Program-made: the position numbers and the translations under genes
Shown here: positions 1 through 64,000 of the stretch, in pieces
Numbering within the stretch: the stretch's first letter is position 1
Layout: each line of letters opens with the position of its first letter
The notes under the pieces: generated by a model
Told to the model about the DNA's origin: nothing
Database searches by the model: none
The model's input: only the letters and a program-made list of their open reading frames with translations
Origin: Actinomadura formosensis NBRC 14204
Lineage (GTDB): Bacteria > Actinomycetota > Actinomycetes > Streptosporangiales > Streptosporangiaceae
Assembly (NCBI RefSeq): GCF_001552155.1
Contig: NZ_BCQQ01000024.1
Coordinates: 1 to 64,000, forward strand
DNA: 64,000 nt
Reading direction: 5' to 3'

Positions 1-1
1 C

Positions 2-961
2 CCGGCGGGCCTTGTACTCGAGGAACTCGCCGAGCTGGTGGAACGGCCAGGACGACAGGCGCGCCCGCTGGTCGCGAGGAACCGTGACCCGTTCGCGGAT
101 CCCACCCAGCTCTTCGAGCGCGATTCCGCGGCCGGTGCGTGCCGCGACGGCGACGACCTGCTTGGAGATCTTATGGTTGACATGCCGGGCGTGCCGCGCC
201 TCACGCCGCGCCCGCTTCTTCAGCAGCCGGGCCGCCGAACGGGTCCGCTTGGCCTGGATCTCCGCCCGCTTGCGGGCCTGCCACCGCCGATACCGGCCCA
301 GGCGTCGTCCTTGATGGTTGTCGCCATCGCTGGTGGTGGCCAGGTTGACGATCCCGCGGTCCACCCCGATCCAGTCGGCGGGCTCGTACACGTCCGGTTC
401 GGGGATGTCGCAGGTGGCCAGCAGGAACCACATGCCGTCCCGGTGGACCAGGTCCGATTCGCCGTGCCGGTGCGCGGCCAGTGTCTTGGCCTGCTCGGGC
501 GAGCAGGCCAGCCGCAGGTTCTTACACCGGCCATGAACGGTCCAGATGCTGACGGTGCCCGCGTCCAACCGCCACGACAGGTTGCGGTCGTCAAAAGTGT
601 GCGCCGCGTCCGGGCGGAACACGACCGGCTTGGACTCGGCCTTGCGGCGCCGCCGGGACGCCGGGCCGCCGAGATTGCCGTTGCGGATACCGGCCCGCAG
701 GGCGGTGTAGGCGTCCACGACCCGTTTGATCACATGCTGCGCGGCCTGCGCCCCCAGCCCGGCGGCCTTCAACTCGGCGTAACACAACCGCCGCAGCGGC
801 GTCTCGCGGCACCGAAGCCCGAACTTGTCGAAGGCCACGGCCGACACCCGGGTGGCGGCGACGTTGACGGCGTGCAGGGTCGCCTCCAGCGCCAACGCCT
901 GCTCAGGCGTCGGCAGCAGCTTCACCTGCACCACCAGTTTCACAATCCGTGACATTACCAT
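2..961 (-). CDS. tnpB: TnpB-family RNA-guided nuclease/transposase accessory protein (partial, runs off the left edge)
   Basis: Reading leftward from ATG at 961 (or ATG 955) the frame stays open to the window edge, at least 320 codons. The N-terminus (VKLLPTPEQ) is typical of IS200/IS605/IS1341 OrfB. The RuvC-I motif GVDRG places the catalytic Asp near residue 201. The RuvC-II motif ALEELGG places the Glu near 283. The LSSWPFHQLGEFLEYKA block follows near the edge, as in TnpB. The zinc ribbon and RuvC-III lie outside the window. By family knowledge TnpB is an omega-RNA-guided DNA nuclease that helps retain the transposon. No tnpA is visible, so this looks like an IS1341-type element. The frame is also open upstream into the neighbouring beta-helix remnant. 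Confidence 0.88.
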   Translation of the reverse strand, partial: MVMSRIVKLVVQVKLLPTPEQALALEATLHAVNVAATRVSAVAFDKFGLRCRETPLRRLCYAELKAAGLGAQAAQHVIKRVVDAYTALRAGIRNGNLGGPASRRRRKAESKPVVFRPDAAHTFDDRNLSWRLDAGTVSIWTVHGRCKNLRLACSPEQAKTLAAHRHGESDLVHRDGMWFLLATCDIPEPDVYEPADWIGVDRGIVNLATTSDGDNHQGRRLGRYRRWQARKRAEIQAKRTRSAARLLKKRARREARHARHVNHKISKQVVAVAARTGRGIALEELGGIRERVTVPRDQRARLSSWPFHQLGEFLEYKARR

Positions 962-964
962 TAC

Positions 965-1051
965 GTTCCCCAGCATGTGGGGAACCCGGCGAGGCGGCGC
1001 CGACGCGCCGCGCACCAGGGAAGCGATTCCTCCCGGCCCCGACGGGCCGGG
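965..1051 (-). repeat. Three perfect stem-loops in the end of the TnpB element
   Basis: Just upstream of tnpB lie three perfect inverted repeats. GTTCCCC/GGGGAAC (965-971 and 979-985) has a 7-nt loop. GCGGCGC/GCGCCGC (994-1000 and 1005-1011) has loop CGAC. CCCGGCCC/GGGCCGGG (1032-1039 and 1044-1051) also has loop CGAC. Subterminal hairpins of this kind are what single-strand HUH transposases recognise in IS200/IS605-type ends, so this is probably the left end of the element. The boundary with the interrupted gene falls near 1055-1068. Confidence 0.55.
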
Positions 1052-1063
1052 GTTCCTCACTAG

Positions 1064-1789
1064 AAAGATGCTGAAGACGTTGCCCTTGCCGCACCCCTCA
1101 CCCTTCGTGGTGTCCCGCCATTCGCTGAACGTGGCGTAGGAGCCCGAGCGATAGAACTTGTTGCCGCTGACGAGGTTGTTGCTGCTGACGCGGACGCGGA
1201 CGGGGTCGCCCGTCACGTACTCGAACCTGTTGCCGGAGATCGTGCTCCTCGAAGTCCGGACGAGGTAGATGCCGTGCATCTTGCCCGAGTTCTTCAGTTT
1301 GGAGAACAGATTGTTCTTGATCTTCAGCCCGGAGGAGCTCTCCGTGTGGATTCCGCCGTACCCCTTGGAGCCGCTCAGGTTCCTGAAGACGTTCCCGGTG
1401 ATGGTGATATTCGTGTTGCCCTTCAGCCTGATCCCGTTCGGGGCGTTCTGGAACGTCTTGCCGGAGATGGTGAAGCTCCCGTACCCGGCCTTGATGCACA
1501 GGAGGTAGGTCGCGCAGGTCGTCTCGCCGGGGTAGCGGGCGGCCCGCGCGGTGTTCATCCGCGACCCGTCGAAGACGACGCGGCCCGTGCCCGGGGCGGT
1601 GTCGAAGACGACGCTCGACCCCTTCGGGGAGTAGTCCCAGACGATGGGCTCGGTGAGGTGGTGGACGCCCCCGACGATGAGCAGCCGCACGTGCTTGACA
1701 CCCCGGCGCTTCACCGGCCACCACCATCGCGGCCGACATCGGAAGAAGCACGGTTCTGCGCTTGTCCTCGCCCTCTCCACCATGATCAT
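1064..1789 (-). pseudogene. Right-handed parallel beta-helix protein, 3' end replaced by the TnpB element
   Basis: Read leftward from ATG 1789 (or 1783), the frame encodes a beta-helix repeat protein. Repeated coils such as ITGNVFRN, IKNNLFSK, ISGNRFEY and VSGNKFYR occur about every 22-25 residues, as in pectate-lyase-like/NosD folds. Helix coding stops at CGKGNVFS, close to 1070. There the sequence passes into the hairpin end of the TnpB element, so the C-terminus is lost. The N-terminus is also odd: it has a cluster of Trp and Arg codons and no convincing signal peptide, so the 5' end may be damaged too. The frame continues without a stop through the element end into tnpB. Confidence 0.6.
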
Positions 1790-1868
1790 TTACTCGGCCG
1801 ATTAAACCCAGCTTTCCCGGATCTCGTCCAACCGGAAGGGAACGCGCTCCGGCCGGACGGTCCCGCCT

Positions 1869-2726
1869 ATGATCGCGATCATGGACGAGATGAGCCTGCT
1901 CGCCGGTTCCGGCGGGCCGGTGACCCGGAGCCGGATCAGCCGCGACCTGGAAGCGCTCGGCCTCGGCCGCGGCGACGCGGTCATGTTCCACACCCGCATG
2001 TCCGCCATCGGCTACGTGGCCGGCGGGCCGCAGACCGTCATCGGCGCGCTCGGTGACGTGGTGGGACCGCGGGGCACGCTCATGACGTACTGCGGCTGGA
2101 ACGACGCACCGCCCTATGACTTCGTCACCTGGCCGCGAGCCTGGCAGGACGCCCTGCGCGCGGAACACCCCGCCTACGACCCCGGCCTCAGCGAGGCCGA
2201 CCACGGCAACGGGCGTCTCCCCGAGGCGCTGCGCCGGTGGCCGGGGGCGGTGCGCAGCCGGCACCCGGACGTCAGCTTCGCGGCCCTCGGGGCGGCGGCG
2301 GCCGAGTTGACGGCCGGCCATCCGTGGGACGATCCCCACGGCGCGGACAGCCCGCTCGCGCGGCTGGTGGCCCGGGGCGGCCGGGTCCTGCTGCTGGGCG
2401 CTCCTCTGGACACCATGACGCTGCTGCATCACGCGGAGGCGCTCGCCGAGGCGCCCGGCAAGAGGTTCGTGGACTACGAACAGCCCGTCCTCGTGGACGG
2501 CCGGCGGGTCTGGCGCCGCTTCCACGACATCGACTCGGAGGACGGGGCCTTCGACTACTCCGCCGTGGTGCCCGAGGGGCGGGACCCGTTCGCGGTCATC
2601 GCCGAGGACATGCTCGCCGAGGGAATCGGCCGGAAGGGCAGGGTCGGCGCCGCCGACAGCTACCTGTTCGAGGCGTCACAAGCCGTCGATTTCGCCGTCA
2701 CCTGGATCGAGAGCAGACTCCGGTGA
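1869..2726 (+). CDS. AAC(3)-family aminoglycoside N-acetyltransferase-like protein
   Basis: 285 residues, close to the 260-290 usual for the antibiotic N-acetyltransferase (AAC(3)) family. These enzymes transfer acetyl from acetyl-CoA to the 3-amino group of 2-deoxystreptamine drugs. Family blocks are visible: an N-terminal GDAVMFHTRMSAIGYV segment, the central LPEALRRWPGAVRSRHP block, and HPWDDPHGADSPLARL followed by GRVLLLGAPLDTMTLLHHAE. Start ATG 1869 follows the track frame, but ATG 1881 (MDEM) is equally plausible because no clear RBS decides. The gene stands alone, divergent from the beta-helix remnant. Whether it acts on drugs or on a cellular amine cannot be told from sequence. Confidence 0.82.
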   Translation: MIAIMDEMSLLAGSGGPVTRSRISRDLEALGLGRGDAVMFHTRMSAIGYVAGGPQTVIGALGDVVGPRGTLMTYCGWNDAPPYDFVTWPRAWQDALRAEHPAYDPGLSEADHGNGRLPEALRRWPGAVRSRHPDVSFAALGAAAAELTAGHPWDDPHGADSPLARLVARGGRVLLLGAPLDTMTLLHHAEALAEAPGKRFVDYEQPVLVDGRRVWRRFHDIDSEDGAFDYSAVVPEGRDPFAVIAEDMLAEGIGRKGRVGAADSYLFEASQAVDFAVTWIESRLR

Positions 2727-2750
2727 GGAACACGCGTGCGGCGGGCGGGG

Positions 2751-3413
2751 TCAGGGGCCGAGGCCGGCCTCGCGGGCGCGCAGGACGGCCTGGGTGCGGT
2801 CGGCGACCTGGAGTTTGGCGAGCACGGCGGAGACGTTGTTGCGGATCGTCTTGGGCGACAGCGACAGCCGGTCGGCGATCTGGCGGTTGGTCAGGCCGCC
2901 GGCGATGAGCGTGAGCACCTCGCGTTCGCGTGCGGTGAGGTGGGGGAACGGATCCGGCTCGGCGGCGCGGGGGGCGGCGAGCCTGGCGAAGTACGCGGTG
3001 ACCCGCGCGGCCAGCGCCGGGCCGAAGATGATCTCGCCGTTGGCGACGGCGGTGATGGCGCGCAGGATCTCGGCCTGGTCGGCGCCCTTGACCAGGTAGC
3101 CGTGGGCGCCGGCGAGCATGGCGGCCAGGACGCTCTCGTCGTCCTCGTGCATCGTCAGCGCCAGCACCGCGATGTCGGGGTGCCTGCCGGTGATGCGGCG
3201 GGTCGCCTCGATGCCGTCCAGCTTGGGCATCTGCAGGTCCATCACGACCACGTGCGGTTGCAGCCGCCGCGCCATGTCGACGGCGTCGACGCCGTCGGCC
3301 GCGGTGCCGACCACCTCCACGGCGCCGGTGGAGGTCAGCATCAGCGACAGGCCGTCGCGATAGATCGGATGGTCGTCGGCCAGCAGCACCCGCGGCCGTT
3401 CCGCAGCGGTCAT
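2751..3413 (-). CDS. NarL/LuxR-family response regulator
   Basis: 220 residues. The receiver domain has the acidic pair ADDH near residues 13-14, phospho-acceptor Asp59 (VVVMDLQMP) and Lys109 (GYLVKG). A C-terminal LuxR-type helix-turn-helix lies at about 157-200 (LTAREREVL...NRQIADRLSLSPKTI). Start ATG 3413 overlaps the stop of the upstream histidine kinase by four bases (ATGA), so the pair is translationally coupled. By family it is a phosphorylation-dependent transcription factor. Its target may be the divergent membrane protein at 5779, which is inference from position. Confidence 0.93.
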   Translation of the reverse strand: MTAAERPRVLLADDHPIYRDGLSLMLTSTGAVEVVGTAADGVDAVDMARRLQPHVVVMDLQMPKLDGIEATRRITGRHPDIAVLALTMHEDDESVLAAMLAGAHGYLVKGADQAEILRAITAVANGEIIFGPALAARVTAYFARLAAPRAAEPDPFPHLTAREREVLTLIAGGLTNRQIADRLSLSPKTIRNNVSAVLAKLQVADRTQAVLRAREAGLGP

Positions 3414-5584
3414 CGGGCTCCTCCCGGGTCGGCGGCCGGCAGCGACTCTACCCCGGCGCCCCGTTCCCCGTGGTCGTGCCGCCGCGCCGAGGCGCGGTAC
3501 GGGATGACGGCGTGCACCCGCGTTCCGCCGCGCGGCGGAGAGGTCACCGTGCACTGCCCGCCGAGTTCCTCGGCCCGCTCGCGCATCCCGAGCAGGCCGA
3601 CGCCGACGACGGCGTCCGGGGCGATCCCGCGGCCGTTGTCGGCGATCTCGATCTCCAGGGCGTCCGCGGGCGCGGCCAGGCGCACGGTGCAGCGGTTCGC
3701 GGCGGCGTGCCGGGTGACGTTGGCCAGCGCCTCGCAGACGATGCGGTAACCGGCGACCTCGACCGCGGCCGGCAGGTCCGCCAGCACCTCGCCGGAGCCC
3801 GCGGCGGCGCCCGCCGCGCCGAGGTCGAGGGTGATGGCCAGGCCGGCGCCGTCGAACCGGCTGATCTGCCGCTGGACGGCGCCGACCAGCCCGAACTGGT
3901 CGAGGGCGGGCGGGCGCAGGTCGTGCACCAGGCGGCGCACGTCGGCGAGCACGGCCGACAGGTCGCGCCGCACGTCGGCCAGGGTCCGGTCGGCGGCGGC
4001 GGGGTCGCGGGCCGCCAGGTTGCGGGCGGCCTCGATCTTCAGGGCGGCGGCGGCCAGGGCGGGGCCGAGCCCGTCGTGCATGTCGCGGCGCAGCCGCCGG
4101 CGTTCCTCGGCCACGCTGGTGACCAGGTGTTCCCGGCTGCGCTGCAGCTCCTCGGTCAGCGCGGTGGCGCGGACGGCGGCGGCGGCCTGCCGGACGACGT
4201 CGGCCAGCAGCCGCTGGTCGGCGTCCGACAGGCGCGTCCCGGTCTGCGGCACGAGGGTGAGCCGGCCGATCGGCACACCCCGGTAGGCCACCGGCAGGAC
4301 CACCGCGCCGGCACTCGCGGTGCCGTGCTCGGCGACCACGGTGTGCCCGTCGGCGCGGTTCATCTCCACCCGCACGTAGGGCGACCGGAACGCGGTGCCC
4401 ACCGCCTGCGCGACCTCCACCAGCAGCTCGTCGGAGCCGCTGGAGTCCTCCAGGCGGCGCGCGAGCGCCGACACCACGTCGTACGGGTCGCCGCGGCCGG
4501 TCACCAGCCGGTCCACGGAGCGCTGCAGCCGGGCCCGCAGCGGCGCGTACAGCACGGCCACGACGCCGGCACCGATGATCGCGGCCAGCGGCTCGTCGAT
4601 CAGCGTGCCCGCGGTCAGGAACACGGCCATGTCGATGGCGACCACCGCGGCCGCCAGCCCCCCGTACAGCAGGGTGCGGCCGAGCAGCAGGTCCACCTCG
4701 TACAGCCGGTACCGGGACACCGCGATCAGCACGGCGGCGGCCAGCGCCACCAGCCCGGCGGCGAACGCGGCGTCGTTCATCCAGTTCCCCGGCGCGAGCA
4801 GGGGGCTGGCCATCAGGGCGAGGTTCAGCAGCGCGGCCAGCAGCATCCACCGCAGCTGCGCCCGCCGTTCGGGGTCGGCGCCGAAGAACCGGCGGACGAA
4901 CGCCGCGACCGGCACGAACAGGCTGACGGCGATGAGCGGAAGGACGAGGCCGAGCAGCGTGTGCCATGCGGCGTCGGGCAGCGGCGGCGTGGTCGGGTCC
5001 AGTGCCAGGCCGTCCATGCTCGGGGCGTCCGGGCTCTCGCCCTCGGCGGAGACGAAGATCCGCCACGGGGCGGTCAGGCCGAACAGCAGCGCCAGCCCGG
5101 TGCAGGCCAGTGAGATGCCCACCGGCCACCGCCAGCGCGGCGAGGGCAGCCGCCCGTCGGGGAAGAACAGCAGGAACAGCGGCGGGATGAGGTTGAGCGA
5201 GGGGCCGGTGCGGCCGCCGATGTAGGCGGCGAGCGAGGTCAGCGGCAGGGTGCCGCGATGTTCCAGCAGCGAGAACGACGCGTACGCGGCGGCCACGCCG
5301 TTGCTGCACGCCAGCACGCCGCCGCCGACCAGCAGCCAGGTCATCACGTGCCGGGGCAGGCGGGTGGCCAGGATCGCGCCGGCCAGCGCCAGCGCCAGGC
5401 CCGGCACCGTGGAGCCCCAGGCCGACCAGGCCAGGGGCTCGGGGCGGCGGCCGTCGCCGTTCAGCAGGTCGAGCCAGAACCCGGCGGCGGTGCCCGCGGC
5501 GACGGCGACGGCCGCGGCCACCGCCGCGGTCGTGAGCCACCGCCCGGACCAGCGGAAACGGGAGGCAGGGAGCGGTTTTCCCAC
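3410..5584 (-). CDS. Membrane sensor histidine kinase, HisKA_3 type
   Basis: 724 residues from GTG 5584. About eight to ten hydrophobic segments fill the first ~340 residues. A GAF-like region follows, then the dimerisation/phosphoacceptor helix with RDMHDGLGP (His503). The HATPase_c domain ends the protein, with DNGRGI and GLLGMRERAEELGG. This is the architecture of NarX/DesK-like kinases that pair with NarL regulators, and the regulator gene overlaps it by four bases. The signal is unknown; the large integral membrane sensor suggests a membrane-derived stimulus. Confidence 0.9.
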   Translation of the reverse strand: MGKPLPASRFRWSGRWLTTAAVAAAVAVAAGTAAGFWLDLLNGDGRRPEPLAWSAWGSTVPGLALALAGAILATRLPRHVMTWLLVGGGVLACSNGVAAAYASFSLLEHRGTLPLTSLAAYIGGRTGPSLNLIPPLFLLFFPDGRLPSPRWRWPVGISLACTGLALLFGLTAPWRIFVSAEGESPDAPSMDGLALDPTTPPLPDAAWHTLLGLVLPLIAVSLFVPVAAFVRRFFGADPERRAQLRWMLLAALLNLALMASPLLAPGNWMNDAAFAAGLVALAAAVLIAVSRYRLYEVDLLLGRTLLYGGLAAAVVAIDMAVFLTAGTLIDEPLAAIIGAGVVAVLYAPLRARLQRSVDRLVTGRGDPYDVVSALARRLEDSSGSDELLVEVAQAVGTAFRSPYVRVEMNRADGHTVVAEHGTASAGAVVLPVAYRGVPIGRLTLVPQTGTRLSDADQRLLADVVRQAAAAVRATALTEELQRSREHLVTSVAEERRRLRRDMHDGLGPALAAAALKIEAARNLAARDPAAADRTLADVRRDLSAVLADVRRLVHDLRPPALDQFGLVGAVQRQISRFDGAGLAITLDLGAAGAAAGSGEVLADLPAAVEVAGYRIVCEALANVTRHAAANRCTVRLAAPADALEIEIADNGRGIAPDAVVGVGLLGMRERAEELGGQCTVTSPPRGGTRVHAVIPYRASARRHDHGERGAGVESLPAADPGGAR

Positions 5585-5778
5585 GCACCGAGGATCCCAT
5601 GCCCGCCGTCCCGCGGTCCGGGACGGGCGCCCCTGACCGGCGGGGACGATATCCCGGTCCGGCCGGGCGGATCCGGGACGGCGAGGTGCGCGCCGCCCCT
5701 GCCCGCCCGGGACGTCCCCCGCCGATGGTGGACGTACCGCGGCGCAGGGGGCGCCGCACGGAAGATCGTGGAGTGAGC

Positions 5779-6513
5779 ATGTCGATACGGCCGATGGGCC
5801 AGGACCCCGCGGAACACCCGCACCCGGCGGAGCCGCCGGTCCGCGTGGAACGCAGCAGGCTCGTCAACATGGGCCAGGCCGCCGACGCCGGCCGGGCCGG
5901 CGCGGCCGCGGCCTCCGGGGGGCCGGGGCTGCCCGCGCCGCGGACGGCGGCCGCGGTGCGCCTGGCGGGGGTGATGCTGGCCGCCGGCGCGGCGGTGTGG
6001 GCGGTGGGGATCGTCGTCGTCGGGGAGGAGGTCAAGAAGGGGATCACGCTGGTGGACTGCGTGACCGGGCTCGGCTATGTGGCCGGGCTGTTCTGCCTGG
6101 CGCTGGTCGTGCTGTACACCGGGGGGACGGGCGCGCGGAAGGGGCGGGCGTTCCCGATCGCGGTGCTGGCGCTGCTGCCCGGCGCGTTCCTGTTCAACCT
6201 GCTCTCGCTGTCGTATGTGGGCCACACCTACGAGGACCTGCCGCCCTGGCTGGCGATCATCGACGCGTGCTGGCCGCTGTCCAACCTGGGCATGCTGGTC
6301 CTCGGCATCGCGGTGCTGAAGGTCGGCCGCTACCGCGGCCCGCTGCGCTGGTACCTCCCGCTGTGCGGGCTGTGGCTGCCGGTGTCGATGGCAGGGCAGG
6401 CCGCCGGCGGGGGCGCGGCCACCCTGGTCAGCGCGGCATGGCTGCTGGGCACCTACACGGTGGTGGGGGTGTGGCTGGCGCTGCGCCCGGCGGACGTCCT
6501 GGCACCCCGCTGA
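5779..6513 (+). CDS. Polytopic membrane protein, DUF998-like
   Basis: 244 residues from ATG 5779, which is preceded by GTGGAGTGAGC and preferred over the longer upstream reading at 5599. An N-terminal cytosolic stretch of about 55 residues is followed by six or seven membrane spans, with short loops such as YVGHTYEDLPPW. The layout resembles DUF998 proteins, but I recognise no catalytic motif. It is divergently transcribed from the histidine kinase at 5584, sharing a 194-bp intergenic region, so it is a candidate target of that two-component system. No function is assigned. Confidence 0.65.
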   Translation: MSIRPMGQDPAEHPHPAEPPVRVERSRLVNMGQAADAGRAGAAAASGGPGLPAPRTAAAVRLAGVMLAAGAAVWAVGIVVVGEEVKKGITLVDCVTGLGYVAGLFCLALVVLYTGGTGARKGRAFPIAVLALLPGAFLFNLLSLSYVGHTYEDLPPWLAIIDACWPLSNLGMLVLGIAVLKVGRYRGPLRWYLPLCGLWLPVSMAGQAAGGGAATLVSAAWLLGTYTVVGVWLALRPADVLAPR

Positions 6514-6552
6514 CCGGCGCTCCGGCCGCCCGCCCGGGGCGGAGCGGTTCGC

Positions 6553-6592
6553 GGGGGACCTTCGGCCCGCGGGTTCGGGCCGGAAGTCCCCC
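6553..6592 (+). terminator. Hairpin after the DUF998-like gene
   Basis: Arms of 17 nt (6553-6569 and 6576-6592), GGGGGAC...GGCCCG against CGGGCC...GTCCCCC, pair with two internal mismatches around a six-nt loop. There is no T tract, which is common in high-GC actinomycetes. It lies 39 bp after the membrane protein stop and 60 bp before the FAD oxidase, so termination is likely but a leader structure is possible. Confidence 0.5.
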
Positions 6593-6652
6593 TACCGGGG
6601 GCGGGCGGGTGGCGTCACACTTGCCGACGTGACCTGCCGGTGGGAGGAAGCC

Positions 6653-8026
6653 ATGACGGATGTCCGGACGGCGCTGGCGGAGGTCGTCGGTGCGGAACAT
6701 GTGCTGTCGGGCGACGCGGTGCCCCCGGACTACGGGCGGGACGAGTCGCTGGGCGTCGCCGGGGTGCGGCCGGACGCGGTGGTGCTGCCCGCGCACACCG
6801 AGCAGGTCGCGGGCGTGCTGCGGGTCGCCTCCGCGCACGGGGTGCCGGTGACCGCGCGGGGGGCGGGGACGGGCCTGTCCGGTGCGGCGGTGCCCTGCGC
6901 CGGCGGGCTGGTGGTGTCGTTCGAGCGGATGAACCGGGTCCTGGAGATCGACGCGGACGGGCAGGTCGCGGTCGTGCAGCCGGGCGTCACACTCGGGGAA
7001 CTCGACCGGGCGACCGCCGGGAAGGACCTGGTGTACCCCATCTTTCCCGGTGAGGACGGCGCCACCCTCGGCGGGACGATCGCCACCAACGCGGGCGGGA
7101 TGCACGCGGTGAAGGAGGGGGTGACCCGGCATCACGTCCTCGGGCTGGAGGCGGTGCTCGCCACCGGGGAGGTGATCCGGACGGGCGGCCGGTATGTGAA
7201 GACCTCCACCGGATACGACCTGACGCAGCTCATCGTGGGGTCGGAGGGCACGCTCGCGCTGGTGACGGAGGCGACGCTGCGGCTGCGGCCCCGGCTCGCG
7301 CACCGGGCCGGGGTGCTGGCGCCGTTCGCCCGCGTGGAGGCGGTCACGGCGGCGGTGCCCCGGCTGACGGGCGGCGGGCTGGACCCGCTCGTCCTGGAGT
7401 ACGTGGACGTCCTCGCCATGGCGGCGATCACGCAGAACGCCGGGCTGGATCTCGGCGTGCCGCAGGAGGTCCGCGACACCGCCGGCGCCTATCTGCTGGT
7501 CGTGCTGGAGAACCGTTCGGCGGAGCGGCTGGAGGAGGACGTCCGGGCGCTCGGCGGGCAGCTGGCGGACCTGGGCGCCGCCGACGTGTACGTCCTTGCG
7601 GACGGGCCCCTCCGGAAGCTGGTCACGGCCCGGGAGAAGGCGTTCTGGGCGGCCCGGAGCGCCGGGGCGGACGCGATCGTCGACGCCGTCGTGCCGCGCG
7701 CCGTGCTCGCCGGGTTCTTCACCGCCGTCCAGCGGATCGGCGCGCGGCGCGGGGCGCTCATCGGCGGGTGCGGGCACGCCGGGGACGGCAACGTGCACCT
7801 GTCGGTGTTCCAGCCGGACGCGGACGCGCTGGCCCGGGTGATGGACGAGATCCTCGCGGCGGCCGTCGAGTGCGGCGGCGCGATCAGCGGGGAGCACGGC
7901 ATCGGGCGGGAGAAGAGCCGCCACTTCCGCGCCCTGGAGGATCCGGTGAAGGTGGAGCTGATGCGGCGGATCAAGACGTCGTTCGACCCGGACGGGATAC
8001 TGAACCCCGGGGTCCTGTTCGGCTGA
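6653..8026 (+). CDS. FAD-binding 2-hydroxyacid dehydrogenase, GlcD/D-lactate dehydrogenase type
   Basis: 457 residues from ATG 6653, which has GGGAGGAAG upstream and is preferred to GTG 6629. The N-terminal PCMH FAD domain shows AGTGLSGAAVP near 78, GGTIATNAGG near 145 and TGYDLTQLIVGSEGTL near 190. The C-terminal FAD-oxidase domain shows GHAGDGNVHL, ISGEHGIGREK and SFDPDGILNPG. By family it oxidises a 2-hydroxyacid such as glycolate or D-lactate to the 2-oxoacid. It is followed after 15 bp by a ThDP-dependent enzyme, so the oxoacid product could feed a decarboxylation. That coupling is inference. Confidence 0.88.
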   Translation: MTDVRTALAEVVGAEHVLSGDAVPPDYGRDESLGVAGVRPDAVVLPAHTEQVAGVLRVASAHGVPVTARGAGTGLSGAAVPCAGGLVVSFERMNRVLEIDADGQVAVVQPGVTLGELDRATAGKDLVYPIFPGEDGATLGGTIATNAGGMHAVKEGVTRHHVLGLEAVLATGEVIRTGGRYVKTSTGYDLTQLIVGSEGTLALVTEATLRLRPRLAHRAGVLAPFARVEAVTAAVPRLTGGGLDPLVLEYVDVLAMAAITQNAGLDLGVPQEVRDTAGAYLLVVLENRSAERLEEDVRALGGQLADLGAADVYVLADGPLRKLVTAREKAFWAARSAGADAIVDAVVPRAVLAGFFTAVQRIGARRGALIGGCGHAGDGNVHLSVFQPDADALARVMDEILAAAVECGGAISGEHGIGREKSRHFRALEDPVKVELMRRIKTSFDPDGILNPGVLFG

Positions 8027-8041
8027 GCTGGGGAGAGGCAG

Positions 8042-9592
8042 ATGAACGGCGCTCAGGCCATGGTGCGCACGCTGGCGGACGCCGGGGTCGGCGTGTGGTT
8101 CGCGAATCCGGGCACGTCCGAGCTGCACCTCGTGGCGGCGCTGGACGGCGAGCCGCGGGCGAGAGGTGTGCTGTGCCTGTTCGAGGGGGTCGCGACGGGC
8201 GCCGCCGACGGGTACGGGCGGATGGCGGGCGGGCCCGCCGCCGTCCTGCTGCACCTCGGCCCGGGGCTGGCGAACGGGCTCGCCAACCTGCACAACGCGC
8301 GGCGGGCGAAGACCCCGGTCGTCACGGTGATCGGTGACCACGCCACCCACCATCACCGGTTCGACGCGCCGCTGCAGTCGGACATCGCGACGGTGGCCGG
8401 GTCGGTGTCGGCGTGGATGCGGCTGCCGCAGACCGCCGCGGACGTCGGCCCGGCCGCGGCGGACGTGGTCGCGGCGGCCCGGGCGGGGGGCGTCGCCACG
8501 CTGATCGTGCCCGCGGACGCCGCCTGGTCGGAGGGCGGGACGGTGGCCGAGGCCCGGCCCGCCCCGCCGCCCGCGCCGGCGGCCGGCGACGCGCTGGAAC
8601 CGGTCGCCGCCGCGCTGACCGGCGGTGAGCCGTGCGTCGTGCTGATCGGCGGGGCCGCGACCCGGCGCGCGGGGCTGGAGGCCGCCGGGCGCATCGCGGC
8701 GGCGACCGGGGCGCGGGTGCTGTGCGAAACGTTCCCCGCCCGGCTGGAGCGCGGCGCCGGTGTCCCGCCGGTGGAGCGGCTCGCCTACCTGGGCGAGATG
8801 GCCTCGGCACAGTTGGCGGGCGCCCGGCACATCGTGCTCGCGGGCGCGCGGCGGCCGGTGACGTTCTTCGCCTATCCGGATCTTCCGGGCGACCTGGTGC
8901 CGGACGGCTGCCAGGTGCACGACCTCGGCGCGAACCCGGCCGAGTCCCTTGCCGAGCTCGCCGACGCGGTCGCCGGGGACGCGCGTCCGCCCCGGCAGGC
9001 GGCGGCGCGGCCGGAGATCCCGACCGGGGCGCTCACCGCGGAGACCGCCGCCGCCGTCATCGGCGCGCTGCTCCCCGACGGCGCGATCGTGTCGGACGAG
9101 GCGAACACGTCCGGGCTGTGGCTCGCGGGCGCCACCGCCGGCGCGCCACCGCACGACTGGCTCACGCTGACCGGCGGCGCGATCGGCCAGGGCCTGCCGG
9201 TCGCGACCGGCGCCGCGGTCGCCCGCCCGGACCGTCCCGTCATCTGCCTGGAGGCGGACGGCAGCGCCATGTACACGATCTCGGCGCTGTGGACGCAGGC
9301 CAGGGAGGGCCTGGACGTCACCACCGTCGTGTTCAACAACGGCGCCTACGCGATCCTGTCGATGGAGACGACACGCGTCGGCGCCATGGCGGCACCGCCC
9401 GCGGCGGGGACCATCGCCCGGGACATGGTCGACCTGTCGCGGCCCTCCCTCGACTTCGTCGCGCTGGCGTCCGGCATGGGGGTCCCCGCGTCCCGCGCCC
9501 GCACGGCCGAGGAGTTCGCGGACCAGTTCGGCAGGGCGATCGCCGAGCCGGGCCCGCACCTCATCGAGGCGGTCGTGCCCCCGCTGGGGTAA
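8042..9592 (+). CDS. ThDP-dependent enzyme of the acetolactate synthase/benzoylformate decarboxylase family
   Basis: 516 residues. The N-terminal pyrimidine-binding domain holds the catalytic Glu in LCLFEGVATGAADGYGRM, followed by GPGLANGLANLHNA. A central domain follows. The C-terminal ThDP domain carries ADGS...VVFNN, the metal/diphosphate motif, with the usual first Gly replaced by Ala. RBS GGGGAGAGG precedes ATG 8042. It is co-transcribed with the FAD oxidase upstream. Acetolactate synthase proper is longer and normally paired with ilvN, so a 2-oxoacid decarboxylase or carboligase is more likely. Its 3' end overlaps the convergent FGGY kinase by 32 bp. Confidence 0.85.
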   Translation: MNGAQAMVRTLADAGVGVWFANPGTSELHLVAALDGEPRARGVLCLFEGVATGAADGYGRMAGGPAAVLLHLGPGLANGLANLHNARRAKTPVVTVIGDHATHHHRFDAPLQSDIATVAGSVSAWMRLPQTAADVGPAAADVVAAARAGGVATLIVPADAAWSEGGTVAEARPAPPPAPAAGDALEPVAAALTGGEPCVVLIGGAATRRAGLEAAGRIAAATGARVLCETFPARLERGAGVPPVERLAYLGEMASAQLAGARHIVLAGARRPVTFFAYPDLPGDLVPDGCQVHDLGANPAESLAELADAVAGDARPPRQAAARPEIPTGALTAETAAAVIGALLPDGAIVSDEANTSGLWLAGATAGAPPHDWLTLTGGAIGQGLPVATGAAVARPDRPVICLEADGSAMYTISALWTQAREGLDVTTVVFNNGAYAILSMETTRVGAMAAPPAAGTIARDMVDLSRPSLDFVALASGMGVPASRARTAEEFADQFGRAIAEPGPHLIEAVVPPLG

Positions 9593-11168
9593 GCCCCGAC
9601 GGGTCCGGCACCCGGCCCCGCGCGAGGCGGCGGAACATGCGCCGCTGGCTCTGGTACAGGCCGGGGAACTCCCGGTAGAGGCGCTCGTACTCCGCCGCGG
9701 CCGAAGGGTCCGGGCGGAAGACGCGGTCGACGCCGATCCGGACGTCCTCGCGGCGGACGGCGCCCAGCGACAGCCCGGCGAAGACGGCCTGGCCGCGCAG
9801 GCCCGCGTTGATCGGATCGGCGACGCGCTCGACGGTGCGGCCGAGCACATCGGCGTGGATCTGGCACCACAGATCGGACCGGGCGCCGCCGCCGATCACC
9901 CTGATCGGGTCGAGGCGGCGTCCGGCGAACCGCTCGACCGCCTCGTGCAGCCACCGGTCGTTGTAGGCGACGCCCTCCAGGACGGCGCGGATGAGATCGT
10001 CCTGCGTCGTGGTCAGGGACAGGTTGTGGAAGCCCGCGCGGGCGTCGCGGTCGTCGACCGGTGAGCGTTCACCGTCCAGCCAGGGGGTGAAGAGCACGCC
10101 GTGGCTGCCCGGCGGGACGGCGGCGGCGCGGGTCACCAGCCGCTCGTAGTCGGAGTCGCCGGTGGCGGGCGCGCCCAGCACGGTCTCGTTCAGCCACTGC
10201 AGGCACCGGCCGCCGGTCTCGTGGTTGTTCGCGACGACGTAGGAGCCGGCCGACAGGCCCGGCACGCTGGCGATCGACCGCAGCACGTCGGTCTTCTTGA
10301 ACGGCACCGACAGCCCGATCCAGGACGTCGTGCTGATCGCCAGATGGGCCTGGAAATCGTCCAGCGTCCCGGCGCCGCAGACCGCCGCGTGCAGGTCGGG
10401 CAGGCCGGTCACCACCGGCAGCCCCTCGGGCACCCCGAGTTCGCCGGCCGCGTGACCGGTGACGGTGCCGACCACCGAGCCGATCGGGCACAGCGGCGGA
10501 AGCCTGCCGGCGTCCACCCCCGCCCGGCGGGCCAGGTCCGCGTCGTAGCGCAGCACGTCCGGGCGCCGGTTGTCGGTCAGCCAGGCGGCCGTCATCGAGG
10601 CGTGCGTGGCGGCGGCGACCCCGGTCATCCGCATCGTCAGGTAGTCGACCGGCTCCAGGAACCAGCGCGCCGCCGCGTACACCTCCGGCATGTCGTGGCG
10701 CAGGAACAGCAGATGCCCGATCGGGTCGGCGCCGGACGGCGACGGCGCCCCGCCCGTCCTGCGGACCCAGGCCAGCGCGTTGCGCGGCGCGAACCCGGCG
10801 ACCGGCCCGGCGATCAGGGCCCGGGAGTAGGGCGCGCCCCGCGTGTCGTCGTACAGCAGGCAGTCGCCGACCGGGCGGCCCGCCGCGTCCACCGGCACCG
10901 TGCTGGCCCACTGCCCGGTGCACGACGCCGCGACGAGCTGGTCGGGACGGACCGCACCGGCGGCCATCACCCGCCGGGCGGCCTCGGTGAGCAGCCGCCA
11001 CCACTCCCCCGCGTCCTGGGTGGACGCGCCGCCGCCCGGCCGGCGGGTGGTGAGGAGGGCGAACTCGCAGCGGGCGATCTCCCCGGTGAGCGAGACCAGG
11101 CCGACCTTCAGCCCGGTCGAGCCGAGATCGACGGTGAGGACGTACTGCTTCTGCGGCACGGATGTCAT
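9561..11168 (-). CDS. FGGY-family carbohydrate kinase (xylulokinase-like)
   Basis: 535 residues from ATG 11168. The N-terminal actin-fold phosphate loop VDLGSTGLKVGLV is near residue 12, with a CTGQWAS block near 75. The C-terminal FGGY region shows GVAYNDRWLHEAVE and VIGGGARSDLWCQIHADVLG. The family phosphorylates sugars or polyols with ATP; the substrate cannot be named. It starts 17 bp after the PLP enzyme ends, in what looks like an operon of acyl-CoA dehydrogenase, PLP lyase and kinase. Confidence 0.87.
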   Translation of the reverse strand: MTSVPQKQYVLTVDLGSTGLKVGLVSLTGEIARCEFALLTTRRPGGGASTQDAGEWWRLLTEAARRVMAAGAVRPDQLVAASCTGQWASTVPVDAAGRPVGDCLLYDDTRGAPYSRALIAGPVAGFAPRNALAWVRRTGGAPSPSGADPIGHLLFLRHDMPEVYAAARWFLEPVDYLTMRMTGVAAATHASMTAAWLTDNRRPDVLRYDADLARRAGVDAGRLPPLCPIGSVVGTVTGHAAGELGVPEGLPVVTGLPDLHAAVCGAGTLDDFQAHLAISTTSWIGLSVPFKKTDVLRSIASVPGLSAGSYVVANNHETGGRCLQWLNETVLGAPATGDSDYERLVTRAAAVPPGSHGVLFTPWLDGERSPVDDRDARAGFHNLSLTTTQDDLIRAVLEGVAYNDRWLHEAVERFAGRRLDPIRVIGGGARSDLWCQIHADVLGRTVERVADPINAGLRGQAVFAGLSLGAVRREDVRIGVDRVFRPDPSAAAEYERLYREFPGLYQSQRRMFRRLARGRVPDPSGLTPAGARPPR

Positions 11169-11185
11169 CGGTGGCTCCGGCCGGG

Positions 11186-12670
11186 TCAGCGGGCGGCCGG
11201 GGGCAGCGACTGCTGGGTGTCGAGCATCCCGGCCATGATCTGCCGGATGAAGTCGTCCGCCTCCTCGGTGAGCCCGCCGGGCACGCCCCCGTACACCGCG
11301 CCCGACATGGGCTTCTCCCCCGCCGCCTCCCGCTCGGCGGCGTACCGGACGGCGGCGGCGAGGTCGGCGGCGAAGGTCTCGGCGACCCCCGGCCGGGTCT
11401 GCGGCCGGGTCACCGCCATGTGGACGGCGTTCGGATACTGCTGGCCGTTGAGCCGCCAGCCGCGGCCCGCCATGAAGTCGTACACGTGGTAGATGTCGAA
11501 CTCGTCGGAGGTGAAGCTGAACAGGAACGTCGGGTCGCCCAGCACCCGCAGTTCGGGATGCGACCGGACCGCGTCGATCATCTGCCGCGCGGTGGCGAAG
11601 ATCCGCTCGGCGTGGCGGCGGTATCCGGAGCGTCCGAGCTTGACCATCCCCGCCCAGGTGGCGGCGAGCAGCCCGCCCGACCGGGAGCCCTCGATGCCCG
11701 GCGACAGGTACTTCCCGCCGCTCCACCCCGCGTTGAGGAAGTACAGCTCGTTGCGCAGCCCGCTGTCGCGGAACAGCAGCGTGGACGTGCCCTTCAGCCC
11801 GTACCCGTACTTGTGGGTGTCGGCGGAGATGCTGGTCACGCCCGGCAGGCGGAAGTCGAAGACGGGGACGTCCAGGCCCAGTTCCTCACCGAACGGGAGG
11901 ATGAACCCGCCGAGGCAGGCGTCCACGTGCAGGCCGACGCCCCGGGCCAGTGCCAGCTCCGACAGCTCCGCGATCGGGTCGATCGTCCCGTACCCGTAGT
12001 TGCCCGCCGAGCCGATCACCGCGATCGTGTCCGCGTCGATGAGCCCGGCCACGGCCCCGGCGTCCACCAGGGTCGTGCGGGGGTCGGCCGGCGCCCGCCG
12101 CACCTCGATGCCGAACAGGTGCCCGGCCTTGTCGAACGCGGGATGCGCGGTCTCCGGCTTGACGATGTTCGGACGCGTGACGCCGCGATGGCGGGCGGCG
12201 GCGTCCCGGTAGGCGAGCATCGCGTGCAGGATGCTGCCGGTACCGCCGGTCGTCACCACCCCGCCCGGCGTGGTGCCGGTGACGGCGCCGGCGTGCATGA
12301 GGTCGAAGGTCATGGCGAGGATCTCGCCCTCGAACTTCGTCGCGCTGGGGAACATGTCCCGCTGCAGGGCGTTCGCGTGACCGAACAGGCCGTACGTCTC
12401 GGTCATGAAGGCGTAGTGGTCGTGGTCGCCGCAGTAGATCGTCCCGGACGCCTTGCCCGTCTCCCAGAGGGCGTCCTCTCCGGCCGCCATCTCCCGCAGC
12501 TCGGCGAGGATCTCCACCGGGGGCCGCCCCTCCTCGGGGAGCCTCCGGTGGACCTCGAACCGGCCGGCGTAGGGGTAGTCCGTCACGTGTGCCGCCCTCC
12601 GCTCCCGCGCGTCCGCCTCGTCACGGAGCGCCGTAGGCACGATCGTGGAACCGATCCACCGGCGGGGCAT
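11186..12670 (-). CDS. PLP-dependent lyase/decarboxylase, sphingosine-1-phosphate lyase-like
   Basis: 494 residues. The PLP-binding lysine is Lys287 in SADTHKYGYGLKG, and the aspartate pairing with the pyridine ring lies in VDACLGGFILPFG. The phrase TSISADTHKYG, followed by a serine/threonine block and then NAGWSGGKYLSPGIEGSR, fits the S1P lyase branch of group II decarboxylases better than glutamate decarboxylase. By family it would cleave a phospho-amino-alcohol to an aldehyde and phosphoethanolamine. It lies 49 bp after the acyl-CoA dehydrogenase and 17 bp before the sugar kinase. A kinase plus this lyase could make and then cleave a phosphorylated substrate, which is inference. Confidence 0.78.
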   Translation of the reverse strand: MPRRWIGSTIVPTALRDEADARERRAAHVTDYPYAGRFEVHRRLPEEGRPPVEILAELREMAAGEDALWETGKASGTIYCGDHDHYAFMTETYGLFGHANALQRDMFPSATKFEGEILAMTFDLMHAGAVTGTTPGGVVTTGGTGSILHAMLAYRDAAARHRGVTRPNIVKPETAHPAFDKAGHLFGIEVRRAPADPRTTLVDAGAVAGLIDADTIAVIGSAGNYGYGTIDPIAELSELALARGVGLHVDACLGGFILPFGEELGLDVPVFDFRLPGVTSISADTHKYGYGLKGTSTLLFRDSGLRNELYFLNAGWSGGKYLSPGIEGSRSGGLLAATWAGMVKLGRSGYRRHAERIFATARQMIDAVRSHPELRVLGDPTFLFSFTSDEFDIYHVYDFMAGRGWRLNGQQYPNAVHMAVTRPQTRPGVAETFAADLAAAVRYAAEREAAGEKPMSGAVYGGVPGGLTEEADDFIRQIMAGMLDTQQSLPPAAR

Positions 12671-12719
12671 AGAGGCTTTCGTCCCCCCTGACCGGTGCCG
12701 TTGGGCCCGGGCGGGGCGG

Positions 12720-13862
12720 TCAGACCCCGAGACCTCGGCCGATGATCTCCTTCATGATCTCGGTGGTGCCGCCGAAGATCGTCTGGATGCGGACGTCCTG
12801 GTACGCCTTCGCGATCGGGTACTCCGTCATGTAGCCGTAGCCGCCGTGGAGCTGGACGCAGCGGTCCACGACCCGCTTGAGCAGCTCGGTGTTCCACCAC
12901 TTGAGCATCGCGGCCTCGTCGGCGGTCAGCTCGCCTGCGCTCTCCTTGACGATGCACTCGTCGGTGAAGGCGCGGGAGACCGTCAGCTCCGTCTTCATCT
13001 CCGCGAGCGTGAAGCGGTTGTGCTGGAACTTGCCGATGGGACGCCCGAACGCCTCCCGCGTCTTGCAGTATTCGAGGGTCTGCTCGAACGCGGTCTCGGC
13101 GGCGGCCTGCGCGGTCGCGCCGATCGACAGCCGCTCCCGGGCGAGGTTCCGCATCAGGTAGATGAAGCCCATGCCCTCCTCACCGAGGAGGTTCGCCTTC
13201 GGGACGCGGACGTTGTCGAAGAACAGCTCGGCGGTGTCCTGGGCGTGCATGCCGACCTTGTCGAGGTTGCGGCCGCGTTCGAAGCCCGCCATGCCGCGCT
13301 CGACCACCAGGAGGCTGACGCCCTTCGCCCCGGCGGCCGGGTCGGTCTTGGCGACCACGATGACCAGGTCGGCGAGGATGCCGTTGGAGATGAACGTCTT
13401 CGACCCGTTCAGGACGTAGTCGTCGCCGTCCCCGACCGCGGTGGTCCTGATGCCCTGCAGGTCGGATCCGGCGGCGGGCTCGGTCATCGCGATCGCGGTG
13501 ATGATCTCGCCGGAGCAGTAGCCGGGGAACCAGCGCCGCTTCTGCTCGTCCGTGCACAGCTGGCGCAGGTAGCCGCCGTTGATGTCGTTGTGGACGGCGA
13601 ACCCGGGGCCGTGGACGCCGGCCTTCGCCAGCTCCTCGTTGAAGATCACGTAGTAGCGGTAGTCGGGGTTGCCGCCGCCCCCGAACTCCTCCGGCATGTC
13701 GATGCCGAGCAGGCCCGCGCGTCCGGCCGCCAGCCACACCTCACGGGAGACGATGCCGTCCTTCTCCCACTGCTCGTGGTGGGGGGCGATCTCCTTCACG
13801 ATGAAGGAGCGCACCATGTCGCGGAAGGCGTGGTGCTCGTCGGTGTAGATGTCGCGTCCCAT
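12720..13862 (-). CDS. Acyl-CoA dehydrogenase
   Basis: 380 residues from ATG 13862, with GAGGGAG about 8 nt upstream, chosen over a longer in-frame start at 13955. Typical blocks are visible: IAMTEPAAGSDLQGIRTTA in the middle domain, FDNVRVPKANLLGEEGMGF, REAFGRPIGKFQ, and the C-terminal LHGGYGYMTEYPI...IFGGTTEIMKEII. The catalytic Glu of short/medium chain enzymes fits the Glu in GGTTEIM or YGYMTEY regions; I do not assign it. It is FAD-dependent and oxidises acyl-CoA to enoyl-CoA. It is the first gene of the operon reading into the PLP lyase and FGGY kinase. Confidence 0.93.
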   Translation of the reverse strand: MGRDIYTDEHHAFRDMVRSFIVKEIAPHHEQWEKDGIVSREVWLAAGRAGLLGIDMPEEFGGGGNPDYRYYVIFNEELAKAGVHGPGFAVHNDINGGYLRQLCTDEQKRRWFPGYCSGEIITAIAMTEPAAGSDLQGIRTTAVGDGDDYVLNGSKTFISNGILADLVIVVAKTDPAAGAKGVSLLVVERGMAGFERGRNLDKVGMHAQDTAELFFDNVRVPKANLLGEEGMGFIYLMRNLARERLSIGATAQAAAETAFEQTLEYCKTREAFGRPIGKFQHNRFTLAEMKTELTVSRAFTDECIVKESAGELTADEAAMLKWWNTELLKRVVDRCVQLHGGYGYMTEYPIAKAYQDVRIQTIFGGTTEIMKEIIGRGLGV

Positions 13863-13892
13863 CCGGCGGTCTCCCTCAAGTAAGTGAGTGCT

Positions 13893-13911
13893 GATACAGG
13901 GCCAATGTATC
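13893..13911. promoter_or_regulatory. Inverted repeat GATACA-N7-TGTATC, candidate operator
   Basis: A perfect six-base inverted repeat with a seven-base spacer lies 31 bp upstream of the acyl-CoA dehydrogenase start, in the 77-bp gap after the spermidine-synthase-like gene. Size and position fit a TetR/GntR-type repressor site over the promoter. No regulator gene is adjacent, so the protein is unknown. Confidence 0.45.
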
Positions 13912-13939
13912 TGCCGTCCGCCGGTCGGTGCCCACCTGA

Positions 13940-15613
13940 TCAGGCGTTCTTCCACTCCTCGCCCTCGTACTCGACCAGGCGCGGGTGGACGAGGGTGTTG
14001 ACCTCCACGTCCCGGCCACGGCGGTCCTTGGGAAAAACCGTCGACGCCTGCAGGACCGCACTGTCAAGGAAGCGAAGCCCAGTGAGGTCGGGTGCGAGCT
14101 TGAGCGCGGGGGGTTCCTTGGTAGGGGACGCCAGGACGAACCCCCAGTCACCGAAGCTCGGCACGTCCACGTGGTACGGGGTGGTCGCGAGACCGGCGGC
14201 GGCTATCGACTTCTGGATGCTCCAGAACGACTTGGGCGCGAAGTACGGCGAACCCGACTGGACGACCATCCGCCCGCCCGGCGCCAAGGCCCGCTTCACC
14301 ATCCCGTAGAACTCGACCGAGTACAGCTTGGCCGTGGCCACGTCATCGGGGTCGGGCATGTCCACGATGATCGCGTCGTACTGCTCGTTCAGGCCGCGCA
14401 GCCAGGAGAACGCGTCAGCGGTGACGGTCTCCACGCGCGGATCCTCGAAGGAGCGGTGGTTGAGGGACGCGATCGGCCCGTAGGTGCGGGCCAGGCGCAG
14501 CATTTCCGGGTCCAGTTCGACCAGCGTCGCGCTCCGGACGTCCTTGTAGCGCAGCACCTCGCGCAGCGCCAGCCCGTCCCCGCCGCCGAGAACGAGCACC
14601 CGGCCGTGCGGCCCGGACATCAGCGGATGAACGAGCGACTCGTGGTACCGGTACTCGTCCACCGAGGAGAACTGGAGATCGCCGTTCAGGAAGAGCCGCA
14701 GGTCCGGCGGGCCGAGCCCGGCCTGCCGGGTGATGACGATCTCCTGGTACCTCGTGCGCTCCGCCACCGCGATCGGGTCGCTGTAGAGCGCCTGCCGCGC
14801 CGACACCTCGAACCCGTCCGCCAGCGCGTAGACACCGCCGAGCACGGCGAGGACGGCCACCATGCCGAGCGCCAGCGCGGCCCGCGCGACCCGGCCGAGT
14901 TCGCGGCGGAACAGCCACAGCACCACCGCGACCCCGGCGACCGCGTTCACCACGCCGACCAGCAGCGCGCCCTTGATGTGCCCGAACGCCGGCAGCAGCA
15001 GGAACGGGAACGCCAGCCCGCCGACCAGCGCGCCCACGTAGTCGGCGGCGAACAGGTCGGCGACCGCCGACCCCGCGTCCTGCCTGCGGATCCGCTGCAG
15101 CAGCGTCATCAGCAGCGGGATCTCCGCGCCGATCAGCGCGCCGACCGCGAACGCCACCACCACCAGCGCCGGGACGTACAGGTCGAGCCACGCGAACGCC
15201 GCGTACAGCGCCAGCACGGAGACGCCGCCGACCAGCGCGAGCGCGCCCTCCACGACCGCGAACGCGACGATCGCGCGGCCCTGCAGCGGCTTCGCGGCCA
15301 GCGACCCGACGCCCATCGCGAACACCATCACCGACAGCACGATCGACGCCTGCGTGACGGAGTTGCCGACCAGGTAGCTGCCCAGCGCGACCAGCGCCAG
15401 CTCGTACACCAGCCCGCACGCCGCGCACGTGAACACGGCCGCGAGGATCAGGGTGCGCGCGAACCGTACCGGGACGCGCGGCCTTCCCGGCCCGTCCGCC
15501 CGGGACGGTTCCGGGTCGGGCGGCCGGACGGCCCGGTCCAGATCGCGGGTCGTCAGGAGACCGCCCCGGCCACGATCGCGGCGACGCCCAGGTCGGCGGC
15601 GGCGACGACCCAC
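13940..15613 (-). CDS. Membrane-anchored spermidine-synthase-like protein
   Basis: 557 residues. Seven or eight hydrophobic segments in residues ~50-270 are followed by a soluble aminopropyltransferase/Rossmann domain. That domain contains VLVLGGGDGLALREVLRYKDV, ATLVELDPEMLRLAR, a DAFSWLR block and DAIIVDMPDPDD. The motifs match polyamine synthases, but the membrane half suggests action at the inner membrane. The only strong start is GTG 15613, inside the end of the upstream DUF350 gene (61-bp overlap); a CTG start closer to 15550 cannot be excluded. It is the last gene of the DUF4178-DUF2617-DUF4247-DUF350 cluster. Confidence 0.83.
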   Translation of the reverse strand: MGRRRRRPGRRRDRGRGGLLTTRDLDRAVRPPDPEPSRADGPGRPRVPVRFARTLILAAVFTCAACGLVYELALVALGSYLVGNSVTQASIVLSVMVFAMGVGSLAAKPLQGRAIVAFAVVEGALALVGGVSVLALYAAFAWLDLYVPALVVVAFAVGALIGAEIPLLMTLLQRIRRQDAGSAVADLFAADYVGALVGGLAFPFLLLPAFGHIKGALLVGVVNAVAGVAVVLWLFRRELGRVARAALALGMVAVLAVLGGVYALADGFEVSARQALYSDPIAVAERTRYQEIVITRQAGLGPPDLRLFLNGDLQFSSVDEYRYHESLVHPLMSGPHGRVLVLGGGDGLALREVLRYKDVRSATLVELDPEMLRLARTYGPIASLNHRSFEDPRVETVTADAFSWLRGLNEQYDAIIVDMPDPDDVATAKLYSVEFYGMVKRALAPGGRMVVQSGSPYFAPKSFWSIQKSIAAAGLATTPYHVDVPSFGDWGFVLASPTKEPPALKLAPDLTGLRFLDSAVLQASTVFPKDRRGRDVEVNTLVHPRLVEYEGEEWKNA

Positions 15614-15993
15614 CCGGCCGGGTGGATGGCGGTGCCGCCGCCGTCCACGTCGACGAGCGTCGCGCCGAGCCTGCCCGGCGTGATCACGTCCAGCAGGAAG
15701 AACGAGACGACCATCAGCACGATGCCGATCGCGCCGAACACGGCGGTGTCGACCAGGCCGGCGCCCAGGTCGTTGTCACTGGTGACGATCGCGGTCGTGA
15801 CGATCATGCCGATGCCGAAGAGCTTGACCGCGAGCAGCAGCGCCGCGCCGCGGTTGCCCTCGGTCCAGATCTGCTTGCCGAGCCTGCCCGGCGTCGTCAC
15901 CTCCACCACCAGGTAGCCGAGCGCCATCAGCGCGATCCCGACCGCCCCGTAGGCGAAGGTCGCGCCGATCTCCCGAAGGATGTCGTCGTTCAT
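15553..15993 (-). CDS. DUF350 family membrane protein
   Basis: 146 residues from ATG 15993 with GGAGCGGC upstream. Four hydrophobic helices form two similar halves, each with a small-residue helix leading into a TPGRLG turn (VEVTTPGRLGKQI and LDVITPGRLGATL). This duplicated pattern is characteristic of DUF350 (YjfL-like). Its biochemical role is unknown. In other bacteria DUF350 genes travel with PspA-like proteins and ATP-grasp or polyamine enzymes, and here it precedes the SpeE-like gene. Confidence 0.85.
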   Translation of the reverse strand: MNDDILREIGATFAYGAVGIALMALGYLVVEVTTPGRLGKQIWTEGNRGAALLLAVKLFGIGMIVTTAIVTSDNDLGAGLVDTAVFGAIGIVLMVVSFFLLDVITPGRLGATLVDVDGGGTAIHPAGWVVAAADLGVAAIVAGAVS

Positions 15994-16003
15994 GTGCCGC
16001 TCC

Positions 16004-16438
16004 TCATTTGCCCGACCCTGGGCCGCCGCCCCGGAACGACGCGGCGCCTCTGCTGTTCCATCCGTGGCTTCCGGGGCTCGCCCAGCGCCCGCCGACATGG
16101 GAGTAGTAGCGGCCGTAGCCGCTGCGGGGATTGTCGACCGTGATCCGGCTGCCCGCGCCGTCCGGCAGCACGCCGACGACGAGATTGGGGTAGCGCATGA
16201 AGATGCCGCCCGCCGCGCCCATCGCCGCCATGTCGTCCACGCGGTCGATCGGCTTGAACTTGCGGCCGATCTCCGAGGCCACCGTGTACGGAGCCTTCGG
16301 GGAGCGGTAGGTGCCCGCCCCCGCCCGGGAGTACTTGTCGGCGATCCACGACGACTCCGACTGGCCGCAGCCGCCGAGCGCCGCGGTGGTCACGGCGGCG
16401 GCGAGCACCGCGCCCGCCACCCGGTATCTGCTGTTCAC
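16004..16438 (-). CDS. DUF4247 family lipoprotein
   Basis: 144 residues. A lipoprotein signal peptide ends in the lipobox ALGGC near residue 24. The mature part includes YRSPKAPYTVASEIGRKFKP, VDDMAAMGAAGGIFMRYP and a Gly/Ser-rich C-terminus. This matches the DUF4247 family as I recall it. The start overlaps the DUF2617 stop by four bases, and the DUF350 gene begins 10 bp after its stop. It is probably exported and membrane-tethered as part of this envelope cluster. Confidence 0.78.
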   Translation of the reverse strand: MNSRYRVAGAVLAAAVTTAALGGCGQSESSWIADKYSRAGAGTYRSPKAPYTVASEIGRKFKPIDRVDDMAAMGAAGGIFMRYPNLVVGVLPDGAGSRITVDNPRSGYGRYYSHVGGRWASPGSHGWNSRGAASFRGGGPGSGK

Positions 16439-16935
16439 GATGGTCTCACCAGCCGGCTCCGTGTCATCACGATCTCCCGGGTCTGCGGGTAGGCGTGCCA
16501 GGTCCGCCAGCCGAATCCCGGCTCCCGCGTCTCTTCCAGTGCCAGTGCGGTGACGGCGTGCGGCGAACCGGGGAACGCCCCGGTCAGCGCGTCACCGCGG
16601 TCCGCGAGCCGCGCGCACACGGCCTCGACGGCACGGGCGAACGCCGTCCCGTCACGGTGCGCGGCGGTCGTCGCGGTGAACTCGTAGGCCCAGCCGGGCA
16701 CGCTCGTCGCGGCATGTCCGGGCAGCGGCTCGGCGGCATCCGGCAGGCACGCCACCGTCTCGCTCAGCGGACCGGCGATGACCTGGTGGGACGCGCCGAG
16801 CAGGCGCAGCTCCACGGTCAGGCCGGCGCGCTCCACCGGCAGCACGGCGAGCGCGTCCAGCGGCGGCAGCCCGAGCGCGAACGAGAGCCCGTCGGCGCGC
16901 GCGTCCGCGTAGGGGGTGTCGAGGGTCGCGCGCAA
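16435..16935 (-). CDS. DUF2617 family protein
   Basis: 166 residues from TTG 16935. There is no signal peptide or membrane span, so it is likely cytosolic. It contains the ASHQVIAGPLSETVACLPDA and GWRTWHAYPQTREIVMTRS segments seen in DUF2617 proteins. It starts two bases after the DUF4178 stop and overlaps the next gene by four bases, so the cluster is one transcription unit. The function is unknown. Confidence 0.75.
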   Translation of the reverse strand: MRATLDTPYADARADGLSFALGLPPLDALAVLPVERAGLTVELRLLGASHQVIAGPLSETVACLPDAAEPLPGHAATSVPGWAYEFTATTAAHRDGTAFARAVEAVCARLADRGDALTGAFPGSPHAVTALALEETREPGFGWRTWHAYPQTREIVMTRSRLVRPS

Positions 16936-16937
16936 GG

Positions 16938-17564
16938 TCAGCTACCGCCACCCGGGTAGATCGTCATCGATCCGGCCGGGACGCGTTCGCCGAGGCCCGC
17001 CTCCCACGGGCCGCCGCCGTACTGCTCGAACGACAGGTACTTCCCGCGCGGGCCCTCGTAGTCGACGTACTCGACCCGGCCCTGGACGCCGACGCCCGTC
17101 GTGCCCTCGCTGGTGTAGTCGGCGGTGCCGTGCTCGTCGCGGCGGTACTCCACGCCGTCCACGACGATGGTCTTCTCACCGGGCGTGAGGTCCCCGGCGT
17201 CGTACTCCGTCCACCAGACGACCTCAAGGTCCGGGTCCTCCTCGACGGAGACCCACACCTTGGTGCCCTCGATGGTGTCGGCGTCGAGGAGATGCTCGCT
17301 CCAGGTGAAGCCGCCCTCCTTCAGCCGCAGCGAGCCGCGCACGAAGTAGCGGGTGCCGAGGTACTCGACCATGTCGCCGGCCTTCAGTGCCCGCGGGTCG
17401 CCGGCCACCTGGTCCTCGGGGGCGAACGGGTCGCGCGGGACCACCGGGGCGGGGGCCGCAGGAGCCGAACGGCGCCGCAGCAGGACGAGGATGAGCACGA
17501 TCAATGCGACCAGGATCAGCGCCAGCAGGATCACTATCGCCGTTCCGCCCACGGACACCTCCAT
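16938..17564 (-). CDS. DUF4178 family membrane-anchored protein
   Basis: 208 residues from ATG 17564. One N-terminal transmembrane helix (residues ~8-30) is followed by Arg residues and a Pro/Ala linker, then a DUF4178 domain. Recognisable pieces are GDMVEYLGTRYFVRGSLRL, WVSVEEDPDLEVVWW and YVDYEGPRGKYLSFEQYG. It is the first gene of the five-gene run ending in the SpeE-like protein. A TAGGAT hexamer (17595-17600 on the opposite strand) about 35 bp upstream could be its -10 element. Confidence 0.8.
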   Translation of the reverse strand: MEVSVGGTAIVILLALILVALIVLILVLLRRRSAPAAPAPVVPRDPFAPEDQVAGDPRALKAGDMVEYLGTRYFVRGSLRLKEGGFTWSEHLLDADTIEGTKVWVSVEEDPDLEVVWWTEYDAGDLTPGEKTIVVDGVEYRRDEHGTADYTSEGTTGVGVQGRVEYVDYEGPRGKYLSFEQYGGGPWEAGLGERVPAGSMTIYPGGGS

Positions 17565-17710
17565 CGTTTCGTCGATATGGGCGCAGACCAGCGGATCCTA
17601 TCGACTGCGGCCTATCAAGCCCATACCGCGATGAGACGTATCAAATGCACCACGGGTTGCACGCGGGAATCGGTGATCCGTTGCGAGAGCGGGACCGGGC
17701 CGCCCCCGGG

Positions 17711-18796
17711 TCAGAGGCGGTCGACGGCGGCGGCGACGCGCTCGTCCGTCGCGGTGAAGGCGATCCTGATGTGCCGGGCCCCGGCCGGGCCGTAGAACTC
17801 GCCGGGGGCGACGAGGATACCGAGGGACGCCAGGTGGGCGACGGTGTCCCAGCACGGCTCGTCTCCCGTGGCCCACAGGTACAGGGACGCCTCGGAGTGG
17901 TCCACGCGGAAGCCGTGCCCCTCGAACGCGGCGCGCAGCGCGGCGCGGCGGCGCGCGTACCGTGCGCGCTGCTCGTCCACGTGCGCGTCGTCGGCGAACG
18001 CCGCGGTCATCGCGGCCTGCACCGGCGCCGGGACGATCATGCCGGCGTGCTTGCGGACCTCCAGCAGCCGCTTGACCAGCGCGATGTCGCCGGTGACGAA
18101 CCCGGCGCGGTAGCCCGCCATGTTGGAGCGCTTGGAGAGGGAGTTGACGGCGAGCAGCCCCTCATGGGAGCCGTCGCACACGTCCGGGTGCAGGATCGAG
18201 ATCGGCGGATTCCCCTCGTCCCAGCCGAACTCCAGGTAGCACTCGTCGCTGACGACGAGCGCGCCCCGGCCGCGCGCCCACGCGACGACCTTGCGCAGAT
18301 GCTCGACCGGCAGCACCTTGCCGGTCGGGTTGGACGGCGAGTTCACCCAGACGATCTTCGGTTTGACCGGGCCGAGCGCGAGCAGCCCGTCGGTCGAGAC
18401 GGGGGTGGCCCCGGCCAGCCGCGCGCCCACGTCGTAGGTCGGGTAGGCCAGCGCGGGGAAGACGACCTTGTCGCCGGGGCCGGCGCCGAGCAGCGTCGGC
18501 AGCCAGGCGACCAGTTCCTTGGTGCCGATGACGGGCAGCACCGCGTCCGGGTCGGCGCCGGACACGCCGGCGCGGCGCCGCAGCCAGCCCGCGACCGACT
18601 CGCGCAACTCCGGCGTCCCGTACGTCTGCGGGTAGCCGGGCGCGTCGGCCGCGGCGGTGAGAGCCTCCCTGACCGGCTCGGGCGTCGGGTCGACGGGCGT
18701 CCCCACGGACAGGTCGACGATGCCGTCCGCGTGCGCCAGCGCCCGCTCCTTGTAGGGCGCGAGCCGATCCCACGGAAAGTCCGGCAACGTGAACAC
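17711..18796 (-). CDS. dapC: Succinyldiaminopimelate transaminase
   Basis: 361 residues from GTG 18796, preceded by GGAGGAACAAGGTC, rather than the track start at 18856. It is a class I/II aminotransferase. SPSNPTGKVLP and VVSDECYLEFGWDEG give the substrate and PLP contacts, and NSLSKRSNMAGYRAGF contains the PLP lysine. Length and the adjacent ferredoxin match the actinobacterial DapC-FdxA arrangement. DapC converts the succinyl-amino-ketopimelate to succinyl-diaminopimelate in lysine and peptidoglycan precursor synthesis. Confidence 0.87.
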   Translation of the reverse strand: MFTLPDFPWDRLAPYKERALAHADGIVDLSVGTPVDPTPEPVREALTAAADAPGYPQTYGTPELRESVAGWLRRRAGVSGADPDAVLPVIGTKELVAWLPTLLGAGPGDKVVFPALAYPTYDVGARLAGATPVSTDGLLALGPVKPKIVWVNSPSNPTGKVLPVEHLRKVVAWARGRGALVVSDECYLEFGWDEGNPPISILHPDVCDGSHEGLLAVNSLSKRSNMAGYRAGFVTGDIALVKRLLEVRKHAGMIVPAPVQAAMTAAFADDAHVDEQRARYARRRAALRAAFEGHGFRVDHSEASLYLWATGDEPCWDTVAHLASLGILVAPGEFYGPAGARHIRIAFTATDERVAAAVDRL

Positions 18797-18880
18797 GACC
18801 TTGTTCCTCCTCTGGAGACCCGGCGGGCCGCGGCCTTCCCGAAGCAGGGAGACCACGGCCCGGAAAGCGTGGGGCCCGGC

Positions 18881-19207
18881 TCAGTCGTCGTGGCTCTGCG
18901 GAGGGAGCGCGGCGACGATCGGGTGGTCCTTCTCGATCTTCCCCACCTTGGACGCGCCGCCCGGCGAGCCGAGGTCGTCGAAGAACTCCACGTTCACCTT
19001 GTAGAAGTCCTTCCACTGCTCGGGGACGTCGTCCTCGTAGTAGATGGCCTCGACCGGGCAGACCGGCTCGCACGCACCGCAGTCGACGCACTCGTCCGGG
19101 TGGATATAGAGCTGACGCTTCCCTTCGTAGATGCAGTCGACCGGGCACTCCTCGATGCATGCCTTGTCGAGCAGGTCCACGCAGGGCTGCGCAATGACGT
19201 AGGTCAC
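18881..19207 (-). CDS. fdxA: 7Fe ferredoxin
   Basis: 108 residues from GTG 19207 with GAGAGGAG upstream. Two clusters of cysteines are present. The first (CVDLLDKACIEECPVDCIY) gives a CxxxxCxxxxxxxCxxxCP arrangement typical of the 3Fe-4S site. The second (CVDCGACEPVCPVEAIYYEDD) is a classic CxxCxxCxxxCP motif. The C-terminal tail of about 50 residues matches actinobacterial FdxA. It is an electron carrier for oxidoreductases or cytochromes P450, lying 84 bp upstream of dapC on the same strand. Confidence 0.93.
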   Translation of the reverse strand: MTYVIAQPCVDLLDKACIEECPVDCIYEGKRQLYIHPDECVDCGACEPVCPVEAIYYEDDVPEQWKDFYKVNVEFFDDLGSPGGASKVGKIEKDHPIVAALPPQSHDD

Positions 19208-19319
19208 GTCAGTGACTCCTCTCGGATTTCCGGCCCCGCCGCACGTCACGGCTCACCGCAAGCTCGCTGTGAATAGTATTGCCATCACGGCTCGGTCGAT
19301 TCGACACGGGGGTCCTCAG

Positions 19320-19589
19320 ATGTCAGCCCGCTTCGCCGCGCGGCTGGTGGTCTCCATCAGTGGCGCGGACGTGGGCCAGCGGATCTCGCTGCGCCGCCGC
19401 CTGCCTACGGGAGAGTACAGCGACGTCGTCGGCGTACTCGAATCGTGGTCCAACAAGACCCTCACGGTGCGCCGGCGCACCGGTGAGCTGGTCGAGGTGC
19501 CGGAGGAGACCATGGTCGCGGCGAAGGTCGTCCCGCCGCAGCCGCCGCCGCGCCGCCGTCCCCGCCGCGCGGAGCCGGGAGCCGGTTAG
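19320..19589 (+). CDS. Stand-alone SH3-like N-terminal domain of an Rv0428c-type acetyltransferase
   Basis: 89 residues from ATG 19320. The sequence VGQRISLRRRLPTGEYSDVV, followed by VLESWSNKTLTVRRR and VEVPEETMVAAKVVPP, matches what I recall as the N-terminal domain of a larger actinobacterial GNAT protein usually encoded beside fdxA. Here the frame ends in a Pro/Arg-rich tail and the acetyltransferase part is absent, replaced by a convergent deacetylase gene that overlaps by four bases. It is either a truncated remnant or a genuine small protein. It is divergent from fdxA. Confidence 0.6.
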   Translation: MSARFAARLVVSISGADVGQRISLRRRLPTGEYSDVVGVLESWSNKTLTVRRRTGELVEVPEETMVAAKVVPPQPPPRRRPRRAEPGAG

Positions 19590-20446
19590 CCGGAGCCGGT
19601 GGGCACCGGGCGCGTGCGGGGCGGGCCTGCGGGCGATCCGGTCGGCGGCGGGCTCGTCTTCACCCGCTCGGGTGCGGGGAGGCGCTCGCTGTAGGTCTCG
19701 CCCGGCTTGAGGGTCCTGCCCTGGAGCAGCTCCGACACCGTGACGAGCGTGAACCCGCGCTTCTTCAGGCCCTCCACCACCTTCGGGACGGCCTGGACGC
19801 TCGTCTTGTGGATGTCGTGGAACAGGATGATGCCGCCGCGCTTCGGCTCCCTGGTCCCGACCCTGATGTTGCGGGCGACGTCGTGGTAGCGCCAGTCGAG
19901 CGTGTCGACGCTCCACAGGATCAGCGGCATCCCGACGGCCCGCCCGACACGCTTGTCCGTCGCCCCGTACGGCGGCCGCATCAGCGTGGGCCGCACCCCG
20001 CCGGACGCCTCCGCGATGGCCTTCTGCGTCCGCTGGATCTGCGACCGGACCTCGGCGGACGACAGCGAGGTGAGCTGCGGGTGCGACCAGCTGTGGTCAG
20101 CCAGCTCGTGGCCTTCGAGGGCCATCCGGCGGACGACGTCGCGGTGGGCGCCGACGTTCTCGCCGAGCATGAAGAACGTGGCGCGCACGCCGTCCTTCTT
20201 CAGCGTGTCGAGCAGGCCCGCCGTGTAGGGGCCGGGCCCGTCGTCGAACGTGAGCGCGACGCACGCGACCCGGTCGCAGTCGATCCTCCGGGGCGGAGGC
20301 GGCGCCGGCGGCGGGGCCGCCCGCGGCCGGTGGCTCAGCGTGGCCTGCTGGCCGGCCGTCCGCGCCCGCCGCTCGCCGGCATGGCTGCATCCCGCCACGA
20401 GCAGCAGCCCGGCACCGAAGACGGCGAATTTCCTGATCCGCACCAC
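19586..20446 (-). CDS. Polysaccharide deacetylase lipoprotein (NodB domain)
   Basis: 286 residues. A signal peptide with lipobox VAGC (Cys near 20) is followed by a Pro-rich linker and then a NodB domain. Catalytic motifs: TFDDGPGPYT (first Asp and the metal Asp), HSWSHPQL (metal His pair), RPPYGA and LWSVDTLDW, and the late ILFHDIH. It probably deacetylates peptidoglycan or another envelope polysaccharide outside the membrane. A Pro/Thr-rich tail follows. Start GTG 20446 is directly followed by a second GTG codon. Confidence 0.9.
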   Translation of the reverse strand: MVRIRKFAVFGAGLLLVAGCSHAGERRARTAGQQATLSHRPRAAPPPAPPPPRRIDCDRVACVALTFDDGPGPYTAGLLDTLKKDGVRATFFMLGENVGAHRDVVRRMALEGHELADHSWSHPQLTSLSSAEVRSQIQRTQKAIAEASGGVRPTLMRPPYGATDKRVGRAVGMPLILWSVDTLDWRYHDVARNIRVGTREPKRGGIILFHDIHKTSVQAVPKVVEGLKKRGFTLVTVSELLQGRTLKPGETYSERLPAPERVKTSPPPTGSPAGPPRTRPVPTGSG

Positions 20447-20530
20447 GCACCCCCGAACGTGTCGTCTCAGCCCGCCTCATACCCTCCGTGACCTGGGTGA
20501 CACACGCCGCCAAGATCCGGAAGCGGCAGG

Positions 20531-20863
20531 TCAGATCCGGGCCTCGGGGAAGAGCCGGATCAGAACGTCCCGGTGCCACCCGGCGTCCCGGCCCGGCGGC
20601 GGGGCGAGGATCAGCGCGCCGTCGTCGGCCGTGCTGAACCGGACCTCGACGCCCGGGGCGAGTTCCCCCGGCGGCTCCCCGGTGGCCGCGAGATGCCGCG
20701 CCAGGGTGCCGAGGACGCGCGCCCAGCCGTCCCCCAGATAGGGCGCCAGAGCCTCGACGCGCACCTCGGGCAGGCCCCGCGCGGACAGCCCGACGGTGCG
20801 CAGCGTCAGCCCGTCCGGCCGCTCGGCACCGACGATCCGGACCTCGGACGTGACGTCCGCCAT
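20531..20863 (-). CDS. Hypothetical protein, 110 residues
   Basis: From ATG 20863 with GGAGGCGG upstream; the longer in-frame reading to 21433 runs antisense to the methyltransferase and is rejected. It is a soluble protein with no cysteine motifs, containing repeated short beta-like stretches (EVRIVGAE, LTLRTVGLS, VEVRFST, GALILAPPP). I do not recognise the family. It is divergent from the methyltransferase at 20904 with only 40 bp between, so the promoters must overlap. Confidence 0.6.
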   Translation of the reverse strand: MADVTSEVRIVGAERPDGLTLRTVGLSARGLPEVRVEALAPYLGDGWARVLGTLARHLAATGEPPGELAPGVEVRFSTADDGALILAPPPGRDAGWHRDVLIRLFPEARI

Positions 20864-20903
20864 GCGCAAGACCGCCTCCTCGCAGGACTTTCTCGGATAA
20901 ATT

Positions 20904-21716
20904 ATGACAGTGAACTGGGCCGTGACGACGTATGACTCCGCCTTCGGGTATGTCTCCGCGCACGGTGCGCCCCTGGTCGATCTGCTCGACCCGCAGCCCG
21001 GCGAGCGGATCATCGACCTCGGGTGCGGCACCGGGACGTTCACCGCGGAGATCGCAGAGCGCGGCGCCGAGGTGCTGGGCATCGACGGCAGCCCGGACAT
21101 GGTCGCGCAGGCGACCGCGCTGCACCCGGGCCTCTCCTTCGTCGTCGGAGACGCCCACGACTTCACCGTCGGCGACTCCTTCGACGCGGTCGCCTCCAAC
21201 GCCGCCCTGCACTGGATGACCCGCGACCCCGACGCCGTGATCAGCCGCGTGCACGCTGCGCTGCGGCCCGGCGGGCGGTTCGTCGGCGAACTCGGCGGCG
21301 CCGGGAACTGCGCCGAGCTGATCGTCGCGATGCAGACGGCGTGGCGGGTGTTCGGCCTCGGCGAGCCCGAGCTGCCCTGGTACTTCCCGAGCCCGGCCGC
21401 GTACGCGACCAGGCTGGAGGAGGCCGGGTTCACGCTGCGGCTGCTGGAGCACGCCGACCGCCCGACCCGGATGACCGAGGGCCCGAACGGCGCCGCCGAC
21501 TGGGTCCGCGCCTACGCGGCCCGCGCGCTGGCGGACGTCCCGCCGGAACTGGTGGACCCGCTGCTCGACCGGGTGAACGACCTGGCCGCGCCCGCGCTGC
21601 GCCGCGAGTCCGGGTGGGTCGCCGACTACGTGCGGCTCCGGTTCGCGGCCGTCCGCCGGTCGGACGGCGCCGCGCCGACGCCGTTCGGGCCGCCGGCGTC
21701 CGACCGGCCGCTCTGA
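20904..21716 (+). CDS. Class I SAM-dependent methyltransferase
   Basis: 270 residues. Motif [20 protein letters not shown] near 36-54 is followed by [10 protein letters not shown] (acidic end of strand 2), then VGDAHDF and a post-motif [13 protein letters not shown]. This resembles trans-aconitate methyltransferase-like enzymes. The C-terminal half continues with [17 protein letters not shown] as in that group. The substrate is unknown. Confidence 0.85.
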
Positions 21717-21786
21717 CCCGCCCGTCTGATCCGCCCGCTCCGATCCGGCCGCTCTGATCCGGCCGCGTCCCGCCTAGGGTGGGGGC

Positions 21787-22446
21787 ATGCTGCGGTTGTA
21801 CGACCATCGGACGGGACGTGCGGAGCCACTGCCCGCCGGGCCGGGCCTGCGCGTCCAGATCCTTCCCGGCGCGGGGTACCGCACGCTGGTGGTCGCCGAT
21901 CTGCTGCGCCGGATCGTCCAGCGGTCCGGGCGCCGCGTCCGGCTGGTGAGCACCCCGGTGCCCCCGGACGGCGCCTGGGCGGACTACGGCGTCGCGCCGT
22001 TCGAGATGCTCGACGACCCGCTGGCCGACGCCGACGTCTACGTCTCCTCGGGCGCGGACGCCGACGCGTTGTGCCTGGCCGTGCCCGCCGAGACCGGCGT
22101 GAAGCCGCCGGACGCGCTGGCCGCGCGCCTGGTGATGCTGGAGGCCGCGTACCGGGAGCCGGTGGAACTGTCGGACGAGCGCCTGTCGGCCGCGAGCGCA
22201 CGGCTGGACGCGTGGCGCGGCAAGCTCGCGGAGTGGGCGACCTCGCCGGGCCGCCCCATGAGCCGGGACTACGCGGCGCGGGCGGAGGCCGCGCTGGCGG
22301 ACGACCTGGACAGCGCCGGCGCGCTCACCGTCCTGGACCGGCTCGCCGGGGACCCGGACGTCCCGCCGGGCGCGAAGCTGGAGACGTTCATCCACCTGGA
22401 CATGGTGCTGGCGCTGGGCCTGGTGTCGGCGATCGGGAGCGTCTGA
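21787..22446 (+). CDS. Degenerate cysteinyl-tRNA synthetase-like protein
   Basis: 219 residues. The opening LRLYDHRTGRAEPL recalls the start of CysRS and MshC. The end (EAALADDLDSAGALTVLDRLA...GAKLETFIHLDMVLALGL) recalls the CysRS helical region after the catalytic domain. The HIGH motif and KMSKS loop are not visible, nor are the zinc cysteines, so amino-acid activation is unlikely. It may be an evolved regulatory or structural remnant. The next gene begins about 10 bp after its stop. The relationship is my pattern reading and needs an alignment. Confidence 0.5.
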   Translation: MLRLYDHRTGRAEPLPAGPGLRVQILPGAGYRTLVVADLLRRIVQRSGRRVRLVSTPVPPDGAWADYGVAPFEMLDDPLADADVYVSSGADADALCLAVPAETGVKPPDALAARLVMLEAAYREPVELSDERLSAASARLDAWRGKLAEWATSPGRPMSRDYAARAEAALADDLDSAGALTVLDRLAGDPDVPPGAKLETFIHLDMVLALGLVSAIGSV

Positions 22447-22455
22447 TCACCTTCG

Positions 22456-23661
22456 TTGAAGGTGCCGCCGGTGCCCCTGGAAGGGCTAACTTCGTATGCC
22501 GTGCCGACCGAAGCTCCAGAGTCACCGGCCCCGGTGGCCCGCCCACGGCGCCGCCGCCGCGCCCGCCCGCTGATGGCGGTGTCCCTCGCGCTCACCGTGC
22601 TGCTGTGCGCGGCCCTCGGCGGTACCGGCTGGTACTTCGCGGGCGTCGCCATCGAGGTCGACCATGCCGCCGAATACCCGCTCACCATCGTGGACGCACG
22701 CGACGGCACGGTCACGCTGCCGCGGGAGCCGGAGACGGAGCGCCCGGGAACGTGGGCGCTCGTCTGGAAGAACGGGCGCGCCCTGCTCGGGCCCGTCGTC
22801 GGCGGTGACGATGCGCACGTCGTGCGGAAGGTGGCATCGGTCGTCTCAGGTGCCCTGGTGAAGGGCGCGCCGGCGGCCATGGACCACTGGCTGTATGAGG
22901 GCGACCCTAAGAAGGCCCTGGGGCTGCCCTTTGAAGACGTCACTTATCCGTCCAAGGTGGGGCCGATGCCGGCGTGGTGGGTGCCGGGCGCCTCGCCCAA
23001 GGGCACATGGGTCATCGCCGTCCATGGACGGAACGCGGACAAGGCGGAGACGTTCCGCGCCATGCGGCCCGTGCACAAGCTGGGGCTGCCGATGATGTCG
23101 ATCGCGTACCGGAACGACGTGGGCGCGCCTTCGTCCGGCGACCGCAAGAACCATCTCGGCGACACGGAATGGAACGACGTCGTCTCCGCGATGGGCTACG
23201 CGCGCGCACACGGCGCGACCGGTGTCGTCCTGTACGGATGGTCGATGGGCGGCGCGATGGTGATGACGGCCCTGCGCAAGGACCCGTCGTTCGTTCGCGG
23301 GGTCGTCCTCGACTCCCCCGTCCTGGACTGGAGCGCCACCCTGGACAAGCAGGGCGACGCCCGCAACCTGCCCGGCTTCGTCACCGACGTGGCCAAGCGC
23401 ATCCTGGAGCAGCGCATCGGGATCGACCTGACCGACTACGACCAGCGCCGGTACGCGCCTCGCCTGCGCACGCCCGTCCTTCTCTTCACTGCCAAGGACG
23501 ACGCGACCGTCGACAACGGCCCCGCCTACACCTTCGCCAGGACCGCGCCGCCCGGCATGGTCACGCACATCACCACGCCGGGCGACCACACCGAATCGTG
23601 GAACGTCGACCCGGCCGCCTACGAACGCTCCCTGACATCGTTCTTGCAGAGGGTCGGTTAG
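22456..23661 (+). CDS. Membrane-anchored alpha/beta hydrolase
   Basis: 401 residues if TTG 22456 is used; GTG 22462 or 22501 are alternatives. A basic stretch (RPRRRRRARP) and one transmembrane helix (residues ~38-62) put the enzyme outside the cell. The hydrolase domain shows VIAVHGRN, the nucleophile elbow LYGWSMGGAM, the acid in LLFTAKDDATVD and the histidine in TTPGDHTESW. It is a serine esterase or acyl-transfer enzyme of unknown substrate. It is convergent with the MDR oxidoreductase, overlapping by four bases. Confidence 0.82.
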   Translation: MKVPPVPLEGLTSYAVPTEAPESPAPVARPRRRRRARPLMAVSLALTVLLCAALGGTGWYFAGVAIEVDHAAEYPLTIVDARDGTVTLPREPETERPGTWALVWKNGRALLGPVVGGDDAHVVRKVASVVSGALVKGAPAAMDHWLYEGDPKKALGLPFEDVTYPSKVGPMPAWWVPGASPKGTWVIAVHGRNADKAETFRAMRPVHKLGLPMMSIAYRNDVGAPSSGDRKNHLGDTEWNDVVSAMGYARAHGATGVVLYGWSMGGAMVMTALRKDPSFVRGVVLDSPVLDWSATLDKQGDARNLPGFVTDVAKRILEQRIGIDLTDYDQRRYAPRLRTPVLLFTAKDDATVDNGPAYTFARTAPPGMVTHITTPGDHTESWNVDPAAYERSLTSFLQRVG

Positions 23662-24611
23662 GCACGGCGGACCTCCAGGAGCGTCTTGCCGACGGTGGAG
23701 CGCGACTCGATCGCAGCGTGCGCGTCGGCGGCGCCGCCGAGCGGGAACCGCTGGCCGATCACCGGCATCAGCCGCCCATGGGCGGCCTCTTCGAGCGCGC
23801 TCACCGTGTACTCCCGAAGCTGTGCGGGCGTGGCCTGGGGCTGGAGGAGCGTCACGCCGCGTCCGGCCGCCTCGTCCTCGGTGATGTCCGCCCACCGCCC
23901 GGACGCCAGGCCGAAGCTGACCATGCGTCCGCCGCCGCGCAGAAGGCCGAACGCCTCCCGCGCCACATCACCGCCGATGCCGTCGAAGACGACGTCCACG
24001 TCACCGGCCTTGTCCGCCCAGCCGGGCTCGCGGTAGTCGGCGGACTCGTCCGCGCCCAGGCGCATCGCGATCTCGGTCTTGTGCGCGCCCCCGGCCGCCG
24101 CGACGACCGTCGCGCCCCGCGCCTTCACCAACTGGACGAGCAGCGTCCCGACCCCGCCGGCCGCCGCCTCCACCAGTACCCGCTCGCCCGGACGCGGGTC
24201 CGCCGCCCGCAGCATCATCATCGCGGTCCGGCCGTCCGCCAGCAGCGCCACCGCGTCATCGAGCGCCAGCCCCTCCGGCACCTCGAACAGGCCCGCCGCG
24301 TCCACGGCCACCTGCTCCGCGTAAGCGCCGGTACCGCCGGTGCCGCTCACGACCCGCCGTCCGACGAGCGCCTCGTCCACGCCCCCGCCGACCGCCGTCA
24401 CCACGCCGCCGACACCGTTGCCGGGGATGACCGGCGGCTCCAACCGCACCGGAGCCGGGCCACGGCCCGACCGCATCTGCGTCTCCACGAACGTGATGTT
24501 GACGAACTCGACCCCGATGAGCGCCTGCCCCTCCGCCGGAACCGGATCAGGCGCCTCCCCCGGGACCAACGCCCCCGGCCCGCCGAACTCCCTCAACCAC
24601 ACAGCGCGCAT
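23658..24611 (-). CDS. Quinone oxidoreductase-like MDR protein
   Basis: 317 residues from ATG 24611, with GGGAGGGG upstream; the track start at 24674 is rejected. It is a medium-chain dehydrogenase/reductase with a GroES-like N-terminal part (VIPGNGVGGVV) and a nucleotide-binding motif AAAGGVGTLLVQLVKARGA near 146-164. Zinc ligands of alcohol dehydrogenases are lacking, consistent with NADPH:quinone reductase. The physiological electron acceptor is unknown. Confidence 0.85.
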   Translation of the reverse strand: MRAVWLREFGGPGALVPGEAPDPVPAEGQALIGVEFVNITFVETQMRSGRGPAPVRLEPPVIPGNGVGGVVTAVGGGVDEALVGRRVVSGTGGTGAYAEQVAVDAAGLFEVPEGLALDDAVALLADGRTAMMMLRAADPRPGERVLVEAAAGGVGTLLVQLVKARGATVVAAAGGAHKTEIAMRLGADESADYREPGWADKAGDVDVVFDGIGGDVAREAFGLLRGGGRMVSFGLASGRWADITEDEAAGRGVTLLQPQATPAQLREYTVSALEEAAHGRLMPVIGQRFPLGGAADAHAAIESRSTVGKTLLEVRRA

Positions 24612-24769
24612 GCGACCCCTCCCATCAGCGGCAATCACCCCCCACCCTGTTACCTCAAGCATGGTCGAGGTCAAGTCGTTCGCAACGAATCTCTTTTCTC
24701 ACCACACCCATCTCTGTAAGCTTTCGCGCGTATTCCACCCCCGTTGTCGGCTGCCTCTCAGGGAAGACG

Positions 24770-25363
24770 ATGCGCGCCCGGTTGGTACGTTCCTCCCCGC
24801 TCGGGTTCCGCCGCGCCGTCTGGCTGCCCGTCCTGCTGGCCGTGGGCGCCGCCGCCGGATGCGGCTCGGCCCACTCGTCCTCCGGCGGAGAACTCGCCCC
24901 GAACGGCACCCTGGACGACGGCGCCGCCACCACCGCACCCGCCGCCGACACACCCTCGGCCGTCCCCACGGCGCAGCTCTACCAGACGGTCCTCCAGCGC
25001 TACCGCGCCTACCAGGACGCCTACAAGAAGGCATACGAGACCAACGACCCCACCGGCCTCGCCGCCGTCGCCATGGACCCCCTCCTCACCGAGGTCACCA
25101 ACGACGTGGAGGCGACCAAGGCCAAGGGCGTGATCTGGCGCTTCACCAACACGTTCAACCCCCGCGTCTACGCGCGCTCCAAGGACAGCACCAAGGTCTA
25201 CGTCATCGACTGCGTCCGCACCCTCGCCGCCTACCGCTACTCCGCCAAGACCGGCGCGCGGACGGGGAATCCCCCCGGCGGGGCCTATGTGTACCGGGCC
25301 ACCGTCCAGTACGACTCCGGCACCTGGAAGGTCGCCGCCAATGTCCGGGACCGCCAATGCTGA
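24770..25363 (+). CDS. Lipoprotein, first gene of a kinase operon
   Basis: 197 residues. A signal peptide with lipobox AAGC (Cys near 31) is followed by a Ser/Thr/Pro-rich linker to about residue 65, then a compact domain. That domain begins YQTVLQRYRAYQDAYKKAYETND, contains tandem aromatic strands (IWRFTNTF, AYVYRATVQYDSGTW) and ends in Cys. It resembles the small Streptomyces lipoproteins found with secreted companions; no enzyme motif. The next gene begins 23 bp downstream. Confidence 0.7.
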   Translation: MRARLVRSSPLGFRRAVWLPVLLAVGAAAGCGSAHSSSGGELAPNGTLDDGAATTAPAADTPSAVPTAQLYQTVLQRYRAYQDAYKKAYETNDPTGLAAVAMDPLLTEVTNDVEATKAKGVIWRFTNTFNPRVYARSKDSTKVYVIDCVRTLAAYRYSAKTGARTGNPPGGAYVYRATVQYDSGTWKVAANVRDRQC

Positions 25364-25386
25364 CGGTCCGCAGGGAAGGACACCAG

Positions 25387-26157
25387 ATGTCTCCCCATAC
25401 CCCCGCCGGGCGCCGGGCGGCCACCGCCGCGCTCACGGCGACGGCCCTGACCATGCCCCTGCTCGTCAGTGCCCCGGCTCAGGCCGCTCCGTGCAGTCTG
25501 CCGAACAACGTGGTCGCGAACTGCAACGGGACCAGCCACACCCCCGGAAGCGGAGGAGGGGGAGGCGGAGGTGGAACCGGTGGCGGCGGCGACAGCGGCC
25601 CCGTGGCTCCTCCACCGCCGGAGGGTCTGACTCCCGATGAGGCGCCGGGCGTCGTCCAGGTTCCCGGCGTGGCCGCTCCCGCGCCGGCGCCGCCCGCCAC
25701 AGCGGATCTGGTCGCCACGGCACGGGCGTCCGCCAGGTTCCCCACGGTCATCGTGCATACGGCCCCCAAGAACAAGACGTACGTGCGTTTGCGGACCTCC
25801 CTGTGGGTCGAAGGCTTCAAGGACGTGCAGACCCAGCCGATCACCTTCGGTGCGCAGAAGGTGCAGTTGACCGCGAAACCCAGCTCCGTGACGTGGGATC
25901 TGGGGGAGACGAAGGACTTGGTCTGCGACGGCGCCGGAAGCAAGGACGGCAAGACCTGCCATTACGCCTACAAGCGGTCGTCGGCCTCGCAGCCGGGCGG
26001 TTCCTACAAGATCACGGCGACCATCTGGTGGGACGTCACGTGGACGTGTGAGGGCGCCGAATGCGACTCACCCGGCGGCAGCCTCGGGCGGAACCCGGTG
26101 TCATCGGCGCCCACGCCGCTCGTCGTGAGCGAGATCCAGACCAATACGGGCCAGTGA
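25387..26157 (+). CDS. Secreted protein with Gly-rich linker
   Basis: 256 residues from ATG 25387, with GGGAAGGACACCAG upstream; the long reading from 24340 is rejected. The Sec signal ends ...APAQAAPC. A poly-Gly/Pro linker (about residues 57-115) leads to a beta-rich domain with Cys residues (KDLVCDGAGSKDGKTCHY and WTCEGAECDSPGG), likely disulphide-bonded. No family is recognised. The stop shares its TGA with the GTG start of the kinase (GTGA), so the two are coupled. Confidence 0.7.
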   Translation: MSPHTPAGRRAATAALTATALTMPLLVSAPAQAAPCSLPNNVVANCNGTSHTPGSGGGGGGGGTGGGGDSGPVAPPPPEGLTPDEAPGVVQVPGVAAPAPAPPATADLVATARASARFPTVIVHTAPKNKTYVRLRTSLWVEGFKDVQTQPITFGAQKVQLTAKPSSVTWDLGETKDLVCDGAGSKDGKTCHYAYKRSSASQPGGSYKITATIWWDVTWTCEGAECDSPGGSLGRNPVSSAPTPLVVSEIQTNTGQ

Positions 26158-27914
26158 CCCCGAGCGAACATCGGCTTCCGGGCTTCATCGAACTGGCGGA
26201 GCTGGGATCGGGTGCTCAAGGCGAGGTCGTCCTCGCGCGGCACGAGTCCGGCGGCGGGCCGGTCGCGATCAAGTACCTGGCTCCCGGCCTGCTCGGCGAC
26301 ACCGCAGCCTGGAGCGTCTTCCGTGCTGAGGCGCAGATGCTCAAGCGGGTCGACAACCCGCATGTCGCGCGGCTACTGGACTATCTGGAGTCACCGTGGG
26401 GTGCGGCGATCATCCTGGAGGCGGTCCCCGGACGTCCGCTCCGCAAGGTACTGGACGAACGCGAAGGGCCGTTGGCACCCGAGGCCGCGCTGGCGACGCT
26501 GAAGGGCTCGCTCCTCGGGCTGGCCGCGGCGCACGCGGCCGGAGTCGTCCATCGCGATTACAAGCCCGCGAACGTGCTCGTCCAGGACGACGGGCAGAGC
26601 AAGCTCATCGACTTCGGTGTCGCCGTCCTCACCGGGCAGGGCGGTCACGCCGGGACGCCCGCCTACATGGCACCGGAGCAGTGGGCCGGTGAACCCGCCA
26701 CACCCGCGACCGACCTTTACGCGGCCACGTGCGTCTTCGTCGAATGCGTCACCGGCGAGAAGCCCTTCGGGGGAACGACGCTCACCGAGTTGAAGACCTC
26801 GCACGAGGAAGGCTTCGCATCGTTCGACAGGGTGCCGGAGCCGCTGCGCCCGCTCGTCCGGCGGGGCCTGACGAAGAGTCCTGGCGAGCGGGTCTGGAAC
26901 GCCTACGAGTTCGTGGGCGAACTGGAGACCGCCGCCGTCCAGGCTTACGGGCCCGACTGGGAAAGGCGCGGGCTCCTCGCGCTCGGCGTGGTCGCCGCGG
27001 CCGTGGTGGCGGCGGTCCCGCTCGCGCTGCTCAGCGGCGCCCTTCTGACGCCCGGTGCGTCCGCCACGGGCGCGATGGCCGCTACGACGGCGGGTCATGT
27101 GTCGGCCGGGCTTGCCCAGGGCGCCACGTCGGTCGACACGATGGCGAAGGCCGGGACGTCCGCCTCCAAGGGCTTCCTGAGCAAGGTCGGCGGGACGAAA
27201 GGCGCCACGGGCATCGGCGCCGTGGGAGTCGGCGCGGTGATCGCGGCCTGGTACTTCTGGCCCGGTCCGAGCGTGGGCGGGACAAGCCACGCCGGTGTGC
27301 ACGCCTACTTCACGAAGCCGGGTGTTCTCCTGGGTCAGGCTCACCTGCCCGCCGCCGAGACGCCGTACATCGACCTCAAGTACTCGGTCACTCCCGCCAG
27401 GGCGAAGACCGGGACGGAAGTGCGCATCGTGGAGCAGTTCCGGGCACGCACTCCCGGGAGTCTCTACTACACGCCGAGTGGCGAACGTCAATGCCTTGGA
27501 CGAGGGGCGAAGCCGCCCAAGACCCATTGGTACCAGTGGGGCATCGGGCTCAACAAGGATCAACTCGACGCCAAGAGCACCGAGGTATTGGCGTTCTACC
27601 GCATCCCCCCGGCGAAGAAAAACGAAATTCCGCAGAAGACGGCAAATGCCAAGATCCTGCCCGTCAGGAGTGAGACGACCGACCAGCACCAGCCGTTCGT
27701 CCAAGCGGAATGCGCCACCATGAGCCGATGGACGACGACGATCAAGATCGTCCTTCCAGGCCACCGGCTGCTGCCTCCGGGCAAGTACCTGGTGACCCCG
27801 CGCGTGCCGATGAAGATCACCACCACACTACGGGGGGACGAGGCGATCCCCCCCGAGTCGGCGGGGGCCACCATCGACGGGACGTTGCCGGTGATCGAGG
27901 TGTTGGACGGCTGA
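26154..27914 (+). CDS. Transmembrane Ser/Thr protein kinase
   Basis: 586 residues from GTG 26154. The kinase domain has a glycine loop LGSGAQGEVVLAR, lysine in VAIKYL, catalytic loop HRDYKPANVL (Tyr where Leu is usual), metal DFGVAV and APEQW in the activation region. An Ala/Gly-rich stretch follows with two hydrophobic segments (~280-310 and ~355-370). An exterior domain of about 210 residues follows, ending in the basic-polar sequence SAGATIDGTLPVIEV. I see no PASTA repeats. The first two operon products are both exported, so they are plausible partners of this sensor part. Confidence 0.85.
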   Translation: MTPSEHRLPGFIELAELGSGAQGEVVLARHESGGGPVAIKYLAPGLLGDTAAWSVFRAEAQMLKRVDNPHVARLLDYLESPWGAAIILEAVPGRPLRKVLDEREGPLAPEAALATLKGSLLGLAAAHAAGVVHRDYKPANVLVQDDGQSKLIDFGVAVLTGQGGHAGTPAYMAPEQWAGEPATPATDLYAATCVFVECVTGEKPFGGTTLTELKTSHEEGFASFDRVPEPLRPLVRRGLTKSPGERVWNAYEFVGELETAAVQAYGPDWERRGLLALGVVAAAVVAAVPLALLSGALLTPGASATGAMAATTAGHVSAGLAQGATSVDTMAKAGTSASKGFLSKVGGTKGATGIGAVGVGAVIAAWYFWPGPSVGGTSHAGVHAYFTKPGVLLGQAHLPAAETPYIDLKYSVTPARAKTGTEVRIVEQFRARTPGSLYYTPSGERQCLGRGAKPPKTHWYQWGIGLNKDQLDAKSTEVLAFYRIPPAKKNEIPQKTANAKILPVRSETTDQHQPFVQAECATMSRWTTTIKIVLPGHRLLPPGKYLVTPRVPMKITTTLRGDEAIPPESAGATIDGTLPVIEVLDG

Positions 27915-27934
27915 GGGGCTGGTGGGGGCGCTGG

Positions 27935-28059
27935 TATGATCTCGGCTCATACGTGGGCGGACGCGGTGACGCCGCCAGGAGGCCCGCCCCCGGCGTGACA
28001 CGGCCGATATCCGTTCGGCGCGAGATTCCGTTCGCCGCACGTCCACAGTTAGGTTCCCG
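27935..28059 (+). promoter_or_regulatory. Leader of the glycosyltransferase gene with -10-like element and hairpin
   Basis: TATGAT at 27935-27940 fits an actinobacterial -10 element; no good -35 is seen. It would give a leader of about 110 nt before GTG 28060. The leader holds a GC-rich self-complementary stretch (GGGCGG near 27955 to CCGCCC near 27987). I match it to no riboswitch class. Confidence 0.3.
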
Positions 28060-29547
28060 GTGCTGCTCTCCTCCATCGCCGCTCGCCGCCCGAAGACCGG
28101 TGCCGTGCCCGCCGCGGTCGGGGGCAACCTGCTGTTCACGGTGGTGCTGCTCGCGGGCATCGTGCTGCGGGTGGTCACCATGCTGGGGTTCCGGGGCGTG
28201 CTGTGGTTCAACGACAGCTACGACTTCCTGCGGATCGCGGACGACCCGTTCCCGCATCCGCTCCGGCCGTCCGGTTACGGGCTGTTCCTGTGGACGCTGA
28301 AGCCGTTCCACAGCCTGGCGCTGGTGACGGCGCTGCAGCATGCGGCGATCGTCGGGCTGGCGGTGCTCGCGTACCGGATGCTCGTCCGCGACTTCGAGGT
28401 GCGGCGGACGTGGGCGGCGCTGGCGGTCGCGCCGATCCTGCTGGACTCCTACCAGATCGAGCTTGAGCATCTGCTGCTGTCCGACACCGTGTTCACCGTC
28501 CTGCTGGTCGGGGCGCTGCTGGTGCTGGCGAAGCCGGGGGCGACCGGGTGGCGGCGGGCGGCCGTGGTGGGGGCGCTGCTGGGCGTGGCGGCCGTCACGC
28601 GGACGGTCGGCCTGCCGCTGCTCCTGATCGTCGTCCTGTACCTGCTGGTGCGGCGGACGAGATGGCCGGCGTACGTGGCGCTCGCGGCGGCGTTCGTGCT
28701 GCCGGTCGGCGCGTACGCGACATGGTTCGAGCGGGAGCACGGCCGGTTCGCGATGACCGGGGTGGACGGCATCTTCCTGTGGGGGCGGACGGCCGCGTTC
28801 GCCGACTGCGGCGCGCACCCGCCGCCCCCCGACCTGGCGAGCCTGTGCCCGCACGGCGCGAAGGGGAAGCGGCCCGCCTCGTCCCACCAGATCTGGGCGG
28901 ACGACTCGCCGACCGGGTGGGTCGACGGGAAGGCGTTCGACGAGGAGACCAACGAGCGGGCGCAGCGGTTCGCGCTCTGGGCGATCCGGAATCAGCCGCT
29001 CGACTACCTGCGGGTCGTGTCGTACGACTTCTTCGTCCGGACGTTCTCATGGCACCGGTCGCGGTACCCGACGGTCGGCACCGAGGCCAGGTACCACTTC
29101 CCGACGAGGCCCACCGCGTTCAAGCCCGGCCTCCGCGTGCTCGGCGGCGGTGACCGGCGGACGGTCGTGTACGAGTATTCGCACGGCACCGGACGCACCC
29201 ACATCGTGGAACCCTACGCCGAGGTGATGCGCACCTATCAGGAGCGTGTGAGGATGCCCGGCACGGTCCTCGGGATCGTGCTGCTCGCCGGCGCGGCCGG
29301 GATCGTGTGGCGGCGGGCGCGCGCGCGGACCGCACTCTTCTGGACGTCCGGGGTCGCGCTTTTGGCCATTCCCCCGGTCACCGTCGATTTCGACTACCGG
29401 TACTTGCTGCCCGCCCTGCCGTTCGCGTGCTTCGCCGCCGCGATGGCCTGGGGCCGTCGCCCTCCGGTCACCGAACCGGAGCCGGAACCGGCCGAGGAGG
29501 CGGAGCCCGAGATGCGGCCCGCCGAGACCGCGCTCAACGCCGAATGA
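28060..29547 (+). CDS. Polytopic membrane glycosyltransferase, PMT/ArnT-like
   Basis: 495 residues from GTG 28060. It has ten to twelve hydrophobic segments. The first exterior loop after helix 1 reads WFNDSYDFLRIADDPFPHPLRPSGYG, with the acidic residues and the HPLRPSGY turn typical of GT-C enzymes using polyprenyl-phosphate sugars. A long loop (~240-370) faces outside, and the C-terminal tail is rich in Glu/Pro. It probably transfers a sugar to lipid, protein or wall polymer at the outer face. The substrate is not deducible. The following lipoprotein starts 48 bp downstream. Confidence 0.72.
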   Translation: MLLSSIAARRPKTGAVPAAVGGNLLFTVVLLAGIVLRVVTMLGFRGVLWFNDSYDFLRIADDPFPHPLRPSGYGLFLWTLKPFHSLALVTALQHAAIVGLAVLAYRMLVRDFEVRRTWAALAVAPILLDSYQIELEHLLLSDTVFTVLLVGALLVLAKPGATGWRRAAVVGALLGVAAVTRTVGLPLLLIVVLYLLVRRTRWPAYVALAAAFVLPVGAYATWFEREHGRFAMTGVDGIFLWGRTAAFADCGAHPPPPDLASLCPHGAKGKRPASSHQIWADDSPTGWVDGKAFDEETNERAQRFALWAIRNQPLDYLRVVSYDFFVRTFSWHRSRYPTVGTEARYHFPTRPTAFKPGLRVLGGGDRRTVVYEYSHGTGRTHIVEPYAEVMRTYQERVRMPGTVLGIVLLAGAAGIVWRRARARTALFWTSGVALLAIPPVTVDFDYRYLLPALPFACFAAAMAWGRRPPVTEPEPEPAEEAEPEMRPAETALNAE

Positions 29548-29595
29548 GTACATGTACGGATTCCGCCGGGTCTCGACCGCGGCGATCATGATCCC

Positions 29596-30348
29596 ATGCG
29601 TCGTGCCGTGCTTCTCCTCCTGCCCGTTCTGCTGGGCGCCTGCGGCGAGGTCCCCTACTCCGGGGATGCCGGGACGTCCGGGGAACGGGCCGCCACGGAC
29701 GCGCGCAAGGCCGCCGACCTGGCCGGCGACAAGATCTACACCTCCCGGGTCCAATCCGCCCGGGATCTGGCGCACCGGGCGGCGGATCTCGACGGCGTCG
29801 AGGTCATGGGCGTGTCGGGCGCCTCGACCGCCGGGGCCGGGGTGACCCTCGTCATCCGGGTGCCGGGCACGGCACCGCAGGACGGGCCGTTCCCCGCCGG
29901 GTCCGTCACCGTGCGGCACTGCTTCCGGATGCGGTTCTCCACGGCGGGCGAGTTCCGGCGGTACGGCACCCGTCAGGTGGCGTGCCCGCCCGGCGCACCG
30001 CTGACGTTCGAACCGTGGCCGAAGACGCCGGACATCCCGGTCGAGAAGCTGGAGAAGGCGCTGCCGCGCGTCCCGGCCGGGGGCAGCGCGGACGAGGCGA
30101 AGGTGCGCGCCGCGGTCGCGTCGCTGCGTCTCGACCCGGCGATCCGGCGTGAGTTCGCGACCGAGGGCGCCGCGGTCGGCCTGGTGCTGAGGGTGAAGCC
30201 GTACCTGTCGGACGCGTTCGACTGCGTCCTCGCCAGCGTCGCACCGGGCCGGACGAGCGTGTGGTCACCGTCCCCGATGCAGCGGATGCCGGGCGAGGCC
30301 GGCTGCACCGCCGCCAACGCCCTCCACCCGATGCCCCCGCCGCACTAG
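29596..30348 (+). CDS. Hypothetical lipoprotein
   Basis: 250 residues with a lipobox (LLGAC, Cys near 16). The mature part has three further cysteines (VRHCFRMRF, QVACPPG, FDCVLASV) and ends in Pro/His. No family is recognised. Its TAG stop (30346-30348) lies in the ACTAGG duplicated by the IS481 insertion, so the gene is intact despite abutting the element. Confidence 0.75.
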   Translation: MRRAVLLLLPVLLGACGEVPYSGDAGTSGERAATDARKAADLAGDKIYTSRVQSARDLAHRAADLDGVEVMGVSGASTAGAGVTLVIRVPGTAPQDGPFPAGSVTVRHCFRMRFSTAGEFRRYGTRQVACPPGAPLTFEPWPKTPDIPVEKLEKALPRVPAGGSADEAKVRAAVASLRLDPAIRREFATEGAAVGLVLRVKPYLSDAFDCVLASVAPGRTSVWSPSPMQRMPGEAGCTAANALHPMPPPH

Positions 30349-30349
30349 G
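30344..30349. repeat. Left target-site duplication (ACTAGG) of the IS481 element
   Basis: ACTAGG here is repeated at 31434-31439 directly outside the other terminal repeat. Six-base duplications are within the range known for IS481-family elements. The copy contains the TAG stop of the upstream lipoprotein. Confidence 0.8.
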
Positions 30350-31433
30350 TGTACTTGGCCATGATCTTGGTGACACCTGACCGGTAGGTCTTTGATCAGC
30401 AAGAGGACCTCCTGGCGTAGTGGAGTTTCACCGACTTCACCGCCACCAGGAGGTCCCAGTGGGTCACGCTAATGCCCGGCTGACGTTCCATGGCAGATGT
30501 CTGCTGGTTCGCCGTGTCGAGTTCGACCGGCGCCCGATCGCGCACGTCGCCGCCGAACTCGGGGTGTCTCGCCAGTGCGCGCACCGGTGGGTCGGCCGGT
30601 TCCGCAAAGAAGGCTGGGACGGGCTGGCCGAGCGGCGCAGCGGCCCCCGCGCATGCCCGTCACAGACCCCGGCCAAGACCGAGGAGCGGGTGCTGGCCGC
30701 CCGGCGTGAGCTGCGCGCCGGGCCCGACCACATCGCCGCCGCGACCGGGGTGCCGGCCCGCACCGTCACCCGGATCCTGCGCCGCCACGGCGTGCCGGTG
30801 CTCGCCGCCTGCGACCCGGTGACCGGAGCCCAGATCCGCGCCTTGCGCGAGAGCGAGCGCCGCTATGAGCATGACGCGCCGGGCGACATGATCCACCTGG
30901 ACGTCAAGAAGCTCGGCCGGATCCCCGACGGCGGCGGCTGGCGGATCCATGGCCGCAGCCAGGCCGTCCGCGGCCGCGGCATCGGCTACGACTTCGTCCA
31001 CACCGCCATCGACGACCACACCCGCCTGGCCTATGCCGAAGTCCTGCCCGACGAGAAGGGCATCACCAGCGCCGCCTTCCTCACCCGCGCCGCGGTGTTC
31101 TTCGCCGCCTGCGGCATCCCCCGCATCCAGCGGGTACTGACCGACAACGCCAAGAACTACCGCACCAGCCGCGCGTTCCAGCAGGCCTGCGCCCAGCTGG
31201 GCGCCCGGCAGAAGTTCACCCGGCCCCGCCACCCCTGGACCAACGGCAAAGCCGAACGCCTCAACCGCACCCTGGCCACCGAATGGGCCTACCGGCGCCC
31301 CTACACCAGCAACGACCAGCGCACCCAGGCCCTCGGCCCCTGGCTGGAGCACTACAACACCAAACGCCCGCACTCAGCCCTGGGCGGCCAGCCACCCATC
31401 ACCCGACTGTCACCAAGATCATGACCGAGTACA
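30350..31433 (+). mobile_element. Complete IS481-family insertion sequence, 1084 bp
   Basis: Terminal inverted repeats of 26 bp lie at 30350-30375 (TGTACTTGGCCATGATCTTG...) and 31408-31433 (on the reverse strand TGTACTCGGTCATGATCTTG...), 24 of 26 identical. A single transposase gene fills the element. The ACTAGG duplication flanks it exactly. Intact ends, intact gene and an undecayed duplication indicate a recent insertion. Confidence 0.93.
30459..31424 (+). CDS. IS481-family transposase
   Basis: 321 residues from GTG 30459 with AGGAGG six bases upstream. An N-terminal helix-turn-helix (AHVAAELGVSRQCAHRWVGRF) is followed by a second DNA-binding segment and an rve integrase core. Candidate DDE residues are the Asp in MIHLDVKKLG, the Asp in VLTDNAKNY and the Glu in NGKAERLNRTL. 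The frame ends inside the right terminal repeat. It looks fully functional. Confidence 0.92.
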   Translation: MGHANARLTFHGRCLLVRRVEFDRRPIAHVAAELGVSRQCAHRWVGRFRKEGWDGLAERRSGPRACPSQTPAKTEERVLAARRELRAGPDHIAAATGVPARTVTRILRRHGVPVLAACDPVTGAQIRALRESERRYEHDAPGDMIHLDVKKLGRIPDGGGWRIHGRSQAVRGRGIGYDFVHTAIDDHTRLAYAEVLPDEKGITSAAFLTRAAVFFAACGIPRIQRVLTDNAKNYRTSRAFQQACAQLGARQKFTRPRHPWTNGKAERLNRTLATEWAYRRPYTSNDQRTQALGPWLEHYNTKRPHSALGGQPPITRLSPRS

Positions 31434-31439
31434 ACTAGG
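31434..31439. repeat. Right target-site duplication (ACTAGG) of the IS481 element
   Basis: Matches 30344-30349. The CTA within it is the TAG stop of the MmcQ/YjbR gene on the opposite strand, so that gene also kept its own stop. Confidence 0.8.
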
Positions 31440-31779
31440 CGTCGCCGAGGCGGGCGGCGGCGACCTTCTTCGGGACGACCATGCGCCAGGCGTCGATGAC
31501 CAGTTCTTCCATTTCGGCTTCGTCCAGCGCCTCCGTCCAGGCGTGGACCCAGTTGAAGCGCATGTCCGATTCGCTGGGCAGGTGGAATTTCTCCGGTTCG
31601 GCGGCCACCAGCGCGGCCCGCTCCTCCTTGGGGAAGGCGAAGCCCATCACGGTCTCGTCCCGTGAGAAGGCGACGTAGACGATCGAGCCGACGCGGAACT
31701 TCACCCGGTCCCGGATGAGATGTTCCGATGTGCGGGGCAGCGTCAGCGCGAGGGCCCGCACCTGCTCGACTGTGATCAT
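31435..31779 (-). CDS. MmcQ/YjbR family protein
   Basis: 114 residues from ATG 31779, with AGGAGG a few bases upstream. The double-wing YjbR fold is recognised by MITVEQVRALALTLP, a FRVGSIVYVAFSRDETVMGF strand pair and the ending WTEALDEAEMEELVIDAWRMVVPKKVA. These small proteins are thought to bind DNA, with roles poorly known. The gene ends in the IS481 target duplication and is divergent from the conflict operon that starts at 31864. Confidence 0.8.
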   Translation of the reverse strand: MITVEQVRALALTLPRTSEHLIRDRVKFRVGSIVYVAFSRDETVMGFAFPKEERAALVAAEPEKFHLPSESDMRFNWVHAWTEALDEAEMEELVIDAWRMVVPKKVAAARLGDA

Positions 31780-31863
31780 CGTGTCCTCCTGTGGCCGTGG
31801 GGTTCCCGGCGAAGCATCCGATAAGGATGATCTTGGTAGATTTGCCCGGGTGAGGGGGCGATC

Positions 31864-32208
31864 GTGAACGAACTGGTGCGCTGGCGGACCGAGGACGGGT
31901 TCATCGTCGTGGAGAGCGACGATCGAGAACCGGGATTCCAGTCGGTGTCCCGCACCGGGGACATCTTCCACGAGGCGGCGGGCAAGTTCGAGGACGCGTT
32001 CGAGAACGTCCGGGAGGCGGCCCAGTCGGCGCTCGCGGCGCTGCGCGGCGGCGGTCTCGACCCCGACACGGTCGAGCTGGAGTTCGGCGTCAAGCTCAAC
32101 GCGGCGGCCGGGGCCGTCATCGCCAAGACGTCCGTGGAGGGGCACCTCAAGGTCAAGATGACGTGGGGCCGGCCGGCCCCCGGGGCCGGGGCCGCGGAGG
32201 AGGCGTAG
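31864..32208 (+). CDS. CU044_2847-type trypsin-co-occurring protein (trypco1)
   Basis: 114 residues. The body FEDAFENVREAAQSALAALRGG, followed by DTVELEFGVKLNAAAGAVIAKTSVEGHLKVKMTW, fits the small trypsin-co-occurring domain 1. By family these domains sit beside trypsin-like peptidases in conflict systems and may be substrates or regulators. The next gene, a trypsin-like peptidase fused to VMAP regions, begins 8 bp after its stop. It is the first gene of the 31864-39408 operon. Confidence 0.82.
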   Translation: MNELVRWRTEDGFIVVESDDREPGFQSVSRTGDIFHEAAGKFEDAFENVREAAQSALAALRGGGLDPDTVELEFGVKLNAAAGAVIAKTSVEGHLKVKMTWGRPAPGAGAAEEA

Positions 32209-32216
32209 CCGGGATC

Positions 32217-33887
32217 GTGGACGACTGGCAGTGGCGCGCCTGGGTCGGCCCTCCCTCCGGCGGCAAGCTCGGCGCGGCGTTCCTGATCACCGAGACACGG
32301 CTGCTGACCTGCGCCCACACCGTCCAGGGCATGGACGAGGCACGCGTCGGCTTCCCGGGCCTGCTGGAGGACCTGCCCGCCAGGGTCGTGCGCTGCGGCG
32401 ACTGGCGGCGCGCGGGCGACCCCGGTGATGTCGCCGTCCTCGAACTGCACCGGCCCGTCCCCTACCGGCCCGCCCGGTTCGCCGCCCCGGACGACCTCCA
32501 CGAGCACGCCCTCGGCGGGCGGACGTTCGCCGTCTGCGGGTTCCCCCGGCGCCCCGACCAGAACGAACGGCACGCGACCGTGACGACGTCCCCGCACCGC
32601 GGGATGCGGCGCGAATGGTGGGAGCTGAAGACGGGGCCGGACGAGTGGCTGGAGGAGGGCTACAGCGGGTCCGCCGTGTACGACGCGGTCACGGGCGAGG
32701 TCATCGGCATGGTCACGAACGCCGAGCTCCGATACGGCGACCGCGCGAACCTCGGCTGGATGCTCCCGCTCCCGCACATCCGGACGTACTGGGAGGAGCT
32801 GGACGACCTGCTGCCGCTCCGGTGGCTCACCCCGGACGCGCGGCGGGAGCTGCGCGAACTGCTGCGCGGCGTGCGCTTCACCGACCCGCTCGGCGCCGGC
32901 CTCGAACGGATCACCGGCCGCCCGGCATTCGGCGGGTTCCGGTCCGCGTGGGCGTCGGTGCGGTACGTCGCCGAGGGCTGGCCGCGGGACCGGCTCGTCC
33001 GCTACCTCGCGGCGCTCGGCCCGCAGCTGCCGGAGGCGGCGCGCGGGCGGCTCACCGCCTGGTCGGCGCGGCATCTGCCCGGCGCGGCGCCCGCCCCCGC
33101 GCGGTCCGGCCCCGCGTCGGTGATCGTCCGGCTGGAGCGGGTGACGTTCGACAACGCCTTCGACGTGACCGTGCACACCTGGATCGACGGTGCCGAAGGC
33201 CCGTCCCGGCGGACCGAGCGCGTCCCGGAGCGGCGGGTCCGGCCGGTCGTCGAGGCGGGCGTCGCCGCGCTCGCGCCCGCGCTGTTCGGCCGGGACTGGA
33301 TGATCGAGTTCGCGGTGCCGGAGAGCTGGCTCGGCAAGCCGTTCGAGCAGTGGTACCTCGACCCCCGCAACAAGATCCCGATGCGCCGGTATCCGGTGGT
33401 GGTGCGGGACGTGGAGCGGATGCGGCCCGACTCGATCCGGCGGGACCAGGCCCACCACCGCTGGCGGCTGCTGCACGAGCGCGGCCGCAGCGACCCGCGC
33501 CCCATCGCCTGCGACGCGCCCCGCAAGGGCCGCGACTTCCAGGACTGGCTTGAGGCCAACGTCGACTTCTGCGTGCTCGTGTACGGGTCGCGTCCGGTCA
33601 GGAGCTGGCTGACGGCTGCGCTCAACAACGGCATCCCCGTCATGCTCTGGACGCGCACCCCCTGCGACGCGCCGTCCCACGGCGACTGCCGCGGCCACCG
33701 CGTTCTGGACGAGCTGACCGCCGCGGTCGGCGACCGGCACCCGGGCGACCTGCCGCAGGTGGCGCTCGCCCTGCGCAAGGCCGCGCTCATCGCCCCCAAG
33801 GACGAGCCGCATTGCGGACGTGACCTGACGCTGCTGTGGGACGACCCGTCCCGGCTTCCCGATCCCCCTCTCGCCATGGAGGTATAG
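32217..33887 (+). CDS. Trypsin-like peptidase fused to VMAP C-terminal domain
   Basis: 556 residues from GTG 32217. The peptidase half has His in LLTCAHTVQG, Asp in PGDVAVLEL and the serine in EEGYSGSAVYD, so the triad looks complete. The second half, from about residue 190, includes a helical middle region. It then carries the VMAP-C block with FGRDWMIEFAVPESWLGKPFEQW and YPVVVRDVERM, a vWA-MoxR-associated protein signature. By published family analysis VMAP proteins form a ternary system with a MoxR ATPase and a vWA protein, and both follow here. The predicted role is a peptidase effector under NTP-dependent control; the trigger is unknown. Confidence 0.83.
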   Translation: MDDWQWRAWVGPPSGGKLGAAFLITETRLLTCAHTVQGMDEARVGFPGLLEDLPARVVRCGDWRRAGDPGDVAVLELHRPVPYRPARFAAPDDLHEHALGGRTFAVCGFPRRPDQNERHATVTTSPHRGMRREWWELKTGPDEWLEEGYSGSAVYDAVTGEVIGMVTNAELRYGDRANLGWMLPLPHIRTYWEELDDLLPLRWLTPDARRELRELLRGVRFTDPLGAGLERITGRPAFGGFRSAWASVRYVAEGWPRDRLVRYLAALGPQLPEAARGRLTAWSARHLPGAAPAPARSGPASVIVRLERVTFDNAFDVTVHTWIDGAEGPSRRTERVPERRVRPVVEAGVAALAPALFGRDWMIEFAVPESWLGKPFEQWYLDPRNKIPMRRYPVVVRDVERMRPDSIRRDQAHHRWRLLHERGRSDPRPIACDAPRKGRDFQDWLEANVDFCVLVYGSRPVRSWLTAALNNGIPVMLWTRTPCDAPSHGDCRGHRVLDELTAAVGDRHPGDLPQVALALRKAALIAPKDEPHCGRDLTLLWDDPSRLPDPPLAMEV

Positions 33888-34871
33888 GTGCCCGACTGGC
33901 TGATCTACACCGGGAGCCGGAATGGTCCCGAGGACGGCGCCGACCCGCTCGGCCGGCTGCCCGACCCGCCGCCCTGGCGCGCGTTCGACGGCGGGCCCGT
34001 TCTGCCGTCTCCGCCCGGCGGTTCCGGGAACGAGCATCAGGCGACCACATACCGGCCGTCGGACGATGCCGTGCAGCAGGCCAACGCCGCCTTGTATCTG
34101 CGTCGTCCGTTGCTGGTGACGGGGCCGCCCGGCACCGGGAAGTCGACGCTGGCCTATGCGGTGGCTCACGAACTCGGTCTCGGGCCCGTCCTGCATTGGC
34201 CCATCACCAGCCGGACCACGCTGCGGGACGGGCTGTACCAATACGACCCCTTGACCCGCCTGTACGCGGCCGGACGGGCCGACGCGCCCGCAGACGAGAA
34301 CATCGGCCGCTACATCCGCCTCGGGCCTCTGGGGACCGCGCTGCTCCCCTATGCGCGTCCTCGCGTCCTGCTGGTGGACGAGATCGATAAGAGCGACATC
34401 GATCTGCCCAACGACCTTCTCACCATCTTCGAGAAGGGCGAGTACGAGATACCGGAGCTGACCCGGCGGGCCGACCCGTCCGCCGAGGTCATGACCGCCG
34501 ACGGGCCGGGTGCCCGCGTCACGGTCACCGCCGGGACGGTCCGCTGCAACGCCTTTCCGTTCGTCGTGATGACCAGCAACGGCGAGCGCGAGTTCCCGCC
34601 CGCGTTCCTCCGCCGATGCGTCACCGTGGAACTGCGCCAGCCTTCCGGCGCGGCCGAACTGTCGGCGATCGTGCGCGAGCATCTGGGGCCGCTCGCCGAG
34701 CAGAGCGACGACCTGGTCCGCCGCTTCCTCGAACGCTCCACGTCCGGCACATTGGCGACCGACCAGCTGCTCAACGCCGTCTACCTGTGCCGCCACGCCG
34801 CCGCCGCGGACCGCCGCGCGCTGGCCGACCGCATCATGCCCTACCTGACCGGGCCGATCGATGACGATTGA
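33888..34871 (+). CDS. MoxR-family AAA+ ATPase of the VMAP system
   Basis: 327 residues from GTG 33888, directly after the preceding TAG with GGAGG upstream. Walker A TGPPGTGKST is near residue 80 and Walker B VLLVDEIDKSD near 165, with a sensor MTSNGEREFPPAFLRRC block near 227. All catalytic motifs look intact, so this is the one clearly active ATPase of the operon. In MoxR systems it acts as a chaperone-like remodeller of the vWA partner. Its stop lies 11 bp inside the start of the next gene. Confidence 0.93.
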   Translation: MPDWLIYTGSRNGPEDGADPLGRLPDPPPWRAFDGGPVLPSPPGGSGNEHQATTYRPSDDAVQQANAALYLRRPLLVTGPPGTGKSTLAYAVAHELGLGPVLHWPITSRTTLRDGLYQYDPLTRLYAAGRADAPADENIGRYIRLGPLGTALLPYARPRVLLVDEIDKSDIDLPNDLLTIFEKGEYEIPELTRRADPSAEVMTADGPGARVTVTAGTVRCNAFPFVVMTSNGEREFPPAFLRRCVTVELRQPSGAAELSAIVREHLGPLAEQSDDLVRRFLERSTSGTLATDQLLNAVYLCRHAAAADRRALADRIMPYLTGPIDDD

Positions 34872-37800
34872 CCGGCTGCGGGAGGCCCTGTCGGCCATCG
34901 GCCCGCCGCCGGACGCCCGCGAGCTGAGCGAGATGCTGTGGCTGGCCTGCCACATCTCCCCCGCTCCCGGGGAACGTTCCGCCTCCGCCCCGCCGGAACC
35001 GTCCGGGGCCTGCGCGACGCCCCCGGAGCCCGCGCTCCCGCCGGCTCCGGCTCGGGCGGCGCCGGAGCCGGAGCCGCCGGCCGGTCTGCATCCGCGTCCC
35101 GCTCCCGGTGCCGAACCGGCCGGGGAGGCGGCGCAGGTGCTCGTCCCGACGGCCCCGATGCTGGCGGACGCGCTGGGCGTGCAGCGGGCGCTGCGTCCGC
35201 TGAAACGCCGCGTCCCCTCCCGGCACCGCCGCGAGCTGGACGAGGAGGCGACGGCCGCGCGCATCGCCGACACCCGCCTGTGGACGCCCGTCCTCGTCCC
35301 GGCGCCCGAACGGTGGCTCACCCTCAGCCTGGTCGTGGACACCGGGCCCACGATGCGGCTCTGGCGCCCCCTCGCCCGCGAACTGGCCGAGACGCTCGCC
35401 CGCCAGGGCGCCTTCCGGGACGTCCACCTCACCTACCTCGACACCGGCGGCCGTATAGCCTCGGCCCCCGACGCGCCGGGCCGAGCCCCGGGGACGCTGC
35501 TGGACGCGTCCGGCCGCCATGCCGTTCTCGTCCTGAGCGACTGCTCCGGCCCGCACTGGTGGGACGGACGTGCCGCCGGCGCCGTCCGCCGCTGGGCCCA
35601 GGCCGGGCCGGTCGCGATCCTCCAGCCGCTCGCCGAACGCCTCTGGCGCCGCACCGCCGCCCCCGCCGCCCCGGGCCTCGCCGTCCTCCCCCGCCCCGGC
35701 GCCCCGAACACCGGCCTGCGCTTCACCCCGCACGACGGGGCCGTGCCACCCGGCGTGCCCGTCCCCGTCCTGGAGGTGGCGCCGCGCTGGTTCGCCGCCT
35801 GGGCCCGCCTGGTCTCCGGCGCGGACCCGCAGCCCGCCGCGATCACCGCACTGCCGCCGCGCCCGGCCGGGCCCGCGCCGCTGCACCGCGAGCGCGAACT
35901 GCCGATCGCCGAACGCGTCCGCCGCTTCCTCACCACCGCCTCCCCGGGCGCCGCCGAACTCGCCGCGCACGTCGCCGTCTCCGTCCCGTCCCTGCCGGTG
36001 ATGCGCCTCATCCAGCACCGCATCCTCGGCGGCTCGGGACCGGGCCGGCTCGCCGAGGTCCTGCTGAGCGGCCTGCTCCGGCCGATCGACGACGTCCGCT
36101 ACGAGTTCGTCCCCGGCGCCCGCGAGGCCCTGCTCGACACCCTCCCGCGCCCCGAGGCGCAGCACACCCGGCACGTCCTCAAGGCGGTCTCCGCCGAGAT
36201 CGAACGCCGCGCCGGCACCGCCGCCGAGACCTTCCGCGCGCTGCTGCCCGCCGACGGCGGCCCGGTGACGCTGACCGCCGACACCGACCACTTCGCCCTC
36301 CTCACCCCGCGGACCCGCGCCCACCTCGCCCCCGCCCCGGGCACGGGTCCCGACCTGCTGCGGCTCCTGGGCGTCCCCGCCGACGACCCTCTCAGCGGCT
36401 GGGACGGCCCCCCGCGCGCGACGGTGCTGGGCGTGGACCACGGTGACCCCGTGACGCTGAACGTCCTCGACGGCGAGGCGGCCCTCCCGCACGGGCTGAT
36501 CGTCGGCCCGAGAGCCGCCCGCGACGCGCTGCTGCGCACGACGGTCTTCGGCCTCGCCCTGACCCACTCGCCCGGCACCGTCAATTTCGTCTTCGCGGAC
36601 TTCTCCCGCGGCGCGTCCTTCGTCGGCCTGGGCAACCTCCCTCATGTCGCCGCGGCCGTCCACGCCGGGTCAGCGGATTCGCCGCAGCTCAGCTACCTGA
36701 TAGCGGCGCTGGAAGACGAGCGGATCCGCCGCGACACCGTCCTGGACGACACCGACCTCGCCACGTGGGACGAGTACCGGAGGGCGGTCGCCGGCGGCGC
36801 GTCCCACGAGCCCCTGCCCGCCCTGGTCGTCGTCCTCGACAACACCGGCCCGCTCCTGGACGCACGCCCCGACCTGCTGGACCCCCTCGTCTGGTTGTGC
36901 GAGACGGGAGGACCGCTGGGCATCAGATTCCTCTTCTGCACACCGGACGGTTCGCCCCCGCCCGGCCCCCTCCTCGGTCACATCGGCTGGAACACCGGTT
37001 CGAGGGGTGATGACGGCGCCTTCCTGCACATCTTCGCGGACCGGGCCCATCCCCACTTCGAGCCCGCACGGGTACCGCTCGACGTCACCGATCCCCTCAT
37101 CGAGCAGATGCGCCGGCGCGGCCCCAGCGCCCGGAAACTCCCCTGGCCCGAGGAACACCCCGTGCCCGCGCCCGGCGCTTCCGCGTCCCCGGCCGTGCCG
37201 GAGTTCGACGTCCTCAAGCTCAATGGCGCCGAGCCCAGCGCGATGTTCCATGAGACGTGGGCGCTTCCCGCGTCCGAGCCGCGGAACCCCGCCATCGGTC
37301 ATGCCGCCGACGGCGGCGTCCTCACCCTCTCCCCCCTCGACTTCTCGTCGGGCATTCCGCACGGGCTGATCGTCGGCGCCCCGGAGGCCCGGCACCGCGT
37401 CGTCCGCGCCATCACCCTCGCCCTGGCCGCCGGTCATTCCCCCGCGACCCTCACCTTCGCCTTCGCCGGCCTGGGCGACCATCCTCTCGGCGAGCCCCTC
37501 GATCTCCCCCACGTCCGCTATTCCGAGCACATGCTGCTCGCGCGGCCTCGGAAACTGCATCAGTTCCTCGACTTCCTGTCAGACGAACTGGACTCCCGCG
37601 CCGCCGCAGCACCGCGCGACCTTCCAAGAACCCCCGATTTCGGCACCAACCAATGGCTCGTCGACGAGTTGTACGAGCGGTACCGCGAAGACCCGGATTC
37701 GGTCGACCGGGCCTGGGGGGACTTCTTCGCCGACTACCCGCCGGGCGACCGGCCGTCCCCGGCCCCGCCCGCGCCGGCGCCCGAAGCACCGCCGCGCCTG

Positions 37801-39408
37801 CTCATCGTGGCCGACGTGTCGCTGACACTCCCTCCCGGAAGGCCCGAGGTCGGGGAGGCGCTTCTCTCTCTGGCGCAACGAGGCAGGGCCCTCGGCGTGC
37901 AACTCCTGCTCACCTCGACCACCGTCGAGCACACCACGATCTGGGACCGCTTCCTCCCCCTCCTCGGCTGGCGGATCGCCGCGGGCCCCCTGCCCCCCGC
38001 CGAACTCCAGCGCGTCCTCGGCCGGGCGAGCCTCCCCTTCCCCTGCGACCGCACGGCCTACCTCCTCGCCGGCGGCGGCCCCCCGCGCCGCTTCACCGTG
38101 GCGCCGGCCCCCTCCACGGGCGCTCTGAACACCTTCCTCGACCGCGTGCACAACCGGCCCCCCGAATCCGCGGAAGAACCTCGCCTCCGCTTCCTTTCGG
38201 AAGTCGTGGAGGCACTCGGCACCGCCGATGCCCTATCGATCCAGCCGATGTTCCGGGAACTCCTCATGCGGGACGCCGATGCCCTGATGGCCGGCCGTCT
38301 GCCTCGCCATCTGATACTCACCGGACGGCAGGGCCCGGACGTGGAGGTGCCGGCGGCGGTGGCGGCGGTATACGGGCGGCTCCTCTCCCGCCTGGGCATC
38401 CTCTCGCATGGTGACGTGAGCAAGATCTCCTGGTCCGCGATAGGCGGGTATCTGCGCGACACGACCGAGTCACTCTCTGAACTCTTCCGGACCTTCCGGG
38501 GCGGAGTGATCCTGCTCCATCACGCGGGCGAGGCGGAGGCTCCCGGTTACCTCCGTCCCGAGGCGGTACAGGCACTGATCGCGGCGACGGGCGAACACCC
38601 CGACGACCCGTTGGTCATATTGTGCGGAGATTCCGCACAGGCGGATGCCGTCCGCGTGGCCGTCCCCCGATTCGACGAACGGTTCACGGTGGTCGACTGG
38701 ATCGATGATCCGCACGGTCTGCCCGACATGGTTCACCTGAGCGCACTGCCCCCGGTGGCCGATGGCCGCATCCCGATCGGGATCCAGAGCGGAACGCCGG
38801 AGCCGGTGTTCGTGGACTTCGACGCCGACCCGCATCTGCTGGTCGCGGGACAGCTCGGATCCGGCCGGGCGAACCTGCTGCACCTGCTCCTCAAGGGGAT
38901 CGCGGCGCGGGCCGGCGGCCGTGAAACGCAGATCCACGTCCTCGATCCACACGGACTCCTCCGGTCGATCGCCCACGAATTCGGCCTCCCGGAGCCGGTG
39001 GAGCCCGGAGTCGGGTACACCGGCTCGCCCGAGGAGTTCTTCCTGCTCGTGGCCGGAATCGCCGAGCGGCCACCGGACGGTGAGGTCTACCTCGTCGTGA
39101 TTGATTTGCCCCCCGACAGCTTCTCTCTCCGGACGGTCCTGACGGATCTGCTCTCCGTTCGCGGCGGCCGCGTACATGTCGTGGTGGCACGGTTGGCGAC
39201 CTCCGCCGGCATGCCGCATGACCCGCTGGTCCGCGCCCTGCACACGATCGGCGCCCCTGCCGTGCTGCTGGGAACCGGCCAGAGCCGGGAGGCGGAGTTG
39301 TACGGCGCCGAGCTCCCCACCGGGTTTGTCCCGCCGGGACGCGGCGTGCTCGTCCGATCGGGGCGGCAGCGGGACATTCAGGTGGCGCACGCGTCACCCG
39401 ACGTCTGA
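34861..39408 (+). CDS. Giant vWA-like/EssC-like/CbbX-like mosaic protein (SAV_2336-N type)
   Basis: 1515 residues. A Pro/Glu-rich region (~40-95) is followed by a SAV_2336-type vWA-like domain (~140-330). Its metal motif is degenerate: VVDTGPTM rather than DxSxS. A helical part (~360-420) follows. Then come two FtsK/EssC-like modules (~495-750 and ~780-1080), each with HGLIVG but no Walker lysine. Within the second module, residues 926-960 carry a 2-oxoglutarate-dehydrogenase-like tail (FGTNQWLVDELYERY, SVDRAWGDFFADY). A CbbX/EccA-like module follows (~1140-1290) with Walker A and B both lost (GGVILLHHA). A final FtsK-like module has GQLGSGRANLL. No membrane span is evident. It overlaps the MoxR gene by 11 bp. 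Confidence 0.8.
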   Translation: MTIDRLREALSAIGPPPDARELSEMLWLACHISPAPGERSASAPPEPSGACATPPEPALPPAPARAAPEPEPPAGLHPRPAPGAEPAGEAAQVLVPTAPMLADALGVQRALRPLKRRVPSRHRRELDEEATAARIADTRLWTPVLVPAPERWLTLSLVVDTGPTMRLWRPLARELAETLARQGAFRDVHLTYLDTGGRIASAPDAPGRAPGTLLDASGRHAVLVLSDCSGPHWWDGRAAGAVRRWAQAGPVAILQPLAERLWRRTAAPAAPGLAVLPRPGAPNTGLRFTPHDGAVPPGVPVPVLEVAPRWFAAWARLVSGADPQPAAITALPPRPAGPAPLHRERELPIAERVRRFLTTASPGAAELAAHVAVSVPSLPVMRLIQHRILGGSGPGRLAEVLLSGLLRPIDDVRYEFVPGAREALLDTLPRPEAQHTRHVLKAVSAEIERRAGTAAETFRALLPADGGPVTLTADTDHFALLTPRTRAHLAPAPGTGPDLLRLLGVPADDPLSGWDGPPRATVLGVDHGDPVTLNVLDGEAALPHGLIVGPRAARDALLRTTVFGLALTHSPGTVNFVFADFSRGASFVGLGNLPHVAAAVHAGSADSPQLSYLIAALEDERIRRDTVLDDTDLATWDEYRRAVAGGASHEPLPALVVVLDNTGPLLDARPDLLDPLVWLCETGGPLGIRFLFCTPDGSPPPGPLLGHIGWNTGSRGDDGAFLHIFADRAHPHFEPARVPLDVTDPLIEQMRRRGPSARKLPWPEEHPVPAPGASASPAVPEFDVLKLNGAEPSAMFHETWALPASEPRNPAIGHAADGGVLTLSPLDFSSGIPHGLIVGAPEARHRVVRAITLALAAGHSPATLTFAFAGLGDHPLGEPLDLPHVRYSEHMLLARPRKLHQFLDFLSDELDSRAAAAPRDLPRTPDFGTNQWLVDELYERYREDPDSVDRAWGDFFADYPPGDRPSPAPPAPAPEAPPRLLIVADVSLTLPPGRPEVGEALLSLAQRGRALGVQLLLTSTTVEHTTIWDRFLPLLGWRIAAGPLPPAELQRVLGRASLPFPCDRTAYLLAGGGPPRRFTVAPAPSTGALNTFLDRVHNRPPESAEEPRLRFLSEVVEALGTADALSIQPMFRELLMRDADALMAGRLPRHLILTGRQGPDVEVPAAVAAVYGRLLSRLGILSHGDVSKISWSAIGGYLRDTTESLSELFRTFRGGVILLHHAGEAEAPGYLRPEAVQALIAATGEHPDDPLVILCGDSAQADAVRVAVPRFDERFTVVDWIDDPHGLPDMVHLSALPPVADGRIPIGIQSGTPEPVFVDFDADPHLLVAGQLGSGRANLLHLLLKGIAARAGGRETQIHVLDPHGLLRSIAHEFGLPEPVEPGVGYTGSPEEFFLLVAGIAERPPDGEVYLVVIDLPPDSFSLRTVLTDLLSVRGGRVHVVVARLATSAGMPHDPLVRALHTIGAPAVLLGTGQSREAELYGAELPTGFVPPGRGVLVRSGRQRDIQVAHASPDV

Positions 39409-39450
39409 GGGCGGGCACGGATACGGCGGGTCCAAGAGCCGGATGAAATT

Positions 39451-39466
39451 TGGATCGGCCGGTCCA
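39451..39466. promoter_or_regulatory. Palindrome TGGATCGGCCGGTCCA, likely TetR operator
   Basis: Arms TGGATCGG/CCGGTCCA are complementary at seven of eight positions. The site lies 20 bp upstream of the TetR gene start, so autoregulation is likely. A TAACGTGTTACGGT stretch just downstream may be part of the promoter. Confidence 0.55.
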
Positions 39467-39486
39467 TAACGTGTTACGGTGCGGGT

Positions 39487-40062
39487 ATGGGGCGGCCCAG
39501 GAAGTTCGAGGAGAGGCGGGCGGTCGAGGCGGCCATGCGGGCGTTCTGGGCGGACGGCTATGAGGCGACCTCGACGCAGGGGCTGTGCGGGGCGACCGGG
39601 CTCGGGCGCAGCAGCATCTACAACACCTTCGCCAGCAAGCGGGATCTGTTCGTCAAGGCGTTGACGCACTACATGGACTACAGGGCGGCCCGGCTCGCCG
39701 CGTTGATGGAGGACGGTGCGAAGCCGGTGCGGGAGCGGCTGCGCACGGTCCTGGAATGGGCGGCCGCCCCGGACGAGGAAGACCCCTCCGGATGCCTGGT
39801 CGTGAACGCGACGGTGGAGTTCGGGCAGCACGATCCCGATATCGCGGCACGGCTCGAACAGCACAGGCGGCGGCGGTTCGACGTGCTGAGAGCCGCCATC
39901 GAGGACGGGATGCGCGCCGGCGAGATCGACGGGAGCAGGGACGCTGGCGCGCTGGCGCATTTCGTGATCTCCACGGTCAGCGGCATCCAGGTCGCCGCAC
40001 GCGGCGGCGCAGACCGGGCGACGCTCCAGAGCATCGCCGACACGGCCCTGAACGCACTCTGA
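39487..40062 (+). CDS. TetR/AcrR-family regulator
   Basis: 191 residues. N-terminal helix-turn-helix: AFWADGYEATSTQGLCGATGL, followed by RSSIYNTFASKRDLFVKAL. The C-terminal ligand domain includes the EDPSGCLVVNATVEFG block typical of one TetR subgroup that senses small electrophiles or drugs. No divergent target gene is present. The following gene is convergent, so targets other than itself must be elsewhere. Confidence 0.9.
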   Translation: MGRPRKFEERRAVEAAMRAFWADGYEATSTQGLCGATGLGRSSIYNTFASKRDLFVKALTHYMDYRAARLAALMEDGAKPVRERLRTVLEWAAAPDEEDPSGCLVVNATVEFGQHDPDIAARLEQHRRRRFDVLRAAIEDGMRAGEIDGSRDAGALAHFVISTVSGIQVAARGGADRATLQSIADTALNAL

Positions 40063-40131
40063 CCTGGGGCGCCCCGCGCCGCCCTCTTTTGAGTGCCATT
40101 TTGTACTGATCATTACAGGAGGGGCAGGGCG

Positions 40132-40161
40132 AAGGGCCGGCGCTGGTTTGCGCCGGCCCTT
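40132..40161. terminator. Bidirectional terminator hairpin
   Basis: Twelve-bp perfect stem AAGGGCCGGCGC/GCGCCGGCCCTT around the loop TGGTTT, between the convergent TetR and metalloprotease genes. With short A and T edges on both strands it can serve both directions. Confidence 0.75.
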
Positions 40162-40215
40162 GCCCGGGGTGGTCGGGAGCGGGAGGTGCGTTCGCGGGTC
40201 GTTCCGGCTACGGGG

Positions 40216-42279
40216 TCAGCGCAGGCGGCACGTCCCGGAGCCGGACTTCGACGGGTCGCTCTCCGAGGTCCCCGTCAGCCGCAGCCGCGCGTGCCGGGAC
40301 GCGCCCGGCGCGGGCTTCGCCCAGACCTCGACGCCGGTGCGGCCCCCCGCCCGCGCGGTCGCCAGCTCGTTCGGCAGCCACGTCGTCCAGCCGTCGCCGG
40401 ACGCCTCGGCCCGCAGGCGGAACACGTCGGAGCCGTGGTGGCCGCTGCCGCCGCCTCCCGTGTTGCGGAGCGTCATCGTGCACTTCATCCAGCCGGAGCC
40501 GGTCGGGCTCGCGTACCCCGGGTCGATCCGCACGCCGCGCCGCTGCGGCCCGGCGCCGTCCAGCGAGCTGATCGCGACCGTGTACGACAGGACGCCCCTC
40601 CGGTCCCGCTTCAGGTTCAGGACGTAGAAGTGCAGCCGGTTGGCCTCGTCCACATACTCGTATTCGCTGCCGGAGTTCGTACCCGCGTGGTACAGGGCGT
40701 CTGACAGCTGCCGGTAGTCGCCGATCGTCATCTTCTTCGGGGTGCCGTCCGGCAGGACGAAGTCGACCTTGTTGATGTCCTGGGGGTTGGCGTCCTTCAC
40801 CCAGATGAACGGGGACCGGTCACGGTCCTTGGTCTTCGCCAGCAGGACGCCGGAGTCGGGCGTGAAGGAGTCCGTGCCCATCCGGTCGACGACCTCGATG
40901 GTGTAGTTGTCGTAGCCGCCGCCGTCGCAGAGCGGGTCGGTGCCGGTGTCGCAGGCCGGGCTCTTGTCGCCGCCCTGGCCCAGCTTCAGGTTGATGCCCG
41001 CGAGGCCGCCCTTGCCCGGCTCAGTGGAACGGGCCGTGACCTTGGCGACGACCATGCCGGACGAGGCGAGCGCGTCCCGGCTGAGCTGCAGCACCTTGGC
41101 CGGGTCCACCATGCCGAGCTTCATCTTGTTGCGGAGCATGTGCTGCGCGCCCATGGACGCGCCGCTCGTCGCGGGGATCGTCCACCGGGTGTGCGGGCCG
41201 CCGGGCCCGTTGAACGAGCCGCGGCTGAGCATGTCCCACGGGCCGCTGTAGGCGCGGCGCGGCGGGACGCCGTACGGGTTGTTGTAGTTGTCACCGATGC
41301 CCAGGATGTGGCTGAACTCGTGGGCGAAGACCGCCATGCCGGAGCTTTCCGCCTGGGTGGAGCTGCCGGGCTCGGCGTTCGGCCAGATCGTGGACCCCGC
41401 CTGCCAGGACGTCCACTCGACGTAGCGGGTCTTCACCCAGTTCGGCAGGTTCGGGTCACCGGGCCCCCACGCGCTCGGCACCTTCTCCTTCGTGTCGAAC
41501 TTCATCTCGCCGAACTCCTGCCAGGTGGACGACTCGTCCTGCCCGGCGCTGAGGAAGAACACGAAGTCGAACTTCTTGGCCGTCGCCTCGCCGACGTCGG
41601 CGACCCACGCGGCCCGCGCGTCCTTGCGCAGGTCGCGGCCGCAGGTGTCGCCCGCGGGGCAGCCCGCCCCGTCCTGTGGCCAGCCGAGGCCGTACTCGTG
41701 GTCCTTGCCGGGCATCCGGTACGCGCCGAACGCGGTGAGGTCCACTCCGTACCGGCCGCCGGAATCCTCCATCCAGTACTCGTGCAGCGTGTGGCCGTGG
41801 TTCAGCTTCTGCGGCCGGTTGAGGAAGTCCTGGTAGAACTTCGCGACCCGCTCGCGCGGCACGTCGCCGGCCACGGTCGGGTTGCCGAAGATCGACGAGT
41901 TCTTCGGCTGCGTCACCTCGAACGGCTGGTTCGGGTAGTCCACCAGCACGACGGCGCCGTTGAAGTTCTTCACCGACCCCTTGCGGTACGGGTCGGCCCA
42001 CGACGTTCCCGGGACGTTCTTGTAGTCGCCCCACGTCATCGTGTCGGGAAGCTCGTAGTTCTGCGGGTCGATGGGGCGCGGGGCGCCCGCCGCGAACGCG
42101 CGGGCGGACGGCTGCCCGCGCTGCCACGGCTGGGTCTGCGGCCAGTGCCGCATCTGCCAGGGGTTCGCGGTCGGTTTCGGGATCGGCGGTCTCGGCTGTG
42201 CGGCGGCCGGCACGGCCCCGAGTCCCACGATGAGCCCCATTGCCGCCGCGGGAACCAGCAGCGTCTTCTTGGCGCGCAT
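40216..42279 (-). CDS. Secreted M6-family metalloprotease
   Basis: 687 residues from ATG 42279 with GGTAGGGGAGAC upstream. The Sec signal ends AAAQPRPP. The zinc site HEFSH lies in MAVFAHEFSHILGIGDNYNNP, preceded by WPNAEPGSSTQAES, as in immune inhibitor A-like peptidases. The N-terminal catalytic part is followed by beta-rich C-terminal regions with RTGVEVWAKPAPGASRHARLRLTG. It is a likely extracellular peptidase for nutrient acquisition or development. The gene is alone on its strand. Confidence 0.88.
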   Translation of the reverse strand: MRAKKTLLVPAAAMGLIVGLGAVPAAAQPRPPIPKPTANPWQMRHWPQTQPWQRGQPSARAFAAGAPRPIDPQNYELPDTMTWGDYKNVPGTSWADPYRKGSVKNFNGAVVLVDYPNQPFEVTQPKNSSIFGNPTVAGDVPRERVAKFYQDFLNRPQKLNHGHTLHEYWMEDSGGRYGVDLTAFGAYRMPGKDHEYGLGWPQDGAGCPAGDTCGRDLRKDARAAWVADVGEATAKKFDFVFFLSAGQDESSTWQEFGEMKFDTKEKVPSAWGPGDPNLPNWVKTRYVEWTSWQAGSTIWPNAEPGSSTQAESSGMAVFAHEFSHILGIGDNYNNPYGVPPRRAYSGPWDMLSRGSFNGPGGPHTRWTIPATSGASMGAQHMLRNKMKLGMVDPAKVLQLSRDALASSGMVVAKVTARSTEPGKGGLAGINLKLGQGGDKSPACDTGTDPLCDGGGYDNYTIEVVDRMGTDSFTPDSGVLLAKTKDRDRSPFIWVKDANPQDINKVDFVLPDGTPKKMTIGDYRQLSDALYHAGTNSGSEYEYVDEANRLHFYVLNLKRDRRGVLSYTVAISSLDGAGPQRRGVRIDPGYASPTGSGWMKCTMTLRNTGGGGSGHHGSDVFRLRAEASGDGWTTWLPNELATARAGGRTGVEVWAKPAPGASRHARLRLTGTSESDPSKSGSGTCRLR

Positions 42280-42401
42280 GTCTCCCCTACCTCTCCGGTG
42301 GGTTGCTGAGAAGTAGGTAAGAACAGGAGATTGCTCCCGGCTAGGGCCGACTTAGCCGATCTTGCGCTGAATGTCCTGGCATCTCGCGCGGCGCGCGCAG
42401 G

Positions 42402-42884
42402 TCACAGCGGCAACTCGCGCCCGGCGACGACGATGCCGTCCTCGTCGCTGTAGAGCCAGTCGCCGGGGCGGAACTCCACGCCGCCGAACGACACCGGGAC
42501 GTCCACCTCGCCGGCGCCGTCCTTGGCGCTCTTGCGCGGGTTGGCGCCGAGCGCCCGCACACCGAGGTCCAGCCCGCGCAGCGCCGCCACGTCCCGGACC
42601 GCACCGTTGATCACGACGCCGGCCCAGCCGTTCGCCACCGCCGCCGCCGCGATCATGTCGCCCAGCAGCGCGGACGCCAGCGAACCGGCGCCGTCCACGA
42701 CCAGCACCCGGCCCGCGCCGGGCGTGTTGAGCAGCTTTTTCACCAGGCCGTTGTCACGGTGGCAGCGCACGGTCGAGACCGGGCCGGCGAACGACGCCCG
42801 CGCCCCGTACCGGCGGAACTGCGTCTCGCAGCTGCGCAGTTCGTCCCCGAAGTCGTCGATGAGGTCAGCGGTCGCGAAGTCCAT
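42402..42884 (-). CDS. rraA: RraA-like protein
   Basis: 160 residues. Typical RraA blocks are [12 protein letters not shown] at the N-terminus, [55 protein letters not shown] and a [13 protein letters not shown] end. In E. coli RraA inhibits RNase E; related proteins are 4-hydroxy-4-methyl-2-oxoglutarate aldolases, and the Gly/Asp pattern suits both. It lies 10 bp after the Lrp-type regulator gene, so the two are probably co-transcribed. Confidence 0.87.
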
Positions 42885-42894
42885 GGACGGGAGC

Positions 42895-43368
42895 CTACCG
42901 ATCGGTAACAGGTTGGCCCGAAGGCGCGTCGGTCGGACGCCCGATCAGCCGGGACAGCACGATCGCCGTCTTCGTCGCGGTGATGTTGTTCTCCCGGCGC
43001 AGCCGTTCGAGGGCCTGCTCCAGGTGCTGGATGTCACGGGCCCGCACATGGACCAGCGCGCTCGCGTCGCCGCTGATCGTGTACGCCGCGACGACCTCCG
43101 GATGGCCGCGGACACTCGAGTAGATCTCCTCCGGGGACGTCGCACCCGTGCAGAAGATCTCGATGAACGCCTCGGTCGTCCAGCCGAGCGCCGCCGGGTC
43201 GACGACCGCCGCGAAGCCGGTGATGACGCCGTCCGACCGCAGCCGGTCGACCCGCCGTTTCACCGCCGGGGCCGACAGCCCGACCTTCGCCCCGATCTGC
43301 GCGTACGAAGCGCGGCCGTCCTCCAGGAGGCGCGCAACGATGTGACGGTCGAGCTCGTCAAGACGCAA
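42895..43368 (-). CDS. Lrp/AsnC-family transcription regulator
   Basis: 157 residues. N-terminal winged [45 protein letters not shown]-terminal ligand-binding RAM domain includes [38 protein letters not shown]. The gene is divergent from rocD with a 181-bp shared region, so it probably controls ornithine or arginine catabolism. Confidence 0.9.
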
Positions 43369-43398
43369 CGAACAGCACCCTCTAAGTCGGTTTTCGTC

Positions 43399-43415
43399 AT
43401 TGGTCGCCGGTCAAT
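43399..43415. promoter_or_regulatory. Imperfect palindrome ATTGGTCGCCGGTCAAT between lrp and rocD
   Basis: ATTG/CAAT arms with a partly symmetric core lie about 30 bp upstream of the lrp start. A/T-tipped arms are typical of Lrp sites. The call rests on position and weak symmetry. Confidence 0.3.
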
Positions 43416-43549
43416 TCCGAACATACGCTGGGAGGCGGACCGGCGGCCACCTGACCCGCCCGGCCTCCTCTCCCGGCACCGGGGCCCCACCCCGGTGCCC
43501 CAGCCATGCCCCCGGCCCATCCGGCCGGGCCGAGCCGCGAAGGAGCGTC

Positions 43550-44743
43550 GTGACGCCGACCGACCAGCTGCGAGCCATGTCCGAGGAGCACAGCGCGCAC
43601 AACTACCACCCCCTTCCCATCGTGGTCGCCGAGGCGGACGGGGTGTGGCTGACCGACGTCGAGGGCCGCCGCTACCTCGACATGCTGGCCGCCTACTCCG
43701 CGGTCAACTTCGGGCACCGCAACCCGCGCCTCACCGCGGCCGTCAAGCGGCAGCTCGACCGCGTCACGCTGGTCAGCCGGGCCTTCGACCACGACCAGTT
43801 CGGCCCGTTCGTGTCCGAGCTGGCCGAGCTGTGCGGCAAGGACATGGTGCTGCCGATGAACAGCGGCGCCGAGGCCGTCGAGACCGCGCTGAAGACCGCC
43901 CGCAAGTGGGGCTACGAGGTCAAGGGCGTCCCGGCCGGGCAGGCGAACATCATCACGTTCGAGGGCAACTTCCACGGCCGCACCACCACGATCATCAGCT
44001 TCTCCACCGACCCGGACGCCCACGACTCCTACGGCCCCTACACGCCGGGCTTCCGGACCGTCCCGTACGGGGACGCCGAGGCGCTCAAGGCCGCGATGGA
44101 CGACGCCACCGTCGGCGTGCTGATCGAGCCGATCCAGGGCGAGGCCGGCGTGAACGTCCCGCCGAGCGGGTTCCTGCGCGCGGTGCGGGAGCTGTGCACC
44201 GCCCGCGGCGCGCTGATGATCGCGGACGAGATCCAGTCGGGCCTCGGCCGCACCGGCACGACGTTCGCCGTCGAGCACGAGGGCGTCGTCCCCGACATCT
44301 ACATCCTCGGCAAGGCCCTCGGCGGCGGCATCATGCCGGTCTCCGCCGTCGTCGCCGACCGCGACGTCCTCGGCGTGTTCAAGCCGGGCCAGCACGGCTC
44401 GACGTTCGGCGGCAACCCGCTCGCCTGCGCGATCGGCCGCGAGGTCATCGCGATGCTGAAGACCGGCGAGTTCCAGGAGCGCTCCCGGACGCTCGGCGCC
44501 CACCTGCACGAGCGGCTCGGTCACCTCCCCGGCGACCTCGTCCGCGAGGTGCGCGGGCGCGGCCTGTGGGCGGGCGTCGAACTGCACGGCAGGGCCCGCC
44601 CGGTCAGCGAGCGCCTCATGGGCCTCGGCGTCCTCGCCAAGGAGACCCACGAGACCACCCTCCGCCTCGCGCCCCCGCTCGTCATCGAGCAGGACGACCT
44701 GGACTGGGCCCTCGACCAGCTGGAGATCGCCCTCAAGGGCTGA
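43550..44743 (+). CDS. rocD: Ornithine--oxo-acid transaminase
   Basis: 397 residues from GTG 43550 with AAGGAG six bases upstream, not the track start at 43400. Class III aminotransferase motifs: NSGAEAVETALKTARKWGY, FHGRTTTIISFS, IIEPIQGE-like VLIEPIQGEAG, ADEIQSGLGRTG (PLP-contact Asp) and ILGKALGGG (PLP lysine). Ornithine aminotransferase is the best match by YLDMLAAYSAVNFGHRNPR at the N-terminus. It produces glutamate-semialdehyde from ornithine. Confidence 0.9.
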   Translation: MTPTDQLRAMSEEHSAHNYHPLPIVVAEADGVWLTDVEGRRYLDMLAAYSAVNFGHRNPRLTAAVKRQLDRVTLVSRAFDHDQFGPFVSELAELCGKDMVLPMNSGAEAVETALKTARKWGYEVKGVPAGQANIITFEGNFHGRTTTIISFSTDPDAHDSYGPYTPGFRTVPYGDAEALKAAMDDATVGVLIEPIQGEAGVNVPPSGFLRAVRELCTARGALMIADEIQSGLGRTGTTFAVEHEGVVPDIYILGKALGGGIMPVSAVVADRDVLGVFKPGQHGSTFGGNPLACAIGREVIAMLKTGEFQERSRTLGAHLHERLGHLPGDLVREVRGRGLWAGVELHGRARPVSERLMGLGVLAKETHETTLRLAPPLVIEQDDLDWALDQLEIALKG

Positions 44744-44773
44744 ACCCACCGCATCGCTCCGGCCCCCTGAACC

Positions 44774-44809
44774 GAAACGTCGCCGGTCAACGGCGCCCGG
44801 CGGCGTTTC
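44774..44809 (+). terminator. rocD terminator hairpin
   Basis: Stems GAAACGTCGCCGG (44774-44786) and CCGGCGGCGTTTC (44797-44809) pair with a single mismatch around a ten-base loop, 30 bp after rocD, followed by a pyrimidine-rich stretch. Confidence 0.65.
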
Positions 44810-44902
44810 CTCCTTCACCGCAGCCCCGAGGATCATCAAAGACTTGGCCGGGGCCCGCACGGCGCGGTGGCGCGGCGTGCCCGCGGGGGCAGTGTGGCGG
44901 GC

Positions 44903-45871
44903 ATGCTGCGGAACAAGGGCCGACGCCGGGTGGCCATCGGGTGCGGCGGGCTGGCACTGGGCCTCATGGTGCTGCTCGCGAGCGGGTTCTACCTGCTCCA
45001 GCGCGCGTACAACGGGGAGGTCAGGCGGGTCGCCGGAGCGCTGCCCACCGCGCCGGGCCGGCCGTCCTCCACCGGACGCGGTGAGAACTGGCTGCTGATC
45101 GGCTCCGACCGGCGCGCCGACATCCCCTCGATGGGCGCCCGGGCCGACACGATCATGCTGGTGCACCTGTCCGGGCGCGGCGACCGGGTCTCGTTGATCT
45201 CGATCCCGCGGGACGGCTGGGTGCCCGTCCCCGGGCACGGCACCACGAAGATCAACGCGGCGTTCGCCTACGGCGGGCCGCCGCTGCTGATCCGTACCGT
45301 GGAGCAGCTCACGCACGTCCGCGTCGACCACTACGCCGCGCTCGACTTCGGCGGGTTCGTGAAGATGACGGACACGCTCGGCGGCGTGGACGTCACCATC
45401 ACCAAGCGGACCCACGACCCGATGCACAACCGCACGTGGGAGGCGGGGCGCCGGCATCTGAACGGCGCCGAGGCCCTCGATTTCGTCCGGCAGCGGTGGA
45501 ACCTGCCGAGCGGCGACCTCGACCGGATCAAGCGGCAGCAGGCGTTCCTGCACGCGCTCGCGGACAAGGCGATGGACACCCGCAATCCGATCAGGATCGA
45601 CCGGTTCGTCCGGGCCGTGACCGGTTCGGTGACCGTGGACGACTCGGTGACCGCCGGGACGCTGCGCAGGCTGGCGCGCCGGCTGCTCAAGACGTCCCTG
45701 ACGGAGTACCTGACCGTCCCCGTCGCGGGGACGGCCGAGCGGGACCGCCAGAGTGTCGTACTCCTGGACGAGGATGGAATGCGGACGCTGTTCACCACCG
45801 TCCGGCAGGACCGGGTGGGCGACTACGTGGCCCGCAACGGCGCCGCCAACTCGGTGGACGCCGTGCGCTGA
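44903..45871 (+). CDS. LytR-CpsA-Psr (LCP) family protein
   Basis: 322 residues from ATG 44903; GTG 44867 is an in-frame alternative. One N-terminal membrane helix (residues ~8-28) is followed by an extracellular LCP domain. It contains LIGSDRRAD, RADTIMLVHL, SLISIPRDGWVP, KINAAFAYGG and the GRRHLNGAEALDFVRQRW block with the catalytic arginines. By family it attaches wall polymers to peptidoglycan from lipid-linked precursors. It is a single-gene unit between rocD and the PadR pair. Confidence 0.92.
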   Translation: MLRNKGRRRVAIGCGGLALGLMVLLASGFYLLQRAYNGEVRRVAGALPTAPGRPSSTGRGENWLLIGSDRRADIPSMGARADTIMLVHLSGRGDRVSLISIPRDGWVPVPGHGTTKINAAFAYGGPPLLIRTVEQLTHVRVDHYAALDFGGFVKMTDTLGGVDVTITKRTHDPMHNRTWEAGRRHLNGAEALDFVRQRWNLPSGDLDRIKRQQAFLHALADKAMDTRNPIRIDRFVRAVTGSVTVDDSVTAGTLRRLARRLLKTSLTEYLTVPVAGTAERDRQSVVLLDEDGMRTLFTTVRQDRVGDYVARNGAANSVDAVR

Positions 45872-45934
45872 CCCCGTCCCACCTGCACGGAAATGCCGGA
45901 CATGAAGAAAGATGACAGCAGCCGTCCACATGGA

Positions 45935-45952
45935 TTAGTCTAAGTGGACTAA
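45935..45952. promoter_or_regulatory. Inverted repeat TTAGTC-N6-GACTAA, PadR operator candidate
   Basis: A perfect six-base inverted repeat with a six-base spacer lies 26 bp upstream of the PadR start. PadR-family regulators commonly repress their own operon with the exporter gene, which follows here. Confidence 0.6.
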
Positions 45953-45977
45953 CCAGAATCGACCATAGGCCGCCGTC

Positions 45978-46607
45978 ATGTCCCGACCCATCACACCGCT
46001 CGCGCTGACCGTGCTGCGGATGCTGTGCGACCGCCCCATGCACCCGTACGAGATGCAGCAGCGCATCCGCGACTGCGCCTACGACCAGGCCGTCAAGATC
46101 ACGCACGGGTCGCTGTACCACTCGGTGGAGCGGCTCGCCGCGTGCGGGCTGATCGAACCGCTGGAGACGAGCCGCGAGGGCCGCCGGCCCGAGCGCACCA
46201 TCTACGCGGTGACCAGCGCCGGACGGGACGCCGCGCAGCTCCGGCTCGCCGAACTGCTGCGCAACCCCACCGAAGAGTTCCCGCTGTTCGGCACCGGGCT
46301 GGCGTTCATCAACCTGCTCCCCGAGGGCGAGGTCGCCCGGCTGCTGCGCTACCGCACGGTCGTGCTGGAGTCCGCGCTCGCCGCGCACCAGACCGCACAC
46401 GACGCACTTCGCAAGCAGGGCCTCAAACGCTACAAGCTGATCGACCAGGAATGGCTGATCGCGCGGGTGCGCGGCGAACTGGACTTCGTCCGGGGCCTGA
46501 CCGACGACCTCGACTCCGGCCGCCTCACCTGGAAGGACGACGAGGTGCAGTTCCTCTGCCATCCGCGACCGCGGCCACCACGCCATGACGACAAGGGGGC
46601 AACATGA
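45978..46607 (+). CDS. PadR-family transcription regulator
   Basis: 209 residues. The winged helix N-terminus reads LTVLRMLCDRPMHPYEMQQRIRDCAYDQAVKITHGSLYHSVERL, followed by GLIEPLETSREGRRPERTIYAVTSAG, the PadR signature. A long C-terminal helical part (PadR_C-like) follows. It overlaps the MFS exporter start by four bases (ATGA). Probably a substrate-responsive repressor of that exporter. Confidence 0.92.
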   Translation: MSRPITPLALTVLRMLCDRPMHPYEMQQRIRDCAYDQAVKITHGSLYHSVERLAACGLIEPLETSREGRRPERTIYAVTSAGRDAAQLRLAELLRNPTEEFPLFGTGLAFINLLPEGEVARLLRYRTVVLESALAAHQTAHDALRKQGLKRYKLIDQEWLIARVRGELDFVRGLTDDLDSGRLTWKDDEVQFLCHPRPRPPRHDDKGAT

Positions 46608-48217
46608 GCAAATGGCGCGGCAATCCCTGGGCGATCCTGCTCACGCTCTCCCTCGGATTCTTCATGACCCTGCTCGACCTCACGATCGTGAACATCGCGA
46701 TCCCGAGCATGATCGACAAACTGGACGCCTCGCTCGACCAGGTGCTGTGGGTCGTCAACGCCTACATCCTGGTGCTGGCCGTCCTGCTCATCACCGCCGG
46801 CCGGCTCGGTGACCTGTGGGGCAAGAAGAACCTGTTCATCACCGGGGTGGCACTGTTCACGCTGTCCAGCCTGGTGTGCGGCATCGCCCAGGACCCGACG
46901 CAGCTGATCGCCGCCCGCGCGGTGCAGGGGCTCGGCGCGGCGCTGCTGATGCCGCAGACCATGTCGATGATCATCAGCGTGTTCCCGGCGGAGCGGCGCG
47001 GTGCCGCGCTCGGCGTGTGGGGCGCGGTCGCCGGGGTGTCCACCATCGCCGGCCCGACGATCGGCGGGCTGCTCGTCACCAGCCTCAGCTGGCGGTGGAT
47101 CTTCTTCGTGAACCTGCCGATCGGCATCCTGGTGCTGGCCATGGCCGTGCCGATCCTGCCCGGCCACACCCGCACCGTCCGGCACCGGTTCGACGTCGCC
47201 GGCGTCCTGCTGGCGTCCGCCGCCCTGTTCTGCGTCACGTTCGCGCTCACCGAGGGCCAGAAGTACGAGTGGAACGAGGGGATCTGGGGGCTGATCGCCG
47301 CCGGGCTCGCACTGTTCGTGGTCTTCGTCCTCCAGCAGCGCACCCGCCAGGACGGTGAGCCGCTCGTCCCGTTCTCGCTGTTCAAAGACCGCAACTTCAC
47401 CGTCCTGAACTTCGTCGGCGCGGCCGTCTCGGTCGGCATGATCGGCATGTTCCTGCCGATGACGATCTACCTGCAGTCGGTGCTGGGCTTCAGCGCCCTC
47501 AAGGCGGGCCTCGTCATGGCGCCGTCCTCGGTCGTGTCGATGTTCCTCGCGCCCGTCGCGGGACGGCTGTCCGACCGCATCGGCGGCAAGTTCATCCTGA
47601 TGACCGGCCTCGTCCTCTACGCCGCCGGCATGGGGTGGATCGTCGCCATCGCCGAGGTCGGGACGGACTGGACCGCGTTCATCGGCCCGCTCGTCGTGGC
47701 CGGCCTCGGCATCGGCGGGGTGTTCGCGCCGATGGCCACCGAGGCGACCCGGAATGTTCCGCCGCGGCTCGCGGGCGCCGCGTCCGGCGTCAACAACATG
47801 ATCCGGCAGGTCGGGTCGGTGCTCGGCAGCGCGGCGGTCGGCGCCACGCTGCAGAACCGGCTCGCGTCCGCGCTGCGGGACGAGGCGACGGCCCGCTCCA
47901 CCGCGCTCCCGGCGGACATGCGTCCCGGCTTCGTCCAGGGGTTCGCGGACGCGGCCAAGGGCGGCCTGGAGGTCGGCGCGGGCCAGAGCGGCGCGAGGCA
48001 GCAGCTTCCGCCCGGTGTCCCGCCCGCCATCGCGCACCGCGTCAACGAACTGGCCGGGCAGGTGTTCTCGCACGGCTTCGTGCACGCGATGAAGCCGACG
48101 ATGTGGCTGCCGATCGGCGTCATCCTCCTCGGCGCCGTCGCCTGCCTGACCCTCAAGGGCCACCGGGCGAACACCGCGCTCAGCGTCGAGCCCGAACCCG
48201 CACCGGTGGCGCCCTGA
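46604..48217 (+). CDS. MFS multidrug exporter, DHA2 (EmrB/QacA) type
   Basis: 537 residues with about 14 membrane spans. The DHA2 motif LDLTIVNIAIPSM opens helix 1. The loop GRLGDLWGKKNLF carries motif A. GVWGAVAGVSTIAGPTIGGLL carries motif C. The protein exports drug-like molecules by proton antiport. It is co-expressed with the PadR regulator, so its inducer may be the substrate. Confidence 0.93.
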   Translation: MSKWRGNPWAILLTLSLGFFMTLLDLTIVNIAIPSMIDKLDASLDQVLWVVNAYILVLAVLLITAGRLGDLWGKKNLFITGVALFTLSSLVCGIAQDPTQLIAARAVQGLGAALLMPQTMSMIISVFPAERRGAALGVWGAVAGVSTIAGPTIGGLLVTSLSWRWIFFVNLPIGILVLAMAVPILPGHTRTVRHRFDVAGVLLASAALFCVTFALTEGQKYEWNEGIWGLIAAGLALFVVFVLQQRTRQDGEPLVPFSLFKDRNFTVLNFVGAAVSVGMIGMFLPMTIYLQSVLGFSALKAGLVMAPSSVVSMFLAPVAGRLSDRIGGKFILMTGLVLYAAGMGWIVAIAEVGTDWTAFIGPLVVAGLGIGGVFAPMATEATRNVPPRLAGAASGVNNMIRQVGSVLGSAAVGATLQNRLASALRDEATARSTALPADMRPGFVQGFADAAKGGLEVGAGQSGARQQLPPGVPPAIAHRVNELAGQVFSHGFVHAMKPTMWLPIGVILLGAVACLTLKGHRANTALSVEPEPAPVAP

Positions 48218-48225
48218 CCTGGCCG

Positions 48226-48251
48226 CCGGCCCGGGGGCTCCCCCGGGCCGG
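48226..48251. terminator. Convergent terminator hairpin
   Basis: Twelve-bp perfect stem CCGGCCCGGGGG/CCCCCGGGCCGG with a two-base CT centre, between the MFS gene and the convergent DUF6113 gene, six bases from the latter's stop. Confidence 0.6.
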
Positions 48252-48256
48252 TGCCG

Positions 48257-48760
48257 CTACCTGCGGGTACGCGCCGCCTTCCCGAGCAGCCACTCGCCCG
48301 GCGGGCGGGCCGGCGGCACCATCATGATCCCGGCCACCGCGGCGAGCATGCCGCCGATGATGAACAGGTAGCCGGCCGTGGTCGCGGGGACGACGAGATC
48401 GCCCTCACCGCGGCGCATCGACATCACGAACACCACGATTCCCCACGTCACCGCCGGGACCGTCGCACCGAGCCGGCCGCCCATGCCGAGACCGGACAGG
48501 CGGGCAATCAGGAAGACCAGCGCGACCAGGACGATCGCCGCGACCGGGACGGAGCCGACCGTCCAGTCCTGGGCGAACGAGCCGACCAGGCCGAACACCC
48601 CGCCGAGCAGGCCGAGGGCCGCGTAGGCGGCGCCGGACACGAACGCGTCCAGCGGCCGCTCGCCGTCCGCCCGGTCCAGGCCGGACCCGCCGCCGTCGCC
48701 GCCCGCCGGGCGGCCGTCCTTGGCGAGGCTGACCCGCGCCTCGTCGTCGTCCTTATGCAC
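48257..48760 (-). CDS. DUF6113-like membrane protein
   Basis: 167 residues from GTG 48760 (track start at 48865 rejected). A charged N-terminus with Asp/Gly is followed by four hydrophobic helices, with ATTAGYLFIIGGMLAAVAGIMMVPP near the C-terminus. The gene follows mshB after 40 bp, an arrangement I recall from Streptomyces for DUF6113 proteins. No biochemical role is known. Confidence 0.65.
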   Translation of the reverse strand: MHKDDDEARVSLAKDGRPAGGDGGGSGLDRADGERPLDAFVSGAAYAALGLLGGVFGLVGSFAQDWTVGSVPVAAIVLVALVFLIARLSGLGMGGRLGATVPAVTWGIVVFVMSMRRGEGDLVVPATTAGYLFIIGGMLAAVAGIMMVPPARPPGEWLLGKAARTRR

Positions 48761-48800
48761 GGACGTCAGGGTACCGGGGCACGGGCGTCCCCTTTGTTGA

Positions 48801-49691
48801 TCAGTCCGTGAGACCGGCGAACAGGTCGCGTTCGCGGCGCCCGGCGCCGATCGGGCCCGGCTCACCGGCCTGCAGGATGAAGTACTCGGTGCCGAACGCC
48901 TGCTGCCCCAGGTTGTTCGACAGCGCGAAGAACGGGCCGACCCGCTCGGGCGCGACGACGATCTGGGTACGGTGCGCGCGCAGGGCCGCGAGCTTGGCGG
49001 GCAGCTGGGCGCGGGCGTCGACGACCGTGGTGACCTGCCCGTCCGGGACGCCGGAGCCCAGTTCGTCCAGCCCGGCGACGCGGGCGAACGGCAGCTTCGC
49101 CTCGCGCATCACCGCGATCGCCCGCGCGAGGACGGTCCGGGGCGTGGCGTAGGCGTAGAACTTGGCGGCCCGCCACGGCGGCGCGCCGTCCTCGTAGGAC
49201 GGGTCGGCGGCCAGCTCGAACGCCCGCCGCGCCACCCGGTGCGCCTGGATGTGGTCGGGATGGCCGTAGTTGCCGCGCTCGTCGTAGGTGACGATCACCT
49301 GCGGCCGGACCTCCCGGATCACCGCGACGAGATCCCGCGCGGCCGTGTCGACGTCCGCCCGCCAGAAGCAGCGCGGGTCGTCGTTGGTGGGGGCGCCCAT
49401 CATGCCGGAGTCGCGCCAGCGTCCCACGCCGCCGAGGAAGCGGTGGTCGCGCACGCCGAGCGCCTCGCAGGCCGCCGCGAGCTCCCCGATCCGGTACTCG
49501 CCGAGGCGGTCCTCCTTGTCGGACGCCAGGTGGCGCAGTTCCTCGGGGATGACCTCGCCCTCCTCGCCCAGCGTGCAGGTGACGAGACAGACGTGGGCGC
49601 CCTCGGCGGCGTACTTGGCCATGGTCGCCCCGGTCCCGATGGACTCGTCGTCCGGATGGGCGTGGACGAACAGGATCCGCGGCTCCTTCAT
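48801..49691 (-). CDS. mshB: Mycothiol biosynthesis deacetylase
   Basis: 296 residues from ATG 49691; TTG 49697 is possible. Zinc-binding motif [18 protein letters not shown] near the N-terminus and [11 protein letters not shown] near 145. The block [21 protein letters not shown] is specific to MshB. The enzyme deacetylates GlcNAc-inositol to GlcN-inositol in mycothiol synthesis. Its presence marks an actinobacterium with mycothiol redox buffering. Confidence 0.93.
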
Positions 49692-49772
49692 AGTCAACGA
49701 GCCTACTCAGGGCACGGCACCGCGGTGATGGCCGCCCTGCCCCACGCGCCCCGCAAGCCCGGCGGGCGGGCT

Positions 49773-51260
49773 TCAGCCGGTCCCGCCGCCGGTACCGCCG
49801 CCAGTACCGCCTCCGGTACCACCACCGGTGCCACCGCCGGTACCGCCCCCGGTACCGCCACCGCCGGTGCCGCCACCGCCGTCACCGCCTCCGGTGCCGG
49901 TGGACGGCGGCGTGGTCGTCGGTGCGCTGCTGGTCGGCGGCGTGGTGGTCGGCTCCCGCGAGGTCGGCGGCGTGGTGGTCGGCTCCCGCGTCGCCGGCGT
50001 GGTGTACCGGCGCGTCCGGGTGGGGGTCGGCGCCGGCTCGTCGGGCTCCTCGGTCGTCGGGGTCTCCGACACCGTGCCGGAGTCGGAGACCGCCGGCGTG
50101 GCGGGCCCGGCCGGCGGGTCGTCGTTCCGGGTCGCCATGAACAGGCCGACGACCAGCGCCAGGGCGGCGATCGCCGCGACGGCCGCGAGGATCGGCCACC
50201 TGGACTTGTGCTCGGGCTCCCAGCCGTCGCGGCGGCCCCGGTCGGCGCCGTACGGAGGAGGCGCGGGCGGCAGCGTCCCGGTGTAGTCGGCCGGCGAGAC
50301 ACGGCGCGTCCCGCCGCCGGGACCACCGGGGGCGCCGGGCTGGGTCGCGCCCGCCATCATCCCGGCCGCGGCGAGGCCGCCGGCGGCGAGCGTCGAGCCC
50401 TCCGCGAGCATGGTGTCGGCCTGCGCCGAGTCCTCCATCCGGGTCTGCCCGGCCCCGCCCGGCCCGCTGCCGATCAGCGCCATCATGAGCTGCTGCGCGG
50501 TCGGTCGCCGCTCCGGCTCCTTGACCAGGCACGCGGCGACCAGCCGGTGCAGGTCGGCGGGGACGCCGTCCAGGGCGGGCGGCTCGTGCATCACCCGGTT
50601 GATCACCGCGACGACGGTGTCGTCGCCGAACGGCGGGCGGCCGGTCGCGGCGAACACCATCGTGGTGGCCCACGCCCACACGTCCACGGCCTCGGTGAGG
50701 GTCGCCCCCGCCACCTGCTCGGGCGCCATGTAGGACGGCGTGCCGATCGCCTTGGTCGCGTTCGTCTGCCCGGTGTCAAGGGCCCGCGCGATACCGAAGT
50801 CGATGACCCGCGGCCCGTCCGGCGCCATGATGACGTTGTGCGGCTTGAAGTCGCGGTGCACGATCCCGGCCTGGTGGATCGCGACGAGCGCGGTCGCGGT
50901 GCCGATCGCGAGCCGGTCGAGCGCCGCCCCGCCGATCGGGCCGCTCTCGGTGACCTGCTTGTACAGCGACGGGCCCGGCACGTACTCGCTGGCGATGTAC
51001 GGCTGGTCGCCCGCGACGTCGGCCTCCAGGACCTGCGCGGTGCAGAACCGCGCCACCTGCTTGGCGGCCTGCGCCTCCCGGACGAACCGGGTGCGCGCCA
51101 TCGTGTCCCCGGCCAGGTCGGCGCGGAGCAGCTTGATCGCGGCCCGGTTCCCAGAGGCGTCCACGCCGGCGTAGACGACGCCCTGGCCGCCCTCACCGAG
51201 TCGTTCGACGATCTCGTACGAGCCAAGCCGCCGGGGATCTCCCGACTGCAGCTCCGGCAT
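49773..51260 (-). CDS. Ser/Thr protein kinase with Gly-rich exterior tail
   Basis: 495 residues from ATG 51260 with GAGGAGTGG upstream. Kinase motifs: LGEGGQGVVYAG, AAIKLL, HRDFKPHNVI (Phe replaces the usual Leu), DFGIAR and APEQVAG. A Pro/Gly linker leads to one transmembrane helix (near 370-395). A Thr/Pro repeat region (REPTTTPPTS units) and a C-terminal run of GTGGG repeats follow. The exterior tail has no folded domain, so sensing may be cytosolic or wall-contact. Confidence 0.9.
   Translation of the reverse strand: MPELQSGDPRRLGSYEIVERLGEGGQGVVYAGVDASGNRAAIKLLRADLAGDTMARTRFVREAQAAKQVARFCTAQVLEADVAGDQPYIASEYVPGPSLYKQVTESGPIGGAALDRLAIGTATALVAIHQAGIVHRDFKPHNVIMAPDGPRVIDFGIARALDTGQTNATKAIGTPSYMAPEQVAGATLTEAVDVWAWATTMVFAATGRPPFGDDTVVAVINRVMHEPPALDGVPADLHRLVAACLVKEPERRPTAQQLMMALIGSGPGGAGQTRMEDSAQADTMLAEGSTLAAGGLAAAGMMAGATQPGAPGGPGGGTRRVSPADYTGTLPPAPPPYGADRGRRDGWEPEHKSRWPILAAVAAIAALALVVGLFMATRNDDPPAGPATPAVSDSGTVSETPTTEEPDEPAPTPTRTRRYTTPATREPTTTPPTSREPTTTPPTSSAPTTTPPSTGTGGGDGGGGTGGGGTGGGTGGGTGGGTGGGTGGGTGGGTG
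49776..49870 (-). repeat. Tandem repeats coding the GTGGG tail
   Basis: Short tandem units of about 12 bp (ggtaccgccgcc variants on the plus strand) encode the Gly/Thr run at the kinase C-terminus. Length is likely variable between strains through slippage. Confidence 0.6.
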
Positions 51261-51430
51261 TGACCACTCCTCAGCCCGCGACAGGAAAAGTGTTGGGGAA
51301 GCTTTGAGCTTACGCGAGCGCGGACCCGGGCACGGGACATTCCCGGCCACCACGCGACGACCCGTGATCATAAGGGGCGGGAGAGCGCCGCGGGCCGTAC
51401 TTCCCCGTCATCCTGGCAGACTCGGTTGTC

Positions 51431-53512
51431 ATGAGCATCAGCTATCCGCGGCAGAGCGCCCGCACCCGACGGTTCACCCTCGGGGAACCCCGTGCATTCC
51501 AGATCGCGCCGGACGAGTCGCGCGTCGTCTTCCTGCGTACCAGGGCGGGCGACGACCCTGTGACCTGCCTGTGGACGCTGGACACCGCGACCGGCGAGGA
51601 GCGGTGCGTCGCCGACCCGGCGACGCTGGACGTCCCGGGCGAGGAGGACCTGCCCGCCGAAGAGCGCGCCCGGCGCGAGCGGGCCCGCGAGCAGGCGGGC
51701 GGCATCGTCGGGTACGCCACCGACCAGGCCATGGAGCAGGCCGTCTTCACCCTCGCCGGGCGCCTCTACGTCGCCGACCTCAACACCGCACTCGTCCGCG
51801 AACTACCCGCGCAGACACCCGTGTTCGACCCGCGTCCCGATCCGGCCGGCAAGCGGATCGCCTACGTATCGGGCCGGACGCTACGCCTCATCGAGATGGA
51901 CGGCACCGATGACCGCGCGCTCGTCCAGCCGGAGTCCGACCAGATCTCCTACGGCCTCGCCGAATTCGTCGCGGCGGAGGAGATGGGCCGGCTGCGCGGC
52001 CACTGGTGGTCACCCGACGGCGGAACGCTGCTCGTCGCCCGGGTGGACGAGACGCCGGTACATCGCTGGCACATCGCCGATCCCGCGAACCCCGAGCGTC
52101 CCCCCGCCGAGATCGCCTACCCGGCCGCCGGCACGCCGAACGCGCTGGTGTCGCTGGTGCTGCTCAAGGTGGACGGCCGGCGCGTCGGCATCGGCTGGGA
52201 CCGCGGCATGTTCCCCTACTTCGTCACGGCCGGCTGGGACCGGCACGGCCTGCTGATCGTCGTCCAGCCGCGCGACCAGCGCTCGCAGCGGGTGCTCAGC
52301 GTCGACCCGTCCAACGGCGAGACGTCGCTCGTCCACACCGAGCACGACCCCGTGTGGACGGACATCGTCCCCGGCCTGCCCGCCCGGACGAACGCCGGAG
52401 ACCTCATCTGGACCTCCGAGGACCCCGACACCGACACCCGCCGGCTCACCGTCGCGGGCAAGCCCGTCACGCCGGGCGGCCTGCAGGTCCGGTCGGTGCT
52501 CGGAGCGGACGGCGAGTCGATCCTGTTCACCGCCTCGGAGGAGCCGACCGAGGTGCACCTGTACTCCTACGAGGCGGGCGAGGTGACGCGGCTGACCGAG
52601 GGGCAGGGCGTCTTCGGCGGCCTGCGCTCCGGCGGGGTGACCGTGGTGACGGGCGCGCGGCTCGACCGTCCCGGCACGGAGACCGAGGTGCGCACGCCGT
52701 CCGCCGTGCACCCGGTCGCGTCGTTCGCCGAGACCCCGGTGATCACCCCGCGGGTGGAACTGCTGCGCTGCGGGGACCGCGAGATCCGCACCGCCGTGGT
52801 GCTGCCCACCGGGTGGGAGCCCGGCCAGGGGCGCCTGCCCGTCCTCATGGACCCCTATGGCGGGCCGCACGCCCAGCGCGTCCTCGCCGTCCACCGCATG
52901 TACTGCGAGCCGCAGTGGCTCGCCGACCAGGGGTTCGCCGTCGTGATCGCGGACGGCCGCGGCACCCCGGGGCGCGGCCCGGCCTGGGACCGCGCCGTCC
53001 GCGGCGACTTCGTCGGCCCCGTGCTGGAAGACCAGATCACCGCGCTGGTCGAGGCGGCGCGCCGGCATCCGGACGCGCTCGACCTCGACCGCGTCGGCAT
53101 CCGCGGCTGGTCGTTCGGCGGCTGGCTCTCGGCCCTCGCCGTCCTGCAGCGCCCGGATGTGTTCCATGTGGGCATCGCCGGCGCCCCCGTCACCGACTGG
53201 CACCTGTACGACACCCACTACACCGAGCGCTACCTGGGCCACCCCGACGAGGAGCCGGAGAGCTACGCCGCCAACTCCCTCACCGGGATGGCCGGCGAGC
53301 TGAAGCGGCCCCTCATGATCATCCACGGGCTGGCGGACGACAACGTGGTGGCCGCCCACACCCTGCGGCTGTCGTCGGCGCTGCTGGCCGCCGGCCGCCC
53401 GCACACCGTCCTGCCCCTCTCGGGCGTCACCCACATGACCCCACAGGAGGTCGTCGCGGAGAACCTCCTCCACATCCAGGTCGACTACCTGAAGTCCGCC
53501 CTGTCCGGGTGA
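51431..53512 (+). CDS. S9-family prolyl oligopeptidase/dipeptidyl peptidase IV-like
   Basis: 693 residues. The N-terminal beta-propeller (DPP4-like N domain, to ~430) is followed by an alpha/beta hydrolase. Catalytic serine in GIRGWSFGGWLSAL, acid in IIHGLADDNVVAAH and histidine in LPLSGVTHMTPQE. A WSPDGGTLLVARVDE-like segment marks the propeller. No signal peptide is seen, so it is probably a cytosolic peptidase. It is convergent with the ABC exporter, overlapping by 28 bp. Confidence 0.9.
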   Translation: MSISYPRQSARTRRFTLGEPRAFQIAPDESRVVFLRTRAGDDPVTCLWTLDTATGEERCVADPATLDVPGEEDLPAEERARRERAREQAGGIVGYATDQAMEQAVFTLAGRLYVADLNTALVRELPAQTPVFDPRPDPAGKRIAYVSGRTLRLIEMDGTDDRALVQPESDQISYGLAEFVAAEEMGRLRGHWWSPDGGTLLVARVDETPVHRWHIADPANPERPPAEIAYPAAGTPNALVSLVLLKVDGRRVGIGWDRGMFPYFVTAGWDRHGLLIVVQPRDQRSQRVLSVDPSNGETSLVHTEHDPVWTDIVPGLPARTNAGDLIWTSEDPDTDTRRLTVAGKPVTPGGLQVRSVLGADGESILFTASEEPTEVHLYSYEAGEVTRLTEGQGVFGGLRSGGVTVVTGARLDRPGTETEVRTPSAVHPVASFAETPVITPRVELLRCGDREIRTAVVLPTGWEPGQGRLPVLMDPYGGPHAQRVLAVHRMYCEPQWLADQGFAVVIADGRGTPGRGPAWDRAVRGDFVGPVLEDQITALVEAARRHPDALDLDRVGIRGWSFGGWLSALAVLQRPDVFHVGIAGAPVTDWHLYDTHYTERYLGHPDEEPESYAANSLTGMAGELKRPLMIIHGLADDNVVAAHTLRLSSALLAAGRPHTVLPLSGVTHMTPQEVVAENLLHIQVDYLKSALSG

Positions 53513-55227
53513 CCGCCGTGCCAGGACGCCCAGAGGGCGGCGTAAGGGCCGTTAGCGGCCATCAGCTCGTCGTGGGTGCCTAGTTCGGTGATGCGGCCGT
53601 CCTCCACCACCGCCACACGGTCGGCGTCGTGGGCGGTGTGGAGGCGGTGCGCGATCGCCACGACGGTCCGGCCGTCGAGGACGGCGGCGAGCGAGCGTTC
53701 GAGGCGGCGCGCGGCGCGCGGGTCGAGCAGCGACGTCGCCTCGTCAAGGACGAGCGTGTGCGGGTCGGCGAGGACGAGCCGGGCCAGCGCGAGCTGCTGC
53801 GCCTGGGCGGGCGACAGCGTCGCGCCGCCGGAGCCGACGACGGTGTCCAGGTCCGGCCCGTCCCAGTCGACGGCCGTGAGGACCCGGCGGATCTCGCCGT
53901 CGGACGCGTCCTGGCGGGCCATCACGAGGTTCTCGCGGAGCGAGCCGCGGAACACGTGCTGCTCCTGGGTGACCAGCGCGACCTCGCGGCGCAGGTCGTC
54001 CAGGGGCAGCTCGACCAGCGGGACGCCGCCGACGGTGACCGCGCCGGAGCGGGGGCCGTCGACGCCGGCGAGCAGGCGGCCGAGCGTCGACTTGCCCGCG
54101 CCGCTCGGGCCGACCATCGCGAGGCGTTCGCCGGGGCGCAGGTCGAGGTCCACGCCGTGCAGGACGTCCCGCCCGGGACGGTAGGAGTAGCGGACGTCCC
54201 GCGCCGTGAGCCGTTCCCCGGCCGGGCGGCCGCCGTTCGGCGTCCGGTCGGGCGGGACGTCGCCGACGCCGAGCAGCCGGGCCAGCGACGCGCCGCCGAG
54301 CTGCAGCTCGTCCAGCCACGACAGGAGCGTGTCGACCGGCTCGATGAGCTGCTGCACGTACAGGGTCGCGGCGGTCACCTGCGCGAGCGTCGCCATGCCG
54401 TTGATGTAGAGGAGCCCGCCGACCAGCAGCGTCGACACGACGGGCAGCACGAAACCCATCTCGGCCACGGGGAACAGGACCGTGCGCAGCCGCAGCGTGT
54501 ACCGCTCCACCTTGTAGGAGGCCGCGATGTCGGCGTCGCCGCGCCGGTGCCGGCGGTCGGCGAGGCCGAGCGCCTCGGCGGTCCGGGCGCCCTGGACGGT
54601 CTCGGTCAGCCCGTCGGCGATGCGCGCCCACGCCGCGTGCTCGCCCAGGTAGCCGCCGCGCGCGCGGGGCAGGTACCAGCGCATCACCGCCACCAGCATC
54701 GGGACGGCGACCAGCGCGGGCAGCGCGACGAGCGGCCCGTTGAGCAGCAGCGCGCCGACCGTGAGCCCGCCGACGACGCTCGCGACGAGGGTCTCCGGCA
54801 TCGCGTACCGGACGGAGGTGCCCAGCGTGTCCACGTCGCGGGACGCGCGGCTGACGAGGTCGCCGGTGCCCGCGCGCTCGACCGTGGACAGCGGCAGCGC
54901 CAGCACCCGGTCGACGAACTCCTCGCGCAGCTCGGCCAGGACCCGCTCGCCCAGCTTCGCGGACGCGAGGTAGGCGTACCGGATCAGCACGCCCTGGGCG
55001 ATGACGAACGCGGCGATGGCGAGGCCGGTGGTGTCGATGTCGGCGCGGCCGTCGCGGACGTCCTCGACGAGGGCGCCGAGCAGCCGCGGCGTCACCAGGC
55101 CGGTCACGGCGGCCAGCGCGTGCAGGGCCAGCACCCCGGCGAGGGCGCGGGGGTGCCGCAGCACGAGCCGCCGCGCGTACGCCCGCACCTGCGCGGGGCC
55201 GGCGACCGGGAGGGTCTCGGCGCTCAC
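53485..55227 (-). CDS. ABC exporter half-transporter with a full Walker A
   Basis: 580 residues: six-helix permease (~20-310) fused to an ATPase. Walker A is MVGPSGAGKST and Walker B LVLDEATSLLD. The signature is LSPAQAQQLALARL rather than LSGGQ. Overlaps the partner gene by four bases (55224-55227). The divergent signature pairs with the degenerate Walker A of the partner, as expected for heterodimeric exporters with one consensus site. Confidence 0.93.
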   Translation of the reverse strand: MSAETLPVAGPAQVRAYARRLVLRHPRALAGVLALHALAAVTGLVTPRLLGALVEDVRDGRADIDTTGLAIAAFVIAQGVLIRYAYLASAKLGERVLAELREEFVDRVLALPLSTVERAGTGDLVSRASRDVDTLGTSVRYAMPETLVASVVGGLTVGALLLNGPLVALPALVAVPMLVAVMRWYLPRARGGYLGEHAAWARIADGLTETVQGARTAEALGLADRRHRRGDADIAASYKVERYTLRLRTVLFPVAEMGFVLPVVSTLLVGGLLYINGMATLAQVTAATLYVQQLIEPVDTLLSWLDELQLGGASLARLLGVGDVPPDRTPNGGRPAGERLTARDVRYSYRPGRDVLHGVDLDLRPGERLAMVGPSGAGKSTLGRLLAGVDGPRSGAVTVGGVPLVELPLDDLRREVALVTQEQHVFRGSLRENLVMARQDASDGEIRRVLTAVDWDGPDLDTVVGSGGATLSPAQAQQLALARLVLADPHTLVLDEATSLLDPRAARRLERSLAAVLDGRTVVAIAHRLHTAHDADRVAVVEDGRITELGTHDELMAANGPYAALWASWHGGHPDRADFR

Positions 55228-56978
55228 ATGCCCGCCCTTTCTGCGGCCTCTCCTCTGGTGACGGTGGCCGCGTAGCGCGGCTCGGTCTCCAGGAGGTCGC
55301 GGTGGGTTCCTTCTGCGATGACCTGCCCGTCCTGGACGAAGGCCACGTGGTCGGCGCGGTCCAGCATCAGCGGGCTCGTTGTGCAGACCACGGTGGTGCG
55401 GCCCACGCGCGCTTGGCCGAGCCTGGCGGCGATACGTGCCTCGGTGTGCGCGTCCACCGCGCTGGTCGGCTCCACCAGGATGAGGACGTCGGGGTCGTAT
55501 ACGAGCGCCCGTGCAAGGCGAAGGCGCTGTTGCTGGCCGCCGGAGAACTCTCGTCCGGCCTCGGCTACATGCGCGTCCAGTCCGACCGAGGCGACGACGT
55601 CCTCGGCACAGGCGGCATGGATCGCGGCCCTCAGCGCCGCTTCGTCGCCGTCCGGTGCCAGGGATTCGTGCAGCGGCCCCGAGAACAGGCGGTCCTCGTT
55701 GACGGCGACCAGAATCCGTTTCCGGACGTCCGCGACCTCGTACAGCGGGACGCCGCCGAAGTCGACCTCGCCGCCGGTGTACCGGCCGAGCCGGTCGGCG
55801 ATCACCTGCGCGTCGCGCGGGTCGGCCGCCGCGAGCGCGGTCACCCGGCCCGGCCGCACGACCAGCCCGGATGCGATGTCGACCAGCTCGGAGTCCGCCG
55901 CGGGACGGGCCGTCCCGGTGCCCGGCAGCTCGGGGTCGAGCCGCAGCAGCGCGGTCACCCGGCCCGCCGCGACCATCCCCTTGGTGATCTTCCCGGCGGC
56001 CTCGCCGAGCGTCTTCAGCGGCACGATCAGGAACACCGCGTAGCCGTAGAACGCGACCAGCTCACCGACGCCGATCTCCCCCCTGACCGCGAACCGGGCA
56101 CCGGCCCAGGTCACCAGCGCGATCAGCAGGCCGGGCAGCAGCACCTCGGCGCCGTTCATCCGGGTCTCGGCCCGCGCGGCCGCCACCCCGGCGGCGCGCA
56201 CCCGCCGCGACTCGGCGCGGTAGCGGCCGGAGAACAGCCGCTCGCCGCCGATGCCGCGCAGTACCCGCAGGCCCGCGACGAGGTCGGTGGCGTGGGTGTT
56301 CAGCTCGCCGACCAGCTCGCGGTGCGCCAGCTCGCGGTCGCGGTAGGGGCGCAGCAGCGGCGCCGCGATCGCCAGGATCAGCGGGACGCCGACCAGCACG
56401 ATCAGGCCGAGCGGCGGCGACGTGCTCAGCAGCATCGCGGCCACGACGACGATCGCGACGACGGCGCCCGACGCACGCGACACGATGTCCAGCGAGTCGC
56501 CGATGTGCGACACGTCCGACAGGCCGATGCTGACCACCTCGCCCGCGCTCAGCCGTTTCGGCAGCGTCGCGCCGAGCCGGGTGGCCTGCCGGGTGACGAG
56601 CTGGACCGTCCGGTAGGCCGCCGCGAGCCAGTTGTACACGGCGAACCGGTGCCGGACGGCGCCGGTGGCGGCCTGGACGACGCCGAGGCCGAACAGGACG
56701 GCGGACCAGGTCACGAGGGCGCGCTCGTCCCGCGCCGCGACGCCGTCGCCGATGGCGCGGCCGATCGCGGCGGGCATCAGTGCCTGGCTGAGCATCCAGA
56801 CCACGCCGAAGAGCGCGCCGGCGGTGATGCTGCGCCACTGGAGGCGCAGCAGCCACAGCAGGTAGCGGGCGGGAGCTCGGCGATCGGCGCCGGAGTCGCG
56901 CCGGGAGCCGCGGGGGGACCTCCCCCCTCGAACAGCGTGGTCGGGTCTGCCAGGATCTTTCTCCGGCAACGACTTCAC
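55224..56978 (-). CDS. ABC exporter half-transporter with degenerate Walker A
   Basis: 584 residues: six-helix permease (~45-330) fused to an ATPase whose Walker A is replaced by AAADPRDAQ (no Lys). Walker B reads LILVEPTSAVD, losing the Asp. The signature FSGGQQQRLRLARAL is intact, so this subunit supplies the signature for the partner's active site. GTG 56978 is the start used. Together the pair form a heterodimeric exporter. Confidence 0.93.
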   Translation of the reverse strand: MKSLPEKDPGRPDHAVRGGRSPRGSRRDSGADRRAPARYLLWLLRLQWRSITAGALFGVVWMLSQALMPAAIGRAIGDGVAARDERALVTWSAVLFGLGVVQAATGAVRHRFAVYNWLAAAYRTVQLVTRQATRLGATLPKRLSAGEVVSIGLSDVSHIGDSLDIVSRASGAVVAIVVVAAMLLSTSPPLGLIVLVGVPLILAIAAPLLRPYRDRELAHRELVGELNTHATDLVAGLRVLRGIGGERLFSGRYRAESRRVRAAGVAAARAETRMNGAEVLLPGLLIALVTWAGARFAVRGEIGVGELVAFYGYAVFLIVPLKTLGEAAGKITKGMVAAGRVTALLRLDPELPGTGTARPAADSELVDIASGLVVRPGRVTALAAADPRDAQVIADRLGRYTGGEVDFGGVPLYEVADVRKRILVAVNEDRLFSGPLHESLAPDGDEAALRAAIHAACAEDVVASVGLDAHVAEAGREFSGGQQQRLRLARALVYDPDVLILVEPTSAVDAHTEARIAARLGQARVGRTTVVCTTSPLMLDRADHVAFVQDGQVIAEGTHRDLLETEPRYAATVTRGEAAERAGM

Positions 56979-57278
56979 GGGACGAAAGGTTATGCAGCGA
57001 GACGCTCGGTTCTCGACTGGTTTTTCACCAGCTCGGACGCGTTTCGGGCAGACCGGAAAACGCGATCAGGGCGCGCGCCGGGGATGCGCCGAGATGGGAC
57101 GACACGCTAAGGTCTGGAACGTACGGAGCGACGCTTCCCCCGCTCCTTGAGCCGGGACCCTGGCGGCTAGGCCGATGCCGCTGCCCCGGCGCAGCCGCTC
57201 GCACCTTCCCGCAGCCGCGGGAACAAGTGGTGTGCTACCGCCGTTGCCAGTGCCGTCAGCCCGACTTCCGGAAGCCCT
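56979..57278. other. Intergenic region between the ABC exporter and the SpoIIE gene
   Basis: 300 bp holding two divergent promoters. I see a short hairpin CTGGT/ACCAG near 57018 but no recognisable operator, small gene or RNA. Confidence 0.4.
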
Positions 57279-58511
57279 GTGAGCACGATCAGCCATCAGA
57301 CGCACCATTTCACGCCGGGGACCGAGGACAGGATCGATCTGCTCCTCATCGACGACGACCCCTCCGACGTCCTCATGGTCGAGAAGATGCTCGCCGAAAG
57401 CGGCCTGGACGTCGGGATCACCGTCGCGGGCGACCTCGTCGCCGCCCGGCGGACCCTGACGCGCCGCACCCAGTGCATCATCGTGGACCTCTCCACCCCC
57501 GGCATCGACCGGCTGGAGGGGCTCCGCCAGGTACTCGCGCTGTCCGGGCCCGCCGCCGTCGTCGTCCTGACCGGCCTGGACGACGCCTACCTCGGCGTTC
57601 AGGCGGTCGCCGCCGGCGCCGAGGACTACCTGGTCAAGCAGGAGGTCGACGGGCCGCTGCTGGCCCGCGCCATCCGCTACGCCATCGAGCGCAAGCGCTC
57701 GGAGGAGACCGGGCGGCGGCTCGTCGAGGCGCGCATCCTCGGGCGCGAGAACGCCCGGCTGGAGCGCGGGCTGCTGCCCGTCCCGCTGATCGACGACCCG
57801 TCGCTGCGGCACCACACCCGCTACCGGCCCGGCCGGCGGCGCGCGCTGCTCGGCGGCGACTTCTACGACACCGTGCAGACCAAGGGCGGCGCCGTCCACC
57901 TGATGATCGGGGACGTGTGCGGGCACGGCCCGGACGAGGCGGCCCTCGGCGTCCAGCTCCGGATGGCGTGGCGGACGCTCGTGCTCGCCGGGCACACCGG
58001 CGAGCAGCTGCTCGGCACCCTCGACACCGTCCTCGGGCACGAGCGGCGCAGCGAGGAGATCTTCACCACGCTCTGCATGATCACGATCGCGCCGTCCCGG
58101 CGGACCGCCCGGATGCATCTCGCCGGGCATCCCGCGCCGCTGCTGTTCCGCGGCACCCCCGGGCAGGAGGGCGAGGTCGCGGCGCTGCCCGAGTACGCGC
58201 ACGGCCCGGCGCTCGGCCTGGTGCCCGGCGCCGAGTGGCCGACCACCGAGATCGACCTCGGCGAGTCCTGGGGGCTGATGCTCTACACCGACGGCCTGAT
58301 CGAGGGGAAGGTCGGCGCGGGCTCCGACCGGCTCGGCACCGACGGGCTCGTCGATCTGGCTCGGAAGGCGCACGACACGGGCGCCACCGGACGCGGCCTC
58401 ATCGACCGGCTGGTGACCGATGTGGAACGTCTCAACGGGGACGCCCTGACCGATGACCTGGCCGTCCTGCTGCTGTCACGGCAGCACGGCGTGGTGCCCG
58501 TGAGGCACTGA
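57279..58511 (+). CDS. Receiver-domain SpoIIE-type phosphatase
   Basis: 410 residues from GTG 57279. The receiver at ~20-140 has LIDDDPSD, phospho-acceptor IIVDLSTPG and VKQEVDG. A short helical linker (ERKRSEETGRRLVEARIL) leads to a PP2C-like SpoIIE domain with GGDFYDT, MIGDVCGHGPDEA, LMLYTDGLIEG and DDLAVLLL (metal aspartates). This RsbU/RssB-like protein would dephosphorylate an anti-sigma-factor antagonist on command of a histidine kinase. No partner kinase or anti-sigma gene is next to it. Confidence 0.9.
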   Translation: MSTISHQTHHFTPGTEDRIDLLLIDDDPSDVLMVEKMLAESGLDVGITVAGDLVAARRTLTRRTQCIIVDLSTPGIDRLEGLRQVLALSGPAAVVVLTGLDDAYLGVQAVAAGAEDYLVKQEVDGPLLARAIRYAIERKRSEETGRRLVEARILGRENARLERGLLPVPLIDDPSLRHHTRYRPGRRRALLGGDFYDTVQTKGGAVHLMIGDVCGHGPDEAALGVQLRMAWRTLVLAGHTGEQLLGTLDTVLGHERRSEEIFTTLCMITIAPSRRTARMHLAGHPAPLLFRGTPGQEGEVAALPEYAHGPALGLVPGAEWPTTEIDLGESWGLMLYTDGLIEGKVGAGSDRLGTDGLVDLARKAHDTGATGRGLIDRLVTDVERLNGDALTDDLAVLLLSRQHGVVPVRH

Positions 58512-58548
58512 CCACAACTTCCTGACTTTCGTCAACGTTTTCTCGATC

Positions 58549-58563
58549 ACTCTCCCGGAGAGT
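58549..58563. other. Palindrome ACTCTCCCGGAGAGT
   Basis: Arms ACTCTC/GAGAGT around CCG, in the gap between the SpoIIE gene and sdhC. It may be a terminator remnant or a regulatory site; no T tract follows. Confidence 0.35.
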
Positions 58564-58575
58564 TCCCGAACACTC

Positions 58576-58591
58576 TGTGAGGTCACTCACC
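58576..58591. promoter_or_regulatory. CRP/GlxR-like site TGTGAGGTCACTCACC upstream of sdhC
   Basis: Matches the CRP-family consensus TGTGANNTNNNTCACA at all but the last base, 113 bp upstream of the sdhC start. In corynebacteria the CRP homologue GlxR is known to act on sdhCAB, so cAMP control is plausible here. Confidence 0.6.
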
Positions 58592-58703
58592 CGACGGAAC
58601 GTTACAAAACGGCCACAACAGCCGTTCTGCGTGCATTCATAGCCTGCGGCTATCGCCACCAGTGCGCTGATGACTTGGAACTATTCTCCGATCCGGACAT
58701 AGC

Positions 58704-59402
58704 GTGCAGGCCGTGGCTATAGCGATACCTGCGATCTACCGGTCAACCGTCGGCAAGAAGGCCGTCATGGCGGTGACCGGCGGCGTCCTCGTGCTGTTCC
58801 TGATCACGCACATGCTCGGGAACCTGAAGATCTTCCTCGGCGCGGACGAGTTCAACCACTACGCGCACTGGCTGCGCACGATCGGTGAGCCCGCGGTACC
58901 GCACCGGACCGTCCTGACGCTCCTTGAGGCCGTGCTCGCCGTCTCGGTCGTGCTGCACATGTGGTCGGCGGTGTCGCTCGCCCGCCGCGCCTCCGCCGCG
59001 CGCCCGGTCAAGTACCAGTCCAAGAAGAAGTCGCACGCGCAGGGCTATGCCACCCACACGATGCGGTACGGCGGCGTCATCATCGCGGTCTACATCATCT
59101 GGCACCTGCTGGACCTCACGTTCTTCGTCGTGAACCCCAAGGGTTCCGACGCCACCCCCTACGAGCGGCTCGTCGCCGACTTCGACCCGTCCCGCTGGTA
59201 CATCACCATCTGGTACATCGTCGCCGTCCTCCTCGTCGGCCTGCACCTCAACCACGGCATCTGGAGCGCGTTCCAGACGCTCGGGCTGCGCGGCCCGCGC
59301 ACCCACAACGCCCTGCGGGGCCTCGCCGCGACCCTCGCCGCGCTGATCACGCTCGGCTTCGTCGCCATCCCCGTCTCCATCACGTTCGGATGGGTGAGCT
59401 GA
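58704..59402 (+). CDS. sdhC: Succinate dehydrogenase cytochrome b558 subunit
   Basis: 232 residues from GTG 58704 (GTG 58713 also possible). Five membrane helices with histidines for two hemes: [40 protein letters not shown] and [11 protein letters not shown]. The long single anchor without an sdhD matches the type B, three-subunit SDH of Bacillus and actinobacteria. It carries electrons to menaquinone at the membrane. sdhA follows after five bases. Confidence 0.93.
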
Positions 59403-59407
59403 CCACC

Positions 59408-61345
59408 ATGACCGACAGCTTCTACAAGTCCGGCGAGCCGATCGCCGACGCCAAGGCGCCCAAGGGCCCCATCGAGGACCGCTGGACGACCCGCAAGTTC
59501 GAGGCCAAGCAGGTCAACCCGGCCAACAAGCGCAAGAAGAAGATCATCATCATCGGGACGGGGCTCGCCGGCGGCTCCGCCGGCGCCACCCTCGGCGAGG
59601 CCGGCTACCACGTCATCCAGTTCTGCTTCCAGGACTCCCCGCGCCGCGCGCACTCGATCGCCGCGCAGGGCGGCATCAACGCCGCCAAGAACTACCGCAA
59701 CGACGGCGACAGCGTGTACCGGCTGTTCTACGAGACGGTCAAGGGCGGCGACTTCCGGTCCCGCGAGTCGAACGTGCACCGGCTCGCCGACATCTCCCGG
59801 CAGATCATCGACCAGTGCGTCGCGCAGGGCGTCCCGTTCGCCCGCGAGTACGGCGGCCTGCTCGACAACCGCTCGTTCGGCGGGACGCAGGTCTCCCGCA
59901 CCTTCTACGCCCGCGGGCAGACGGGCCAGCAGCTCCTGCTCGGCGCCTACCAGGCGCTGATGCGGCAGGTCGACGCCGGGAACGTGGAACTGCACCCGCG
60001 GCACGAGATGCTCGACCTGATCATGGAGGACGGGCGGGCGCGCGGCGTCGTCGTCCGGAACCTCATCACCGGCGAGATCAAGCACTACACGGCGGACGCG
60101 GTCGTGCTGGCGTCCGGCGGCTACGGCAACGTGTACTTCCTGTCCACGAACGCGATGGGCTCGAACGTCACCGCGTCCTGGCGCGCCCACCGGCACGGCG
60201 CCCTGTTCGCCAACCCGTGCTACACGCAGATCCACCCGACGTGCATCCCGGTCAGCGGCGACCACCAGTCGAAGCTGACGCTGATGTCGGAGTCGCTGCG
60301 CAACGACGGCCGGGTGTGGGTGCCGAAGAAGGCCGGTGACACCCGCAAGCCCTACGACATCCCCGAGGACGAGCGCGACTACTACCTGGAGCGCATCTAC
60401 CCGTCCTTCGGCAACCTCGTCCCGCGCGACATCGCCTCCCGCGCGGCGAAGAACGTCTGCGACGAGGGACGCGGCGTCGGCCCCGGCGGCCTCGGCGTCT
60501 ACCTCGACTTCGCGGACGCCATCGCGCGGCTCGGCCGGGACAAGGTCGAGGCCAAGTACGGCAACCTCTTCGAGATGTACGAGCGCATCACCGGCGAGAA
60601 CCCCTACGACACGCCGATGCGCATCTACCCCGCCGTCCACTACACGATGGGCGGCCTGTGGGTGGACTACGACCTGGAGTCCACCATCCCGGGCCTGTTC
60701 GTGATCGGTGAGGCGAACTTCTCCGACCACGGCGCGAACCGGCTCGGCGCGTCCGCGCTGATGCAGGGCCTCGCGGACGGCTACTTCGTCCTGCCGAACA
60801 CGATCGGCGACTACATCGCCCGCAACAGCCTCCCCCCGGTCGCCGACACGGCGATCACCGAGGCCGAAGACAGGGTGAAGACCCAGATCGACAGGCTGCT
60901 GTCGATCGACGGGGACCGTTCCGTCGACTCCTTCCACCGCGAACTCGGCCACATCATGTGGGAGTACTGCGGCATGGAGCGCACCGAGGAGGGGCTGCGC
61001 AAGGCGCTGGAGCTCATCCCGGCGCTGCGCGCGGAGTTCTGGACGCGCGTCAAGGTGACCGGCAAGGGCGAGGAGCTGAACCAGCAGCTGGAGAAGGCCG
61101 GCCGCGTCGCCGACTTCTTCGAGCTGGCCGAGCTGATGGTCATCGACGCGCTGCACCGCACCGAGTCCTGCGGCGGCCACTTCCGGGCCGAGAGCCAGGA
61201 CGAGGACGGCGAGGCCCAGCGCGACGACGACAACTTCGGCTACGTCGCCGCCTGGGAATGGGCCGGGGAGGGCGGGCAGCCCGTCCTCCACAAGGAGGCC
61301 CTGGACTTCGAATACGTCAAGCCGACTCAGAGGTCGTACAAGTAA
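59408..61345 (+). CDS. sdhA: Succinate dehydrogenase flavoprotein subunit
   Basis: 645 residues from ATG 59408. The FAD motif [22 protein letters not shown] is followed by [17 protein letters not shown], where the His is the covalent FAD attachment site. HPTCIPVSG and ARGVVVRNL belong to the substrate domain. The catalytic block [36 protein letters not shown] is intact. It oxidises succinate to fumarate in the TCA cycle and respiratory chain. Confidence 0.95.
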
Positions 61346-61347
61346 TC

Positions 61348-62100
61348 ATGAAGCTCACACTGCGCGTCTGGCGCCAGAGCGGCCCCCAGGACAAGGGTGG
61401 AATGGTCGAGTACAAGCTCGACGACGTCTCCCCCGACGCATCGTTCCTGGAGATGCTGGACGTCCTCAACGAGAAGCTCATCGCGTCCGGCGAGGAGCCG
61501 GTCGCGTTCGACCACGACTGCCGCGAGGGCATCTGCGGCATGTGCTCGCTGGTCATCAACGGCACCCCGCACGGCCCGGAGCGCGCCACCACCACGTGCC
61601 AGCTCCATATGCGCAAGTTCCGGGACGGCGAGGTCATCGACGTCGAGCCGTGGCGGGCCAAGGCGTTCCCGGTCGTGAAGGACCTGGTCGTCGACCGCTC
61701 GGCATTCGACCGGATCATCCAGTCCGGCGGCTACATCACCGCCCCGACCGGCACCGCCCCCGAGGCGCACTCGACGCCCGTCCCGAAGCCGGACGCCGAC
61801 CGCGCGTTCGAGGCCGCCGAGTGCATCGGCTGCGGCGCCTGCGTCGCGGCCTGCCCGAACGGCTCCGCGGCCCTGTTCCTGGGCGCCAAGGTCACCCACC
61901 TCGGCCTGATGCCGCAGGGGCAGCCGGAACGCTGGGACCGTGTCGTGTCCATGCTGGAGACCCACGACGAGGAGGGCTTCGGCGGCTGCACCAACACCGG
62001 TGAGTGCACCGCCGCCTGCCCGAAGGGGATCCCGCTCGACGTCATCGGCCGCCTCAACGGCGACTACCTGAAGGCGACCGCGGGCGGAAAGAAGCGGTAG
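61348..62100 (+). CDS. sdhB: Succinate dehydrogenase iron-sulfur subunit
   Basis: 250 residues from ATG 61348, two bases after sdhA. N-terminal 2Fe-2S domain has [16 protein letters not shown] and a later TCQLHM cysteine. The C-terminal domain has [13 protein letters not shown] (4Fe-4S) and [16 protein letters not shown]. It passes electrons from SdhA to the SdhC hemes. Confidence 0.95.
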
Positions 62101-62114
62101 CCCACCCTCGATCT

Positions 62115-62144
62115 CGGCCCCGCCCGGCATACCGGGCGGGGCCG
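62115..62144 (+). terminator. sdhCAB terminator
   Basis: Thirteen-bp perfect stem (CGGCCCCGCCCGG/CCGGGCGGGGCCG) with loop CATA, 14 bp after sdhB and followed by TTCTCAT. Confidence 0.85.
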
Positions 62145-62247
62145 TTCTCATGTGACCACCCGATCACTTCCGGTCCGGACCCGATCGGCCTCCCGTACAT
62201 GGCGGCGAGGTCTCCGCACCGACGCGATCTTGCAATACGATCCTCTC

Positions 62248-62886
62248 ATGCACGTGCAGAAGCAGGTGCATCTGCATCGGCAGATGCACGGTATGCCGGA
62301 TTCGCCGCCGGCGGTGCACCGGTCGATCCTCTGCGTGGACGTCGCGGGCTTCGGGGGCCGGCTGAACCCGGACCAGCTCATCACCCGGGACGGGCTGTAC
62401 CGCGCGCTGCGGGAGGCGTTCACCGAGTCCGGCATTCCGCCGGAGTCGTGCTACTGCGAGGACCGCGGTGACGGCGCCCTGATCCTCATCGGCCCCGACG
62501 TGCCGAAAGAGCGGCTGGCCGGGCCGTTCCCCACCGCGCTCGCGGCCCTGCTGGAACGGCACAACGAGGAGGCGCCACCGGGCGCGCGCATCAGGGCCCG
62601 CGCCGCCATGCACGCCGGTGAGGTCCACTACGACGACCACGGCGTCGCCGGCTGCTCGGTCAACACGGCGTTCCGGCTGCTGGAGGCCGCCCCGCTCAAG
62701 GACGCGCTGCGCGCCTCCCCCGGCGTCCTCGCGCTGATCGCGTCCGACTGGTTCTACCAGGAGGTCGTCCGCCAGTGCCGAGGATGCGCCGCGGACTCCT
62801 TCCGGGCGGTGGACGTCTCGGTCAAGGAGACCCGGACCCGCGGCTGGATCCGCCTGCTGGAGGCCGCCGGGCAACCGCGGATCTAG
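62248..62886 (+). CDS. Class III nucleotidyl cyclase-like domain protein
   Basis: 212 residues from ATG 62248 (ATG 62284 also possible). The His/Gln-rich start (MHVQKQVHLHRQ) is unusual. The body has cyclase landmarks: SILCVDVAGFG (first metal Asp), EDRGDGALILIG (second Asp), RARAAMHAGEV, and GCSVNTAFRLLEAA with the Asn/Arg transition-state pair. It is about as long as a single cyclase domain, with no membrane or HAMP part. Whether it makes cyclic nucleotide is untested. It could pair with the CRP-like site near sdhC, which is inference. Confidence 0.6.
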   Translation: MHVQKQVHLHRQMHGMPDSPPAVHRSILCVDVAGFGGRLNPDQLITRDGLYRALREAFTESGIPPESCYCEDRGDGALILIGPDVPKERLAGPFPTALAALLERHNEEAPPGARIRARAAMHAGEVHYDDHGVAGCSVNTAFRLLEAAPLKDALRASPGVLALIASDWFYQEVVRQCRGCAADSFRAVDVSVKETRTRGWIRLLEAAGQPRI

Positions 62887-63860
62887 GCGCCCACCAGGCT
62901 CTCGACGCCCGCGGGGAGGTCTCCGGCCAGGCCCGCCTCCACAAGGAACGTCTGCAGGGTCTCCTGGAAGGCGCGCGCCGCGTGGGTGAGCTCGACATCC
63001 TTGCGGTGGGCGAGCGCGATCGTCCGCAGCAGGCCCGGACCGTGGCGGCCCCGGCGTGCCTCCTCATCCGCCAGGACGAGCGGGGTCCCGCGCAGGCCGG
63101 GACGTCCGGCAAGGACCATGCTGGGGACGACCGCGATCCCCAGGCCGACCTCGACGAAGCGGAGCACGGCGTCCATCTCGCCGCCCTCCACGGCGAACCT
63201 GGGCTCGAACCCGGCCGCCCGGCACGCGCTGATGGTCGCCTCACGCAGGTCGTATCCGGGACGGAACATCACCAGGGGACGGTCCTGCAGATCCTCGATG
63301 CGCAGGTACGAACGGCGCGGCATCTGGACGGGCGTGCCGGCCCCCGCCGGGGAGGCCACCACGAGGTGTTCGCGCAGGATCGGGGTCGTGTCCAGGGGCG
63401 GGGCACCCTGAAGCGGAAGGATGACCAGGGCCAGGTCCAGCGAACCGCGTGTCAGCTCCCGGACGAGGTCCCGCGAACCTCCCTCCTCGACGAGGAGCTG
63501 AATTCCCGGGTAGGCGTCGTGGAAGCGACGCAGAACGTCCGCCAATAGGCCCGCGCATAGGGACGGTGTAGCGCCGAGCCGTACCCGTCCGCGCCTGAGA
63601 CCGGCCAGCTCTTGCACTTCCAAGCGGGCGGTGTCGACATCGGCCAGGATGCGCTTGGCCAAGGGCAGCAGCGCCTCACCGGCGGGCGTCAGCGTGATGT
63701 TGCCGCGCGCACGCCGGAACAGTGAGACGCTCAGCTCGCTCTCCAGCGCGCGGATCTGCTTGGACAGCGACGGCTGCGCCACCCGCAGAAGCTCCGCGGC
63801 CTGCGTGAAGTGACGCACCTCCGCGACCGCGACGAAGTAGGCGAGCTGCTGTAGCTGCAT
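62883..63860 (-). CDS. LysR-family transcription regulator
   Basis: 325 residues. The HTH is at the N-terminus (YFVAVAEVRHFTQAAELLRVAQPSLSKQIRALESEL), followed by the effector domain with FHDAYPGIQLLVEEGGS and DLALVILPL. The closing LRFVEVGLGIAVVPSMVLAG is standard. It overlaps the cyclase-like gene's end by four bases, convergently. Its target is unknown, possibly further right outside the window. Confidence 0.92.
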   Translation of the reverse strand: MQLQQLAYFVAVAEVRHFTQAAELLRVAQPSLSKQIRALESELSVSLFRRARGNITLTPAGEALLPLAKRILADVDTARLEVQELAGLRRGRVRLGATPSLCAGLLADVLRRFHDAYPGIQLLVEEGGSRDLVRELTRGSLDLALVILPLQGAPPLDTTPILREHLVVASPAGAGTPVQMPRRSYLRIEDLQDRPLVMFRPGYDLREATISACRAAGFEPRFAVEGGEMDAVLRFVEVGLGIAVVPSMVLAGRPGLRGTPLVLADEEARRGRHGPGLLRTIALAHRKDVELTHAARAFQETLQTFLVEAGLAGDLPAGVESLVGA

Positions 63861-63944
63861 CCTGCACAGAGTACGGGCCGGCCGGCCGCCCGGACGCGGA
63901 GGGTCGGCGCGCAGGCCCGGGACGCCCCGGACCTCGGGAACCGC

Positions 63945-64000
63945 TCAGCGCGCGTGGCGGCGAAGGGCCTGGAGGTCGTGGACGATCAGGCGCCGGCGTC
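63945..64000 (-). CDS. C-terminal end of a gene continuing beyond the window
   Basis: The last codons RRRLIVHDLQALRRHAR end at TGA (63947-63945) on the reverse strand. Only about 17 residues are visible, so no family can be named; the basic end suggests a DNA-binding or ribosomal-type protein. Confidence 0.35.
   Translation of the reverse strand, partial: RRRLIVHDLQALRRHAR

Follow-up and report, generated by a model that had tools for sequence, protein, structure and literature searches.

A candidate SAM decarboxylase, DUF2617, encoded beside a membrane-fused SpeE-like aminopropyltransferase in actinobacteria

Introduction

Where does a membrane-fused, SpeE-like aminopropyltransferase obtain decarboxylated SAM (dcSAM) in a genome that encodes no SpeD? 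AdoMet decarboxylase and spermidine synthase have been described as obligatory partners (PMC10407285), and Kozbial and Mushegian (2005) found M. tuberculosis to be without an identifiable SAM decarboxylase (PMC1282579). The question arises here from a five-gene operon in a 64,000-nucleotide stretch of Actinomadura formosensis DNA, which we refer to as the window. Ravi et al. (2024, PMC11237479) already list a YjfL(DUF350)/DUF4178/TM-SpeE operon with a DUF4247/DUF2617 variant, and predict DUF2617 to be a beta-sandwich enzyme without a known activity. The original prediction for this locus, a membrane-linked polyamine system, missed this description, the absence of SpeD and the role of DUF2617 as the partner of SpeE.

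Results

Profile searches assigned each of the five open reading frames to its family, confirming the predicted order of a tightly packed DUF4178-DUF2617-DUF4247-DUF350-SpeE-like cluster:

16938..17564, minus strand: DUF4178 protein, 208 aa, with an N-terminal TM anchor and a beta-rich domain (PF13785, E 6.4e-38)
16435..16935, minus strand: DUF2617 protein, 166 aa, TTG start; candidate pyruvoyl-type AdoMet decarboxylase of class-2-like, two-half form (PF10936, E 2.6e-49)
16004..16438, minus strand: DUF4247 lipoprotein, 144 aa, lipobox ALGG-C24 (PF14042, E 5.5e-13)
15553..15993, minus strand: DUF350 (YjfL family) small membrane protein, 146 aa, about 4 TM segments (PF03994, E 3.4e-24)
13940..15613, minus strand: TM-fused spermidine-synthase-like aminopropyltransferase, at most 557 aa, start uncertain (NF002956, E 5.9e-208)

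The membrane features proposed for the lipoprotein, the anchored DUF4178 protein (a single N-terminal TM segment, TM 1-37), the small membrane protein and SpeE (approximately 7-8 TM segments ahead of the catalytic half) were all borne out. The first three intergenic distances, 2 bp, -4 bp (GTGA) and 10 bp, were likewise as proposed. The fourth, -61 bp, is nominal, as it hinges on the GTG at 15613 being the SpeE start; homology sets in no earlier than about residue 49, and the stretch ahead of the first TM helix offered no alternative ATG or GTG start, which leaves the 61-bp overlap insecure. A GAGGAG motif lies upstream of the DUF350 ATG, and a promoter and terminator scan found nothing. DUF350, present as the sole copy genome-wide, DUF4178, the lipoprotein and TM-SpeE all belong to one operon of the YjfL/DUF350 envelope type. 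The five-gene block recurs in approximately 20 Actinomadura/Actinoallomurus-type loci, including one (L023) where all six window flanking genes that were checked are missing, and in distant actinobacteria, which rules out chance clustering.

The SpeE protein is a clear member of its family. It scores 691 bits against NF002956, the TM-fused 'polyamine aminopropyltransferase' (cut-off 472), and the PF01564 (Spermine_synth) match inside that region, at 126 bits (cut-off 22.9, E 1e-36), is the only one in the genome. A phmmer comparison with the polyamine aminopropyltransferase 1uir/3anx gave an E-value of 8e-36. The active site maps as follows:

14351..14647, minus strand: SpeE active-site segment Y323-H324-E325, GGGD346G, E366, D368, D400 and D418-x-x-D421, conserved in DUF2617-type and SpeD-type relatives

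The acids D346 (of GGGDG), D368, D400, D418 and D421 are 87-100% conserved. An Asp in the GGGDG motif favours dcSAM over SAM as the donor. It is very improbable that the SpeE-like domain is instead a SAM methyltransferase, or an inactive sensor on an envelope-stress complex, with no polyamine chemistry. Weak matches to methyltransferase families and a drifting active site in some pair-type SpeEs of Streptomyces would fit such a role, but nearly all five-gene members retain the GGGDG Asp together with D418/D421, and speD is present in non-actinobacterial operons. A plain spermidine synthase operon, with SpeE converting putrescine to spermidine and the remaining genes encoding transporters or accessories, agrees with the conservation of all canonical aminopropyltransferase residues. 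We nevertheless consider it improbable, as a cytosolic metabolite would hardly call for an enzyme fused to 7-8 TM segments and linked to a lipoprotein, DUF350 and DUF4178. Li et al. (2019, Biochem J 476:2579) reportedly found spermidine to be absent and a SpdSyn mutant not to be complemented by the MFS-SpdSyn fusion, which also speaks against this reading. The aminopropyl acceptor is probably not simply putrescine.

SpeD/AdoMet_dc (PF02675) is absent from the host genome, which is 98.7% complete, while the same search was positive in 8 control genomes. A PF01536 search of the host genome gave no match, but neither did the controls, so this negative carries no information. A new observation is a SpeE-bearing genome without SpeD, the obligate source of dcSAM.

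Among 297 Actinomycetes genomes, DUF2617 occurs in 71 and TM-SpeE in 73, with both in 70 (Fisher 3e-63). In a 296-genome sample of the phylum, which overlaps the first set, all 16 genomes with DUF2617 over the cut-off carry TM-SpeE, which is found in only two others. The two genes are clustered in 79 of 80 loci, the contig of the remaining locus ending early, and most Streptomyces have a bare DUF2617-SpeE pair and no other operon genes. DUF2617 was not found in viral contigs or plasmids. The predicted membrane-linked polyamine system is therefore partly supported and stands as a polyamine/aminopropyl system, given that the genes co-occur widely and the SpeE-like acids are conserved; its invariant SpeE partner, however, is DUF2617 and not DUF350. 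DUF2617 is the probable source of dcSAM for SpeE.

Three actinobacterial genomes (G050, G235 and G361) have TM-SpeE without DUF2617, all in a four-gene operon, and in the SpeE tree they fall at two separate points within the DUF2617 clade. DUF2617 has been lost twice independently in actinobacterial operons, and only two such losses were seen. SpeD is encoded in 3/3 of these genomes compared with 5/70 of the others (P 9e-4), a statistic that counts any SpeD, variant ones included. The SpeDs of the five genomes that hold both proteins have no equivalent of the Cys or of the His. We rejected the proposal that every SpeD in a DUF2617-positive genome is non-functional, as a variant SpeD in Streptomyces G023 adjoins a BpsA-type aminopropyltransferase, and this is why all SpeDs are counted; some of them may serve a neighbouring BpsA. 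In the SpeD of G361, Q replaces the E ahead of the cleavage serine. Outside the actinobacteria, Novosphingobium has a SPFH-DUF4178-DUF350-TM-SpeE-oxidase-speD cluster, and speD also lies within the homologous clusters of Ensifer, Gemmatirosa and Burkholderia; DUF2617 was absent from the proteobacterial and Gemmatimonadota speD-bearing clusters examined.

This exchange bears on a different role for DUF2617, as a binding partner, chaperone or regulator of TM-SpeE that replaces the CesT/Tir-PspA dyad of proteobacterial operons, with dcSAM coming from an unrecognised enzyme or SpeE using SAM or another donor. We regard this as unlikely, though it is the strongest of the alternatives. Ravi et al. 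(PMC11237479) do describe DUF4247 and DUF2617 as replacing that dyad. Such a role leaves unexplained that DUF2617 losses are confined to genomes with SpeD and that speD occurs in the non-actinobacterial clusters. If SAM were the donor, the retention in GGGD346G of an Asp that favours dcSAM would also count against it.

A decarboxylase role for DUF2617 can be compared with known AdoMet decarboxylases at the level of two motifs:

16747..16794, minus strand: DUF2617 N-half motif A48-S49-H50...E59...C63, with predicted cleavage between A48 and S49, pyruvoyl S49 and catalytic C63
16483..16551, minus strand: DUF2617 C-half motif T129...T145-W-H147-A-Y149-P150-Q151, from profile alignment to SpeD

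The C-half motif aligns with S55...T66-I-H68-T-W70-P71-E72 of SpeD. S49-H50, E59, C63, T129, T145, H147, Y149 and P150 are invariant in all 85 aligned DUF2617 sequences, as is D11, and within the C-half motif only A148 and Q151 vary. One further DUF2617 (L196), outside the aligned set, has C63 replaced by Y. The combined motif matches only DUF2617 among 1207 ORFs. In the predicted fold, S49 and C63 mark the start and the end of two adjacent strands (50-54 and 57-62), a match in motif and position to a pyruvoyl Ser with a Cys on the far side of a beta hairpin, the processing itself being predicted. They are separated by 14 residues, as are S68 and C82 of human AdoMet decarboxylase. T129 and T145-W-H147-A-Y149-P150 likewise correspond, at the sequence level, to the His of T-x-H-x-[WY]-P that serves processing and to the Ser/Thr on the strand before it. 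These invariant residues (D11, S49, H50, E59, C63 and H147) are polar and catalytic in type and do not form a hydrophobic binding face, which argues against a role as binding partner or chaperone. Strands 3 and 12 of AdoMetDC each end in a substrate-binding glutamate (PMC1282579); DUF2617 carries A48 and Q151 at these two SAM-binding positions, so its substrate could differ.

An hmmscan of DUF2617 returned PF10936 and, below the cut-off, RAMA, with no match to PF02675. The C-half scored 23.9 against the SpeD profile, above the maxima of 400 column shuffles (17.0) and 35 real families (20.6) and the reversed profile (10.8). The hhalign probability was only 12-30%. Neither the N-half alone nor the N-half against the C-half, as an internal repeat, was significant, and the DUF2617 profile matched no PDB sequence up to E 10. 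In eukaryotic SAMDC, only the C-half aligns directly with prokaryotic SpeD (PMC1282579). The C-half model (pLDDT 95) has a b-b-a-b4 topology. Potato AdoMetDC (1mhm) ranked 40 among its best 50 Foldseek matches of 350,542 chains (prob 0.85, E 0.2, TM 0.46), with the lowest rmsd of those 50. Hotdog thioesterases and MAF1 were matched as well, and the viral library matches listed were generic small alpha/beta proteins with no named AdoMetDC, so the half-fold is generic. In Foldseek, full-length DUF2617 gave no convincing fold and no AdoMetDC among the best 50 matches listed; the best by E-value was the chaperone SciW, a point in favour of the chaperone role, though its TM-score is 0.26. Taken alone, the sequence and fold evidence for DUF2617 as an AdoMetDC is weak.

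Discussion

The genomic pattern and the motifs lead us to favour the reading that DUF2617 acts as a pyruvoyl AdoMet decarboxylase and feeds the membrane aminopropyltransferase, and we think this likely. The fuller proposal has slightly better than even chances: DUF2617 would be an unrecognised SAM decarboxylase of bacteria and archaea, a pyruvoyl enzyme of miniature two-half build that reached the class 2 arrangement separately and supplies dcSAM to the membrane aminopropyltransferase in actinobacteria thought to be without a SAM decarboxylase, including M. tuberculosis. On the favoured reading, the operon would be a membrane aminopropyl-transfer module, with DUF2617 as its missing decarboxylase, a shrunken two-half enzyme akin to eukaryotic class 2. 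DUF2617 would undergo self-cleavage at the A48-S49 bond, S49 becoming the pyruvoyl cofactor, with C63 of the N-half serving reprotonation and T129 and H147 of the C-half serving processing. The processed enzyme would make dcSAM, from which TM-SpeE would pass the aminopropyl group on to an acceptor lying at the membrane's inner face. DUF350, DUF4178 and the DUF4247 lipoprotein may be membrane accessories, dispensable in the two-gene form of Streptomyces.

A conserved SpeE-like enzyme without a recognised decarboxylase is found in M. tuberculosis (PMC1282579) and in most sampled DUF2617 actinobacteria. If correct, the proposal fills this old gap and assigns to an uncharacterised family both a catalytic activity and specific residues for it. 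It would also mean that bacteria with DUF2617 produce dcSAM for a membrane-located reaction. The M. tuberculosis proteins CCP45394 and CCP45395 are, we presume, Rv2598 and Rv2599.

These two are the DUF2617 and DUF4247 examples, respectively, given by Ravi et al. (PMC11237479) for an operon of the same families as that in the window; the available part of that paper mentions neither the absence of SpeD nor its exchange with DUF2617. DUF2617 resembles class 1b SpeD (PF02675) in its position beside SpeE, the b-a-b4 order of its C-half, and the Ser-His...Cys and S/T...T-x-H-x-[WY]-P motifs. Unlike class 1b, it has two unequal halves per chain, has no PF02675 match and is devoid of both substrate-binding glutamates. 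With class 2 AdoMetDC (PF01536; human, potato) it would share a pyruvoyl Ser and a Cys in the N-half and a His in the C-half, as predicted for DUF2617, along with the absence of a cleavage Ser from the C-half and the same Ser-Cys spacing; however, it is about half the size, most outer helices are gone, and there is no significant sequence match. The window SpeE is alike in domain content to the TM-fused spermidine synthases (NF002956/PRK03612), but is paired with DUF2617 in place of SpeD.

Organization of the operon

ORF calls and family matches bear out the five gene families of the original prediction, encoded with near-zero spacing:

13940-17564, - strand: five ORFs with family matches to DUF4178, DUF2617, DUF4247, DUF350 and SpeE, a membrane-fused spermidine-synthase-like protein (TM-SpeE)

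The DUF2617 gene starts with TTG and overlaps the DUF4247 gene at GTGA, and there is a clear ribosome-binding motif at the DUF350 gene. The SpeE gene start is uncertain, with GTG at 15613 the only candidate and homology beginning at about residue 49. DUF4247 contains a lipobox, and DUF4178, DUF350 and SpeE have one, approximately four and 7-8 TM segments, respectively. The host genome, from an Actinomadura relative, is 7.1 Mb and 98.7% complete. Upstream on the same strand (17711-19249) are DapC-type aminotransferase and ferredoxin genes, a flank conserved in Thermomonosporaceae.

This operon type is already known. Ravi et al. 2024 (PMC11237479) describe operons of DUF350, DUF4178 and TM-fused SpeE, present DUF4247 and DUF2617 as a variant of these, and predict DUF2617 to be a β-sandwich enzyme that has two conserved histidines together with an Asp and a Glu. 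Our literature search found no published function for DUF2617, and the new point here is a specific, testable one.

DUF2617 and SpeE form the operon core

Among 297 Actinomycetes genomes, DUF2617 was found in 71, TM-SpeE in 73, and both in 70. The sole DUF2617 genome under the TM-SpeE threshold (G505) has a SpeE fragment directly downstream of DUF2617. The predicted co-occurrence holds. DUF2617 lies upstream of TM-SpeE in one cluster in 79 of 80 DUF2617-anchored loci; the exception, L024, ends before the SpeE position. Flanking genes are conserved within Thermomonosporaceae only and are wholly different in locus L023 and in Streptomyces; the DUF2617-SpeE linkage is therefore not bulk synteny. 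Most Streptomyces have a bare DUF2617-SpeE pair in which DUF350, DUF4178 and DUF4247 were not detected. The operon core is DUF2617 and SpeE, and the other three genes are accessory.

Most Streptomyces loci fall in L042-L100, which are mostly pair-only. Two copies each of DUF2617 and SpeE occur in some genomes (G128, G403, G443, G514 and G548), G128 having one pair and one near-complete operon. The Streptomyces speibonae locus (L068) has tandem SpeE-like matches at 11476 and 13115 after a DUF2617-DUF4247-DUF350 block.

By sequence, SpeE is a clear aminopropyltransferase-family protein (691 bits against NF002956; E 8e-36 against 1uir), and it is the one PF01564 protein in the window's genome. 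Catalytic residues Y323, H324, E325, D346 (GGGDG), D368, D400, D418 and D421 are conserved in an alignment of 96 relatives, so that the active-site acids on which the original prediction depended are conserved; some drift occurs at D421 and Q452 in pair-type Streptomyces copies. The Asp in GGGDG distinguishes spermidine synthases from putrescine N-methyltransferases, indicating use of decarboxylated SAM (dcSAM) rather than SAM. Its retention in SpeE argues for dcSAM as the probable donor.

SpeD and DUF2617 exchange

A SpeE-type enzyme requires dcSAM, which is produced by the AdoMet decarboxylase SpeD. A PF02675 profile search of the window's genome returned no SpeD match. SpeD is present in 12/297 Actinomycetes genomes, and SpeE without SpeD is a widespread pattern among them, not confined to the window's genome.

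Three of the 297 genomes (G050, G235 and G361) have TM-SpeE without DUF2617; the other four operon genes are present in the same order. SpeD was found in 3/3 of them versus 5/70 DUF2617-positive genomes (Fisher P 9e-4, which overstates independence, the genomes being related by species descent). In the SpeE tree the three lie at two separate points inside the actinobacterial DUF2617 clade, and DUF2617 was therefore lost twice. In the DUF2617-positive genomes, SpeD lacks the catalytic Cys in G023, G193 and G532 and has the processing His replaced by Ser in G468 and G562; we do not rely on these five defects because the G023 SpeD adjoins a BpsA-type enzyme gene.

At that G023 locus (L119), Tyr takes the place of the catalytic Cys in the Streptomyces SpeD variant at 4610-5026 (SASHLSIHTWPE...LLAYG), and the adjoining BpsA_C branched-polyamine synthase gene lies at 5286-7289. 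In the G235 locus (L117), a single 408-aa frame (4831-6054) near a DEAD-box helicase/DUF3516 gene joins SpeD and a Spermine_synth domain.

Homologous clusters outside actinobacteria come with speD, and DUF2617 is absent from those of Novosphingobium, Ensifer, Gemmatirosa, Burkholderia and Tritonibacter. The Novosphingobium cluster reads SPFH-DUF4178-DUF4178-hypothetical-DUF350-TM-SpeE-FAD oxidoreductase-speD, and in Ensifer, Gemmatirosa and Burkholderia a Pfam-confirmed SpeD is encoded no more than a few kb away; the Tritonibacter cluster has no SpeD within 16 kb.

Comparison of DUF2617 with AdoMet decarboxylases

Residues D11, S49, H50, E59, C63, T129, T145, W146, H147, Y149 and P150 are invariant in 85 DUF2617 sequences. 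In the AF2 model (pLDDT 91), S49 directly precedes strand 50-54 and C63 directly follows the partner strand 57-62, the placement of S63 and C83 in T. maritima SpeD. The C-half shares the β-α-β4 order of the SpeD unit, and its TWHAYPQ aligns with SpeD TIHTWPE. It scores 23.9 against the SpeD profile (shuffles at most 17.0, reversed 10.8, best unrelated family 20.6); for the N-half the match was limited to GASH against ESH and was not significant. Eukaryotic SAMDC follows the same pattern: direct sequence alignment to SpeD is for the C-half only, the N-half holds the pyruvoyl Ser and Cys, and the C-half holds the processing His and has lost self-cleavage (PMC1282579).

Foldseek with the C-half placed potato AdoMetDC (1mhm) at rank 40 (E 0.2) among the best 50 matches, where its rmsd is the lowest and only two other entries have a higher TM-score; with full-length DUF2617, no AdoMetDC was among the best 50. 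The two substrate-binding glutamates of AdoMetDC are missing in DUF2617. Sequence and fold alone only weakly suggest an AdoMet decarboxylase, but with the exchange pattern added this becomes the best single explanation of DUF2617.

Several Actinomadura loci (L027-L032) carry a long, variable DUF2617 insertion of up to ~40 aa. The insertion follows strand 128-134 and precedes strand 140-149, the position that the cleavage loop would occupy in a SpeD unit. One DUF2617 (L196, genome G399) has C63 changed to Tyr, paralleling the Streptomyces SpeD variants.

We propose that DUF2617 would self-cleave at A48|S49 and make dcSAM, from which SpeE would transfer the aminopropyl group at the cytoplasmic membrane face; DUF350, DUF4178 and DUF4247 may aid product location, export or sensing. 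Li et al. 2019, who worked on a proteobacterial version, reportedly found an active AdoMetDC, no spermidine and no complementation of SpdSyn, which favours a SpeE acceptor other than putrescine.
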